Assembly: GCA_027315065.1 (NCBI GenBank)
Contig: DAHUYT010000018.1
Span: 1 to 40,280 of the forward strand
Direction of reading: 5' to 3'
From: Nitrososphaerota archaeon
GTDB taxonomy: Archaea; Thermoproteota; Nitrososphaeria; Nitrososphaerales; Nitrosopumilaceae
Length of the DNA: 40,280 nt
The position numbers and the translations under genes were made by a program. The first letter of the stretch is position 1, and every line of letters starts with the position of its first letter. Of this stretch, positions 1 to 40,280 are shown piece after piece. Under the pieces are notes generated by a model, which was not told the DNA's origin, made no database searches, and saw only the letters and a list, made by a program, of their open reading frames with translations.

Positions 1-77
1 TGAGTACTCATAAAGAATATGCGTTGATCGCTATTCTTGCAACGGCGGCCATTGTAGGTGTTGGTCCTGCATTTGGA
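1..77 (+). repeat. 5' signal-peptide repeat, identical to 2227-2303
   Basis: These 77 bases match 2227-2303 exactly, including every synonymous position, and the match stops abruptly after the codons for PAFG. The two downstream domains are clearly diverged, so the identity marks either recent duplication with rapid divergence or gene conversion of the signal-peptide segment. Confidence 0.9.
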
Positions 78-584
78 TTCTGTCCACCAACGTGTGCACC
101 AAAGGCTGATTACACTGCAGCAATGATGACAGGTAATACCTCTAGTCTTTCAGTAGTTCAACAACCAGCAGATATTATACCACTTACGCTGACAACAGAC
201 AAGACAATGTATGATCATGCTTCAGTCATAATTGTGAGCGGTCATGTGTTAAACCCATATCCTGGTCAGGATGTAGCTATGAAGTTAACTAGCCCATCAG
301 GAAATGTTGTGTTTGCATCCCAGTTAGCACTAGACAGCAAAGGGAACTTTAACACCACAATAAATACAGCTAGTTCACTCATGACAGAGAATGGACAGTA
401 TACCCTGTATGCACAACAAGGCAATGAGCAAGCAAGAACTAATCAGGTTCAGTTCCAGATTGCTGGAAATATAGTAAAAGTTCCAGAGTTTGGTCCAATA
501 GCAGCTCTAGTACTTGCAATTGCAATCATATCAATAATTGCAGTATCTGCAAAGACTGGACTAAGATTTATGCCAAAATACTAA
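1..584 (+). CDS. PEFG-tailed secreted Ig-like surface protein, copy 1 (5' end cut by one base)
   Basis: The window opens on the second base of the start codon: the first 77 bases are identical to the start of the 2226 gene after its initial A, so the whole protein but one base is present (about 194 residues). The N-terminus is a Sec-type signal peptide (hydrophobic IAILATAAIVGVG, ending PAFG). One Ig-like beta-sandwich domain follows, with LTTDKTMYDHAS near its start and YTLYAQQG near its end. The protein ends in the thaumarchaeal sorting tail: PEFGPIA, a hydrophobic helix, then basic RFMPKY. The tail is expected to be cut and anchored by an archaeosortase, giving a cell-surface protein. Unlike the three later copies it lacks the second beta domain. 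The ligand and exact role are unknown. Confidence 0.85.
   Translation, partial: STHKEYALIAILATAAIVGVGPAFGFCPPTCAPKADYTAAMMTGNTSSLSVVQQPADIIPLTLTTDKTMYDHASVIIVSGHVLNPYPGQDVAMKLTSPSGNVVFASQLALDSKGNFNTTINTASSLMTENGQYTLYAQQGNEQARTNQVQFQIAGNIVKVPEFGPIAALVLAIAIISIIAVSAKTGLRFMPKY
483..584 (+). repeat. 102-nt PEFG-tail repeat (also 3045-3146, 3976-4077, 5341-5442)
   Basis: The last 102 nt of all four PEFG genes, from the codon for P of PEFG to the stop, are nearly identical. By eye, copy 1 differs from copy 2 at 3 positions, copy 3 at 1 and copy 4 at 2. Upstream sequence in the same genes is much more diverged, so the repeat behaves as a 3' module. Confidence 0.9.
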
Positions 585-835
585 CATCCAATTTTTTCAT
601 TTTTTAAATATACTCCCATGTTTACGGCAATCTTATAGAAATCATTTTTACTGGATGAGTATTTTCCATTCGCACCAACAGTCACGTGACTTTCGCTAGA
701 CTTGGCTAGCCTGTCAATGACATCCTCAAGATGCAAGAACCTAAGAGGATGATTAGGCAAGCAGGTCTGCCCAAATGATCTTAATTCCTTTAGCACAACA
801 TAGTTTGCACGCATCAGTTTTCTTGCAGTCATCAC
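581..835 (-). other. Unassigned ORF beside transposase debris
   Basis: An 84-residue minus-strand reading frame begins at a GTG codon, and its stop overlaps the stop of PEFG copy 1. The frame stays open upstream to about 905 without a start, encoding roughly YYIPQKDDLQLHQDKKGKQD before the GTG, and there it abuts the IS110-type fragment. I do not recognise a family. It is either the scrambled remainder of that transposase or the 3' end of another decayed gene; I would not treat it as functional. Confidence 0.25.
592..605 (+). terminator. T-rich terminator after PEFG copy 1
   Basis: Two runs of five or more T lie just after the stop codon of copy 1. Archaeal intrinsic termination occurs at such U-tracts without a strong hairpin. 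Confidence 0.4.
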
Positions 836-904
836 AGCATCTTGCTTCCCTTTCTTGTCTTGATGTAATTGTAGGTCATCCTTTTGCGGAATATAGTAGT
901 GATA

Positions 905-1195
905 TCATGTTACTTCTTAGCAGATCTACTAATATTCTTGCATCGACCTTCGTCAGTCTTAACCGTGTATATGCTATTGTCTTTACCATCACGGGATGAG
1001 CTAAACTTGGTATCGTATACCTTCTCTTCAAGAAGGTCGTACAGAAATTGGTAGTTGTATTCGGATTCAATCACTATGATTGCATCTGTGTCATCCAGAA
1101 ACTCTAGCATATCTTCTATATCTTTTTCCAACTTGGATTCTTCAAGTATCTCACCGTCTCTGTCTTTTAGAACTAGTTGTACGGTTCTCTATCCA
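905..1195 (-). pseudogene. IS110-family transposase remnant
   Basis: Read leftward from about 1195, the frame encodes VQLVLKDRDGEILEESKLEK, then DTDAIIVIESEYNY and YDLLEEKVYD, as in the N-terminal DEDD domain of IS110-family transposases. The family motif KTDKVDARILADLLR appears split over two frames: one frame gives TVKTDEG and the other gives TKVDARILVDLLRSNMIS, so there is a frameshift near 960-970. The start codon and the C-terminal half are not recognisable, and no terminal repeats were found. It is a dead fragment of a mobile element inside the PEFG gene array. Confidence 0.65.
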
Positions 1196-1249
1196 TGCTT
1201 TGTCCTACTTGTAAGAACGTGTTGGTAAAAATATAAGCTATTTACAACA

Positions 1250-2110
1250 TCACCTTACTTCGATACACCCAACCTGTTAAGTTATCTGGAGACAAACTAC
1301 TCCCTTGGCTGCTAGACTCGACAGATTATCAGTTCCTTGCTACCAGATTCTGCCATCATCGATTCACCCGCGTCTCGTCTGGCATGACCCTCATGTTCTA
1401 CAAGCATGATCAGTAGGAAGCCACTGCCAAGAATATGATATATGTTGCAATAGAATCATCTTTGGGTACTCATCTGATACTAGTCATGACCCACATACTG
1501 CATACTTTGTGCTTGTCCCACTGCCTTGAATATTCTACTGGCAGACCAAGCTATCTTGCCTTGTACTCGATCTGTCTCGGTAGTTCATAAAATGACCAAG
1601 AGTTCATTTTCTTTAATATTTTCTTCCTTACCAGTTTCTCTTTCGGTACAACTCACGGATTCCCTTGAGGTTCTCCATTACTATTCCAGAATTTTACGAT
1701 ACAGTCTTCTTGGATGTATATTGGGTAAGATGTGATGGTCCTGTTCTCTTGTAACTTGCTGTATTTTTAAAATATCCTTCTTTGCATCCTGGAATATTGT
1801 GTCGGAATCTGCTTTTTACAATACCATACGATGCAATAATCTTCTGCACTTTTGATAAGTCGTGCGCAATACAGTTTTCATGTATATCACATGTTGTTAC
1901 ATTGTCCAAATTTCTATCAATTCAAATAAAATTAGGTGGTTTCTGTCCTGTAATGTCTTTAGAGTATGAGATTGTCAACTTGTCATCTGGACTGATAACA
2001 TTTCCAAGCTTTGTACCCTTAATTTTCTCACAAACATATTTGCTTAATCTAGTGAAGAGATATCTTGCTGGTTCTGGTGAAACATGGGATTATGTTCAAT
2101 TACACATATG
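1250..2110 (-). pseudogene. Decayed IS200/IS605 TnpB (OrfB) gene
   Basis: Minus-strand reading frames carry TnpB landmarks in the right order but broken by stops and frameshifts. About 1900-2060 gives KLTISYSKDITG, a stop, then IDRNLDNVTTCD. About 1820-1880 gives LSKVQKIIASYGIVKSRFR. About 1640-1680 gives MENLKGIRELYRKRNW in a different frame, and about 1560-1620 gives MNSWSFYELPRQIEYKARL, the region before the zinc ribbon. After that the ribbon cysteines are eroded, though pieces resembling the usual C-terminus (DAGESMMAESGS) remain near 1350-1380. No TnpA gene adjoins it. This is an old RNA-guided nuclease relic and explains most of the long stretch without a gene before 2226. Confidence 0.75.
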
Positions 2111-2185
2111 ACGGATTATCAATTATCAGAGGGTTTTTTGAGACACATGGTTTCTTGGCATCTGGCTTTTTCTTGAGTGTCTTTT

Positions 2186-2193
2186 TTAAATAT
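2186..2193 (+). promoter_or_regulatory. TATA-like box of PEFG copy 2
   Basis: TTTAAATA lies about 36 nt before the ATG at 2226, predicting a very short 5' leader. Confidence 0.5.
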
Positions 2194-2225
2194 ACATAAA
2201 TACCCATTCTACTTAATCGCAGACG

Positions 2226-3146
2226 ATGAGTACTCATAAAGAATATGCGTTGATCGCTATTCTTGCAACGGCGGCCATTGTAGGTGTTGGTCCTGCATTT
2301 GGAGACAATATATCAGGAATGTCGTCACTTGGAAATAGCACGCAAGGTATGCCAAGTGGCAATGTAACAACTGTTCAACCAATCATAATACCTGTCACAT
2401 TACCACTTAGTCTGACAACAGACAAGACAATGTACGATAGACAGTCAACAATACTTGTCACAGGACATGTCCAGAACATAATACCTGGACTGCCAGTAAC
2501 ATTACGAGTTTCAGATCCATTAGGTAATGTAGTAGAAGTTGATCAGTTAACTGTAGACAACAACGGAAACTTCCAAACAAAAATCAACACATCAAGTCCG
2601 CTTTGGACAAGGAGTGGGACGTACACCATTTATGGTCAGTACGGGACACAGCAAGGTATGCGTATGACACAGACACAATTCAGTATCGGTAGCGGTGGAG
2701 CATCAAGTTGCCAATCAGATCAACTCTCAGCTACATTGAATAGTGAATTATACTGTATTAATTACAGCATCAGCGGAGGAACAGCTACAGGAGCAACTCT
2801 TGGCATGTCATCTAAAACTCTCACTGTAAACTTACAAGCAACCAGTGGTGGTCAGATAACTCTCCATATACCAAGATCAGTGTTAGATGCAAAATCTGGT
2901 GTCAAGGATGGTAGCTTCTTTGTCCTAGTGGATGGTGAAGAACAAGATAATTTCACAGATACGCCAAGTGCCGATGCTAGAACCTTGACGATACCGTTTA
3001 GCATAGGTACAGAGCAGATACAGATCATCGGTACACAGATAGTTCCAGAGTTTGGCCCAATAGCAGCTCTAGTACTTGCAATTGCAATCATATCAATAAT
3101 TGCAGTATCTGCAAAGACTGGACTAAGATTCATGCCAAAATACTAG
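2226..3146 (+). CDS. PEFG-tailed secreted surface protein, copy 2
   Basis: This 306-residue protein has a signal peptide (residues 1-26, identical to copy 1) and an Ig-like domain at about 60-150 (LTTDKTMYDRQSTILVTGHV to YTIYGQYG). A second beta domain at about 165-270 includes YCINYSISGG, QITLHIPRSVLDAKSG and GSFFVLVDGEE. Residues 274-306 form the PEFG tail with a membrane helix and basic end. The pattern predicts a protein displayed on the outer surface after cleavage at PEFG by an archaeosortase; no sortase gene is in the window. Asn-X-Thr/Ser sites are present for possible N-glycosylation. It is the first of three closely spaced intact copies, each with its own TATA-like box, so they look separately transcribed. 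Confidence 0.88.
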   Translation: MSTHKEYALIAILATAAIVGVGPAFGDNISGMSSLGNSTQGMPSGNVTTVQPIIIPVTLPLSLTTDKTMYDRQSTILVTGHVQNIIPGLPVTLRVSDPLGNVVEVDQLTVDNNGNFQTKINTSSPLWTRSGTYTIYGQYGTQQGMRMTQTQFSIGSGGASSCQSDQLSATLNSELYCINYSISGGTATGATLGMSSKTLTVNLQATSGGQITLHIPRSVLDAKSGVKDGSFFVLVDGEEQDNFTDTPSADARTLTIPFSIGTEQIQIIGTQIVPEFGPIAALVLAIAIISIIAVSAKTGLRFMPKY

Positions 3147-3156
3147 AACACTCTAC

Positions 3157-3170
3157 TTTTTCATTTTTTT
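3157..3170 (+). terminator. T-rich terminator after PEFG copy 2
   Basis: Runs of five and seven T separated by CA follow the stop codon by about ten bases, and the next gene has its own promoter at about 3188. Confidence 0.45.
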
Positions 3171-3187
3171 ACCAGACCATAGTAAAA

Positions 3188-3195
3188 GAAATATA
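3188..3195 (+). promoter_or_regulatory. TATA-like box of PEFG copy 3
   Basis: GAAATATA is centred about 25 nt before the ATG at 3217, the spacing expected for a leaderless transcript. Confidence 0.45.
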
Positions 3196-3216
3196 CGACA
3201 TAAAGACAAATCGAAT

Positions 3217-4077
3217 ATGCGATTAACAGCATTATTGGCAATTTTTTTCTTGCTATTATCTGCAATGTCTCTTAATGCATTTGCCCAGCAGACACCGACA
3301 ACTCCCCTTACAACTGCTACGGCTCCGACTGCACCTGCAATCACAGTTAACACCGATAAGAGTGCATATCTAGCAGGAGATACAATAGTCATCTCAGGCC
3401 AAGTAAAGGCAGTAGTACCAGGAACTCCTCTTACTGTGCAAATATTAGACTCTAATGATAATTTGATCCAAATAGCTCAGATTGATGTTTCTTCAGATGG
3501 AAAATTTACAAACTCATTTTTGGCGTCAGGCCCATTATGGAAATCAAGTGGAGCCTACACAGTTAAAGTCCAATATGGGCTTCCAAACGTAACTGCTCAA
3601 ACCACATTTACTTTTCAGGGTTCAGTTTCCCCCATAAGTAGTGTTTTCCAAGTAAAAGATCCCAACAGCCAACAAACATTCAGTGTTAACTATACCATAA
3701 CGGGCGGAAGTGTAAACAGCATGACAATCGATGCACAGAGTATATCACTAATTGTTTCTATCAACTCAACAAGCGATGGTGCCATTACACTTCAGATACC
3801 AAGAACATTAATTGATGCAAAAACTAGCTCCGGTCAAGATGACTCGTTTATAATTCTGATAGATGGTGCAGAGGTTAAACCGCAAAGTGAATCATCAAAT
3901 GGAGATTACAGAACATTGACGATACAATTCTTGCAAGGAGATCAAGATATAGAGATCATTGGTACACAGATAGTTCCAGAGTTTGGCCCAATAGCAGATC
4001 TAGTACTTGCAATTGCAATCATATCAATAATTGCAGTATCTGCAAAGACTGGACTAAGATTCATGCCAAAATACTAG
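3217..4077 (+). CDS. PEFG-tailed secreted surface protein, copy 3
   Basis: This 286-residue protein has the same two-domain plan as copy 2 but a different signal peptide (hydrophobic LLAIFFLLLSAMSL, ending AFAQQ). A short Thr/Pro/Ala linker precedes the Ig-like domain at about 45-135 (VNTDKSAYLAGDTIVISG to YTVKVQYG). The second domain lies at about 150-250 (FSVNYTITGG, AITLQIPRTLIDAK, SFIILIDGAEV). The PEFG tail is at 254-286. One residue of the tail differs: PEFGPIADLVLAI has Asp where the other three copies have Ala, placing an acidic residue near the start of the membrane helix. Processing or anchoring might therefore differ. Function on the surface is unknown. Confidence 0.88.
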   Translation: MRLTALLAIFFLLLSAMSLNAFAQQTPTTPLTTATAPTAPAITVNTDKSAYLAGDTIVISGQVKAVVPGTPLTVQILDSNDNLIQIAQIDVSSDGKFTNSFLASGPLWKSSGAYTVKVQYGLPNVTAQTTFTFQGSVSPISSVFQVKDPNSQQTFSVNYTITGGSVNSMTIDAQSISLIVSINSTSDGAITLQIPRTLIDAKTSSGQDDSFIILIDGAEVKPQSESSNGDYRTLTIQFLQGDQDIEIIGTQIVPEFGPIADLVLAIAIISIIAVSAKTGLRFMPKY

Positions 4078-4103
4078 AACTAAAAGTCAAATTTTCTTTT
4101 ATC

Positions 4104-4113
4104 AATACATAAA
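4104..4113 (+). promoter_or_regulatory. TATA-like box of PEFG copy 4
   Basis: AATACATAAA lies about 35 nt before the ATG at 4144, a spacing similar to that of copy 2. Confidence 0.4.
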
Positions 4114-4143
4114 TACTCATGATCATTGAGTATTGGCTAGCAA

Positions 4144-5442
4144 ATGAGAACATCGAGTGCCTTTTGTGCAGTACTAGTTGTAATTATATCGATTTTTGGA
4201 TTATCTTTCATTACCTTAACTCCTGTACATGCTGCTTCTAATTGCCCCATAACTGGATGTATAGAAGGCGGAGATACACTAAATGTTGTTGTAACTCCAA
4301 CTACTGGTGCTTCACCACTGACGGTTTCCTACAAGGCATCATTTACTGGCAGCAGTGTAATGAAATCTTCCATTTGGAGTTTTGGAGATGGTAATTCAGT
4401 AAGTAACGTCATGAATGGGACACATACATACCAGTCAGCAGGAAACTATACCGGCACTGTAGAGGTAGATTCTACCGATGGCACTGATTATACTCAACAA
4501 TTCATAGTAACAGTCACTGGAACTATAGGAGCTAATGTGGGCAGTAATGCCACAGTAGCGAATCCAAATAGCGGCATCATGAATGCATACAAGTATCTAC
4601 AGCAAGAGCATAATGGCAGCCTGGTGGCATCAAGTCTTCCGCCCCTCTCGGTACAGACCAATTCACTATCCTATGGACAAGGAGATACAATAATTATCAA
4701 CGGGGCAGTCAAAAACATATCAAACCAGACTGCAGTTACTGTAAGAATCATCAATTCATTGAAAAACATGGTTTCAATAGCACAGTTTATTCCCAGTTCC
4801 GACGGTACTTTTTCTACCAAAGTTCTTGCTACGGGTCCACTATGGACAAATGCTGGCAATTACACAGTTCTTGCGCAGTATGGACCAGCTACAAATGCTA
4901 CTGCTAGATTCTCTTTCAGCGGAGGCAATGGACAGTCAATCATAAACATATCAAAAAATGGCACTTATTCATTACAGACAAGTGCAGGAACGTTCAACAT
5001 ACCATATACGATACAGGGTGGAACCATACAAAACATGCAGATCAACGGACAACAGGCTACACTCATAGTTACCATTAGCGCATCATCAAATGGTTCATTA
5101 TCTATAACTCTCCCAAGAGCACTAATAGATGCCAAACAACTACCACCTGTAATCACAGGGCCAAATTCAACGTCAACCACGAAAGTTAACCCAGCAGACA
5201 TGCCAGATCAATCATTCATAGTACAAGTTGGAGGGCAAAACGTACAGTTTACAGAAGTAAAATCCATAAACAGTAGAACACTTGGCATACCCTTCCACAA
5301 GGGAGATACAACGATAGATGTCATCGGTACAGTTTCAGTTCCAGAGTTTGGCCCAATAGCAGCTCTAGTACTTGCAATTGCAATCATATCAATAATTGCA
5401 GTATCTTCAAAGACTGGACTAAGGTTCATGCCAAAATACTAG
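4144..5442 (+). CDS. PKD-domain PEFG-tailed surface protein, copy 4
   Basis: This is the longest member (432 residues). A signal peptide ending near HAASN is followed by a PKD domain at about 45-125, recognised from IWSFGDGNSVS and GTHTYQSAGNYTGTVEV. Next come the Ig-like domain shared with the other copies (about 170-258, VQTNSLSYGQGDTIIINGAV to YTVLAQYGP) and the second beta domain (about 275-395, FNIPYTIQGG, SLSITLPRALIDAK, SFIVQVGGQNV). The PEFG tail follows, here with SSKTG instead of SAKTG. PKD domains are extracellular beta-sandwiches often involved in protein or polysaccharide contacts. The gain of a PKD module on the same scaffold supports modular evolution of this family. Confidence 0.88.
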   Translation: MRTSSAFCAVLVVIISIFGLSFITLTPVHAASNCPITGCIEGGDTLNVVVTPTTGASPLTVSYKASFTGSSVMKSSIWSFGDGNSVSNVMNGTHTYQSAGNYTGTVEVDSTDGTDYTQQFIVTVTGTIGANVGSNATVANPNSGIMNAYKYLQQEHNGSLVASSLPPLSVQTNSLSYGQGDTIIINGAVKNISNQTAVTVRIINSLKNMVSIAQFIPSSDGTFSTKVLATGPLWTNAGNYTVLAQYGPATNATARFSFSGGNGQSIINISKNGTYSLQTSAGTFNIPYTIQGGTIQNMQINGQQATLIVTISASSNGSLSITLPRALIDAKQLPPVITGPNSTSTTKVNPADMPDQSFIVQVGGQNVQFTEVKSINSRTLGIPFHKGDTTIDVIGTVSVPEFGPIAALVLAIAIISIIAVSSKTGLRFMPKY

Positions 5443-5449
5443 CGCTTCC

Positions 5450-5459
5450 TTTTTGTTTT
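5450..5459 (+). terminator. T-rich terminator after PEFG copy 4
   Basis: TTTTTGTTTT follows the stop codon of the last array member, with further T-runs up to about 5510. Confidence 0.4.
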
Positions 5460-5573
5460 AACTAGAAACTATACACTGAGATTTTTATTTTTTCGTCTGG
5501 TTTTTATCATGTTCTAAAATGATAAATTTGTCAGAATACTGATAATATGACGCTTAGATTATTATACAACTAA

Positions 5574-5924
5574 ATGAAAAAGAAGATCATGGATTTTGAA
5601 TTCGAAGAATTTGATTCTCTAGAAGACATATTTGTATACATGGCAACCATGGCCCCGCCGATGAAAAACATGCTACCAATAAGTTCCTACAGAGGATACA
5701 TCTTCTCAATGATCCCCCTGAGTCCTTCAACTGGCAATTCCTACCTTGTGATTTATACAAAAGGCAAGATTGAAGGAAACATGCTGGAATTTGATATGAA
5801 TTTGAAAAAGTACAGGGCAGTCGATGCGGCAGAGCGTGCAGATAAGAGCTATTTTGTTGTTCTAACTCCAAAAAGAAATACTCTTGCAGATGCTGCAATT
5901 GATGAATTAGAGAGATCTACTTAG
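5574..5924 (+). CDS. Small hypothetical protein
   Basis: This acidic soluble protein of 116 residues has no signal peptide or membrane segment. I do not recognise the family. It opens with an acidic stretch (FEFEEFDSLEDIFVYMATM), continues with predicted strands (YRGYIFSMIPLS, NSYLVIYTKGKI) and ends with a helix (LADAAIDELERS), suggesting a small alpha/beta fold. The start is uncertain: ATG 5574 is preceded by a TATA-like GATAATATG at 5541, but ATG 5589 (residue 6) is preceded by TTATTATA at 5559 with ideal leaderless spacing. Its 3' end overlaps the convergent radical SAM gene by 8 bp. Confidence 0.65.
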   Translation: MKKKIMDFEFEEFDSLEDIFVYMATMAPPMKNMLPISSYRGYIFSMIPLSPSTGNSYLVIYTKGKIEGNMLEFDMNLKKYRAVDAAERADKSYFVVLTPKRNTLADAAIDELERST

Positions 5925-7482
5925 TATATGCGGGAGCATTAACTGATCTGCTTCTGGCATACTTTTCCATAATATCGTCAGGAAGCTTGCCATTGAATAA
6001 CTCCTTACACAGGCCTCGCAAGTAACGCATTATTGCCCAAGTTCCAGCCTTTATCATACTGTACATGACAGGTTTCATCATAATCCCATATGTCTTGTTT
6101 CTGAGTATTATAGGAATAATATCATTAATTACTCTCAAGTTGTGTTCCCAACATTTCCAGAATAATGTAAATTGCGCCTCGTTGAGATTGCCAAAGTGCA
6201 TTGAGTTCTTTTCGTTAAAATCCTGATAAAGTAATGGTGCAACTATACCTCTCATATTTGTGTGTTTAAAGTCTTCAATCAAATCAATGGTATACTGTGT
6301 TTCGTCTGGTGTTTCATCAGGCCATCCTATGATCAGAGTTGCTGCTGGGAACCAATGATTTTGATTCATTATCTTTGCACCTTCTCTGACAACCCATCCC
6401 CATTCATCGGTAGAAAACGGTTTTGTCTTAACTCCAAGGTGTTTCTTTACCATTTTTGGCGCTACCGTTTCAATGCCAAGATTTGTAGCTAACCATTTTT
6501 CATTACTCATTCCATTAATTTCTGAAATATCATGAAACAGCTTTGGATCTGCACATACAGCAGAAAATGTCATGTGAGTAGTACCGACAAATCTAGCTCC
6601 TAGCGATTTGAGTCCCTTCCATAATTCAGTTATTGCGTCATAGTTTGGCCTAAACTCTCTGTTGTCACATCCATAAAGCAACATTTCATCAGAATGCAAC
6701 CAAATCGAATCAAACCCATAATCTAGATTTATTTTTGCTTCTTGTTGTAACCTTTCAAGTGGAAGATCCTTCTTTGATCTTTTGTTTACATCACAAAAGT
6801 CGCAACCTCTTCCACATCCCCGCATGGCCTCAATAAGCGAGTTTACAGTAGGACCTTGAATCATGGGTATATTCTGGATATTCTTTACAAAGCAGTGCAT
6901 CAATTCTGGAGCATCGCCTTTTTCTAGATCATGAAACAGGTCTAACGCAAGTTCATCAGCCTCACCTACAACTACAGTGTCTAGACCATGGATTTTCATC
7001 CTCTCAGTTTTTGCCAGTTCCCAAGCTCCGTTTCCTCCAACGGCTACATGAAAATTGTATTTTTTCTTGAGCTGAATAATCTTAGCACACATTCTTTTAA
7101 ATTTCATTGCAACGTATGATAGTTTTTCAGGAGACATTGTAGTAGTAACAGGTGCCATCCCAAGTGGATCCATTACATTTATCCCCACAACCTTGGTATC
7201 AGGTCCTATACATTTTTCAAGATAATCCGGATTTGCAATAAATATATCATCACGGTTGTATCCTTGTAACAGTGCAGCTTCCACCCTGCGTAATCCAACC
7301 TGAGCAACTTTTGCTTCGCCAGTTACCACATTGGTTTCTACAGGCGGACAAAACACTTTATCAAAAACCCATTCTGGAATAACCTCATAAGGTCCACATG
7401 CAATAAACCCATAGAGAAAATTACCACGATAATTAGTCATCAAGCTACGATCTGCGGTAAGAACTATCCTCTTGCCTGCCAT
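5917..7482 (-). CDS. Radical SAM enzyme with N-terminal B12-binding-like domain
   Basis: In this 521-residue protein the radical SAM cluster motif is plain: C223, C227 and C230 in CGRGCDFC, with the usual C-x3-C-x2-C spacing. The N-terminal ~200 residues (TKVVGINVMDPLGMAP, VAVGGNGAWEL, VVGEADELALDL) resemble the Rossmann-like domain of the B12-binding radical SAM superfamily. The catalytic barrel and a long C-terminal region (about 420-521) follow. Known archaeal members of this architecture act on membrane lipids (the ring synthases GrsA/GrsB and calditol synthase) or on other unactivated carbons. A lipid role here is only inference. It stands alone, divergent from the VIT1 gene. Confidence 0.8.
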   Translation of the reverse strand: MAGKRIVLTADRSLMTNYRGNFLYGFIACGPYEVIPEWVFDKVFCPPVETNVVTGEAKVAQVGLRRVEAALLQGYNRDDIFIANPDYLEKCIGPDTKVVGINVMDPLGMAPVTTTMSPEKLSYVAMKFKRMCAKIIQLKKKYNFHVAVGGNGAWELAKTERMKIHGLDTVVVGEADELALDLFHDLEKGDAPELMHCFVKNIQNIPMIQGPTVNSLIEAMRGCGRGCDFCDVNKRSKKDLPLERLQQEAKINLDYGFDSIWLHSDEMLLYGCDNREFRPNYDAITELWKGLKSLGARFVGTTHMTFSAVCADPKLFHDISEINGMSNEKWLATNLGIETVAPKMVKKHLGVKTKPFSTDEWGWVVREGAKIMNQNHWFPAATLIIGWPDETPDETQYTIDLIEDFKHTNMRGIVAPLLYQDFNEKNSMHFGNLNEAQFTLFWKCWEHNLRVINDIIPIILRNKTYGIMMKPVMYSMIKAGTWAIMRYLRGLCKELFNGKLPDDIMEKYARSRSVNAPAYTK

Positions 7483-7555
7483 TCCTCCTTGTCTTTTTTA
7501 CTATGATATAAACCGTTTACTTTATTACCCTATTTTGAAAAATTTCTCTTTTGAC

Positions 7556-7562
7556 ATATAAA
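7556..7562 (+). promoter_or_regulatory. TATA-like box deciding the VIT1 start
   Basis: ATATAAA is centred 25 nt before GTG 7584, which supports that codon over the upstream TTG 7551, since the TTG frame would run through the box itself. Confidence 0.5.
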
Positions 7563-7583
7563 GTGGTATTGTATAATCAGCAC

Positions 7584-8303
7584 GTGAGCATATCAGAACC
7601 AAGACATATTGAAAGACATAAAAAAGAGGCTAGCTCGATAAGGGATTTCGTATTTGGTTTTGGGGATGGAATAAACACATCATTAGGATTGGTAGCTGGT
7701 GTTGGCGGAGCTGATCAAGCCTCAAGCATAATCATCTTAGCTGCAATAGTAGCAATGTTTACTGGTGCAAAAGCAATGGCAGTACAGAATTATCTTGCAG
7801 TTAGATCGCAAAGACAGATCTTACAATCCGAAATTGAACGAGAAAAATGGGAGATGGAAAATGTTCCAGGCGCTGAAAGAGAGGAGATAGAGAACATCTA
7901 CAAAGCAAAAGGGTTTACCGGAACTGAACTTGAAAGTATAGTCAACAAAATTACTTCTAATAAAAAAGTATGGTTAGATACAATGCTTACAGAAGAACTA
8001 AAATTAAATTTAGAAATAGTAGGAAGCCCATTGAAGAGTGCTTTCCGTATGTTTGGCGCATTTTTAGTCGGAGGTATTTTACCAATTATCCCATATTTCT
8101 TCTCAAGTGGATATGAACCACTGCTAATAGCTGTAGGTCTAAGTTTGTCTGCATCATTTGTCATTGGAGCAATCAAATCCAGGATGGCCGGTCTAAACAT
8201 AGTTTGGGGCGGATTAGAAATGGCTGGCCTTGGAACTGGAATAGCGTTAATAGGATATGGTATTGGTTCAGAATTAGGGCATATCGGAATAGTCAAGACC
8301 TAG
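7584..8303 (+). CDS. VIT1/CCC1-family iron/manganese transporter
   Basis: This is an integral membrane protein of about 239 residues. The first helix carries the family signature FVFGFGDGINTSLGLVAGVGG, and a second helix (IIILAAIVAMFTGAKAMA) follows. A charged cytoplasmic helical region comes next (EIEREKWEMENVPGAEREE), typical of the glutamate-rich metal-binding domain of VIT proteins. Three more hydrophobic segments form the C-terminal half. The family moves Fe2+ or Mn2+ out of the cytosol in exchange for protons. I chose GTG 7584 because a TATA-like box sits 25 nt upstream; TTG 7551 is the alternative. The 3' end overlaps larB by 11 bp tail to tail. Confidence 0.85.
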   Translation: MSISEPRHIERHKKEASSIRDFVFGFGDGINTSLGLVAGVGGADQASSIIILAAIVAMFTGAKAMAVQNYLAVRSQRQILQSEIEREKWEMENVPGAEREEIENIYKAKGFTGTELESIVNKITSNKKVWLDTMLTEELKLNLEIVGSPLKSAFRMFGAFLVGGILPIIPYFFSSGYEPLLIAVGLSLSASFVIGAIKSRMAGLNIVWGGLEMAGLGTGIALIGYGIGSELGHIGIVKT

Positions 8304-9075
8304 TTTTATTCATAGCGACCCTGTTTGCCACGTTTGCAGCAAAGGCTCCAGCACCTATGCCATTATCGATATTTACAACTGAAAGCCCTAGTGTACAACT
8401 CTGCAACATTGAAGCAAGTGCTGCAACGCCCTTCTCTCCATACCCATATCCCACAGACGACGGAACTCCAACTACTGGAACATCCACTAAGGATGAGACT
8501 ACAGATGCAAGTGCTCCTTCCATTCCCGCCACTACAATTATTACATCTGCTTCGTCATGGATGATTTTCTTAATTATTGGAAAAATCCTGTGTAATCCTG
8601 CTATTCCAACATCATAGCTGGTAATGCATGTACAACCCATTGCCTCACACATTAGTCTAGCTTCTTCTGCAACACCAATATCAGAAGTGCCAGCAGTCAA
8701 TATGCCCACTTTACCGCCTGAAGATGACAGTTTCTTAAAGAACAAAACTGACGTGGTATTTCTTCCGGTTTTGATCCTAAGTTTGTGCTTCCTAGAAAAA
8801 GGGGCAATCGTTTTGTAGTGAGATTTGTTAATCCTTGAGACCATAACACAGTCTGATCTAGACATTGCAGCCAGAATGATTTTTTTTAAATCTAGTAGTT
8901 GTTTTTTTTCAGCAAATATTACTTCTGGAACGCCTCTTCTGATTTTTCTTCCTACATCAAATTTAGCAAAATCCTCTATTTTTTCTATAGAATAAAGAGA
9001 AAGTAATTTTTTTGCCTTGACTGCATTAATCCTTCCCAACTCAAGTGATCTTAGTATTTCCACGAGCTCCAACAA
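8293..9075 (-). CDS. larB: Nickel-pincer cofactor biosynthesis protein LarB
   Basis: This 260-residue protein matches LarB in length and plan: a helical N-terminal region with LELGRINAVKAKKLL, then a PurE-like Rossmann domain (VGILTAGTSDIGVAEEA, VIIVVAGMEGALASVVSS, VVGVPSSVGYGYGEKGVAAL, NIDNGIGAGAFAANVANR). LarB carboxylates and hydrolyses nicotinic acid adenine dinucleotide, the first step to the nickel-pincer nucleotide used by lactate racemase-type enzymes. It lies 33 nt downstream of mdh on the same strand and probably shares its transcript; larC and larE are just beyond mdh on the other strand. The start is a TTG (9075 or 9072). No LarA is in the window. Confidence 0.9.
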   Translation of the reverse strand: MLELVEILRSLELGRINAVKAKKLLSLYSIEKIEDFAKFDVGRKIRRGVPEVIFAEKKQLLDLKKIILAAMSRSDCVMVSRINKSHYKTIAPFSRKHKLRIKTGRNTTSVLFFKKLSSSGGKVGILTAGTSDIGVAEEARLMCEAMGCTCITSYDVGIAGLHRIFPIIKKIIHDEADVIIVVAGMEGALASVVSSLVDVPVVGVPSSVGYGYGEKGVAALASMLQSCTLGLSVVNIDNGIGAGAFAANVANRVAMNKTRS

Positions 9076-9108
9076 TATCCATAACTGTTACAAGTTAAAA
9101 AAATTTAA

Positions 9109-10023
9109 TCAGAGTTCAAGACCAGAAATGGCTGTTTTGACACTTTCTACACCTTTTTTGAACCATTCTTTTTCATTGGAATCTAGATCTAATTCTATGA
9201 TTTTTTCCACGCCATTCTTTCCTAATACTACTGGCACACCAATTGAAACATCCGAATAGCCATATTCCCCGTCAAGATACGTAGCAACTGGTATAACTTG
9301 CCTTGTATCTCTTACTATGGCCTCGATAATGGCAGAGATTGCATTTCCCGGAGCATGAACTGTTGCCCCTTTGAGTTCAATCACTTTGGCTGCAACTTGT
9401 CTTGTACTTTGTACAATTTCATCAGTTTTTTGTTTTGACAATATAGAAGTTAGAGGAATGCCTGATACTGTGGAATATCTTGGGAGAGGTAACATATTTT
9501 CTCCATGCTCGCCTATTACCAAAGCACGAATGGAATTACGAGAGTAGCTTGTTGATTCGTGAATAAACTGGACAAACCTAGATAGATCAAGCATGTTACT
9601 CATGCCAAACACTCTATTTTTTTGAAACCCTGAAACTTTGTATGTAAGATATGCCATAGGATCTAATGGATTAGTCACAGGAATTATCATTGCATCTTTT
9701 GCGAATTTCTTTATGTTCTCTACTACTCCTTTTACAACTGACGCGTTAGTTTTCAATAGATCCATTCTTGTCATACCTGGTTTTCGTCCTGATCCAGCTA
9801 CAACCACTACAATGTCTGATCCTTTCATCTCAGAATAATCATTAGAACCTCTAATGTTTACATCGATTCCCTTTTCAGATAACATATGATTAATATCCAT
9901 TGCTTCTCCTTGTGGAAGCCCCTGTACAACATCTAGTAGAAGAATTTCGTCTGTTATTTTTCTTAGCGCAGTGAAAAGTGCTGCTGCCCCTCCCACTTTA
10001 CCTGAACCAATAATTGTAATCAT
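9109..10023 (-). CDS. mdh: Malate dehydrogenase (LDH/MDH family)
   Basis: This 304-residue NAD(P)-dependent 2-hydroxyacid dehydrogenase has a nucleotide-binding loop [14 protein letters not shown] at residues 3-16 and cofactor-specificity region [17 protein letters not shown]. The substrate loop [14 protein letters not shown] has the arginine-rich form typical of malate rather than lactate dehydrogenases. The catalytic His is in [12 protein letters not shown] and the [11 protein letters not shown] motif is present. It should interconvert malate and oxaloacetate in the citric acid cycle. A TATA-like AATTAAA (10048-10054, minus strand) lies 28 nt before the ATG, indicating a leaderless mRNA. 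Its location between larB and larC is unusual and may hint at the substrate of the nickel enzyme. Confidence 0.9.
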
Positions 10024-10047
10024 GATCAGGCGTCAATTTAATTCACT

Positions 10048-10126
10048 AATTAAACTTCACTATTATTCCCGGTAAAATCAATGTTGTAATTATGACCTGT
10101 CCTTTGTGCAGAATTACAATTTATAT
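10048..10126. promoter_or_regulatory. Divergent promoters for mdh-larB and larC-larE
   Basis: AATTAAA at 10048-10054 is 28 nt from the mdh ATG (leftward). TTTATAT at 10120-10126 is 28 nt from ATG 10151 of larC (rightward). Both predict leaderless transcripts. Confidence 0.55.
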
Positions 10127-10150
10127 GCATTTGAATCTGCTTACAGAATC

Positions 10151-11383
10151 ATGGCTCTTGTAATTGATGCCCAAGTAGCAGGAATTTCTGGAGACATGTT
10201 ACTATCTGCTCTTGTAAACATAGGCGCCAATAAATCCAAAGTAATTGATGGTGTTTACATATCGGAAAGTTATCTTGCTGGTTCAAAGATTCAGAATATC
10301 AATTTCGAAAAGACAACAAAACATGGAACTGAAGCAACTAGATTAGTTTTAGACATAAAGGAAGGACATCATGAAAGAAGGGGGATTGAGATTCAAGACT
10401 GTATATTACAAATATTAGATAAAATAGAATTATCTGACAGAGCAAAAGGCTTTGCAAAAGATACCATCAAATCTTTAATCAGGGCGGAATCCAAGATCCA
10501 TGGAGAACCAATAGAATCAGTTCATCTTCATGAAGCATCAAGCATAGATACTGTTATCGATATCATTGGTTCTGCAATAGCTCTTGACGATTTAAAATTT
10601 TTTTCTGACGAGATCATTTCTACCCCGGTTGCTGTCGGGGGCGGAACACTGAGTTTCTCACATGGAATTACGTCAAATCCTGCAAGTGCGATCCTGGAAA
10701 TATTTCGTGGTTCTGGCATAATAATGACTGGAGGTGGCGCAAGAGAAGAGCTTACTACTCCCACCGGTGCAAGTTTACTAGTAAACCTTGTAAGCCAATG
10801 TACCGAGTTTTATCCCTCTATGAAGGTTAAATCAATTGGATATGGTGCAGGCAGTAAGGATTTCGAAAGATTTCCAAATGTCTTAAAAATTGTCAGAGGT
10901 GAGTTGACACATCAATTCGAACAAGATACAGTTCAAATTATTGAAACAAACATTGACGATGTTTCAGGAGAAGTGATAGGACAAATGATTGACAAATTAA
11001 TTACCAAAGGTGCAAAAGATGTTACAGTGGCACCAGCTATCACAAAAAAAAGCAGACCAACCAATCTTGTTTCTGTCATATGTGATCCATCAGATACAAA
11101 TGAGATGATCAATACCATTGCCTCTGAAACTGGCACGTTAGGAGTTAGAGTCAGGACATCAAATCGTCACATAATTCCAAGAATTATCATCTCAGTCCCG
11201 ATTACAATTTTGGGAAGAACCTTTACAGTGCAATGCAAGGTAATAAAAGATGGCAATATGACAAAACATTTCAAAGTAGAAGCCGATAATGTAAAGTTAG
11301 TTTCAGAGTCGCTAGACATTACCTTCAGAGATGCAAATGAATTGATTACTGCCGAAGTAAAAAAAAATCTTCACCTAAAATGA
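10151..11383 (+). CDS. larC: Nickel insertion protein LarC
   Basis: This protein of about 410 residues begins ALVIDAQVAGISGDMLLSAL, the LarC N-terminal signature. It continues with SVHLHEASSIDTVIDIIGSA, TPVAVGGGTLSFSHG and GGGAREELTTPTGASLL, then the C-terminal half with ETNIDDVSGEVIGQMIDKL and a late TFTVQCKVIKDGN. LarC inserts nickel into the pyridinium dithiocarboxylate nucleotide using CTP. In Lactiplantibacillus plantarum it is made from two frames by ribosomal frameshifting; here it is one uninterrupted frame. I chose ATG 10151 because of the TATA-like box 28 nt upstream; the frame is open to 10106. larE follows with a 4-bp ATGA overlap. Confidence 0.9.
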   Translation: MALVIDAQVAGISGDMLLSALVNIGANKSKVIDGVYISESYLAGSKIQNINFEKTTKHGTEATRLVLDIKEGHHERRGIEIQDCILQILDKIELSDRAKGFAKDTIKSLIRAESKIHGEPIESVHLHEASSIDTVIDIIGSAIALDDLKFFSDEIISTPVAVGGGTLSFSHGITSNPASAILEIFRGSGIIMTGGGAREELTTPTGASLLVNLVSQCTEFYPSMKVKSIGYGAGSKDFERFPNVLKIVRGELTHQFEQDTVQIIETNIDDVSGEVIGQMIDKLITKGAKDVTVAPAITKKSRPTNLVSVICDPSDTNEMINTIASETGTLGVRVRTSNRHIIPRIIISVPITILGRTFTVQCKVIKDGNMTKHFKVEADNVKLVSESLDITFRDANELITAEVKKNLHLK

Positions 11384-12180
11384 GCAAATTAGAACAGTTA
11401 ATCAAATGGTTTGATGGAAAAAATAAGACTTTGGTAGCACTGTCTGGCGGCGTGGATAGTGCACTTGTAGCCTATGCCTCATACAGATCACTTGGAGATC
11501 TCTCGGTAGCCGTTACTGCAGATTACAAAACTCTCTCACAGGAAGAATTAGAATCAGCAAAGAAGATTTGCTCAGAGATAGGAATAAGGCATATCGTAAT
11601 AGAATACAATGAGCTTGACAACCCAGATTTTGTTAAAAATGATAAGGATAGGTGTTTTCATTGCAGAACACAATTAGCAGCATATTTGACAAAAATAGCC
11701 AAGTATGAGGGAGCTGGCGTAATAGTTGATGGCACCAACCTTGATGACCTCGGAGAATATCGCCCTGGGATACACGCATTACGAGAAAATGGGGTTCAAA
11801 GTCCACTGGTGGAAATAGGATTTACAAAAATGGAGATAAGAAATTTTTCAAGAGAAGCTGGGCTTTCAGTTTATGACAAGCCATCAAATTCATGTCTTGC
11901 ATCTCGCATTCCTTGGGGTCACAAAGTTACTGCAGAGAAATTATCAAGGATTGAAAAAAGTGAAAACGCGGTAAAACAACTTTTTGGGGCAAGACAGGTA
12001 AGAGTACGCGATTTAGGTAAAGAAGCGAAAATAGAGGTGGGTCAAAATGAGCTTCATCTGTTTTTGGATTTACAAAAGGTTTCAATATTAAATGAGCGTC
12101 TCAAAGAGATTGGATTTGAATCCATATCGATAGACAGAGAAGGATACAGACCCGGTAAACTCAATGTGATAGTAGATTGA
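11380..12180 (+). CDS. larE: ATP-dependent sacrificial sulfur transferase LarE
   Basis: This 266-residue protein is a PP-loop ATP pyrophosphatase with ALSGGVDSALVAYAS at residues 20-34. Family landmarks include RCFHCRTQL (91-99), VDGTNLDDLGEYRPG (116-130) and DKPSNSCLASRIPWG (166-180). LarE adenylates a carboxylate of the LarB product and donates sulfur. In the L. plantarum enzyme the sulfur comes from its own cysteine, and others use a [4Fe-4S] cluster. C172 sits in the conserved loop after KPS, with C92 and C95 as additional conserved cysteines. It is translationally coupled to larC (ATGA) and to the cysteine desulfurase downstream (TTGA overlap), suggesting that sulfur is resupplied locally. 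Confidence 0.92.
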   Translation: MSKLEQLIKWFDGKNKTLVALSGGVDSALVAYASYRSLGDLSVAVTADYKTLSQEELESAKKICSEIGIRHIVIEYNELDNPDFVKNDKDRCFHCRTQLAAYLTKIAKYEGAGVIVDGTNLDDLGEYRPGIHALRENGVQSPLVEIGFTKMEIRNFSREAGLSVYDKPSNSCLASRIPWGHKVTAEKLSRIEKSENAVKQLFGARQVRVRDLGKEAKIEVGQNELHLFLDLQKVSILNERLKEIGFESISIDREGYRPGKLNVIVD

Positions 12181-13334
12181 TCTATCTAGACAATGCGGCA
12201 TCTACGCCTGTTCATCAAAAAGTAATAGATGAGATGATCCCCTACTTTAAAGAACAATACGGAAATCCATCTTCCATACATAAATTTGGCAGGACTGCAA
12301 ATGTGGCCATCCAAAATGCTAGAAAGAGAATAGCTGATTTAATCAATGCTGACAGCAAAGAAATTCTTTTGACATCAGGAGGAACTGAATCAAACAACAC
12401 CGCGATTTATGGCATAGTTTTTCAGAATAAAGGCAGACACATCATAACGTCTTCTATTGAACATGATGCAATACTTGAACCCTGTAAACGTCTTGAAAGA
12501 GAAGGATATAGAGTATCACATATTCCAGTGGATAGACATGGTCTTGTAAACGTAGATGATGTTAGAAAAGAAATCTCTCAAGATACATGCCTTATTACAA
12601 TAATGTTTGCAAATAACGAAGTTGGAACTATTCAACCAATAAAAGAAATTGCAAGCATAGCACATGACAACAACATAGTTTTCCACACAGATGCTGTCCA
12701 AGCAGTTGGCAAAGTTCCAATCGATGTCAAAGAACTAGGGATTGATTTGCTTTCCATCTCTTCACATAAGATAAATGGTCCTAAGGGAGTAGGTGCGCTA
12801 TACATTAGAAAAGGAATCACAATATCGCCTCTCATACTAGGAGGAGGGCAAGAGAATGGATTAAGATCAGGAACTGAAAATGTTGCAAGCATAGCAGGTT
12901 TTGGCATGGCCTGTAAGCTAGCAAGGGATAACATGAGTCAAAACATTTCTTATTTCAAGAATCTTACTTCTCGACTTGTTACAGGTGTTCTATCTGAAAT
13001 ACCAGAGACTAATCTTAATGGGCATCCTGAAAAGAGAATTCCCAATAATGCTCACTTTACATTTCTTGGGGTAAACGGTGAGGATCTAATCATTAAACTT
13101 GATGAAAACAAAATTGCTGCTTCTACTGGCTCAGCATGCTCTGTACGAGTACAGAAGGCATCACATGTACTTAGGGCAATGGGTTTTTCACATGAACAAA
13201 TAACTGGTTCCCTACGTTTGACTGTTGGAATTACCAATACCGATGAAGAGATAGATGAGGCTGTTAGAGTGTTGAAGGAAGTAATACAAGAGCTTCGTGC
13301 TGTTTCGCCCTACAAGAATAAATACAATTTCTAG
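12177..13334 (+). CDS. iscS: Cysteine desulfurase (NifS/IscS type)
   Basis: This class V PLP aminotransferase has 385 residues. It opens IYLDNAASTPVHQKVIDEM; TSGGTESNN binds the PLP phosphate; the Schiff-base lysine is in SSHKINGPKGVGALY. The catalytic cysteine is in AASTGSACSVRVQKASHVL. It releases sulfur from cysteine as a persulfide for Fe-S clusters or other thio-cofactors. The start is a TTG overlapping the larE stop (TTGA), so the two are probably translated together. No IscU scaffold is next to it. A dedicated role in LarE repair or cluster loading is inferred from context; it could equally be the general desulfurase of the cell. Confidence 0.92.
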   Translation: MIYLDNAASTPVHQKVIDEMIPYFKEQYGNPSSIHKFGRTANVAIQNARKRIADLINADSKEILLTSGGTESNNTAIYGIVFQNKGRHIITSSIEHDAILEPCKRLEREGYRVSHIPVDRHGLVNVDDVRKEISQDTCLITIMFANNEVGTIQPIKEIASIAHDNNIVFHTDAVQAVGKVPIDVKELGIDLLSISSHKINGPKGVGALYIRKGITISPLILGGGQENGLRSGTENVASIAGFGMACKLARDNMSQNISYFKNLTSRLVTGVLSEIPETNLNGHPEKRIPNNAHFTFLGVNGEDLIIKLDENKIAASTGSACSVRVQKASHVLRAMGFSHEQITGSLRLTVGITNTDEEIDEAVRVLKEVIQELRAVSPYKNKYNF

Positions 13335-13336
13335 AT

Positions 13337-16300
13337 CTATCTGGGCAAGACCTGGAATTGGTATCCATTTTTCTCAGTTAGGGGAACTAGGGAATCCATT
13401 CCATTCCACACATAAATTTCAACAGAATACTTTCCCGGAGTGGTAGGTGTCCATTGAATTTTTTCAGTTACTTCGTTTGAGGGATTTATCATGTCATTAA
13501 CCCATTTCAAATACACGACTTCACCTTGATCGTTTTTTACTTGAACAATGTATGAGATTTTCTGACCATTTTGATAATTTCCGTTTGAAATAATATCTTT
13601 GAAAGTTATTGTCTGGTCTACCTTAGGACTTTGTAACAGAGGAAGTCCATTCATGTCATTAATTTGTGTAGCTTGGCTAATATTTGGCATATATGCTTCT
13701 TGTGGAACACTGGGTGGATATGTTTGAGGTGACGGTTGAGATGTCGGAGTAGATGATGAGGGTGGTTGTGAGGAAGAAGCAACTATTGAACCTATTATAA
13801 CTGATCTTCCCGATGCATCCATGTTGTCATGATACCAAGCTTGTACTGTTCCTCCAACAGGCGATATCAAAGCAGTTCCATCTGCATTACATATCCAAGA
13901 TGGCATCTTGAACATTCCTTTGAATATTCCTGAACCTGGCGCAGTCTCGGTAAGTGTAAAGCCTGTGGCGGCAAGTCCTCCATGAAATACTCCATTTATG
14001 GTACATTGATGAAATCTAAAGCCCTTTATCCATACCTCAAGGAGTATATTTCCACTAGCGTCTCCTACCGTATCCACTGCGGAAGAATTTGGATCGCTTA
14101 CAGTTGTAAACGATTGAATGGTATTGCCATTAGATACAAGATCTGGATCGTACAATGTTATTGTGACTGGCGATCCAATTTTATAATTTGCCGAATCAAG
14201 TGTTACTATACCTGTATGTGTTGGAAGATTGTTTTTTGAGGTAACAGTAGTTTGTTGACCAGCAGATAAACCTGAAATAGAAAAGTTGATTCCATTTTCA
14301 CCTACCATTTGACCATTTACAAGAAATACTATATTACTGCCAAATGTATGTAGACTTTTTATAAGATTCGGATCAAATTGATTTAGTTGATTTACTACTA
14401 CATATGAAATTGTACCACTAAAAACACCCGAGCCTGCAGCTGTTTCTTGAAGTTCAGCACGATATACAGCATTGTTCACTGCTTGACCATCCTGCATACC
14501 AAAAGAAAATAGATCGAAAACGATTGGTTGCACATCAGTTTCATGTGAAATGCTACCACCTGAACTACCAAAATTTATTTCTAGATACACTGGAGACGAT
14601 GAAGACTGAGATTCGATCGATGCTACTGCAGAATCGCTTATCTGAACAAGACCATCTCCAGAAGAAATGGCACCGGGAGCTAGGATTTGAATCGATGAAT
14701 TACTAGATGCATTACCAAAATGAAGAGTCATGCTAGTATCTGAGAAGGAATTAATTCCTAGCTGTTGTTGAAACGATCTTAAATCATAATTAACCCAGTT
14801 TGTTCCACCAGAATTAGGTTGGCTGATGTTTATGAATAAATTTTTCAGAGTGGAAGTGGTGATTCCAAGGTTCAAGGTAATCTCATAAAAATTAGTAGGT
14901 GGGGTCGATCTAGTGTCTACCATTAATCTGGCAGAGTTTGCGTCAGGAATACTAGAAGAAACAGAGATCGGGTTTAAAAGACTGTTTGGGTTTGGATAAA
15001 AATTTACACCCGATGCGCCATTTAGTGTTACTGGGCTTCCAATCTTCAGTGTTGGAATCACAGCTGAACTTCTATAGTCGTCTAAATTCTCAACAATTCC
15101 CGAGTTTAGAACCTGATTACTATCAGACAATGTAATGGTTTGCTTTTGTCCAGGCCCAAACTGACCTTGACCAGAACCAAGGGTAAGGCCGGCAGTTGAG
15201 GTGATGCCAGAAACGATAGACACCGATTGTTGATCATATTCTATACTACCTGATTGTCCTCTAGGAGCATTTTTCAAAATGCCAATTGTGGAAATGCTAC
15301 CATAATCACTTTCAAAAACTCCAGTATTTGGGCCAGTTTCTACAAATGTTACCAATTGGTTGTAAGTTACTCCGTTTGCAGTTATTGATGAACTGGTTTC
15401 AAGGTTATTTGTCTTCAGGTTAACAACGCTACCTAGATTCATTCCTACATTTCCATTGTCCAGAAAACCCAAGCTGTTAAGATAAGGTACGAGGTTTACA
15501 AGCCCGGAGATATTACTTCCACCAGATTCTGAAAATGCCTGATAGAAAGTCGCTTCTGGATTGCTGACATTAAATGTCCATGAATCTATTGCAGTAGGAT
15601 CCTCATCCAATTGAATATCATTTATTGTTGCAAAAACTTCAGAGCCTGCAGAATATGCGTTTCTATCAAGTGTTATCGAAATATTTGGTATTTCAGAGTA
15701 CGTGAGATCAACACTTTGGGTTCCCGTAGCATCATCATATTCTACACTAACGCTATTATCAAATGAAAAAAGTTGAATGACTGGCCATATATTTGGATTA
15801 ATCCCAATTTGACCCGTCTTTACATTTGGATTTGTATTCAAAGAAGGAGGGTTTCTAACCACATTATTTTGATTAATGGACTGCGGTTGCGGAATACCAC
15901 TACACGAGTTAAATGACGCAAGTCCTTTAGTAGTACCTGAAAGACCGCTAGAGTCTGGAATTGCAATACCATCAGTTTGCGAAAAGTCAGCTCCTAGCAC
16001 AGAGGAAGGAGTAGAACCCGCGCAGAAAACACCAAAGTCTAGATTTTGGCCTGGCATGCCGCCCAATGCTATTTGATCTGCCTGTTTAGCTGCGCCGACG
16101 TTAGCAAAAAATGCATACCAATAGCCATCTGATCCTTGAACCATACTAAGCTGTCTTCCATTTACATTGACATTAGGTTCTCCTTGAGCTTGATCTAATT
16201 GAACATTATTTCCTTTGACTATTACTTCAACTACCATTGCGCCAGCGAAATGATTTTGAAAAACGCTATTTTCTGCAGATACAAATAGATTTGGATGATC

Positions 16301-16390
16301 GGAATATCCTTTCACATTAGACGATAGCATAGATGGAAAGACAAGCATCATAGCTAATACAAGGGCCAATGTTTTGTACAGCAATATCAT
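13337..16390 (-). CDS. S-layer-like secreted protein
   Basis: This large exported protein of 1017 residues has a signal peptide (LALVLAMMLVFPSML). The mature start SDHPNLFVSAENSVFQNHFA, followed by GAMVVEVIVKG, resembles the beginning of the Nitrosopumilus S-layer protein family. The body is Ser/Thr/Asn-rich beta structure. It has repeated units containing ITLDRNAYSAGSEVFATIND or NYKIGSPVTITLYDPDL, each closing in ET-x-P/A-x-(S/T)-G-x-F (ETGPNTGVF at 351-359, ETAAGSGVF, ETAPGSGIF). A Pro/Ser/Gln linker precedes a final beta domain ending QFQVLPR. There is no C-terminal membrane helix or PEFG tail. It is likely a cell-envelope lattice or lattice-associated protein. It converges on the desulfurase gene with 2 bp between the stops. 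Confidence 0.75.
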   Translation of the reverse strand: MILLYKTLALVLAMMLVFPSMLSSNVKGYSDHPNLFVSAENSVFQNHFAGAMVVEVIVKGNNVQLDQAQGEPNVNVNGRQLSMVQGSDGYWYAFFANVGAAKQADQIALGGMPGQNLDFGVFCAGSTPSSVLGADFSQTDGIAIPDSSGLSGTTKGLASFNSCSGIPQPQSINQNNVVRNPPSLNTNPNVKTGQIGINPNIWPVIQLFSFDNSVSVEYDDATGTQSVDLTYSEIPNISITLDRNAYSAGSEVFATINDIQLDEDPTAIDSWTFNVSNPEATFYQAFSESGGSNISGLVNLVPYLNSLGFLDNGNVGMNLGSVVNLKTNNLETSSSITANGVTYNQLVTFVETGPNTGVFESDYGSISTIGILKNAPRGQSGSIEYDQQSVSIVSGITSTAGLTLGSGQGQFGPGQKQTITLSDSNQVLNSGIVENLDDYRSSAVIPTLKIGSPVTLNGASGVNFYPNPNSLLNPISVSSSIPDANSARLMVDTRSTPPTNFYEITLNLGITTSTLKNLFINISQPNSGGTNWVNYDLRSFQQQLGINSFSDTSMTLHFGNASSNSSIQILAPGAISSGDGLVQISDSAVASIESQSSSSPVYLEINFGSSGGSISHETDVQPIVFDLFSFGMQDGQAVNNAVYRAELQETAAGSGVFSGTISYVVVNQLNQFDPNLIKSLHTFGSNIVFLVNGQMVGENGINFSISGLSAGQQTTVTSKNNLPTHTGIVTLDSANYKIGSPVTITLYDPDLVSNGNTIQSFTTVSDPNSSAVDTVGDASGNILLEVWIKGFRFHQCTINGVFHGGLAATGFTLTETAPGSGIFKGMFKMPSWICNADGTALISPVGGTVQAWYHDNMDASGRSVIIGSIVASSSQPPSSSTPTSQPSPQTYPPSVPQEAYMPNISQATQINDMNGLPLLQSPKVDQTITFKDIISNGNYQNGQKISYIVQVKNDQGEVVYLKWVNDMINPSNEVTEKIQWTPTTPGKYSVEIYVWNGMDSLVPLTEKNGYQFQVLPR

Positions 16391-16568
16391 ACAGTGAAAT
16401 CATTCTTGGAATTAACCTTGTCGAATAATTCGTGCATATTATGTCACTGTCACATTGTCTGGTGATAACCTGCAGCGCAATAGAGAGTCTATTTCTAATA
16501 CCCCCATAAAAGAAATCATGAGATTAAGAAACAGCTAAGTTTTAACTAAGGCCTGCTGGAGCCCAGAT

Positions 16569-17081
16569 GTGGCAAAACCAAAGACTATCCTGATAATTAG
16601 TGGAATTCTTGTACTAAGTGGAATAGCGATTTCATTTTTCCAAACTGAATCAGAAATGGGCCGTTTGGCTAGCACACAACAAAGTCTAACAGCTGGTTCA
16701 TCAATGAACGTAAGCAAGAGTTTAGACCCGACAAAAAGTAAATACGGAGTTTATTCAATTCAGATAGCAGATTTTAAAGATGGTGATAGTCTAAGTATTA
16801 GTATTATTGATCCTAATGGAAATATTATCACTACAAAATCAATAATAAAAAGTCCATTTCAAGAAAATTTTACGATCTCTTCAACAGGTACCTATGAATT
16901 AAAGATACAGAATACAGCACAGACAGATGTGCAAGTGTTTGGAATCATTGGATATTATCCTCAAGGTGCAACCTTACTTGATGTGTTTAGCATCATAATT
17001 TTGATAGTGGGCCTGAGCGGTCTTGCCATAGGTATGATGTATCTAATAAAAAGACACGGTAATTACAACCAAGATAAATAG
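16569..17081 (+). CDS. Two-helix membrane protein with extracytoplasmic beta domain
   Basis: This protein of 170 residues has an N-terminal membrane helix (ILIISGILVLSGIAISFF) and an extracytoplasmic segment of about 95 residues rich in beta strands (YGVYSIQIADFKDGDSLSIS, GTYELKIQNTAQTDVQVFG). A second helix (VFSIIILIVGLSGLAIGMMY) ends in a short basic cytoplasmic tail. The middle looks like a small jelly-roll or pre-peptidase-like beta-sandwich. I recognise no named family. The start is GTG 16569. It is divergent from the S-layer-like gene, which may hint at an envelope role, but nothing more can be said. Confidence 0.7.
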   Translation: MAKPKTILIISGILVLSGIAISFFQTESEMGRLASTQQSLTAGSSMNVSKSLDPTKSKYGVYSIQIADFKDGDSLSISIIDPNGNIITTKSIIKSPFQENFTISSTGTYELKIQNTAQTDVQVFGIIGYYPQGATLLDVFSIIILIVGLSGLAIGMMYLIKRHGNYNQDK

Positions 17082-17221
17082 CACATGCAAAGAACGAGAA
17101 AAATAATACTAGGAAATACTCTTTTTTGGTAGAAGGAATTTTTTAGATGATACTCGAAATGCATGGTAAAAAATGATCTTTGGTTCATGCGTATGTTTGT
17201 GATGTGATATAAGTGATGATA

Positions 17222-17533
17222 TTAATTGAGGAATTGATCTAGTTCAGTCAATCCATCAACCACACTGGAAAAGTTTTCATCTGTTTCCATGATTTTATTG
17301 AGTTTATCTTTATCGACGCTAAGACTTGTGTTTTTTCCATCGCGTTGCACAATGACAAATCCATATTTGATGGTGTATGATAATCTTGATTTTATCTCAT
17401 TTTCGGATATTTGTAATTTTTCAGCAAGATAGTTGAAATCCCTTTCACCATCCTCTAATTCAGATAAAATTACTGAAACATCTGGATCTACAAGTATGTC
17501 TAACATTTGTCGTTTATCAAAATCTTCATTCAT
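17222..17533 (-). CDS. Small winged-helix protein
   Basis: In this 103-residue protein the fold is suggested by MLDILVDPDVSVILSELEDG, then FNYLAEKLQISENEIKSRLS as a recognition helix-turn-helix. YGFVIVQRDGKNTSLSVD forms the wing. The C-terminal 25 residues are an acidic helix. This is the usual layout of archaeal winged-helix regulators. It lies 5 nt downstream of the VWA gene and is the last gene of the moxR-VWA set. It could regulate that operon or another target; the DNA site is unknown. Confidence 0.75.
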   Translation of the reverse strand: MNEDFDKRQMLDILVDPDVSVILSELEDGERDFNYLAEKLQISENEIKSRLSYTIKYGFVIVQRDGKNTSLSVDKDKLNKIMETDENFSSVVDGLTELDQFLN

Positions 17534-17538
17534 ATTTA

Positions 17539-18867
17539 CTAACCATATTTTGAGCTGAGTATCTTTTTCTTGTTTGAGATAAAATCGCTTATTAGAATTT
17601 TATCAATTTTTTCAGGATTAATATAGTAAGCTTTTCCTTTTAGATGCTTTTCTAGATTTTCAACATAGCTTAGAAGATCATCCTCTTCACTTACCATGAT
17701 AGTGTCAATCTCAATTCCCTCACGTTTACATTTTTTTGCCTCCTGTAATGTTTTGGCATCAATAGCAGGATCTACCTGCTTGTACCTATAACAAAGATAT
17801 ACCAATTCATTTCCAATGTCCAATTTTACTTTCCTCTCATTTCTTATTTTGGTAATAGTTGCATCATCTGGTTTGTAGAAATGTGAATAGGGTTTATCTG
17901 ACAAGATTGCATTTTTTTGAGATTCATCATCTACAAAACATGCAGACGGTTGACCATCGGTAATCACAACTATTCGTTTATTGAGTGAACCATCTTTTTT
18001 TAGAATCTTCAAAGCAAGTCGAAATGCCGCTTGGTAATTTGTATAATGTAAAAAATTGTCATTTGCGTCATAGGTTTTAAGATATGGGATGTCACGTTGT
18101 TTAATTTCTGACGCCAGAGAACCAAACCCTATAACGTAAATAGAATCATTTGGAAAGAATTTCTTATTTAAGACATACAATGCCCATAGAGCTTTCTTTG
18201 CAGCTTCTATTCTACTTCCTTCACCAGAACCAATAGAGTATTTCATTGTAGAGCTTAGATCAATACAGTAAACAACTGCAACCTTTACTTCTTCCCTCGT
18301 TTCAAATTTTTCAAAATCCTCAAACTCTAATTTAATCGGTAAATTTATTGCTGATTGCTTGTATCTAGCTCTTTGTACAGAATTCAGTATTGTCTTTGGT
18401 ATGTCTATATTTTTGATATCATCTCCTATCTCAAGTTTTTTTGTGGTATCCAAGATTGTACTACCTACGCCTATGTTTTTTGTTTCATGAAGCCCAAATT
18501 CTCCCTCGTTTATTGTTTTTATGATATCTTCAAGCATTCTCTGACCTATTTCAAAAAATCCTTTGTTGGTAAGCCATCTTTTGTCATCTTTTAAGTAACC
18601 TTTTTTCTGGAGATATTTCGTTATTGGCTCATTGGTACTATGAATATCTAGCTCATTTTTAGATTCTTCATCCATTTTAGATTGTGGCGACTGTTCCTGT
18701 GTAATTCCTTGAAGTATTCTCTCTAAATCCTGTACAGATGGCGTCTTCTCTTTTATCACCTGTTTTGCCATCATATCTAGAATTTTGCGTAGTTGTTCAT
18801 TTGATATATCTAAGTCAGAGTTTTTCGAATTTTTTCTTTCATTTAGAAAATAGATAAGGTTTACCAT
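17539..18867 (-). CDS. VWA-domain protein partnered with MoxR
   Basis: This protein of about 442 residues has a helical, charged N-terminal half (residues 1-190) followed by a von Willebrand A domain. The metal-ion-dependent adhesion site begins at CIDLSSTMKYS (DxSxT-like DLSST at 203-207). Later come SIYVIGFGSLASEI, a conserved Thr region and VVITDGQPSACFVDD. IEIDTIMVSEEDDLLSYVE closes the domain. MoxR/VWA pairs act as chaperones or metal-insertion machines, like the ChlI/ChlD subunits of magnesium chelatase. I chose ATG 18867, one base after the moxR stop; TTG 18879 would overlap moxR by 11 bp. Confidence 0.85.
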   Translation of the reverse strand: MVNLIYFLNERKNSKNSDLDISNEQLRKILDMMAKQVIKEKTPSVQDLERILQGITQEQSPQSKMDEESKNELDIHSTNEPITKYLQKKGYLKDDKRWLTNKGFFEIGQRMLEDIIKTINEGEFGLHETKNIGVGSTILDTTKKLEIGDDIKNIDIPKTILNSVQRARYKQSAINLPIKLEFEDFEKFETREEVKVAVVYCIDLSSTMKYSIGSGEGSRIEAAKKALWALYVLNKKFFPNDSIYVIGFGSLASEIKQRDIPYLKTYDANDNFLHYTNYQAAFRLALKILKKDGSLNKRIVVITDGQPSACFVDDESQKNAILSDKPYSHFYKPDDATITKIRNERKVKLDIGNELVYLCYRYKQVDPAIDAKTLQEAKKCKREGIEIDTIMVSEEDDLLSYVENLEKHLKGKAYYINPEKIDKILISDFISNKKKILSSKYG

Positions 18868-18868
18868 T

Positions 18869-20503
18869 TTATGCTGCAATGTATACGCCTTCTTTCTTGT
18901 CCAGAATCTTAGGTTCTACATTGCAAAGTCCATCTAGAGCTAATTCTAATATTGCAGACCTAAGCTCATGGTGCGCCATTTCAGAAAACACCATAGAGTC
19001 TTGGTGTACGTTGTGTTTTTTGGCTTGATTCACAAATTCACTTTGTTCACATAATGCCTTTTGGTAAATTTTATCCACCAAGGATGAGATAGATCTGAAA
19101 TTCCGGAGTTGATTTTCATAGGAAGTCTCTAGACTATTAGAGCCTAAAATTTCCTGAGAAACTAGAAAGGTTTTACCTGCAAATTCTGTTTTAATTGCAT
19201 CAAAGATACTCTGTTCAATGCCTTCGATATACTCAAGCGAAGTGTCCTTCATAGCAATATCAATCAAATTCTTCAATGTTTTTTGGCGGTTTTCTGCAGT
19301 ATCATCCAATTCAGCAAGTTCAAATTTTGCACACTGTTCCATGCAGTAGATATCACTAGGTCTAGGTACTGGCAATATATTATGAGATAAAGATCTGGTT
19401 CTTTCTGCCTCGCCAACTAATAGTTCAAGACTATGAATACTCATTCTCACACTTACGCCTTTATCTTGATTAATTTCATGATTTGAACGTGCATTTTGTG
19501 TTACTCTTGCCAACATTTTAAGCATGAAAATAGGAATGAATGATTTTGGTATCTTAGATTCTTGAGCAATAATTAACATCTCATGGTTTAATGTTTTTGG
19601 ATAATGTGTGTGTATGTGACTCTTTAATCTGTCATAGAGGGGCTCTATTATTTTACCTGCATGTGTGTAATCTATCGGATTTGCAGTGGCAAAAAATGCA
19701 GTTTTGGGTTCAAAAATTACCGGATAAGCACCTGTAGTGAACCTTCCTTCTTGCAATACTGAAAGAAGAGAAACTTGTTTTCGTGTATCAAGTACTGGTA
19801 GCTCGTCAATACAAAATAACCCATGTTTTGCCTGCATTAGCTGTCCGGGAGAATAAGATTCAATCTCATACATTTCCTTTCCTTTTTTTGTTATTTTTAT
19901 TGCGTCAATCTGCCCAACCAGATCTTTTACAGATATATCAGGCGTTGCAAGAACATACTTGAATCTGTCTTTTCCCGATATCCATTCTATTGGTGTTTCA
20001 AGTTTGTGATTACGAATCTTTTCCATGCTGCTAGAATCCATGTAAAACCTAGGACTTGACATGGTGTTTTCCTCATCTTGTAATAGTGAAAGTAATTCAT
20101 GAGATGGTAGATCCATTGGACAATCGTTTGTGATGCTTCCTCTTATTACAGGCATTGGTGAAAGCAAGTTTTCCGCAATTGTCTGAGCAATCCTTGTTTT
20201 GGCCTGACCAATTTGACCGACTAGTATCACATCATGACATGATAGTATTGCACGATCAAGAGATGGAATGACATCACCATCAAATCCTATTATTCCGGGA
20301 TATTTGATACCATTTGTCTTGATCTTCGAAATCAGATTCCTTCGTAGTTGTTCTTTGGAGCCTACTATCTTGTAATTTATTTCCAAGAGATCTCCCAGTG
20401 CCTTTACCTGTTTGTAATCCTCAGGAACTCCTGCCATTATTTCAGTATATTTTGGCTCCAAGTTGTAACTTCGATTAATAAGATTTTCAAGATCCTGCGC
20501 CAA
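18869..20503 (-). CDS. MoxR/ChlI-type AAA+ ATPase
   Basis: This protein has 544 residues. The Walker A motif is GQIGQAKT (96-103), with Gln-Ala before the Lys-Thr. Walker B is LFCIDE (229-234), sensor 1 is in FFATANPIDYTHAG, and an arginine-rich segment EPLYDRLKSHIH follows. The C-terminal ~200 residues are helical and extend beyond a typical MoxR (about 320-350 residues). The protein should remodel client proteins or drive metal insertion together with the VWA protein encoded immediately after it. The TTG start is supported by ATTTAAA (20528-20534) centred 28 nt upstream and by a stop codon a short way before. Confidence 0.88.
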   Translation of the reverse strand: MAQDLENLINRSYNLEPKYTEIMAGVPEDYKQVKALGDLLEINYKIVGSKEQLRRNLISKIKTNGIKYPGIIGFDGDVIPSLDRAILSCHDVILVGQIGQAKTRIAQTIAENLLSPMPVIRGSITNDCPMDLPSHELLSLLQDEENTMSSPRFYMDSSSMEKIRNHKLETPIEWISGKDRFKYVLATPDISVKDLVGQIDAIKITKKGKEMYEIESYSPGQLMQAKHGLFCIDELPVLDTRKQVSLLSVLQEGRFTTGAYPVIFEPKTAFFATANPIDYTHAGKIIEPLYDRLKSHIHTHYPKTLNHEMLIIAQESKIPKSFIPIFMLKMLARVTQNARSNHEINQDKGVSVRMSIHSLELLVGEAERTRSLSHNILPVPRPSDIYCMEQCAKFELAELDDTAENRQKTLKNLIDIAMKDTSLEYIEGIEQSIFDAIKTEFAGKTFLVSQEILGSNSLETSYENQLRNFRSISSLVDKIYQKALCEQSEFVNQAKKHNVHQDSMVFSEMAHHELRSAILELALDGLCNVEPKILDKKEGVYIAA

Positions 20504-20507
20504 TACG

Positions 20508-20784
20508 CTAAGTATAGCATAATTCTGATTTAAAGTATTGTAACTGTCTAAGATTTTGGCATATTTCCCTTAGCCTGATTTTATCTGTTTCTAAAAAATC
20601 ATTTAATAAAAAAAGCCAAGGATCACTTCCTAGAAATATCATTGGACAGTGGATCCCAAGAAAAAAATCCTCAGCAAGATATGATTCTAATCTTTCCCAT
20701 TAAGAATTTTGTATATGTTGGGTTTGCTCTCTTTGCATAGAGATGATCTGGAATAAATTGTCTTACAGATTTGATTGCCTTCAA
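20508..20784 (-). pseudogene. Small frameshifted gene upstream of moxR
   Basis: From TTG 20784 the minus strand encodes [18 protein letters not shown] and then NPTYTKFLMGK before hitting a stop near 20670. Shifting one frame near 20695, the reading continues as ERLESYLAEDFFLGIHCPMI and FLGSDPWLFLLNDFLETDK to a stop at 20508. Together this would be a protein of about 90 residues. A TATA-like AAATTATAC (20808-20816) is centred 28 nt before the TTG. I do not recognise the family. The frame change may be a real mutation, a sequencing error, or coincidence; the aligned promoter makes a genuine small gene plausible. It fills most of the gap between moxR and uS13. Confidence 0.4.
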
Positions 20785-20861
20785 CTATGACTGTGTTCTG
20801 CTTGCTGAAATTATACTGGGAATGTCATGCCACCCCATGCAACAGCACTATTTTAGCATGG

Positions 20862-20868
20862 TTTTTAT
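20862..20868 (+). promoter_or_regulatory. TATA-like box of the uS13-uS4 transcript
   Basis: TTTTTAT is centred 30 nt before TTG 20895, compatible with a leaderless start there, and too close to ATG 20874 to serve it. Confidence 0.4.
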
Positions 20869-20894
20869 CGGGGATGGAGGGGATTTTTCAATAC

Positions 20895-21530
20895 TTGTCT
20901 TCACAAGAATTTAGACACATTGTCAGGATTGCAGGTAAAGATGTACATGGTACTAAAAAGACGATAATAGGCATAAGTCAAGTAAAGGGAATAGGTTACA
21001 GTTTTGCAAAATCTATCTTAGATATATTAAAAATAAATCCTAATAGTAACATAGGTTTTCTCACCGAGTCTCAAGTTGAAGAGATAGAAAAAGCAATGAG
21101 GAATCCAGCATCAGTGAATATTCCTCCATGGTTCCTTAACAGAAGAAAGGACATGGATTCAGGTAACAATCTACATTTGATTACTTCTGACATAGATTTC
21201 AATGTGAGAAATGATGTTGAAAGAGAAAAGGGAATGAATAGCTGGAGAGGATTTCGTCATACTTATGGATTAAAGGTAAGAGGACAAAGAACTCGCACAA
21301 CTGGCAGAAAAGGTGGCGCAGTTGGAGTCCGCAAGGGTGGAAAGGTGTTACCAGCTGGTGCACCAGTTGAAGGCGCAGCAGCCCCAGCAGCCGGTGCCGC
21401 AGCATCTCCTGCAGCTGCTTCAACTGAGAAAGGTGCGGCAGCCCCAGCAGCTGCTACAAAAGGTGCAGCAGCTCCTACAAAGGATGCAAAGTCCACTGCA
21501 AAGCCAGCTGCGGAAAAGAAGGCCAAATAG
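20895..21530 (+). CDS. rps13: 30S ribosomal protein uS13 with Ala-rich tail
   Basis: The core (about residues 1-150) is archaeal uS13: [46 protein letters not shown], then [20 protein letters not shown] with GRKGGAVG. The protein sits in the small-subunit head and contacts the large subunit and P-site tRNA. A tail of about 58 residues follows that is almost only Ala, Pro, Lys, Gly and Thr, with repeated GAAAP. I chose TTG 20895 because the family start should lie right at SSQEFRH and a TATA-like box lies 30 nt upstream; ATG 20874 adds seven residues. uS4 follows after 9 nt. Confidence 0.88.
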
Positions 21531-21539
21531 GTGAGATAG

Positions 21540-22064
21540 ATGGGAGATCATCCAAAGAATTCTCGCAAAATGTGGAGAAAACCGAAACGACCTCTAAATT
21601 ATGATCTGTTGAGTGAAGAACTATATGTTCTTGGTACGTATGGACTCAAAAACAAAAGAGAGCTTTGGAAAGCACATACAGAACTTTCCAGAATAAGAAA
21701 TCAAGCAAGATCACTTTTGGCTTTAACACAAGAGATAAGAAGCAATAAAGAGCCAATTCTTATGAGATCGCTGACACGAATAGGATTAGTAAAAAAAGAT
21801 TCCACCTTAGATGATGTTTTGAATCTGAAAGTAACTGATTTACTATCACGCAGATTACAAACAGTAATCCAGAAAAAAGCCAATATTAGAAGTCCGTATC
21901 TTGCAAGGCAGGCTGTAGTACATGGACATGTCATGATAGGAGAGAGGACAGTAAACATTCCATCTTACACTGTAACCATAGAGGAAGAAAACCAAGTGAG
22001 TTTGTCGCCTGAGATAGATCTGAGTAAAGATAAAAAGCCCGCTGAAGAAGTAAAAACTGAATAG
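21540..22064 (+). CDS. rps4: 30S ribosomal protein uS4
   Basis: In this 174-residue protein the archaeal uS4 N-terminus is DHPKNSRKMWRKPKRPLNYD. The S4 RNA-binding domain is visible at about 100-155 (LLSRRLQTVIQKKA, SPYLARQAVVHGHVMIGERT, VNIPSYTV). An acidic/lysine tail follows. uS4 nucleates 30S assembly on 16S rRNA. It is co-transcribed with uS13, with a purine-rich GGTGAG a few bases before its ATG. In many archaea uS11 and RNA polymerase subunit D come next; here glmS follows instead, so the usual cluster is broken. Confidence 0.95.
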   Translation: MGDHPKNSRKMWRKPKRPLNYDLLSEELYVLGTYGLKNKRELWKAHTELSRIRNQARSLLALTQEIRSNKEPILMRSLTRIGLVKKDSTLDDVLNLKVTDLLSRRLQTVIQKKANIRSPYLARQAVVHGHVMIGERTVNIPSYTVTIEEENQVSLSPEIDLSKDKKPAEEVKTE

Positions 22065-22121
22065 CCGTCAGGGTAAAAATACACAATTATTATCTATCCA
22101 GAAGTAACATAAAATAGCGAT

Positions 22122-23882
22122 ATGTGTTCAATCATAGGGTATCTAGGCCTTAACCAAGCCGCACCAATAATAGTCAAGGGCTTGAAGAGAATGGAGTATC
22201 GCGGATATGACAGCGTTGGAGTTGCTACATTTTCCAATAACCACATTTTAGTGAGAAAAGGTGTAGGAAAAGTAATAGAAGTAAACAAGGCAGTAAGACT
22301 TGATGAGCTTTCTGGAACCGTCGGAATAGGACATACAAGATGGGCTACGCATGGAATGGTTACTGATACAAATGCTCATCCCCATCCATCTAGTACTGGA
22401 GAGATAGCTATTGTTCACAATGGAATAATAGAAAACCACGAGGAATTAAAGAGAGAACTAGAACAGAAGGGTTATGCATTTAAAAGTCAGACAGACAGTG
22501 AAGTGATTGCAAATCTTCTTCAGTATCATCATGATGAAACTGGAGACATAAAGCAGTCAATGACTCATACTGTTTCTGATCTTAAAGGAAGTTATGCTTT
22601 TGTAGCTGTTTTTGAGGACGGGACGTTAGCTGCAGCAAGATTCCATGAACCTCTCATAATAGGAATAGGAAAAGAAGGATATTTCATTTCTAGTGATGTT
22701 CTAGGCTTTGTAGAACATACAGATGAGGTTATTTATTTGGACAACAGAGAGTTTGTAATTATCAATACAACTGGAATTCAGATTTTTGATTTTAACATAA
22801 ATCCAGTACGTCACCAAATCACCAAGGTATCAAAGGAATTTGCTGATGTGTACAAGGGGGAATATGCACATTTTACTCTCAAGGAGATATCAGAACAACC
22901 TACCACGATATTAAATGCAGGAAATAACACAAAACTTGAACTTGATTTAGCAACTGATTTGATACGACATGCAAAAACACTTTACATAACTGGTAGCGGA
23001 ACAAGCTACAATGCAGCACTTGTAGCCAAATTTCTTTTTTCAAAATATGCAAAGATCAAGATAGAGCCTATAATCTCAAGCGAGGTACATTTTTCTCATG
23101 ATGTTTTCGAACAACAATCCATTTTGATAGCATTGTCTCAAAGTGGCGAGAGTGCAGATGTATTGGAGGCTGTAAATATTGCAAAAAAAACAGGTACTAA
23201 GATTATTTCAATTGTAAATATAATGACATCATCCCTAGTTCATTTATCATCCATATCCATAGGACTAGGTTGTGGTCCCGAGATAGGAGTGGCAGCCACA
23301 AAGAGTTTCACTGCACAACTTGCGATATTATACAAAATTGCCGATAAGATATGCAATGGCAGTACTGGCATAGATTTTGCCAAAGCATCAGAAGCCATCA
23401 AAAAAATTCTTTCTGACGACTCTAAGATTAAGGAGATAGCAAAGAAGATCAGAGATGTCTCTGACATATACATACTTGGAAGAGGAATACATTACCCTAT
23501 AGCGTCAGAGGCTTCACTAAAGTTAAAGGAACTCACGTACATACATGCAGAAGGTCTTCCCGGTGGAGAGCTAAAACATGGGCCTCTTGCGTTAATGGAT
23601 TCTAACACATATGTAATTATGATCAATCCAAGTGATCCCACCTACTCTGATACATTAACTAGCGCACGTGAAATAAAGGCCAGAGGTGCAAAGGTCATTG
23701 GAGTTTCAGACAAGCCTAGCGACGTTTACGATTACTGGATAGAGATACCGCAGATAGATGAATCCATGTATCCATTAGTGGAAATAATACCTATCCAGCT
23801 TTTGGCTTATTACGCAGCTGTTGAAAAAGATACGGATCCTGATTATCCAAGAAACTTGGCAAAATCTGTGACAGTCAAGTGA
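22122..23882 (+). CDS. glmS: Glutamine-fructose-6-phosphate aminotransferase
   Basis: This full-length GlmS has 586 residues. The N-terminal glutamine amidotransferase starts MCSIIGYLG, so Cys2 becomes the catalytic nucleophile after Met removal. GYDSVGVA, GHTRWATHG and VHNGIIENHEEL are in place. Two SIS sugar-isomerase domains follow (YITGSGTSYNAALVAKF; ALSQSGESADVLEAV; LKLKELTYIHAEGLPGGELK), and the terminus DYPRNLAKSVTVK matches the family. It makes glucosamine-6-phosphate, the entry to UDP-GlcNAc for N-glycans of surface proteins. A TATA-like AATTATTATC at 22085-22094 precedes the ATG. The 3' end overlaps cobT by 8 bp tail to tail. Confidence 0.95.
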   Translation: MCSIIGYLGLNQAAPIIVKGLKRMEYRGYDSVGVATFSNNHILVRKGVGKVIEVNKAVRLDELSGTVGIGHTRWATHGMVTDTNAHPHPSSTGEIAIVHNGIIENHEELKRELEQKGYAFKSQTDSEVIANLLQYHHDETGDIKQSMTHTVSDLKGSYAFVAVFEDGTLAAARFHEPLIIGIGKEGYFISSDVLGFVEHTDEVIYLDNREFVIINTTGIQIFDFNINPVRHQITKVSKEFADVYKGEYAHFTLKEISEQPTTILNAGNNTKLELDLATDLIRHAKTLYITGSGTSYNAALVAKFLFSKYAKIKIEPIISSEVHFSHDVFEQQSILIALSQSGESADVLEAVNIAKKTGTKIISIVNIMTSSLVHLSSISIGLGCGPEIGVAATKSFTAQLAILYKIADKICNGSTGIDFAKASEAIKKILSDDSKIKEIAKKIRDVSDIYILGRGIHYPIASEASLKLKELTYIHAEGLPGGELKHGPLALMDSNTYVIMINPSDPTYSDTLTSAREIKARGAKVIGVSDKPSDVYDYWIEIPQIDESMYPLVEIIPIQLLAYYAAVEKDTDPDYPRNLAKSVTVK

Positions 23883-24930
23883 TTTTTTGGTACTCTTTTT
23901 CTGTTAGATCAAGTAACTTTTCCGAGTTTATCCCAGTTTTTAACATACATGCTATAGATGCTCCACCTGCACCTACACCTTCTTTAACAAATCCCTCAGC
24001 ATAAGAACGAAGACCTGGAATGCTTGATTGACCAAGTCTAAGTTTTGCAACTAGTATTGGGATATCAAATATCTGGCCAACTGTTTCAGCTAAATTTGCT
24101 GACTTGTCATCTACAATATAAGATGTAGTACCTATCACAGTATTTTTACCGTTAAAATCTAGACTTTTTGCAAAACACAGGACTGCTGCCATCTGAGTCC
24201 CACCTGCTAATAGTACCTTTGTGGTTTCAGATGAGGTACTAAGCATTCCAGCAACTGTAGGTATCATTGGATCACCAATCTCCGCAACAATATCAAAAGG
24301 ATCAGTTGACCGCACCCTCTTTAGTGCGTTTTTTACAACTTCAGTCTTGAGACTTGTTGGGTTATCAGGCATACTGCTGCTTACCAGCGCCTTTATACCA
24401 AGCCCCTCGAGTACTCCAAGAGCTGTTGTGGTTCCTCCCGGAATGCTTTCTCCAATCACTAAACAGTCAGTTGAAGCACCAAGAAACCTACCGATTATTC
24501 TTCCATATTCTACTGCTTTTCTTATCTCATCTTGACTCAACGCAGCCTCATTTGAGATATTTTTTCCATATCCCAAATTCATGTCTATGAATGGAAGTTT
24601 CGGAGGAATCTTACTTCCAGCATTAATTACTATGCTTGGTATACTTGCTGCTTCTAAAGCGGTTTTTGTTAGAAGAGCTGGTGTGGGTTTACCATCAGGA
24701 GTCATAGGTATGACAGATATGCTTTTACAATGTCCGTAGTGGATGAACTCAGCATCTGCAGGTCCTGTATATTTTATCAGATCAGGATGCTCTCCAGCAA
24801 TTGTAATGCCTTGAATTTCCGAGGTTGCTGTATATGATATCACTAGGGAAAAAGTAAATCTCTTCTGTTTTGTCTTCTCGATGAAATCTAAGCCTTCTTT
24901 TTTGTTTCCTAGTATCTCAATATCTTGCAA
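23875..24930 (-). CDS. cobT: Archaeal CobT-like phosphoribosyltransferase (TIGR00303/UPF0284)
   Basis: This protein has 351 residues. It shows the glycine-rich features of the archaeal CobT-like family: VIGESIPGGTTTALGVLEGL, VLLAGGTQMAAVLCFAKS, VIGTTSYIVDD, and the late EGFVKEGVGAGGASIACML. The enzyme is thought to activate the lower-ligand base of cobamides using nicotinate mononucleotide; the activity of the archaeal branch is less well tested than bacterial CobT. Ammonia-oxidising thaumarchaea are known cobalamin producers, which fits. It has a TTG start 3 nt after the stop of the MBL hydrolase gene, so it is the third gene of a tight leftward operon. Confidence 0.85.
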   Translation of the reverse strand: MQDIEILGNKKEGLDFIEKTKQKRFTFSLVISYTATSEIQGITIAGEHPDLIKYTGPADAEFIHYGHCKSISVIPMTPDGKPTPALLTKTALEAASIPSIVINAGSKIPPKLPFIDMNLGYGKNISNEAALSQDEIRKAVEYGRIIGRFLGASTDCLVIGESIPGGTTTALGVLEGLGIKALVSSSMPDNPTSLKTEVVKNALKRVRSTDPFDIVAEIGDPMIPTVAGMLSTSSETTKVLLAGGTQMAAVLCFAKSLDFNGKNTVIGTTSYIVDDKSANLAETVGQIFDIPILVAKLRLGQSSIPGLRSYAEGFVKEGVGAGGASIACMLKTGINSEKLLDLTEKEYQKIT

Positions 24931-24933
24931 AAA

Positions 24934-25548
24934 TCAATCACTACTCATAAATTCTAAAAATTCTTTTTCTGTTCTAGGTTGAAGCACAAAATTGGCCTTT
25001 TTTTCCTTTCCTATTGTAGATGTTGGTGAGCTGCCATAGTTGTGGCCAGGATAAAGGATCAGGTTATCATCCATCTTATAGAGTATATCAAATAGACTAT
25101 GATAAAGATCTCTAGCGCTTCCTCCTGGAAGATCAATTCTTCCGCAATTTCCTACAAATAATGTGTCACCTGAGAAGATCTTTCCATCCCCAACAAGACA
25201 CATGCTGTCTTTGGAATGCCCCGGTGTATGAAAAACATCAAGTTCCGAATTCCCAAACCTAATTTTGTCACCTCCAGATACTGTAACATCATTTTTTATG
25301 GTTGAAGATGAATGTTGTAAGATCTTAGCTCCAGTCTTTCTTGCCATAGCATCATTACCTATAGTATGATCGAAATGATGATGTGTATTTATGATGTATT
25401 TTGCTTGTAGGCCATTCTTCTCTATTATCTCCATTACCAGATCTAGATCCCACGAAGGATCAAGAATTACAGCTTCACTTGTTTGTTCGTCCTCAAGTAT
25501 GTAAGTAAAATTTTGCATACTTCCCACTTCAATCTGGTAAACTTTCAC
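24934..25548 (-). CDS. Metallo-beta-lactamase-fold hydrolase (glyoxalase II-like)
   Basis: In this 204-residue protein the metal site is complete: THHHFDH (H56, H58, D60, H61), a later His in TPGHSKDSMCLV, the bridging Asp in FSGDTLFVGNCGRIDLPGGS and the last His in LYPGHNYG. This set places it with glyoxalase II and persulfide dioxygenase-like enzymes that hydrolyse or oxidise thiol conjugates. The substrate cannot be named from sequence. It overlaps the nnrE gene by 4 bp and is followed by cobT after 3 nt. Confidence 0.85.
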   Translation of the reverse strand: MKVYQIEVGSMQNFTYILEDEQTSEAVILDPSWDLDLVMEIIEKNGLQAKYIINTHHHFDHTIGNDAMARKTGAKILQHSSSTIKNDVTVSGGDKIRFGNSELDVFHTPGHSKDSMCLVGDGKIFSGDTLFVGNCGRIDLPGGSARDLYHSLFDILYKMDDNLILYPGHNYGSSPTSTIGKEKKANFVLQPRTEKEFLEFMSSD

Positions 25549-26252
25549 AACACTCCCACCTCGGCCTCCGGGGGAATTCCTATTTTTTCAACTATTATTT
25601 TTCCACACATATCCATTCTTTTTGGCATTCCAATCTTCATTTTATGATATGTAATTGTCACATCTGCTTTTACACATTTATCTATAACAGAACCTGAATC
25701 AGGATCCAGTCCAGATGGTACATCTACAGCTAGTTTGAATGCTTGAGATGTGTTTATCAAGTATATGGCAGTAGCATAAGGCTCCCTTATTTTACCTGAA
25801 ATTCCAGTCCCAAAAATACCGTCAATAATTATGTCTGCATTAAGAGGAACTTGGATGGGATCAGAGGAAACAATAAGATTTACTGAATCCATTTTTTCTA
25901 GGATTTTCCAATTAGAGATGGACTCATCAGTTTTTATTTTATCTGGGCTTCCAAGTAATACAACGTCTGGTTTGCATCCAAACCCTGCCAGATGTCTTGC
26001 CACCACAAATGAATCTCCCCCATTATTACCCAATCCTGCAAATACAGTGATTTTTTTTTCCTGCAGGTTCCCGTATTTCTCAAGTAGATATCTTGCTGTG
26101 GATGCACCGGCATTTTCCATCATCAGTTTTCGAAGAAAACCCATCTTATGACCATTTTCTTCAATTTGCATCATCTGTTTGACTGTAATCTCCACATGAG
26201 TTCGAAAATTTATGTCAAATAAGGGCTTTACCAAATCACAATTGGTTACCAC
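25545..26252 (-). CDS. nnrE: NAD(P)H-hydrate epimerase
   Basis: This 235-residue protein consists only of the YjeF N-terminal domain. Signatures are GFLRKLMMENAGASTARYLL, VFAGLGNNGGDSFVVARHL and IIIDGIFGTGISGKIREPYA. LAVDVPSGLDPDSG and VTITYHKMKIGMPK follow. It epimerises damaged NAD(P)H hydrates so that a dehydratase can repair them. Many archaea fuse the epimerase to the dehydratase; here the dehydratase domain is absent and would have to be encoded elsewhere. It is the first gene of the three-gene leftward operon, overlapping the next by ATGA-type 4 bp. Confidence 0.9.
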   Translation of the reverse strand: MVTNCDLVKPLFDINFRTHVEITVKQMMQIEENGHKMGFLRKLMMENAGASTARYLLEKYGNLQEKKITVFAGLGNNGGDSFVVARHLAGFGCKPDVVLLGSPDKIKTDESISNWKILEKMDSVNLIVSSDPIQVPLNADIIIDGIFGTGISGKIREPYATAIYLINTSQAFKLAVDVPSGLDPDSGSVIDKCVKADVTITYHKMKIGMPKRMDMCGKIIVEKIGIPPEAEVGVL

Positions 26253-26285
26253 ATACGAAACCTTTTACCTAATGCAATTGTCAAG

Positions 26286-26370
26286 TGCGGGAGAAGGGAT
26301 TTGAACCCTCGAAATCCTAAGATACTAGCCCCTCAAGCTAGCGCCTTTGACCAGGCTGGGCGACTCCCGC
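26286..26370 (-). tRNA. tRNA-Leu (GAG anticodon)
   Basis: This is an 85-nt class II tRNA on the minus strand. The acceptor arms GCGGGAG and CTCCCGC pair fully. The D arm is closed by GCC/GGC, and the anticodon stem CTAGC/GCTAG holds the 7-nt loop TTGAGGG with anticodon GAG. A long variable arm closes with ATC/GAT, as expected for leucine tRNAs. The T arm contains GGGTTCAAATCCC. CCA is not encoded and there is no intron. It reads CUC and CUU codons. Its promoter is the TATA element at 26394-26400, which also faces rpoN. Confidence 0.95.
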
Positions 26371-26393
26371 AGATGCAATACCCATGTATGGTT

Positions 26394-26400
26394 TTTATAA
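26394..26400. promoter_or_regulatory. Near-palindromic TATA element shared by tRNA-Leu and rpoN
   Basis: TTTATAA is centred at 26397, 27 nt from the 5' end of the tRNA gene (26370, leftward) and 26 nt from the rpoN start codon (26423, rightward). Read from either side it is a good archaeal TATA box (TTTATAA or TTATAAA). No other clear box at the right distance is seen for either gene. Confidence 0.6.
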
Positions 26401-26422
26401 GCCTTGATTACTTTTTTAAAAC

Positions 26423-26659
26423 GTGCTAATTCCTGTCAGGTGTTTTTCTTGTGGAAATTTAATTGCAGACAAGTTCAAAGAGTACCAGAATCGTATAAAA
26501 AGTGGGGAGGATCCGGCAAAGGTCCTAAATTCCTTAGGGTTGAAACGATATTGTTGTCGAACTATGATGTTAACATCAGTGGAAACGATTCATCAAGTCA
26601 TTCCATTTTATGAAGCAATAAGGAGAAGGGAACAGGAAGTACAATCCGAGCTAGAATGA
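26423..26659 (+). CDS. rpoN: DNA-directed RNA polymerase subunit N (Rpo10)
   Basis: This 78-residue protein shows the zinc-binding signature of the archaeal subunit N / eukaryotic Rpb10 family: IPVRCFSCGNLIADK at the N-terminus and GLKRYCCRTMMLT with paired cysteines in the middle. It is a small assembly subunit of RNA polymerase. The GTG start at 26423 is supported by the fixed family N-terminus and by the TATA element 26 nt upstream. It is the first gene of the long operon; enolase begins 1 nt after its stop. Confidence 0.95.
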   Translation: MLIPVRCFSCGNLIADKFKEYQNRIKSGEDPAKVLNSLGLKRYCCRTMMLTSVETIHQVIPFYEAIRRREQEVQSELE

Positions 26660-26660
26660 A

Positions 26661-27899
26661 ATGGCACGGATTGCATCAGTAAAGGGGAGATTACTCTACA
26701 ACAGCAGAGGATGCAAGACAATCGAAATTGATGTAAACACAGACGATGGATATACTGGACGGGTGTGTGCACCATCTGGTGCAAGCGTAGGAAAACATGA
26801 AGCAATAAGTTTCCCAGATAACAAACCTGAGATAGGTCTTGAGATCTTAAAAGTAAACGAAAAAAAATTTATCGGGCTTGATCCTTCTGATTTAAAATCC
26901 ATTCATGAAACATTAAGAGGAATAGATTCAACTTCTAATTATTCAAAAATTGGCGGTTCGATCGCATTTTCTCTCACCATAGCATCAATAGAATCTGCGG
27001 CAAAATCAGGTGGAATCCCGATGTTCAAAGCATTAACCAAGGATTCAGATCTTAGGTTTCCATTTCCTATTGGAAATATTTTAGGTGGTGGAGCTCATGC
27101 TGGTCCTGGAACTCCAGACATTCAAGAAATATTAGTTTGTGCTACTGGTTCAAAAACCATAAGAGATTCCATTGAAGTTAATTTTTCAGTGCACAAAGAA
27201 CTTGGAAAGATACTGGCAAAAAAAGACCCTGGATTCACAAATGGAAGGGGGGACGAGGGCGGTTGGGCCCCAAGACTCAACAATGAGGAAGCGTTGGAAG
27301 TCTCTGCAAGAGCATGTGAACAATTGGGATTCACATTAGGAAAAGAAGTTTCACTAGGAGTTGATTTTGCTTCAACCACACAATGGAATGAGAACAAGAA
27401 AAAATATATCTATGACAGGGCAGGTTTTGAGAATACATCAGAGGAACAGATTGATTTTGCTTCTGAAATAATAAAGAAATACAAGTTAGCGTATGCTGAA
27501 GATGCAGTCCATGAGGAGGCCTTTGAAGATATGGCCATCTTAACGAGGAGGTTTCCAAATGTTTTGATAACTGGAGATGATCTTTTGGTAACCAATACTG
27601 AAATTTTAAAGAATGCTGCAAAGAAGAAAGCGTGTAATGCGGCCATTTTAAAGGTAAACCAAGCGGGAAGTCTTTATGACGCTATTGAATTTTCTAAGGA
27701 GGCGTCAAAAAATAACATAAAATTAATCACATCACATAGGTCTGGCGAATCATCTGATTCACACATATCACACATTGGAATCGCTACAAAATCAAAGATG
27801 TTAAAGGTAGGTATCATAGGCGGAGAAAGAATAGCTAAACTAAATGAATTACTACGTATCTCAGAGTATGATTTAATACGTGGAATGGCTGAGATTTAA
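26661..27899 (+). CDS. eno: Enolase
   Basis: This enolase has 412 residues and interconverts 2-phosphoglycerate and phosphoenolpyruvate. Family landmarks are SRGCKTIEIDV near the start, GASVGKHEA, NILGGGAHAGPGTPDIQEIL, and the metal-site LAYAEDAVHEE and VLITGDDLLVTN. LKVNQAGSL contains the catalytic lysine, and SHRSGESSDSHISHI is the substrate-binding loop. The canonical SRGNPT and NQIGT elements read SRGCKT and NQAGS, as in a divergent archaeal branch. It lies between rpoN and rps2, a linkage found in many archaea. Confidence 0.93.
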   Translation: MARIASVKGRLLYNSRGCKTIEIDVNTDDGYTGRVCAPSGASVGKHEAISFPDNKPEIGLEILKVNEKKFIGLDPSDLKSIHETLRGIDSTSNYSKIGGSIAFSLTIASIESAAKSGGIPMFKALTKDSDLRFPFPIGNILGGGAHAGPGTPDIQEILVCATGSKTIRDSIEVNFSVHKELGKILAKKDPGFTNGRGDEGGWAPRLNNEEALEVSARACEQLGFTLGKEVSLGVDFASTTQWNENKKKYIYDRAGFENTSEEQIDFASEIIKKYKLAYAEDAVHEEAFEDMAILTRRFPNVLITGDDLLVTNTEILKNAAKKKACNAAILKVNQAGSLYDAIEFSKEASKNNIKLITSHRSGESSDSHISHIGIATKSKMLKVGIIGGERIAKLNELLRISEYDLIRGMAEI

Positions 27900-27908
27900 G
27901 AACACGTC

Positions 27909-28583
27909 ATGAGTAAGCAAGAAGAATTTGAACACATGGAAAAGTATGTGTTGTCTACTGGGATACGAGTGGGTACTCAGGTTAAGACAAAATTCATGAC
28001 ACCTTTCATTACAAAGGCAACAAACGAAGGACTGTACATTATAGACAGCAAGAAAACACTGTCCCGCATTCAGACAGCTGCCAGATTCATCAATAGGGCT
28101 ACCACTATCTCAAAGGTATTCATTTGCTCAGGAAGAGAATATGCTAGTACTCCAATTGAAAAGTTTTGTGAACTTATTGGTGCAACCCCCATGCTCGGGA
28201 GATTCATGCCAGGCACTCTCACAAATCCGCTTTTGCCTTACTACATAGAACCAGAGTTAGTTCTAGTGGCAGATCCTCAGGTAGACGAGCAAGCAATTTT
28301 AGAAGCCACAAACGCTGGGATACCAGTTATTGCAATATCAAATACAGACAACGTAACATCCAAAGTTGATCTAGTCATACCCGCAAATAACAGAGGTAGA
28401 AAATCTCTTGCTGCAATCTATTGGTTATTAGCTAGAGAAATATTATTACAAAAAGGAGACATCAAGGTTAATGATCCAATGAAATATGAAATAGATGACT
28501 TTGAAACTAAGATAACAGAAGAAGAATTAGAAGAAGAATCTGAAAGAATCCCACCACTGAGAACAAGAAATCAGAGGCAATAA
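27909..28583 (+). CDS. rps2: 30S ribosomal protein uS2
   Basis: This 224-residue protein matches archaeal uS2: YVLSTGIRVGTQVKTKFM, YIIDSKKTLSRIQTAARF, CSGREYASTPIEKFCEL, RFMPGTLTNPLLPYYIEPEL, then IPVIAISNTDNVTSKVDLVI and NNRGRKSLAAIYWLLARE. The C-terminus is an acidic helix (EEELEEESERIPP). It binds late during small-subunit assembly near the 16S platform and is homologous to the eukaryotic S0/laminin-receptor protein. It is 9 nt after enolase and 4 nt before the MEMO gene. Confidence 0.95.
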   Translation: MSKQEEFEHMEKYVLSTGIRVGTQVKTKFMTPFITKATNEGLYIIDSKKTLSRIQTAARFINRATTISKVFICSGREYASTPIEKFCELIGATPMLGRFMPGTLTNPLLPYYIEPELVLVADPQVDEQAILEATNAGIPVIAISNTDNVTSKVDLVIPANNRGRKSLAAIYWLLAREILLQKGDIKVNDPMKYEIDDFETKITEEELEEESERIPPLRTRNQRQ

Positions 28584-28587
28584 CACA

Positions 28588-29424
28588 ATGCAGATAAGAA
28601 CACCAGCTGTAGCTGGAATGTTCTATCCAAACACGCAGCAAGAACTAAGATCAGCTATTAGAGATTGTTTCCTACATGATTTTGGTCCTGGAAAATTACC
28701 TCCTGCATCGGATGGTAAAAACATAATCGGAGTCATTTGTCCTCATGCTGGATACATGTACTCTGGCCCAATTGCAGCATATTCTTATTATGCAATTTCT
28801 TCATTAAAACCAGATCTTGTAATAATTATAGGTCCAAATCATTGGGGAATAGGTTGCAGTATAGCTGCCATGAAAGATGGTTTGTGGAGGACACCGCTTG
28901 GAGACGTTCAGGTCGATACTGATACAGCGCTAGAGATTAACAGAGTATCAAAGAATATAGAATTGGACTTTTTTTCACATACAAGAGACCACAGTCTTGA
29001 AGTACAGATACCAATGCTACAAGAAATCTACTCTCACAAATTTAAGATATTACCCATAATTTTGATAGATCAGAGCTACAATACAGCATCAGAGATAGGC
29101 AAAGCCATATCAAAGATAGCAAAAAATAAAAAAACTGTAATAGTTGGTTCTTCCGACTTTACACATTACGAAGAAAATGAATTTGCACATAAACAAGACA
29201 AATCTTTGATCGAACCTATATTGAGAATGGATGTGGACAAATTTTATAACATTTTACAAGAAAATCAAGTGAGTGCATGCGGATATGGAGCGATAGCTTC
29301 TACCATCATAGCCTGCAAAGAATTGGGTGCCACTAGGGCCACACTAGAAAAGTATGCTACCAGTGGAGATGTAACAGGCGAAAAAAAATCAGTGGTAGGA
29401 TATGCATCGATCATTTTTTCATGA
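28588..29424 (+). CDS. MEMO1-family protein
   Basis: In this 278-residue protein the MEMO signature is complete: TPAVAGMFYPNTQQELRSAI, VICPHAGYMYSGPIAAYSYY, IIGPNHWGIGC, HSLEVQIPMLQEIY, VGSSDFTHYEE and ACGYGAIAST. The fold is related to LigB extradiol dioxygenases, with conserved His/Asp/Cys in the pocket. Its archaeal role is not settled; human MEMO1 has been linked to copper and iron handling. In archaea it commonly lies between rps2 and mevalonate kinase, as here, and it overlaps mvk by 4 bp (ATGA). Confidence 0.93.
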   Translation: MQIRTPAVAGMFYPNTQQELRSAIRDCFLHDFGPGKLPPASDGKNIIGVICPHAGYMYSGPIAAYSYYAISSLKPDLVIIIGPNHWGIGCSIAAMKDGLWRTPLGDVQVDTDTALEINRVSKNIELDFFSHTRDHSLEVQIPMLQEIYSHKFKILPIILIDQSYNTASEIGKAISKIAKNKKTVIVGSSDFTHYEENEFAHKQDKSLIEPILRMDVDKFYNILQENQVSACGYGAIASTIIACKELGATRATLEKYATSGDVTGEKKSVVGYASIIFS

Positions 29425-30380
29425 AATCAATTGCGTCAGTTCCAGGTAAGGTGATTCTTTTTGGAGAGCATTTTGTAGTATATGGTATCAAAGCTATACT
29501 TTGTGCAATTGATAAGAGAATTACCGTAACTTCTCAGTTTTTAGACGAGCCAAAAATACGTATAAAGTCAGAACTTGGGAATGCAGAGATTGACTTGGGT
29601 GTATTATCTAGCCTGAATTCAATTTCAACTAGATTTATGAAGCCTTTTTTCTACATTGTAAAGGAAACTTTGAAAGAATTTAATGTAAATAAAGGTATAG
29701 AGATAATTTTAAAGTCAGATATTCCTGCCGGAATAGGTCTTGGCTCATCCTCAGCAGCATGTGTTGCCGTAACAGCATCAGTTGCCGGATTATTTGATAG
29801 AAAGTCAAAGGAGCAGGTTCTAAAAAGATCCATAGAATCAGAACGTATAATATTTAAAGACGCCTCGGGTGCAGATTCATCTGTCTCTACTTTTGGTGGA
29901 CTGATGTCATATGATAAAAATGGATTTGAGAAAATCGATTCTAAGAATAATTTTAGTTTTATAATAGCAAACTCAAATCAGGTTCACAACACAAGAGAAG
30001 TTGTTTTGAAGGTGAGTGAATTCAAAAATAAGAATGAAAAGTTGTTTGCAGAAATGTGTAAGCAAGAGGAGGGATTGGTAAGAGAAGCACTATTAAGATT
30101 GAAAGAAAATGACCTAAACAAACTAGGTTCTTTGATATCAGAAAATCAAGAATTACTAGAGAAGATAAATGTGTCAACGGATAGGCTTGACCTTCTTATA
30201 AAAGAAGCATCCAAAACATCGTATGGAGCTAAAATAACTGGGGCCGGTGGAGGCGGTTGCATAATTTGTTTGGTAGATGAATCCAATGCAATGGCCACAC
30301 TAGAGAATTTAAAGAAAATTAGTGACTGCTTTATTGCAAAGATAGACTTTGGTGGATTAATCTATTGTAATCCAAGTTAA
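29421..30380 (+). CDS. mvk: Mevalonate kinase
   Basis: This GHMP kinase has 319 residues. SVPGKVILFGEHFVVYGIKA at the start is the mevalonate kinase signature. The ATP loop is DIPAGIGLGSSSAACVAV, with the catalytic Asp region DASGADSSVSTFGGL and the C-terminal GAKITGAGGGGCIICLVD. It phosphorylates mevalonate at O-5 for archaeal lipid synthesis. It is translationally coupled to MEMO, and the next gene, isopentenyl phosphate kinase, has its own TATA-like box within the 71-nt gap. Confidence 0.94.
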   Translation: MKSIASVPGKVILFGEHFVVYGIKAILCAIDKRITVTSQFLDEPKIRIKSELGNAEIDLGVLSSLNSISTRFMKPFFYIVKETLKEFNVNKGIEIILKSDIPAGIGLGSSSAACVAVTASVAGLFDRKSKEQVLKRSIESERIIFKDASGADSSVSTFGGLMSYDKNGFEKIDSKNNFSFIIANSNQVHNTREVVLKVSEFKNKNEKLFAEMCKQEEGLVREALLRLKENDLNKLGSLISENQELLEKINVSTDRLDLLIKEASKTSYGAKITGAGGGGCIICLVDESNAMATLENLKKISDCFIAKIDFGGLIYCNPS

Positions 30381-30420
30381 TCTGTCATAGTGATAATGTG
30401 CCAAAATATGAGAGATACTT

Positions 30421-30427
30421 TTTAAAA
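30421..30427 (+). promoter_or_regulatory. Internal TATA-like box before ipk
   Basis: TTTAAAA is centred 28 nt before ATG 30452, supporting that start over the upstream frame from 30398 and indicating an internal promoter in the cluster. Confidence 0.5.
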
Positions 30428-30451
30428 CCGAGCATACCACTGATAAAAATC

Positions 30452-31192
30452 ATGATTTTGATCAAACTGGGTGGATCAATAATTACAAACAAACAAAAAC
30501 CGCTAACAGCAAATGTATCTGCGATTAAACAAATTGCTTCCCATTTGAGAAAGGTAAAGGAACAATGTATGATAGTTCATGGAGGCGGTTCTTTTGGGCA
30601 TTACTGGTCTGTAAAATATGACATGCATACAAAACCTGATAGGTATAGTATCAAAGGTGTTTCAATTGTCAAGAATTCAATGGTAGAACTAAACAAACTG
30701 GTTCTTCAATTGTTTCATCAATCAGGTCTTAATCCATATTGCTTACCTCCAACTGATTTCATTTTTGGAAACAAACCAATAATAAAAAAAGTTAAAGAAA
30801 TTCCGAAGATTGCCAATACTGGATTGATTCCTGTCTCTTATGGCGATGTAATGTGGTTTGGTAAAAATAAGTTCTATATATTATCTGGAGACAAAATAAT
30901 GGGAATACTAACTAGAATCTTGAAACCTCGTCTTGCAGTTTTCGTAACAAATGTAGATGGAGTATATTCTAACATAAAGACCAGAAAATTAATTCATGAA
31001 ATAACTACAGAAAGACCTACAATTGCTGATGTAAAAATGGATGTTACCGGTGGAATGAATCGTAAAATAAAGGAGGCTATGAACATGTCTAGGAATGGAA
31101 CCAACGTCTTCTTTGTTAATGGAAAAATCCCCCAAAGAATAGTAAATGCGATAAATGACAAAGAATTTGAAGGGACCCTATTCAGAGGATAG
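30452..31192 (+). CDS. ipk: Isopentenyl phosphate kinase
   Basis: This amino-acid-kinase-fold protein of about 246 residues has ILIKLGGSIITNKQKP for the phosphate loop and MIVHGGGSFGHYWSVKYDMH, where the His of GHYW marks isopentenyl phosphate kinases. LSGDKIMGILTRIL, VFVTNVDGVYSN and DVTGGMNRKIKEAM complete the pattern. It converts isopentenyl phosphate to the diphosphate, the last step of the archaeal mevalonate variant. I chose ATG 30452 from the TATA-like box 28 nt upstream and because the family starts at the ILIKLGGS strand. idi begins 7 nt after its stop. Confidence 0.93.
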   Translation: MILIKLGGSIITNKQKPLTANVSAIKQIASHLRKVKEQCMIVHGGGSFGHYWSVKYDMHTKPDRYSIKGVSIVKNSMVELNKLVLQLFHQSGLNPYCLPPTDFIFGNKPIIKKVKEIPKIANTGLIPVSYGDVMWFGKNKFYILSGDKIMGILTRILKPRLAVFVTNVDGVYSNIKTRKLIHEITTERPTIADVKMDVTGGMNRKIKEAMNMSRNGTNVFFVNGKIPQRIVNAINDKEFEGTLFRG

Positions 31193-31199
31193 TCAAAGT

Positions 31200-31844
31200 A
31201 TGGAATATTTAATTCTGGTAGACAGCAACGATAATCAGGTAGGAACTGAGGAGAAGACAAAGTGCCACCTGCTTAATGGAAAATTGCATAGAGCGTTTAC
31301 TATCTTGTTATTCAATAAAGATGGAAAGCTTTTGCTAACACAGCGAAGTATGAACAAGATGCTTTGGCCTGGAGATTGGGATGGAACAGTAGCAAGTCAT
31401 CCCAGACAGTCGGAAACATACGTATCCTCGGCAGAAAGAAGACTTCCAGAAGAGCTTGGAATAACTTGCAAATTGGATTACTTGTTCAAGTTCGAATACC
31501 ATGTCACGTATAAGGACATAGGCTCTGAAAACGAGGTTTGCGGTACTCTCATAGGCATAATAGAAGATTCCAAGAAAATAAGACTTGTAGAAGATGAAAT
31601 ATCTGCAATCAAGTTGGTAACATTTGATGAACTTTTATCTGAGATTGAAAAATCCCCGCAGATCTTCTGCCCTTGGATGCTAGTTGCACTGTATTTTCTT
31701 TCCGAGTCAAAGAATAACGTGACAGATGATCATAAGAAAATTCTCAAAATGTGGAACAGAGACGACCTTAAAAATCGTTTAGAAACATCTTTGAAACATC
31801 ACTTTCCAGATCATCAATTGGAGTTAAAAAAGGAATGCAATTGA
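31200..31844 (+). CDS. idi: Isopentenyl-diphosphate isomerase, type I (Nudix)
   Basis: This protein of about 214 residues starts MEYLILVDSNDNQVGTEEK. It shows the metal-binding TKCHLLNGKLHRAFTILLF and the Nudix-like LPEELGI helix. It also carries the glutamate-bearing GSENEVCGTLIG and FCPWMLVAL near the C-terminus. It should interconvert IPP and DMAPP. The loop that holds the catalytic cysteine in E. coli Idi (VCGHP) reads VASHP here, so the canonical cysteine is absent. I chose ATG 31200 because the family N-terminus is there and the upstream frame overlaps ipk. The next gene overlaps by 10 bp. Confidence 0.9.
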   Translation: MEYLILVDSNDNQVGTEEKTKCHLLNGKLHRAFTILLFNKDGKLLLTQRSMNKMLWPGDWDGTVASHPRQSETYVSSAERRLPEELGITCKLDYLFKFEYHVTYKDIGSENEVCGTLIGIIEDSKKIRLVEDEISAIKLVTFDELLSEIEKSPQIFCPWMLVALYFLSESKNNVTDDHKKILKMWNRDDLKNRLETSLKHHFPDHQLELKKECN

Positions 31845-32815
31845 ATAACAGTGTTAAGATAGCAACAAGAATTGATTCATTTCTCTTGTCAAGGCTAAAA
31901 GGCGAACCTTCGGATCTATACAAGGCTGCAAGATATCTAATTGAGCACGGGGGAAAACGCCTAAGACCGTATTTGGTCCTGAAGAGCTGCGAGCTTTTAG
32001 GCGGATCCATAAAGCAAGCAATTCCAGCAGCTGCTGCAGTTGAAATGATACACAACTTCACGTTAGTTCATGATGATATAATGGATAAGGACGAAGTAAG
32101 ACATGGAGTTCCCACGGTACATATGAAATTTGGCATTCCAGTTGGAATTCTGTCTGGTGATCTGCTTTTTTCAAAAGCATTTGAAATTATTTCAGATTCT
32201 ACATGTGTTCCAAATGATGTGAGCCTCTCCCTCATATCTACACTTTCAAGAGCATGTAGTGACGTGTGCGAGGGACAAGTATTAGACATAAGTATGGCTC
32301 AGTCAAGGACCATCCCTACGGAACCACAATACATAAAGATGATAGAAAAAAAAACTTCGTCTCTATTTGTAGCATCTTGTGCAATGGGTGCTCTTTCTGC
32401 AAATACCACAAAATCAGATGTGAGAAGACTTGCCATTTATGGTAAAAATCTAGGCATAGCTTTTCAGATAGTTGATGATTTGATTGGGATAATAGGAGAC
32501 CCCAGAATTACAAAAAAGCCTGTAGGGAATGACATAAGAGAGGGGAAAAAGTCCTTACCTATTCTTTTAGCTATAAAACTTGCAGAGGGAAAAGAGAAAA
32601 CAACCATTCTCGATGCCTTTGGGAATATATCAACATCAAAGACCAAAGTGAGAAGGGCCGTGGAAGTAATATCATCTCTTGGAATTGAAAAGGCAATACG
32701 AAAAAAAGCTTCTTACCACTTGGATACTGCAAAGAAATCAATTTCTAGATATGACAATCCCGCAAGAAAAGATTTGCTTTCCTTGTTAGATTTTGTAGTA
32801 GAGAGGAGTCTATAA
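31835..32815 (+). CDS. Geranylgeranyl diphosphate synthase-type polyprenyl synthase
   Basis: This 326-residue trans-prenyltransferase has the first aspartate motif DDIMD in NFTLVHDDIMDKDEVRHG, with the second DDLIGIIGD followed by KKPVGNDIREGKKSLP. GGKRLRPYL binds diphosphate. A Phe lies five positions before the first aspartate motif, as in archaeal GGPP synthases, where that residue limits product length. The likely product is C20 GGPP for ether lipids. It directly follows idi (10-bp overlap), so C5 supply and chain elongation are encoded together. GluRS starts on the base after its stop. Confidence 0.92.
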   Translation: MQLNNSVKIATRIDSFLLSRLKGEPSDLYKAARYLIEHGGKRLRPYLVLKSCELLGGSIKQAIPAAAAVEMIHNFTLVHDDIMDKDEVRHGVPTVHMKFGIPVGILSGDLLFSKAFEIISDSTCVPNDVSLSLISTLSRACSDVCEGQVLDISMAQSRTIPTEPQYIKMIEKKTSSLFVASCAMGALSANTTKSDVRRLAIYGKNLGIAFQIVDDLIGIIGDPRITKKPVGNDIREGKKSLPILLAIKLAEGKEKTTILDAFGNISTSKTKVRRAVEVISSLGIEKAIRKKASYHLDTAKKSISRYDNPARKDLLSLLDFVVERSL

Positions 32816-34522
32816 TTGGATGATGAGATAAGAAAAACAATACGTGGAATTGCCCTGTTAAACGCCTCTGAACATGATGGAAAAACTAGAAACGATGCAG
32901 TAATTTCAAAAGTGATTGGATCCATACCAGAACTTAGAACAAGGACAAAAGAGGCAATACCTATCATTTCTGAAATAGTAAACGAAGTGAATACACTTTC
33001 ACTATCAATGCAAAAATCAGAGCTTGAAAATAAATTTCCAGAGCTGCTAGTAGCCAAGCCAAAACAAGACAGAGTTGGTTTACCGCCTCTTGATGGAGTA
33101 GAACATGGTAAAATAGTAACTAGATTTCCTCCAGAGCCTAATGGATATCCACATATAGGACACGCAAAAGCTGCAATAATAGACGAGGAATATGCGCAAA
33201 TGTACGGAGGCAAACTCATCTTTAGATTCGACGATACAAACCCAGAAAAGGAACGGTTAGAGTATTATGCAGCAATAAAAGTAGGACTAGATTGGTTAGG
33301 CATAAAATATGATCATGTGAAAAATACTTCAGATGACATGGAATTAATTTACAAAAAGGCACAAGAGATCATCCAATCTGGAAGTGCATATGTCTGTACT
33401 TGCAATAAGGAAACAATAAGCAAAAACAGACGTGAGATGTCAGCGTGTAGATGTAGTTCTGGGGATATTGTACAAAACACAAAACGCTGGAATGACATGT
33501 TTAAAAAGTATAAACCTGGAGAAGCAATCGTAAGATTTCGTGGAGACATGCATGCAGAAAACACAGCTATGCGCGATCCCACATTGCTAAGAATAATAGA
33601 TGAGCCACATCCAATTCACAAAGATAAATATCGGGTATGGCCAAATTACGATTTTGCGGTAGCTATAGAAGACAGCGTGGATGGCGTGACACATGCATTT
33701 AGAACAAAAGAATATGAGCTTCGAAATGAGCTTTATTACGCAATTCTTGATAGGCTCAAAATGAGAAAACCGAAAGTTCTTGAATTTGCAAGGTTAGAGT
33801 TTGACGGAATGCCAGTATCCAAGAGAATATTAAAACCACTGGTAGAGGAAGGAAAAGTTTCGGGTTATGACGATCCAAGACTGCCTACCCTTGAAGCAAT
33901 GCGAAGACGTGGGATTGTTCCTGAGGCAATTAGAAAGTTTGTACTTTCATTGAGTTTTACAAAATCTGACGCCTTTGCGCCTTTTGAAACTTTAGAGTCA
34001 TTTAATAGAAAAATAATCGACCCGACCAGCATCAGGTTATTCATTGCGACTGATCCTGTAAAACTAATAGTGAAAAACAACAGCCTGGCAGAGATAGACA
34101 TTCCAAATCACCCTCAGAAAGACATGGGTAAAAGGAAAATCCAAGTGGATGGGTCTTTTTACATATCAGGCGATGATGCAAAATCTCTGAAGGTGGGAGA
34201 TGAAGTAAGACTGTTGGAGTTGTATAATATCAGAATAACCAAAGTAGGAACAAGTATAGAGGCAGATATGACTGACAGCAATTTCAAGCCTCAGATTCCA
34301 AAGATTCAGTGGGTTCCTAGTCAAAATGTTGTAAAAATAGAGGTTTTAATTCCAAAAATTCTTTTTGTGAACGAACAATTCAATGAAAACAGCTTAGAAA
34401 TCAAACAGGCATTTACTGAGCCGCACTACTTAGAATTAAATGTGGGCACAGAAGTTCAGTTCGTAAGATACGGATATTGTAGAAAAGATTCTGCAAGCCA
34501 AGTGATATACACACACAAGTGA
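32816..34522 (+). CDS. gltX: Glutamyl-tRNA synthetase, archaeal type
   Basis: This 568-residue class I synthetase has a helical archaeal N-terminal extension of about 100 residues. FPPEPNGYPHIGHAKAA contains the HIGH-type motif and FDDTNPEKERLEYY follows. The KMSKS-like loop is in LEFDGMPVSKRILKPLVEEG. The C-terminal half is the beta-barrel anticodon domain shared with GlnRS (LLELYNIRITKVG, VQFVRYGYCRKDS). Archaeal GluRS is non-discriminating, charging tRNA-Gln with Glu for later amidation. It starts with TTG immediately after the polyprenyl synthase TAA, so translation is probably coupled. Confidence 0.94.
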   Translation: MDDEIRKTIRGIALLNASEHDGKTRNDAVISKVIGSIPELRTRTKEAIPIISEIVNEVNTLSLSMQKSELENKFPELLVAKPKQDRVGLPPLDGVEHGKIVTRFPPEPNGYPHIGHAKAAIIDEEYAQMYGGKLIFRFDDTNPEKERLEYYAAIKVGLDWLGIKYDHVKNTSDDMELIYKKAQEIIQSGSAYVCTCNKETISKNRREMSACRCSSGDIVQNTKRWNDMFKKYKPGEAIVRFRGDMHAENTAMRDPTLLRIIDEPHPIHKDKYRVWPNYDFAVAIEDSVDGVTHAFRTKEYELRNELYYAILDRLKMRKPKVLEFARLEFDGMPVSKRILKPLVEEGKVSGYDDPRLPTLEAMRRRGIVPEAIRKFVLSLSFTKSDAFAPFETLESFNRKIIDPTSIRLFIATDPVKLIVKNNSLAEIDIPNHPQKDMGKRKIQVDGSFYISGDDAKSLKVGDEVRLLELYNIRITKVGTSIEADMTDSNFKPQIPKIQWVPSQNVVKIEVLIPKILFVNEQFNENSLEIKQAFTEPHYLELNVGTEVQFVRYGYCRKDSASQVIYTHK

Positions 34523-35388
34523 GTAAAATGAAGATTGCAAGATTACTAAGAGAAAGCATGGAAACATATGGATTTGTCAATGAAGAGAAAGTTCTTACAA
34601 GAGAAAGCATCATTGCACAAACAGGAATTCCAATACCACAGAGTATCAAAGATTTTTTGTTCGACGGATGGTATGACGAGATAAAACAAAAATCTTCTCA
34701 GCTTAACTATCACGATAAAGTATCAGATTTTAAACTGCTCCCACCCATTCCAAATCCATCAAAGATAATTTGTCTAGCATTCAATTACAAGGATCATGCA
34801 AAAGAGCAAAACCTAATCCCACCAGATGAACCTGCCATAATAATAAAACCAAGATCAACACTCAACGGCGCAACTTCAGATATAGTTTGCCCATCATTTG
34901 TGTCAAAGCTTGATTATGAGATAGAACTTGCGTTGATAATAGGAAAAGACTGTAAAAATATTTCGGAGGAAGAAGCAAAAAAAATCATATTTGGATACAT
35001 GATATTAAATGATGCATCAGCTCGCGATATACAAGCAAAGGATAAACAATTCACTCGTGCAAAGGGGTTTGATACATTTGCCCCGTGCGGACCTTGGATA
35101 ACTACCGCTGATGAAATATCTGATCCACAAAACCTCAAGATGATGACTAAGGTTAATGGCACCATTAGACAAAATTCATCCACCTCAAACATGCATCTCA
35201 AAGTAGCCTCAATAGTTTCAATCCTAAGCAGAGTAATGACATTAGAAAAAGGAGATATCATATCAACTGGCACTCCAGCCGGAGTAATGCTAAACAAGCC
35301 TGATGCCGTATTTTTGAAAAATGGTGACAAAATAGAGATGGAAATAGAAAGGCTTGGAAAATTGGAAAATACAATAAAGTTTGTCTAA
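34519..35388 (+). CDS. Fumarylacetoacetate hydrolase-family enzyme
   Basis: This 289-residue protein (from GTG 34519, overlapping the gltX stop; ATG 34528 is equally possible) has an N-terminal helical part and then the FAH fold. IICLAFNYKDHAKEQN, IIKPRSTLNGATSDIV and SKLDYEIELALIIGKDCKN carry the metal ligands. FGYMILNDASARDIQ, GFDTFAPCGPWITT and DIISTGTPAGVM complete it. Members hydrolyse, isomerise or decarboxylate beta-diketo acids, for example oxaloacetate or acylpyruvates. The substrate is not determinable here. It closes the rpoN-to-gltX gene run. Confidence 0.88.
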   Translation: MSKMKIARLLRESMETYGFVNEEKVLTRESIIAQTGIPIPQSIKDFLFDGWYDEIKQKSSQLNYHDKVSDFKLLPPIPNPSKIICLAFNYKDHAKEQNLIPPDEPAIIIKPRSTLNGATSDIVCPSFVSKLDYEIELALIIGKDCKNISEEEAKKIIFGYMILNDASARDIQAKDKQFTRAKGFDTFAPCGPWITTADEISDPQNLKMMTKVNGTIRQNSSTSNMHLKVASIVSILSRVMTLEKGDIISTGTPAGVMLNKPDAVFLKNGDKIEMEIERLGKLENTIKFV

Positions 35389-35419
35389 GTTTTTTATGCC
35401 AATTTAATAGAACACTAAA

Positions 35420-35426
35420 ATTATTA
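35420..35426 (+). promoter_or_regulatory. TATA-like box of the Rieske gene
   Basis: ATTATTA is centred 27 nt before ATG 35450, so the Rieske gene starts a new, probably leaderless transcript. Confidence 0.5.
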
Positions 35427-35449
35427 AGAGTCAAAAAGGCAATACTGAT

Positions 35450-35758
35450 ATGGGAAAAATAATCATTGGCAAGATTACTGACATTCCTCCGGGCAAAATG
35501 CACAAGATTACAGCTGATGGAAAGGATATACTAGTAACCAACATAGATGGCAACTTTTATGCTATGAATGATACTTGTACTCATGCAGGCGCTAGCCTTT
35601 CTGAAGGAAGTTTGGAGGGACACATAGTGACATGCGGTTGGCATGGGGCAAAATTTGATTGCAAAACAGGAAATCTTGCTGCTTTTCCGGCAAAAATAAA
35701 GGATTTACAGTCATACAAAGTAACAGTAGAATCAGAAAATATCTTTTTGGAAGCATGA
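35450..35758 (+). CDS. Rieske [2Fe-2S] ferredoxin-type protein
   Basis: This 102-residue protein has the two half-motifs that bind a Rieske cluster: C43-x-H45 in DTCTHAGASLSEGS and C62-x2-H65 in VTCGWHGAKFDCKTG. There is no signal peptide or membrane helix, so it is a soluble cytoplasmic electron carrier of the kind used by dioxygenases or nitrite reductase-like enzymes, not the membrane bc1 subunit. No partner oxygenase lies in the window. It has its own promoter and precedes UPF0147 by 46 nt. Confidence 0.93.
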   Translation: MGKIIIGKITDIPPGKMHKITADGKDILVTNIDGNFYAMNDTCTHAGASLSEGSLEGHIVTCGWHGAKFDCKTGNLAAFPAKIKDLQSYKVTVESENIFLEA

Positions 35759-35804
35759 TGCAAACTTTATAAAATAAGTACAATTAGTTTAGCGTGATCC
35801 ATGT

Positions 35805-36077
35805 ATGACAGAAAAGAAAAATCAAAACGATGAAACACTCAATGGGGCAATCATTACGCTTGAAGACATAACTACGAATCCTTCAACTCCAAAAAACATA
35901 AAGAAAAACCTCTCGGATCTAGTGATTGAACTAAAAAAGCAGGAATACTCTGTTTCTGTGCGAGCTTCTAATGCCATAAGCGTACTTGACGAAATAACGC
36001 AAGACCCAAACATGCCATCATACGTGAGAGTAACTCTGTGGCAGGCCGTATCCACCCTAGAGAGAATAAGGGAATAA
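35805..36077 (+). CDS. UPF0147 family protein
   Basis: This small, all-helical protein has 90 residues with the UPF0147 pattern ITLEDITTNPSTPKNIKK and VSVRASNAISVLDEITQDPN, followed by MPSYVRVTLWQAVSTLERI. The family is restricted to archaea and its function is unknown. The two half-repeats (LEDITTNPSTP and LDEITQDPNMP) suggest an internally duplicated helical hairpin. A TATA-like TTTATAAAA at 35766-35774 precedes it; ATG 35801 is out of frame, so ATG 35805 is used. Confidence 0.9.
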   Translation: MTEKKNQNDETLNGAIITLEDITTNPSTPKNIKKNLSDLVIELKKQEYSVSVRASNAISVLDEITQDPNMPSYVRVTLWQAVSTLERIRE

Positions 36078-36102
36078 ATTTAGTCTAGAAACTTCTTCTA
36101 GT

Positions 36103-36876
36103 GTGAAAATAGAGGAATATCTAAGTACGCTTCCCTCGTCTATTATGACAGGTGATAATGTTGAATTGCAAGATAACATATTTGATGAGATTTTTGAGTT
36201 TGCTTCCTTGAACAAAAACGATACCTTTTATCATTTAGGGTGTGGCAATGGACATAGTTTAGTCACAGCATTAGAAAAATTTGGGGTAAAAAAAGCAATT
36301 GGGGTGGATAACAATTATGATAAAATATCATCTGCCAAGAAAACACTTGAAGACAAAAATCTTTCAAATTGGGCTTTAAAATGTGAGGATGTTTTAGAAG
36401 CTGATATCAGTGATGCCACAGTAATTCTATTTTGGTTTTCAGATTATATCATTATAGAAAAAATGATGCAGAGATTTTCCACATTGAAGAAAGATTGCAG
36501 AATCATAACCATATGGGGTCCATTACCTGGGTGCCTGCCTGACAAGGTTGAATTTCCTTATATTCTTAATGTTACTCCATTTAAAAAATCAGATGGTCTA
36601 AAAGAACAAGTTATCGCAATATTTGGAACTGACTGTATAGATTTTGTTACCGCATGGGAATTTGCGGAACGATATTCAAAGGCAATATCATCTAAAGATG
36701 TAGAAAATATCAGATTCCTAACAATCCTTCAGACTCTTGTGATTTGGATAAATGCAAAGAATTTAGGAATAGCATGCGAGGATGACATACCGCCACCAAT
36801 AAGGAGCTATATGAATATACTAAAAACATATTTTGATATCGAGGTAGAGCATCTGTTAAATCAAAATGCCACGTAG
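36103..36876 (+). CDS. Class I SAM-dependent methyltransferase (Dot1/aKMT-like)
   Basis: In this 257-residue protein the SAM-binding loop is YHLGCGNGHSLVTALEKFG, followed by KKAIGVDNNYDKI for the acidic strand-2 residue. VLEADISDATVILFWFSDY corresponds to the motif after strand 4 in archaeal lysine methyltransferases of the Dot1-like group. The C-terminal ~110 residues are a helical extension not typical of the short crenarchaeal aKMT. Protein lysine methylation is a reasonable guess but unproven. The GTG start at 36103 has ATAAATTTA about 24 nt upstream. Confidence 0.75.
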   Translation: MKIEEYLSTLPSSIMTGDNVELQDNIFDEIFEFASLNKNDTFYHLGCGNGHSLVTALEKFGVKKAIGVDNNYDKISSAKKTLEDKNLSNWALKCEDVLEADISDATVILFWFSDYIIIEKMMQRFSTLKKDCRIITIWGPLPGCLPDKVEFPYILNVTPFKKSDGLKEQVIAIFGTDCIDFVTAWEFAERYSKAISSKDVENIRFLTILQTLVIWINAKNLGIACEDDIPPPIRSYMNILKTYFDIEVEHLLNQNAT

Positions 36877-36915
36877 ACAGTCATGTTTTTATTTGTAAAC
36901 CTAGTATGAATAAGG

Positions 36916-37263
36916 ATGGAAGAGAGAATAAACATCAACGTTTCTGCAACTGACTATGAATCTACTAGCAAGGCAATCATATCTACGTTGAGCAATCTTG
37001 AACAAATGGTTCACGGAGAAAAGGACTTTATCGTAACTGATTCAGAATTTGCGTTTGGATGGCATTTTTATGTAGTATGCGTTAACAAGTCACTTGTAAG
37101 AAAACTGTCTGATCAATTAGGTCCAGATTTTGAAAGAATAAAGGGAAAGACGTTGGAGCATAAATTTTTGAGTTGGCTTGAACAGAGAGTTACTCAAAAA
37201 AATACAAGGGTAAAATTTGCGATAAAAGAAGAGATGGAATCAAGCAAGTACGGAATATTTTGA
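36916..37263 (+). CDS. Small hypothetical protein
   Basis: This soluble protein has 115 residues and no recognised family. The order of predicted elements is strand (RININVSAT), helix (STSKAIISTLSNLEQMVHGE), strands (DFIVTDSEFAFGWHFYVVCV) and helix (SLVRKLSDQLGPDFERIK). It closes with helix and strand (LEHKFLSWLEQRVTQ, RVKFAIKEEM), which looks like a compact alpha/beta fold. A TATA-like TTTTTATTT at about 36885-36893 is centred 27 nt before the ATG, indicating its own leaderless transcript. Confidence 0.65.
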   Translation: MEERININVSATDYESTSKAIISTLSNLEQMVHGEKDFIVTDSEFAFGWHFYVVCVNKSLVRKLSDQLGPDFERIKGKTLEHKFLSWLEQRVTQKNTRVKFAIKEEMESSKYGIF

Positions 37264-37487
37264 GAGTAAAAAGTTTTTTGATATTTTTTGCCTCTAATTT
37301 TGTTCGCATATACTAGTTATGAAATTAAGAGGCCCTTGAGGGGCTTTGTCTACTCAGTTTAGTTCCCCACTTTAAAACATGAACAAATTGATTTTAGATT
37401 CGAGTCATGTAGAACAGATGATAAAGCCTCGAATTTTTGGTTGTTTGAAATAATCAGGTATGATGATAGGGTCTTACAGCGCTGTTA

Positions 37488-37511
37488 TTACAACAAATAA
37501 AGAAATTTCAA
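37488..37511 (-). pseudogene. Vestigial start of a third secreted paralogue
   Basis: After the stop of the 37518-38252 gene the minus strand repeats the junction found between the two paralogues (TAG, CACAAA, then TTGAAAT). It continues as a start-like TTG AAA TTT CTT TAT before a stop after seven codons. This looks like the first codons of a third tandem copy, the rest of which is gone. Confidence 0.5.
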
Positions 37512-37517
37512 TTTGTG

Positions 37518-38252
37518 CTAATGAATAATCTTGAAACCAATACTACTCACACCACTTAAGCTGTACTCATAAGTTGAAGGGGGACATGAATGCGCCCCGA
37601 CAAACATTCCACCAAAACTTGGTATACTACGCAGGGTTGCTACTGAAACATTGTAATTTCCCACGGCAAAGGGTAATTCCGAACATATAAACGTAAAATC
37701 ACTAATGCCTGAATAATTTCCAGTCGTTATAGTATAAACCATGATTGTGTTTGTTCCTTGGTGAATGATAGTCGGATATTTTGAAATTACAATCTTGGGA
37801 TTCGGATATCCTGATGCGCCAGAGAATCCAAGTGGCGGTAACGCAGGATCACTAATGCTAGTAGTAACACAAATTTTTCCAACTGAGTTCTTTGGCATGT
37901 ATAGCATACCACTCCCAAAAGGAGTATCACACGAGGTGGTCGACGTAGATAAGGTAGTGTTTTCAGACAGTTGTGGCAAGCTTCTCATTGCCCAGCCACG
38001 TTCAATCAGGATGTTTACAGTATCGTGTTGCACACACGCTGGAGACCCGTCTTCTGCTTTGATGATTAGTTGCAGATTTGGTTCACATACAATGTTATCT
38101 ACTAAAATACCTGCCTTGAATTGTTCCAGCGGCGATGCCAAAATTATTTTTTGCAGATTGGTCAAATTAGGATCATTTGCGTATGCTGGTAAAGCAGCAG
38201 AAAATGCTGGAAAAAGCAGAATTACAATTATTGAAAAATAGAAAGATTTCAA
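37518..38252 (-). CDS. Secreted thaumarchaeal protein, tandem paralogue B
   Basis: This 244-residue exported protein has a signal peptide (hydrophobic IIVILLFPAFSAAL, then PAYAND). The conserved segment is SPLEQFKAGILVDNIVCEPN, LQLIIKAEDGSPACVQHDT, then VNILIERGWAM, a pattern recurring in thaumarchaeal secreted proteins. A Ser/Thr linker and a beta-rich C-terminal domain follow (SGMLYMPKNSVGKICV, IMVYTITTGNYSGISDFTFI) with paired cysteines. It starts with TTG 38252, six bases after the stop of its upstream paralogue. The function is unknown; the cysteine pairs suit an extracellular disulfide-stabilised protein. Confidence 0.75.
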   Translation of the reverse strand: MKSFYFSIIVILLFPAFSAALPAYANDPNLTNLQKIILASPLEQFKAGILVDNIVCEPNLQLIIKAEDGSPACVQHDTVNILIERGWAMRSLPQLSENTTLSTSTTSCDTPFGSGMLYMPKNSVGKICVTTSISDPALPPLGFSGASGYPNPKIVISKYPTIIHQGTNTIMVYTITTGNYSGISDFTFICSELPFAVGNYNVSVATLRSIPSFGGMFVGAHSCPPSTYEYSLSGVSSIGFKIIH

Positions 38253-38258
38253 TTTGTG

Positions 38259-39038
38259 CTAATGAATAAACTTGAAACCTATACCACTTAGACCTATGAT
38301 ATTGGCATCAAAAAATTTAGGTGGACCAAAATAATAGCCACTATTAGACCATGTCAAATTCCCAAGAGGTATTTTAGAAGAGTCGTTATACCCTACTGCA
38401 AAGACAAACCCCTGAAAATGCGAAAAACCTGTACTATACAGTCCTGAATAATTTCCAGTCTTTACGGTGTAAATTACTTGATTACTCGTTATTCCTGCAC
38501 TAACGTTGTTTCTGGATGCATAAACAACGATATCTGGGACAGAAAATATTCCACTAGAGTTTATTATATTGAATGAAAGACCCACTGGTTGATTATTCTG
38601 CAAAACGAGACTCTTATTTACTAAATCTTCATGAGGCACGACATTAAAATAATTAACACATATAATTCCTATAGAATTCTTAGGCATGTATAGAATCAGA
38701 GTACTATTTCCTTTTGTAAAATCTAACGGTGGCTGTAGAAGATCACGGCATGATGTAGAGATAGAGGTGGTGTTATTAGATGAAGACGATATAACTTTCC
38801 CAGCCCATCCACGTTCAATCAAGATATTTGCAGTATCCGGTGTTACACATGCTGGAGAATCATCTTCTGCTTTGATGACAAGTTGCATGCTATTGTTGCA
38901 TTTCACATTGGTTGCAGAAGTTCCAGCTCTGAATTGCTCCAATGGAGTCAATACAGAACCAACTGCATAAACATGTAAAACAGCAATGGTTCCAAATAAA
39001 ACCAAAATCAACCCTAGTGAAATACTAAAAGATTTCAT
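38259..39038 (-). CDS. Secreted thaumarchaeal protein, tandem paralogue A
   Basis: This exported protein of about 259 residues starts MKSFSISLGLILVLFG, parallel to MKSFYFS of paralogue B. The shared segment reads TPLEQFRAGTSATNVKCNNS, MQLVIKAEDDSPACVTPDT and NILIERGWAGK. The C-terminal beta domain has LILYMPKNSIGIICVN and VIYTVKTGNYSGLYS, ending GIGFKFIH like its partner. I chose ATG 39038 because the signal peptide begins there and a TATA-like TTTTTATC lies about 28 nt upstream on the minus strand; the frame is open to 39101. The two genes form one leftward transcript. Confidence 0.78.
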   Translation of the reverse strand: MKSFSISLGLILVLFGTIAVLHVYAVGSVLTPLEQFRAGTSATNVKCNNSMQLVIKAEDDSPACVTPDTANILIERGWAGKVISSSSNNTTSISTSCRDLLQPPLDFTKGNSTLILYMPKNSIGIICVNYFNVVPHEDLVNKSLVLQNNQPVGLSFNIINSSGIFSVPDIVVYASRNNVSAGITSNQVIYTVKTGNYSGLYSTGFSHFQGFVFAVGYNDSSKIPLGNLTWSNSGYYFGPPKFFDANIIGLSGIGFKFIH

Positions 39039-39109
39039 TACGATATTATGTTGTCTTCGAAAGGATAAAAATCCGCATGTATCATTAACATACAACTTCA
39101 TTTATCACA

Positions 39110-39209
39110 TCAATTTTCCATAGTGATTTGCCCAAAATATTTAGCATTTACTGATGCCTGAATACTGTTGTAAGAGTTGTTATAATACATCATTCCTGAC
39201 ATTGTTACA
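39110..39209 (-). pseudogene. 3' end of a probable secreted-protein gene interrupted by the IS481-like element
   Basis: Removing the insertion and one copy of its 6-bp duplication joins 39110-39209 to 40245-40280 in one open minus-strand frame. The joined frame reads NNAPQTLVNFTNVT across the junction, then MSGMMYYNNSYNSIQASVNA and KYFGQITMEN to a stop at 39110. Asn/Thr/Ser-rich sequence with N-glycosylation sites fits an extracellular protein. The insertion removes about 31 C-terminal residues from the upstream part, whose remainder lies beyond the window. Confidence 0.6.
39204..39209. repeat. Target-site duplication GTTACA (left copy; right copy 40239-40244)
   Basis: GTTACA abuts both outer ends of the inverted repeats, as expected for transposition with a 6-bp staggered cut. 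Confidence 0.85.
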
Positions 39210-39261
39210 TGTAGAGTGACACAATTATTGTCCGCTTTTGTTGACAGGGATATTGTCCGCT
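39210..39261 (+). repeat. Left terminal inverted repeat, 52 bp
   Basis: It matches the reverse complement of 40187-40238 at all 52 positions and begins TGTAGAGTGACAC. It contains ATTGTCCGCT twice (39227-39236 and 39252-39261), spaced 25 bp, probably two transposase-binding sites. Confidence 0.95.
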
Positions 39262-39297
39262 TTATCATGCCTTGATGTCGGTACAAGGCATGATAAA
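39261..39297 (+). promoter_or_regulatory. 14-bp-stem hairpin covering the transposase start
   Basis: The arm at 39261-39274 is the exact reverse complement of 39284-39297, with a 9-nt loop ATGTCGGTA. ATG 39275 lies in the loop and ATG 39290 in the 3' arm. In RNA this stem could limit translation initiation. Confidence 0.6.
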
Positions 39298-40186
39298 ATC
39301 AACATTTGAAACTAGAATGAGGGCTGTCATGCATTACACTGAAGGTGGCAAAAAAGCTAGAGAGATATCTTCAATATGTAACGTATCCGAGAGGACGTTG
39401 AGACGGTGGGCTCATGACTATCGCATCAAGGGGCCGCAAGCATTACATCCAAACAAGCCTGGCCCAGAATCTGGTATTGGATCCATTTCAAAAAAGCTTG
39501 AACAAAAAATAGTAAAGCTCAAACAAGAACACCCTTCTTGGGGCGCAAGACGAATCAAGTACCAGTATGATCTTCCTTGCCACTGGAGGACAGTGCACCG
39601 TGTCATCAAGAAGCACCAGATGCTTGTAAGAATCAAGCCCAAACCACAACCGTCAAAAAGATTCCAGAGACGACACGTTGATTCAATGTGGCAGGGTGAC
39701 ACGTTCCAGTTCCGTATTTCAGGCACGGGAAAGGTATACGTGACAGGGTTTACCGACGACCGCTCACGGTACCGCATCATATCGAAGGCCTACCTCAACA
39801 AGAGTGCAGCCGAGGCAGTAGATACGTTGCATAGTGCGCTAAGGAAAGGCAGAGTTCCAAGGCAGCTCTACCTTGACAACGGAAGGCAGTTTACCGCAAA
39901 GGAATTCAGAGACGAGCTTGCAGGATGTCATATCAGGCCAGTCTACGGCAGGCCGTATCATCCACGAGGAAGGGGAAAGATTGAGAACTACCACAAGGTA
40001 CTCTACAAGGATCTGATAACTCAGGTAAGGTTCAGATCACTTGCGCATTTCAAGAGGGAGCTTGGAAAGTTCGACAGGAGGTACAACCGTTGGAGGAAGA
40101 GTCAGGCATTGGGATGGAATACACCTGCGTCAATATATCATGACAGGAAGTATTTCAATAAGAAAAGACAGAAGATAACGATTTAG
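39275..40186 (+). CDS. IS481-like DDE transposase
   Basis: This protein of 303 residues from ATG 39275 has an N-terminal helix-turn-helix (KAREISSICNVSERTLRRWA) that should bind the terminal repeats. A basic linker with HPSWGARRIKYQY follows, and then an integrase-type catalytic core. The catalytic residues are D142 (WQGDTFQF), D201 (LYLDNGRQFT) and E237 (GKIENYHK), with 35 residues between the last two, i.e. DD35E. The fold and single-frame organisation match the IS481 branch of the IS3-like transposases. TTG 39272 or ATG 39290 are other possible starts. The stop codon abuts the right inverted repeat. Confidence 0.92.
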   Translation: MSVQGMIKSTFETRMRAVMHYTEGGKKAREISSICNVSERTLRRWAHDYRIKGPQALHPNKPGPESGIGSISKKLEQKIVKLKQEHPSWGARRIKYQYDLPCHWRTVHRVIKKHQMLVRIKPKPQPSKRFQRRHVDSMWQGDTFQFRISGTGKVYVTGFTDDRSRYRIISKAYLNKSAAEAVDTLHSALRKGRVPRQLYLDNGRQFTAKEFRDELAGCHIRPVYGRPYHPRGRGKIENYHKVLYKDLITQVRFRSLAHFKRELGKFDRRYNRWRKSQALGWNTPASIYHDRKYFNKKRQKITI

Positions 40187-40238
40187 AGCGGACAATATCC
40201 CTGTCAACAAAAGCGGACAATAATTGTGTCACTCTACA
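40187..40238 (+). repeat. Right terminal inverted repeat, 52 bp
   Basis: A perfect inverted copy of 39210-39261 that starts on the base after the transposase stop codon and ends ACTCTACA before the GTTACA duplication. Confidence 0.95.
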
Positions 40239-40280
40239 GTTACATTAGTAAAGTTGACTAAAGTTTGAGGAGCATTGTTA
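40239..40280 (-). pseudogene. Upstream part of the interrupted secreted-protein gene (continues past the window)
   Basis: After the GTTACA duplication (40239-40244), the minus strand 40245-40280 reads NNAPQTLVNFT and is in frame with the downstream fragment at 39110-39209 once the insertion is removed. Only about 12 codons of this part are visible. Confidence 0.5.

Follow-up and report, generated by a model that had tools for sequence, protein, structure and literature searches.

Control of transposase translation by RNA structure at the edge of the element has been worked out in a few bacterial elements. For example, translation in IS10/Tn10 and IS50/Tn5 is blocked by arms that lie in and next to the outer end and can pair only when the RNA is a read-through transcript. 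Archaea have a different transcription system, and their translation is often leaderless. IS200 carries two stem-loops, one terminating impinging transcripts and the other occluding the ribosome binding site (excerpts of PMC3196728). Antisense and Hfq control are described in the available passages of two further reports, which do not include fold-back (PMC4265352, PMC5006887). In ISPpu9 of Pseudomonas putida, secondary structure in the 5′ leader controls transposase translation, and two small RNAs act on this leader (excerpts of PMC8450116). In the IS481 family, most members generate 6-bp target duplications (excerpts of PMC10045372). The principle of hairpin control is already known in bacteria; in the openly licensed literature, with subscription papers outside the search, we found no such hairpin reported for the IS481 family or for archaea.

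The locus studied here lies near the end of a 40,280-nucleotide stretch of DNA from a Nitrososphaerota archaeon (hereafter the window), in a genome of 1.74 Mb. Its features are as follows.

39204..39209, no strand: left copy of the target site duplication GTTACA, the last bases of the left flank
39210..40238, gene on the + strand: IS481-like element, 1029 bp, one gene
39210..39264, + strand: left terminal inverted repeat, 55 bp long, with 98% identity to its right counterpart
39247..39254, + strand: AT-rich box GGGATATT, directly 5′ of the inner repeat motif GTCC (39255)
39261..39274, + strand: hairpin 5′ arm TTTATCATGCCTTG, its first 4 nt inside the terminal repeat
39275..39283, + strand: hairpin loop ATGTCGGTA, 9 nt, including an ATG (39275) not conserved as a start
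39284..39297, + strand: hairpin 3′ arm CAAGGCATGATAAA, including the most likely start codon and codons 2-3
39290..40186, + strand: transposase gene, 298 amino acids from ATG 39290, stop included, with HTH and rve/DDE domains, IS481-like
40184..40238, − strand: right terminal inverted repeat, with no hairpin counterpart beside it
40239..40244, no strand: right copy of the target site duplication GTTACA, the first bases of the right flank

The architecture is that of IS481-type elements, with 55-bp terminal inverted repeats, the left one containing two ATTGTCCGCTTT-type motifs, around a single gene in 1029 bp, and with a 6-bp target duplication on both sides. In the domain search, the rve and HTH domains of the transposase scored above the cut-off. 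Among family models IS481 matched best, but at 187.5 bits against an NCBIfam cut-off of 224 (IS3, 113.9; IS21, 56.4). Residues D137, D196 and E232 are invariant in the transposase alignment (A3). The insertion looks young, given its near-perfect terminal repeats and intact gene. A neighbouring gene with a WING-49 domain (38259-39101, − strand) starts about 110 bp from the element, which lies upstream of it.

As in the fold-back of read-through RNA in IS10/Tn10 and IS50/Tn5, an inverted repeat links the left end of the element to the start of the transposase, but those elements are bacterial, belong to other transposase families, and have Dam and antisense control. In IS200 of Salmonella, a left-end stem shields the start of transposase translation from impinging transcripts, as we propose here. 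IS200 is, however, a bacterial HUH element without terminal repeats, whereas the present element is archaeal, encodes a DDE transposase, has a 5′ arm that begins inside the terminal repeat and shows no terminator. With ISPpu9 it shares a structured leader, but the two small RNAs of ISPpu9 have no known counterpart here. The original prediction drew on bacterial elements and needs correcting on this point: both host and near relatives are archaeal.

The hairpin bridges the left terminal inverted repeat, at its inner end, and the start of the transposase gene. A perfect 14-bp stem with a 9-nt loop at 39261-39297 had been predicted at this junction, and both coordinates and complementarity were as claimed, with arms 39261-39274 and 39284-39297 perfectly complementary. 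The fold of 39240-39320 had an energy of −26.2 kcal/mol (z −4.36), which none of 200 dinucleotide shuffles equalled. A scan of the whole window for perfect inverted repeats (12 bp or longer, loop 3-20 nt) gave this stem alone, in three nested versions; 15 first-order Markov sequences had on average 0.07 repeats of at least 12 bp and 0 of at least 14 bp. Beyond its first 4 nt, the 5′ arm occurs only at the left end of the element, and a comparison of repeat and flank found no mirror of the hairpin at the right end. This, together with the lack of a terminator-like T run after the hairpin, argues against an end-recognition structure or a terminator. An intrinsic terminator was rejected, with 0 terminator-like sites in 39150-39450. 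A known RNA family was likewise rejected, as there was no Rfam match at gathering level; the single match (E 0.71) was on the opposite strand and at chance level. A sigma-70-like TTGACA-16-TATCAT at 39241 is thought to be coincidental because the host is an archaeon.

The transposase frame contains TTG 39272, ATG 39275, ATG 39290 and further ATGs downstream. Alignment with the relatives begins at 39290 (M-[IV]-K-[SA]), and in-frame stops lie 6 to 24 nt 5′ of the equivalent codon in L008, L015, L034, L065 and L009, so ATG 39290, in the 3′ arm, is the most likely start. The same stops make the loop ATG 39275 and TTG 39272 unlikely starts. Of the two candidate ATGs originally named, that in the 3′ arm is thus favoured over that in the loop, which is not conserved. 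The relatives start with ATG, GTG or TTG, and the 3′ arm contains or adjoins the start.

An order-wide search gave matches in 57 of 400 genomes, mostly distant (about 23-30% identity), and GTDB species genomes yielded 16 loci when scanned, of which those at 55-68% identity include Methanoregula, other Methanomicrobiales, Bathyarchaeota, Woesearchaeota and Micrarchaeota. Further copies came from the order of G406 (24 of 232 genomes), the phyla of G411 (8 of 245) and G410 (2 of 279), and the class of G405 (1 of 256). In the first of these groups, genome G894 has two intact copies whose protein is the same as that of L066, and a same-genus genome has a copy (L009/L033) equal to L063 (Thaumarchaeota archaeon). 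The majority of copies were decayed. Two tblastn scans of viral contigs found no relative. We left out fragments without a left end (L003, L006, L011, L012, L016, L040, L042, L050 and others), L037/L108, whose start was not recognisable, and duplicates (L033/L063 = L009, L036 = L010, L039/L110 = L008, L062 = L034, L101/L102/L105 = copies of L091/L097, L112/L129 = L066, and L131, L139 and L141). Opening energies were computed for 30 rows; 27 of these, without L072, L114 and L120, entered the junction-energy ranking and the upstream-pairing test.

A junction hairpin with differing arms, starts and pairing registers was found in Thaumarchaeota, Methanoregula, Bathyarchaeota, Woesearchaeota and Micrarchaeota. 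Its stems, given as 5′ strand/3′ strand, are as follows.

L008: TTACCATGCA/TGCATGGTAA
L010 and L015: GCTTTCACCA/TGGTGAAAGC
L071: outer GCTTTCAC/GTGAAAGC, inner AAATCACC/GGTGATTT
L070: outer GCTTTCAC/GTGAAAGT, inner AACCACCT/AGGTGGTT
L064-L072, Methanoregula-type: outer GCTTTCA/TGAAAGC, inner AGCACC/GGTGCT
L132: GTCGCATTTC/GGAATGTGAC, including two G-U pairs
L017: GTCTTTGGCAT/ATGCAAAAGAC, with one mismatch

When 65-nt stretches were ranked by energy, the junction was the lowest of the element in the window (1 of 75) and in L064, L070 and L071 (1 of 76), and ranked 2 of 76 in L065 and 3 of 76 in L066. It was weaker in intact L034 (7 of 76), where the ATG sits in the loop, and L132 (25 of 76). 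In brief, it ranked 1-3 in 6 of the 8 intact elements, and from 1 to 55 in the 19 non-intact rows. Pairing between the upstream RNA and the start region was compared with that of shuffled upstream sequence, giving p = 0.004 for the window, 0.002 for L064, L070 and L071, 0.014 for L066 and 0.026 for L065. Six of eight intact rows were below 0.05, with L034 (0.23) and L132 (0.06) above. For seven intact representatives Fisher's method gave 1e-7, or 1.9e-6 without the window, which had been chosen for its hairpin; because the rows share ancestry, neither these figures nor the p values are exact probabilities. Pairing in the decayed L013 and L014 was below that of the shuffles (p 0.98-0.99), and it was non-significant in L035, L017 and L002. 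Six of eight fetched bacterial IS481 loci served as a control, without L147 (start outside the stretch) and L148 (excluded for its origin). They differ from the archaeal elements in having no consistent start hairpin, with only one of six at p < 0.05.

Close methanogen copies make up many of the rows compared, which are therefore not independent. In the 14 aligned methanogen-type rows, every cell of the outer helix was paired (100%), with three departures, all G-U; the inner helix was paired in 81.6% and is missing in L010, L015 and L065. The inner helix covaries, with GC, CG and UA at one inner pair, and it also covers a GGTG Shine-Dalgarno-like motif. Of 500 shuffles, none came up to the real rows in covariation score or in the share of cells paired; 62 did so in the count of pairs with changes on both sides, which was 2. 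RNAalifold recovered the outer helix only from these rows, with pairs invariant or changed on one side and none on both. From 18 rows of mixed subgroups with differing registers it gave no common structure. A covariance model of the 14 rows (R1), from which the window was excluded, scored 24.1 bits (E 0.0015) at the junction in the window. This is weak support, since chance-level matches go up to 17 bits and repeat sequence contributes to the score. To tell RNA from DNA, G-U and A-C pairs were compared by eye: sense G-U wobbles occur in L065, L069, L070 and L132, and sense A-C mismatches in the decayed L002, L038, L067 and L116. The inter-arm distance varies, from the 9-nt loop of the window to about 13-22 nt or an extra helix elsewhere; in L071 the ATG is unpaired between its two helices. 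In L010, L015, L065 and L070, an extra outer helix (TTATGTCC/GGACATAA) joins the inner repeat motif to the M-D-I codons.

Damaged stems were found mostly in decayed copies, intact L034 being a weak case. L002, a frameshifted, cut-off remnant in the window genome, is mismatched at two places in the stem, each on the 5′ arm side, and its fold is non-significant. L038 has one stem mismatch, and the stems of L067, L116 and L121, copies with stops, are damaged. The original prediction had turned on stem conservation in other copies and on stem-breaking changes in active ones. The stem recurs in relatives and is clear in 6 of the 8 intact elements, though weak in L034 and L132, and none of the eight is clearly broken for its subgroup.

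Several elements lacking a full gene were also seen. L013 (G029) is a 536-bp internally deleted form with ends 92% identical, in which the gene start is kept and the junction hairpin is absent. L024 (about 1195-1565, in genome G038) and the similar L031 and L025 are MITE-like, about 370 bp long, with the same terminal repeats and no transposase gene. L029 (about 1505-1960) is a gene-less element with TGTAGAG ends; at the left one the inner repeat motif is multiplied, as a 23-bp unit, ATAATGTCCGCTTTTGTTAAGAG, repeated about six times head to tail.

The inner repeat motif (GTC) begins 34-37 nt 5′ of the start codon in all 30 rows, and in most of them an AT-rich octamer precedes it. Given the usual spacing between an archaeal TATA box and the RNA start, transcription would begin about 11-13 nt 5′ of the start codon. 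In the window, the AT-rich box at 39247..39254 is thus a candidate TATA-like element, with a putative RNA start near 39275-39283. The near-constant spacing fits a transcript that begins near the loop. In the eight intact elements, the computed median cost of opening positions −10 to +13 was 17.1 kcal/mol on read-through RNA versus 6.3 on an RNA from −12. The cost was higher on read-through RNA in 27 of 30 rows; in L034 the RNA from −12 was no easier to open (14.6 versus 14.7). For positions 0 to +13, read-through RNA was costlier than leaderless RNA in 30 of 30. A shorter RNA also opens more easily for trivial reasons, so the upstream-shuffle pairing test above is the proper control.

We suggest that the hairpin is a cis-acting RNA element of an archaeal IS481-like insertion sequence. 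RNA reading in from a host gene would carry both arms, and the 5′ arm would pair with the first codons, so that the start codon is buried and the transposase is poorly translated. In the methanogen-type relatives, the second, inner helix would also bury the GGTG motif. From a promoter of its own, for which the AT-rich box beside the inner repeat motif is the probable candidate, the element would start RNA near the loop, past the 5′ arm; in the methanogen types this RNA would start at the edge of the inner helix. Without the 5′ arm the stem cannot form, and this RNA would be translated. We consider it probable that the hairpin blocks translation of the transposase from read-through RNA while the shorter RNA escapes, and a read-through block is the best-supported function. 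Junction-specific pairing, turnover of the arms with pairing kept, near-constant spacing and damage mainly in decayed copies partly support the block and escape first proposed. The promoter, the transcript start, the translational block and selection for host tolerance are what we infer from these patterns.

The antisense strand pairs about equally well in most rows, so the pairing does not single out coding-strand RNA, and the equal pairing of both strands also speaks for a DNA operator. In that reading the arms, perhaps derived from the repeat, would form a dyad over the promoter to which the transposase or a host regulator binds, serving autoregulation in place of a translational block. The 5′ arm overlaps the terminal repeat, the 3′ strand in L010, L015, L065 and L070 (GAAAGC...GGACATAA) is like an inverted inner repeat, and the distant-clade stem ACACTTC/GAAGTGT repeats the inner end of the terminal repeat. 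However, the arms are not repeat-like in the window or L008, the inter-arm distance varies widely, and the inner helices change sequence yet keep pairing. We therefore regard an operator as unlikely overall. Less likely still is that the hairpin acts on RNA in another way, by keeping translation of the element's own full-length mRNA constantly low, by protecting the 5′ end or as the target of an antisense RNA. A start-codon stem would lower translation of any RNA with both arms, but the 34-37 nt spacing from the AT-rich inner repeat motif suggests a promoter that leaves the 5′ arm out. Weak or absent pairing in L013, L014, L034 and L035 and the two mismatches of the decayed own-genome copy L002 might be taken for signs of a chance stem or a by-product of repeat and coding constraints. 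The inverted-repeat count of the window against Markov sequences and the recurrence of the hairpin with altered sequence in several archaeal lineages make this very improbable.

Nine distant thaumarchaeal elements (27-30% identity) also have junction folds, with ranks of 1-12 of 76. Their stems are ACACTTC/GAAGTGT-like and the arms resemble the inner repeat. Because of these repeat-like arms and uncertain starts, this clade was not counted for the start-codon block; to judge from its sequences, an operator would be as likely there. L044, L049, L052 and L054 are distant IS481-like genes of Thaumarchaeota whose frames are open but lack an ATG, GTG or TTG near the conserved protein beginning; they may start by another codon or a frameshift.

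We can imagine, while leaning slightly against it, a gate between self and host transcripts across the IS481-like elements of several archaeal phyla, which would let translation proceed only on RNA begun at the element's promoter inside the hairpin, with both arms continually rewritten, an inner Shine-Dalgarno helix in methanogens, and a junction hairpin in the distant elements too. If the read-through block is true, archaea would share a bacterial solution, in a family for which the literature searched held no such control. It would also predict, to within about ten nucleotides, where the RNA made by the element itself begins.
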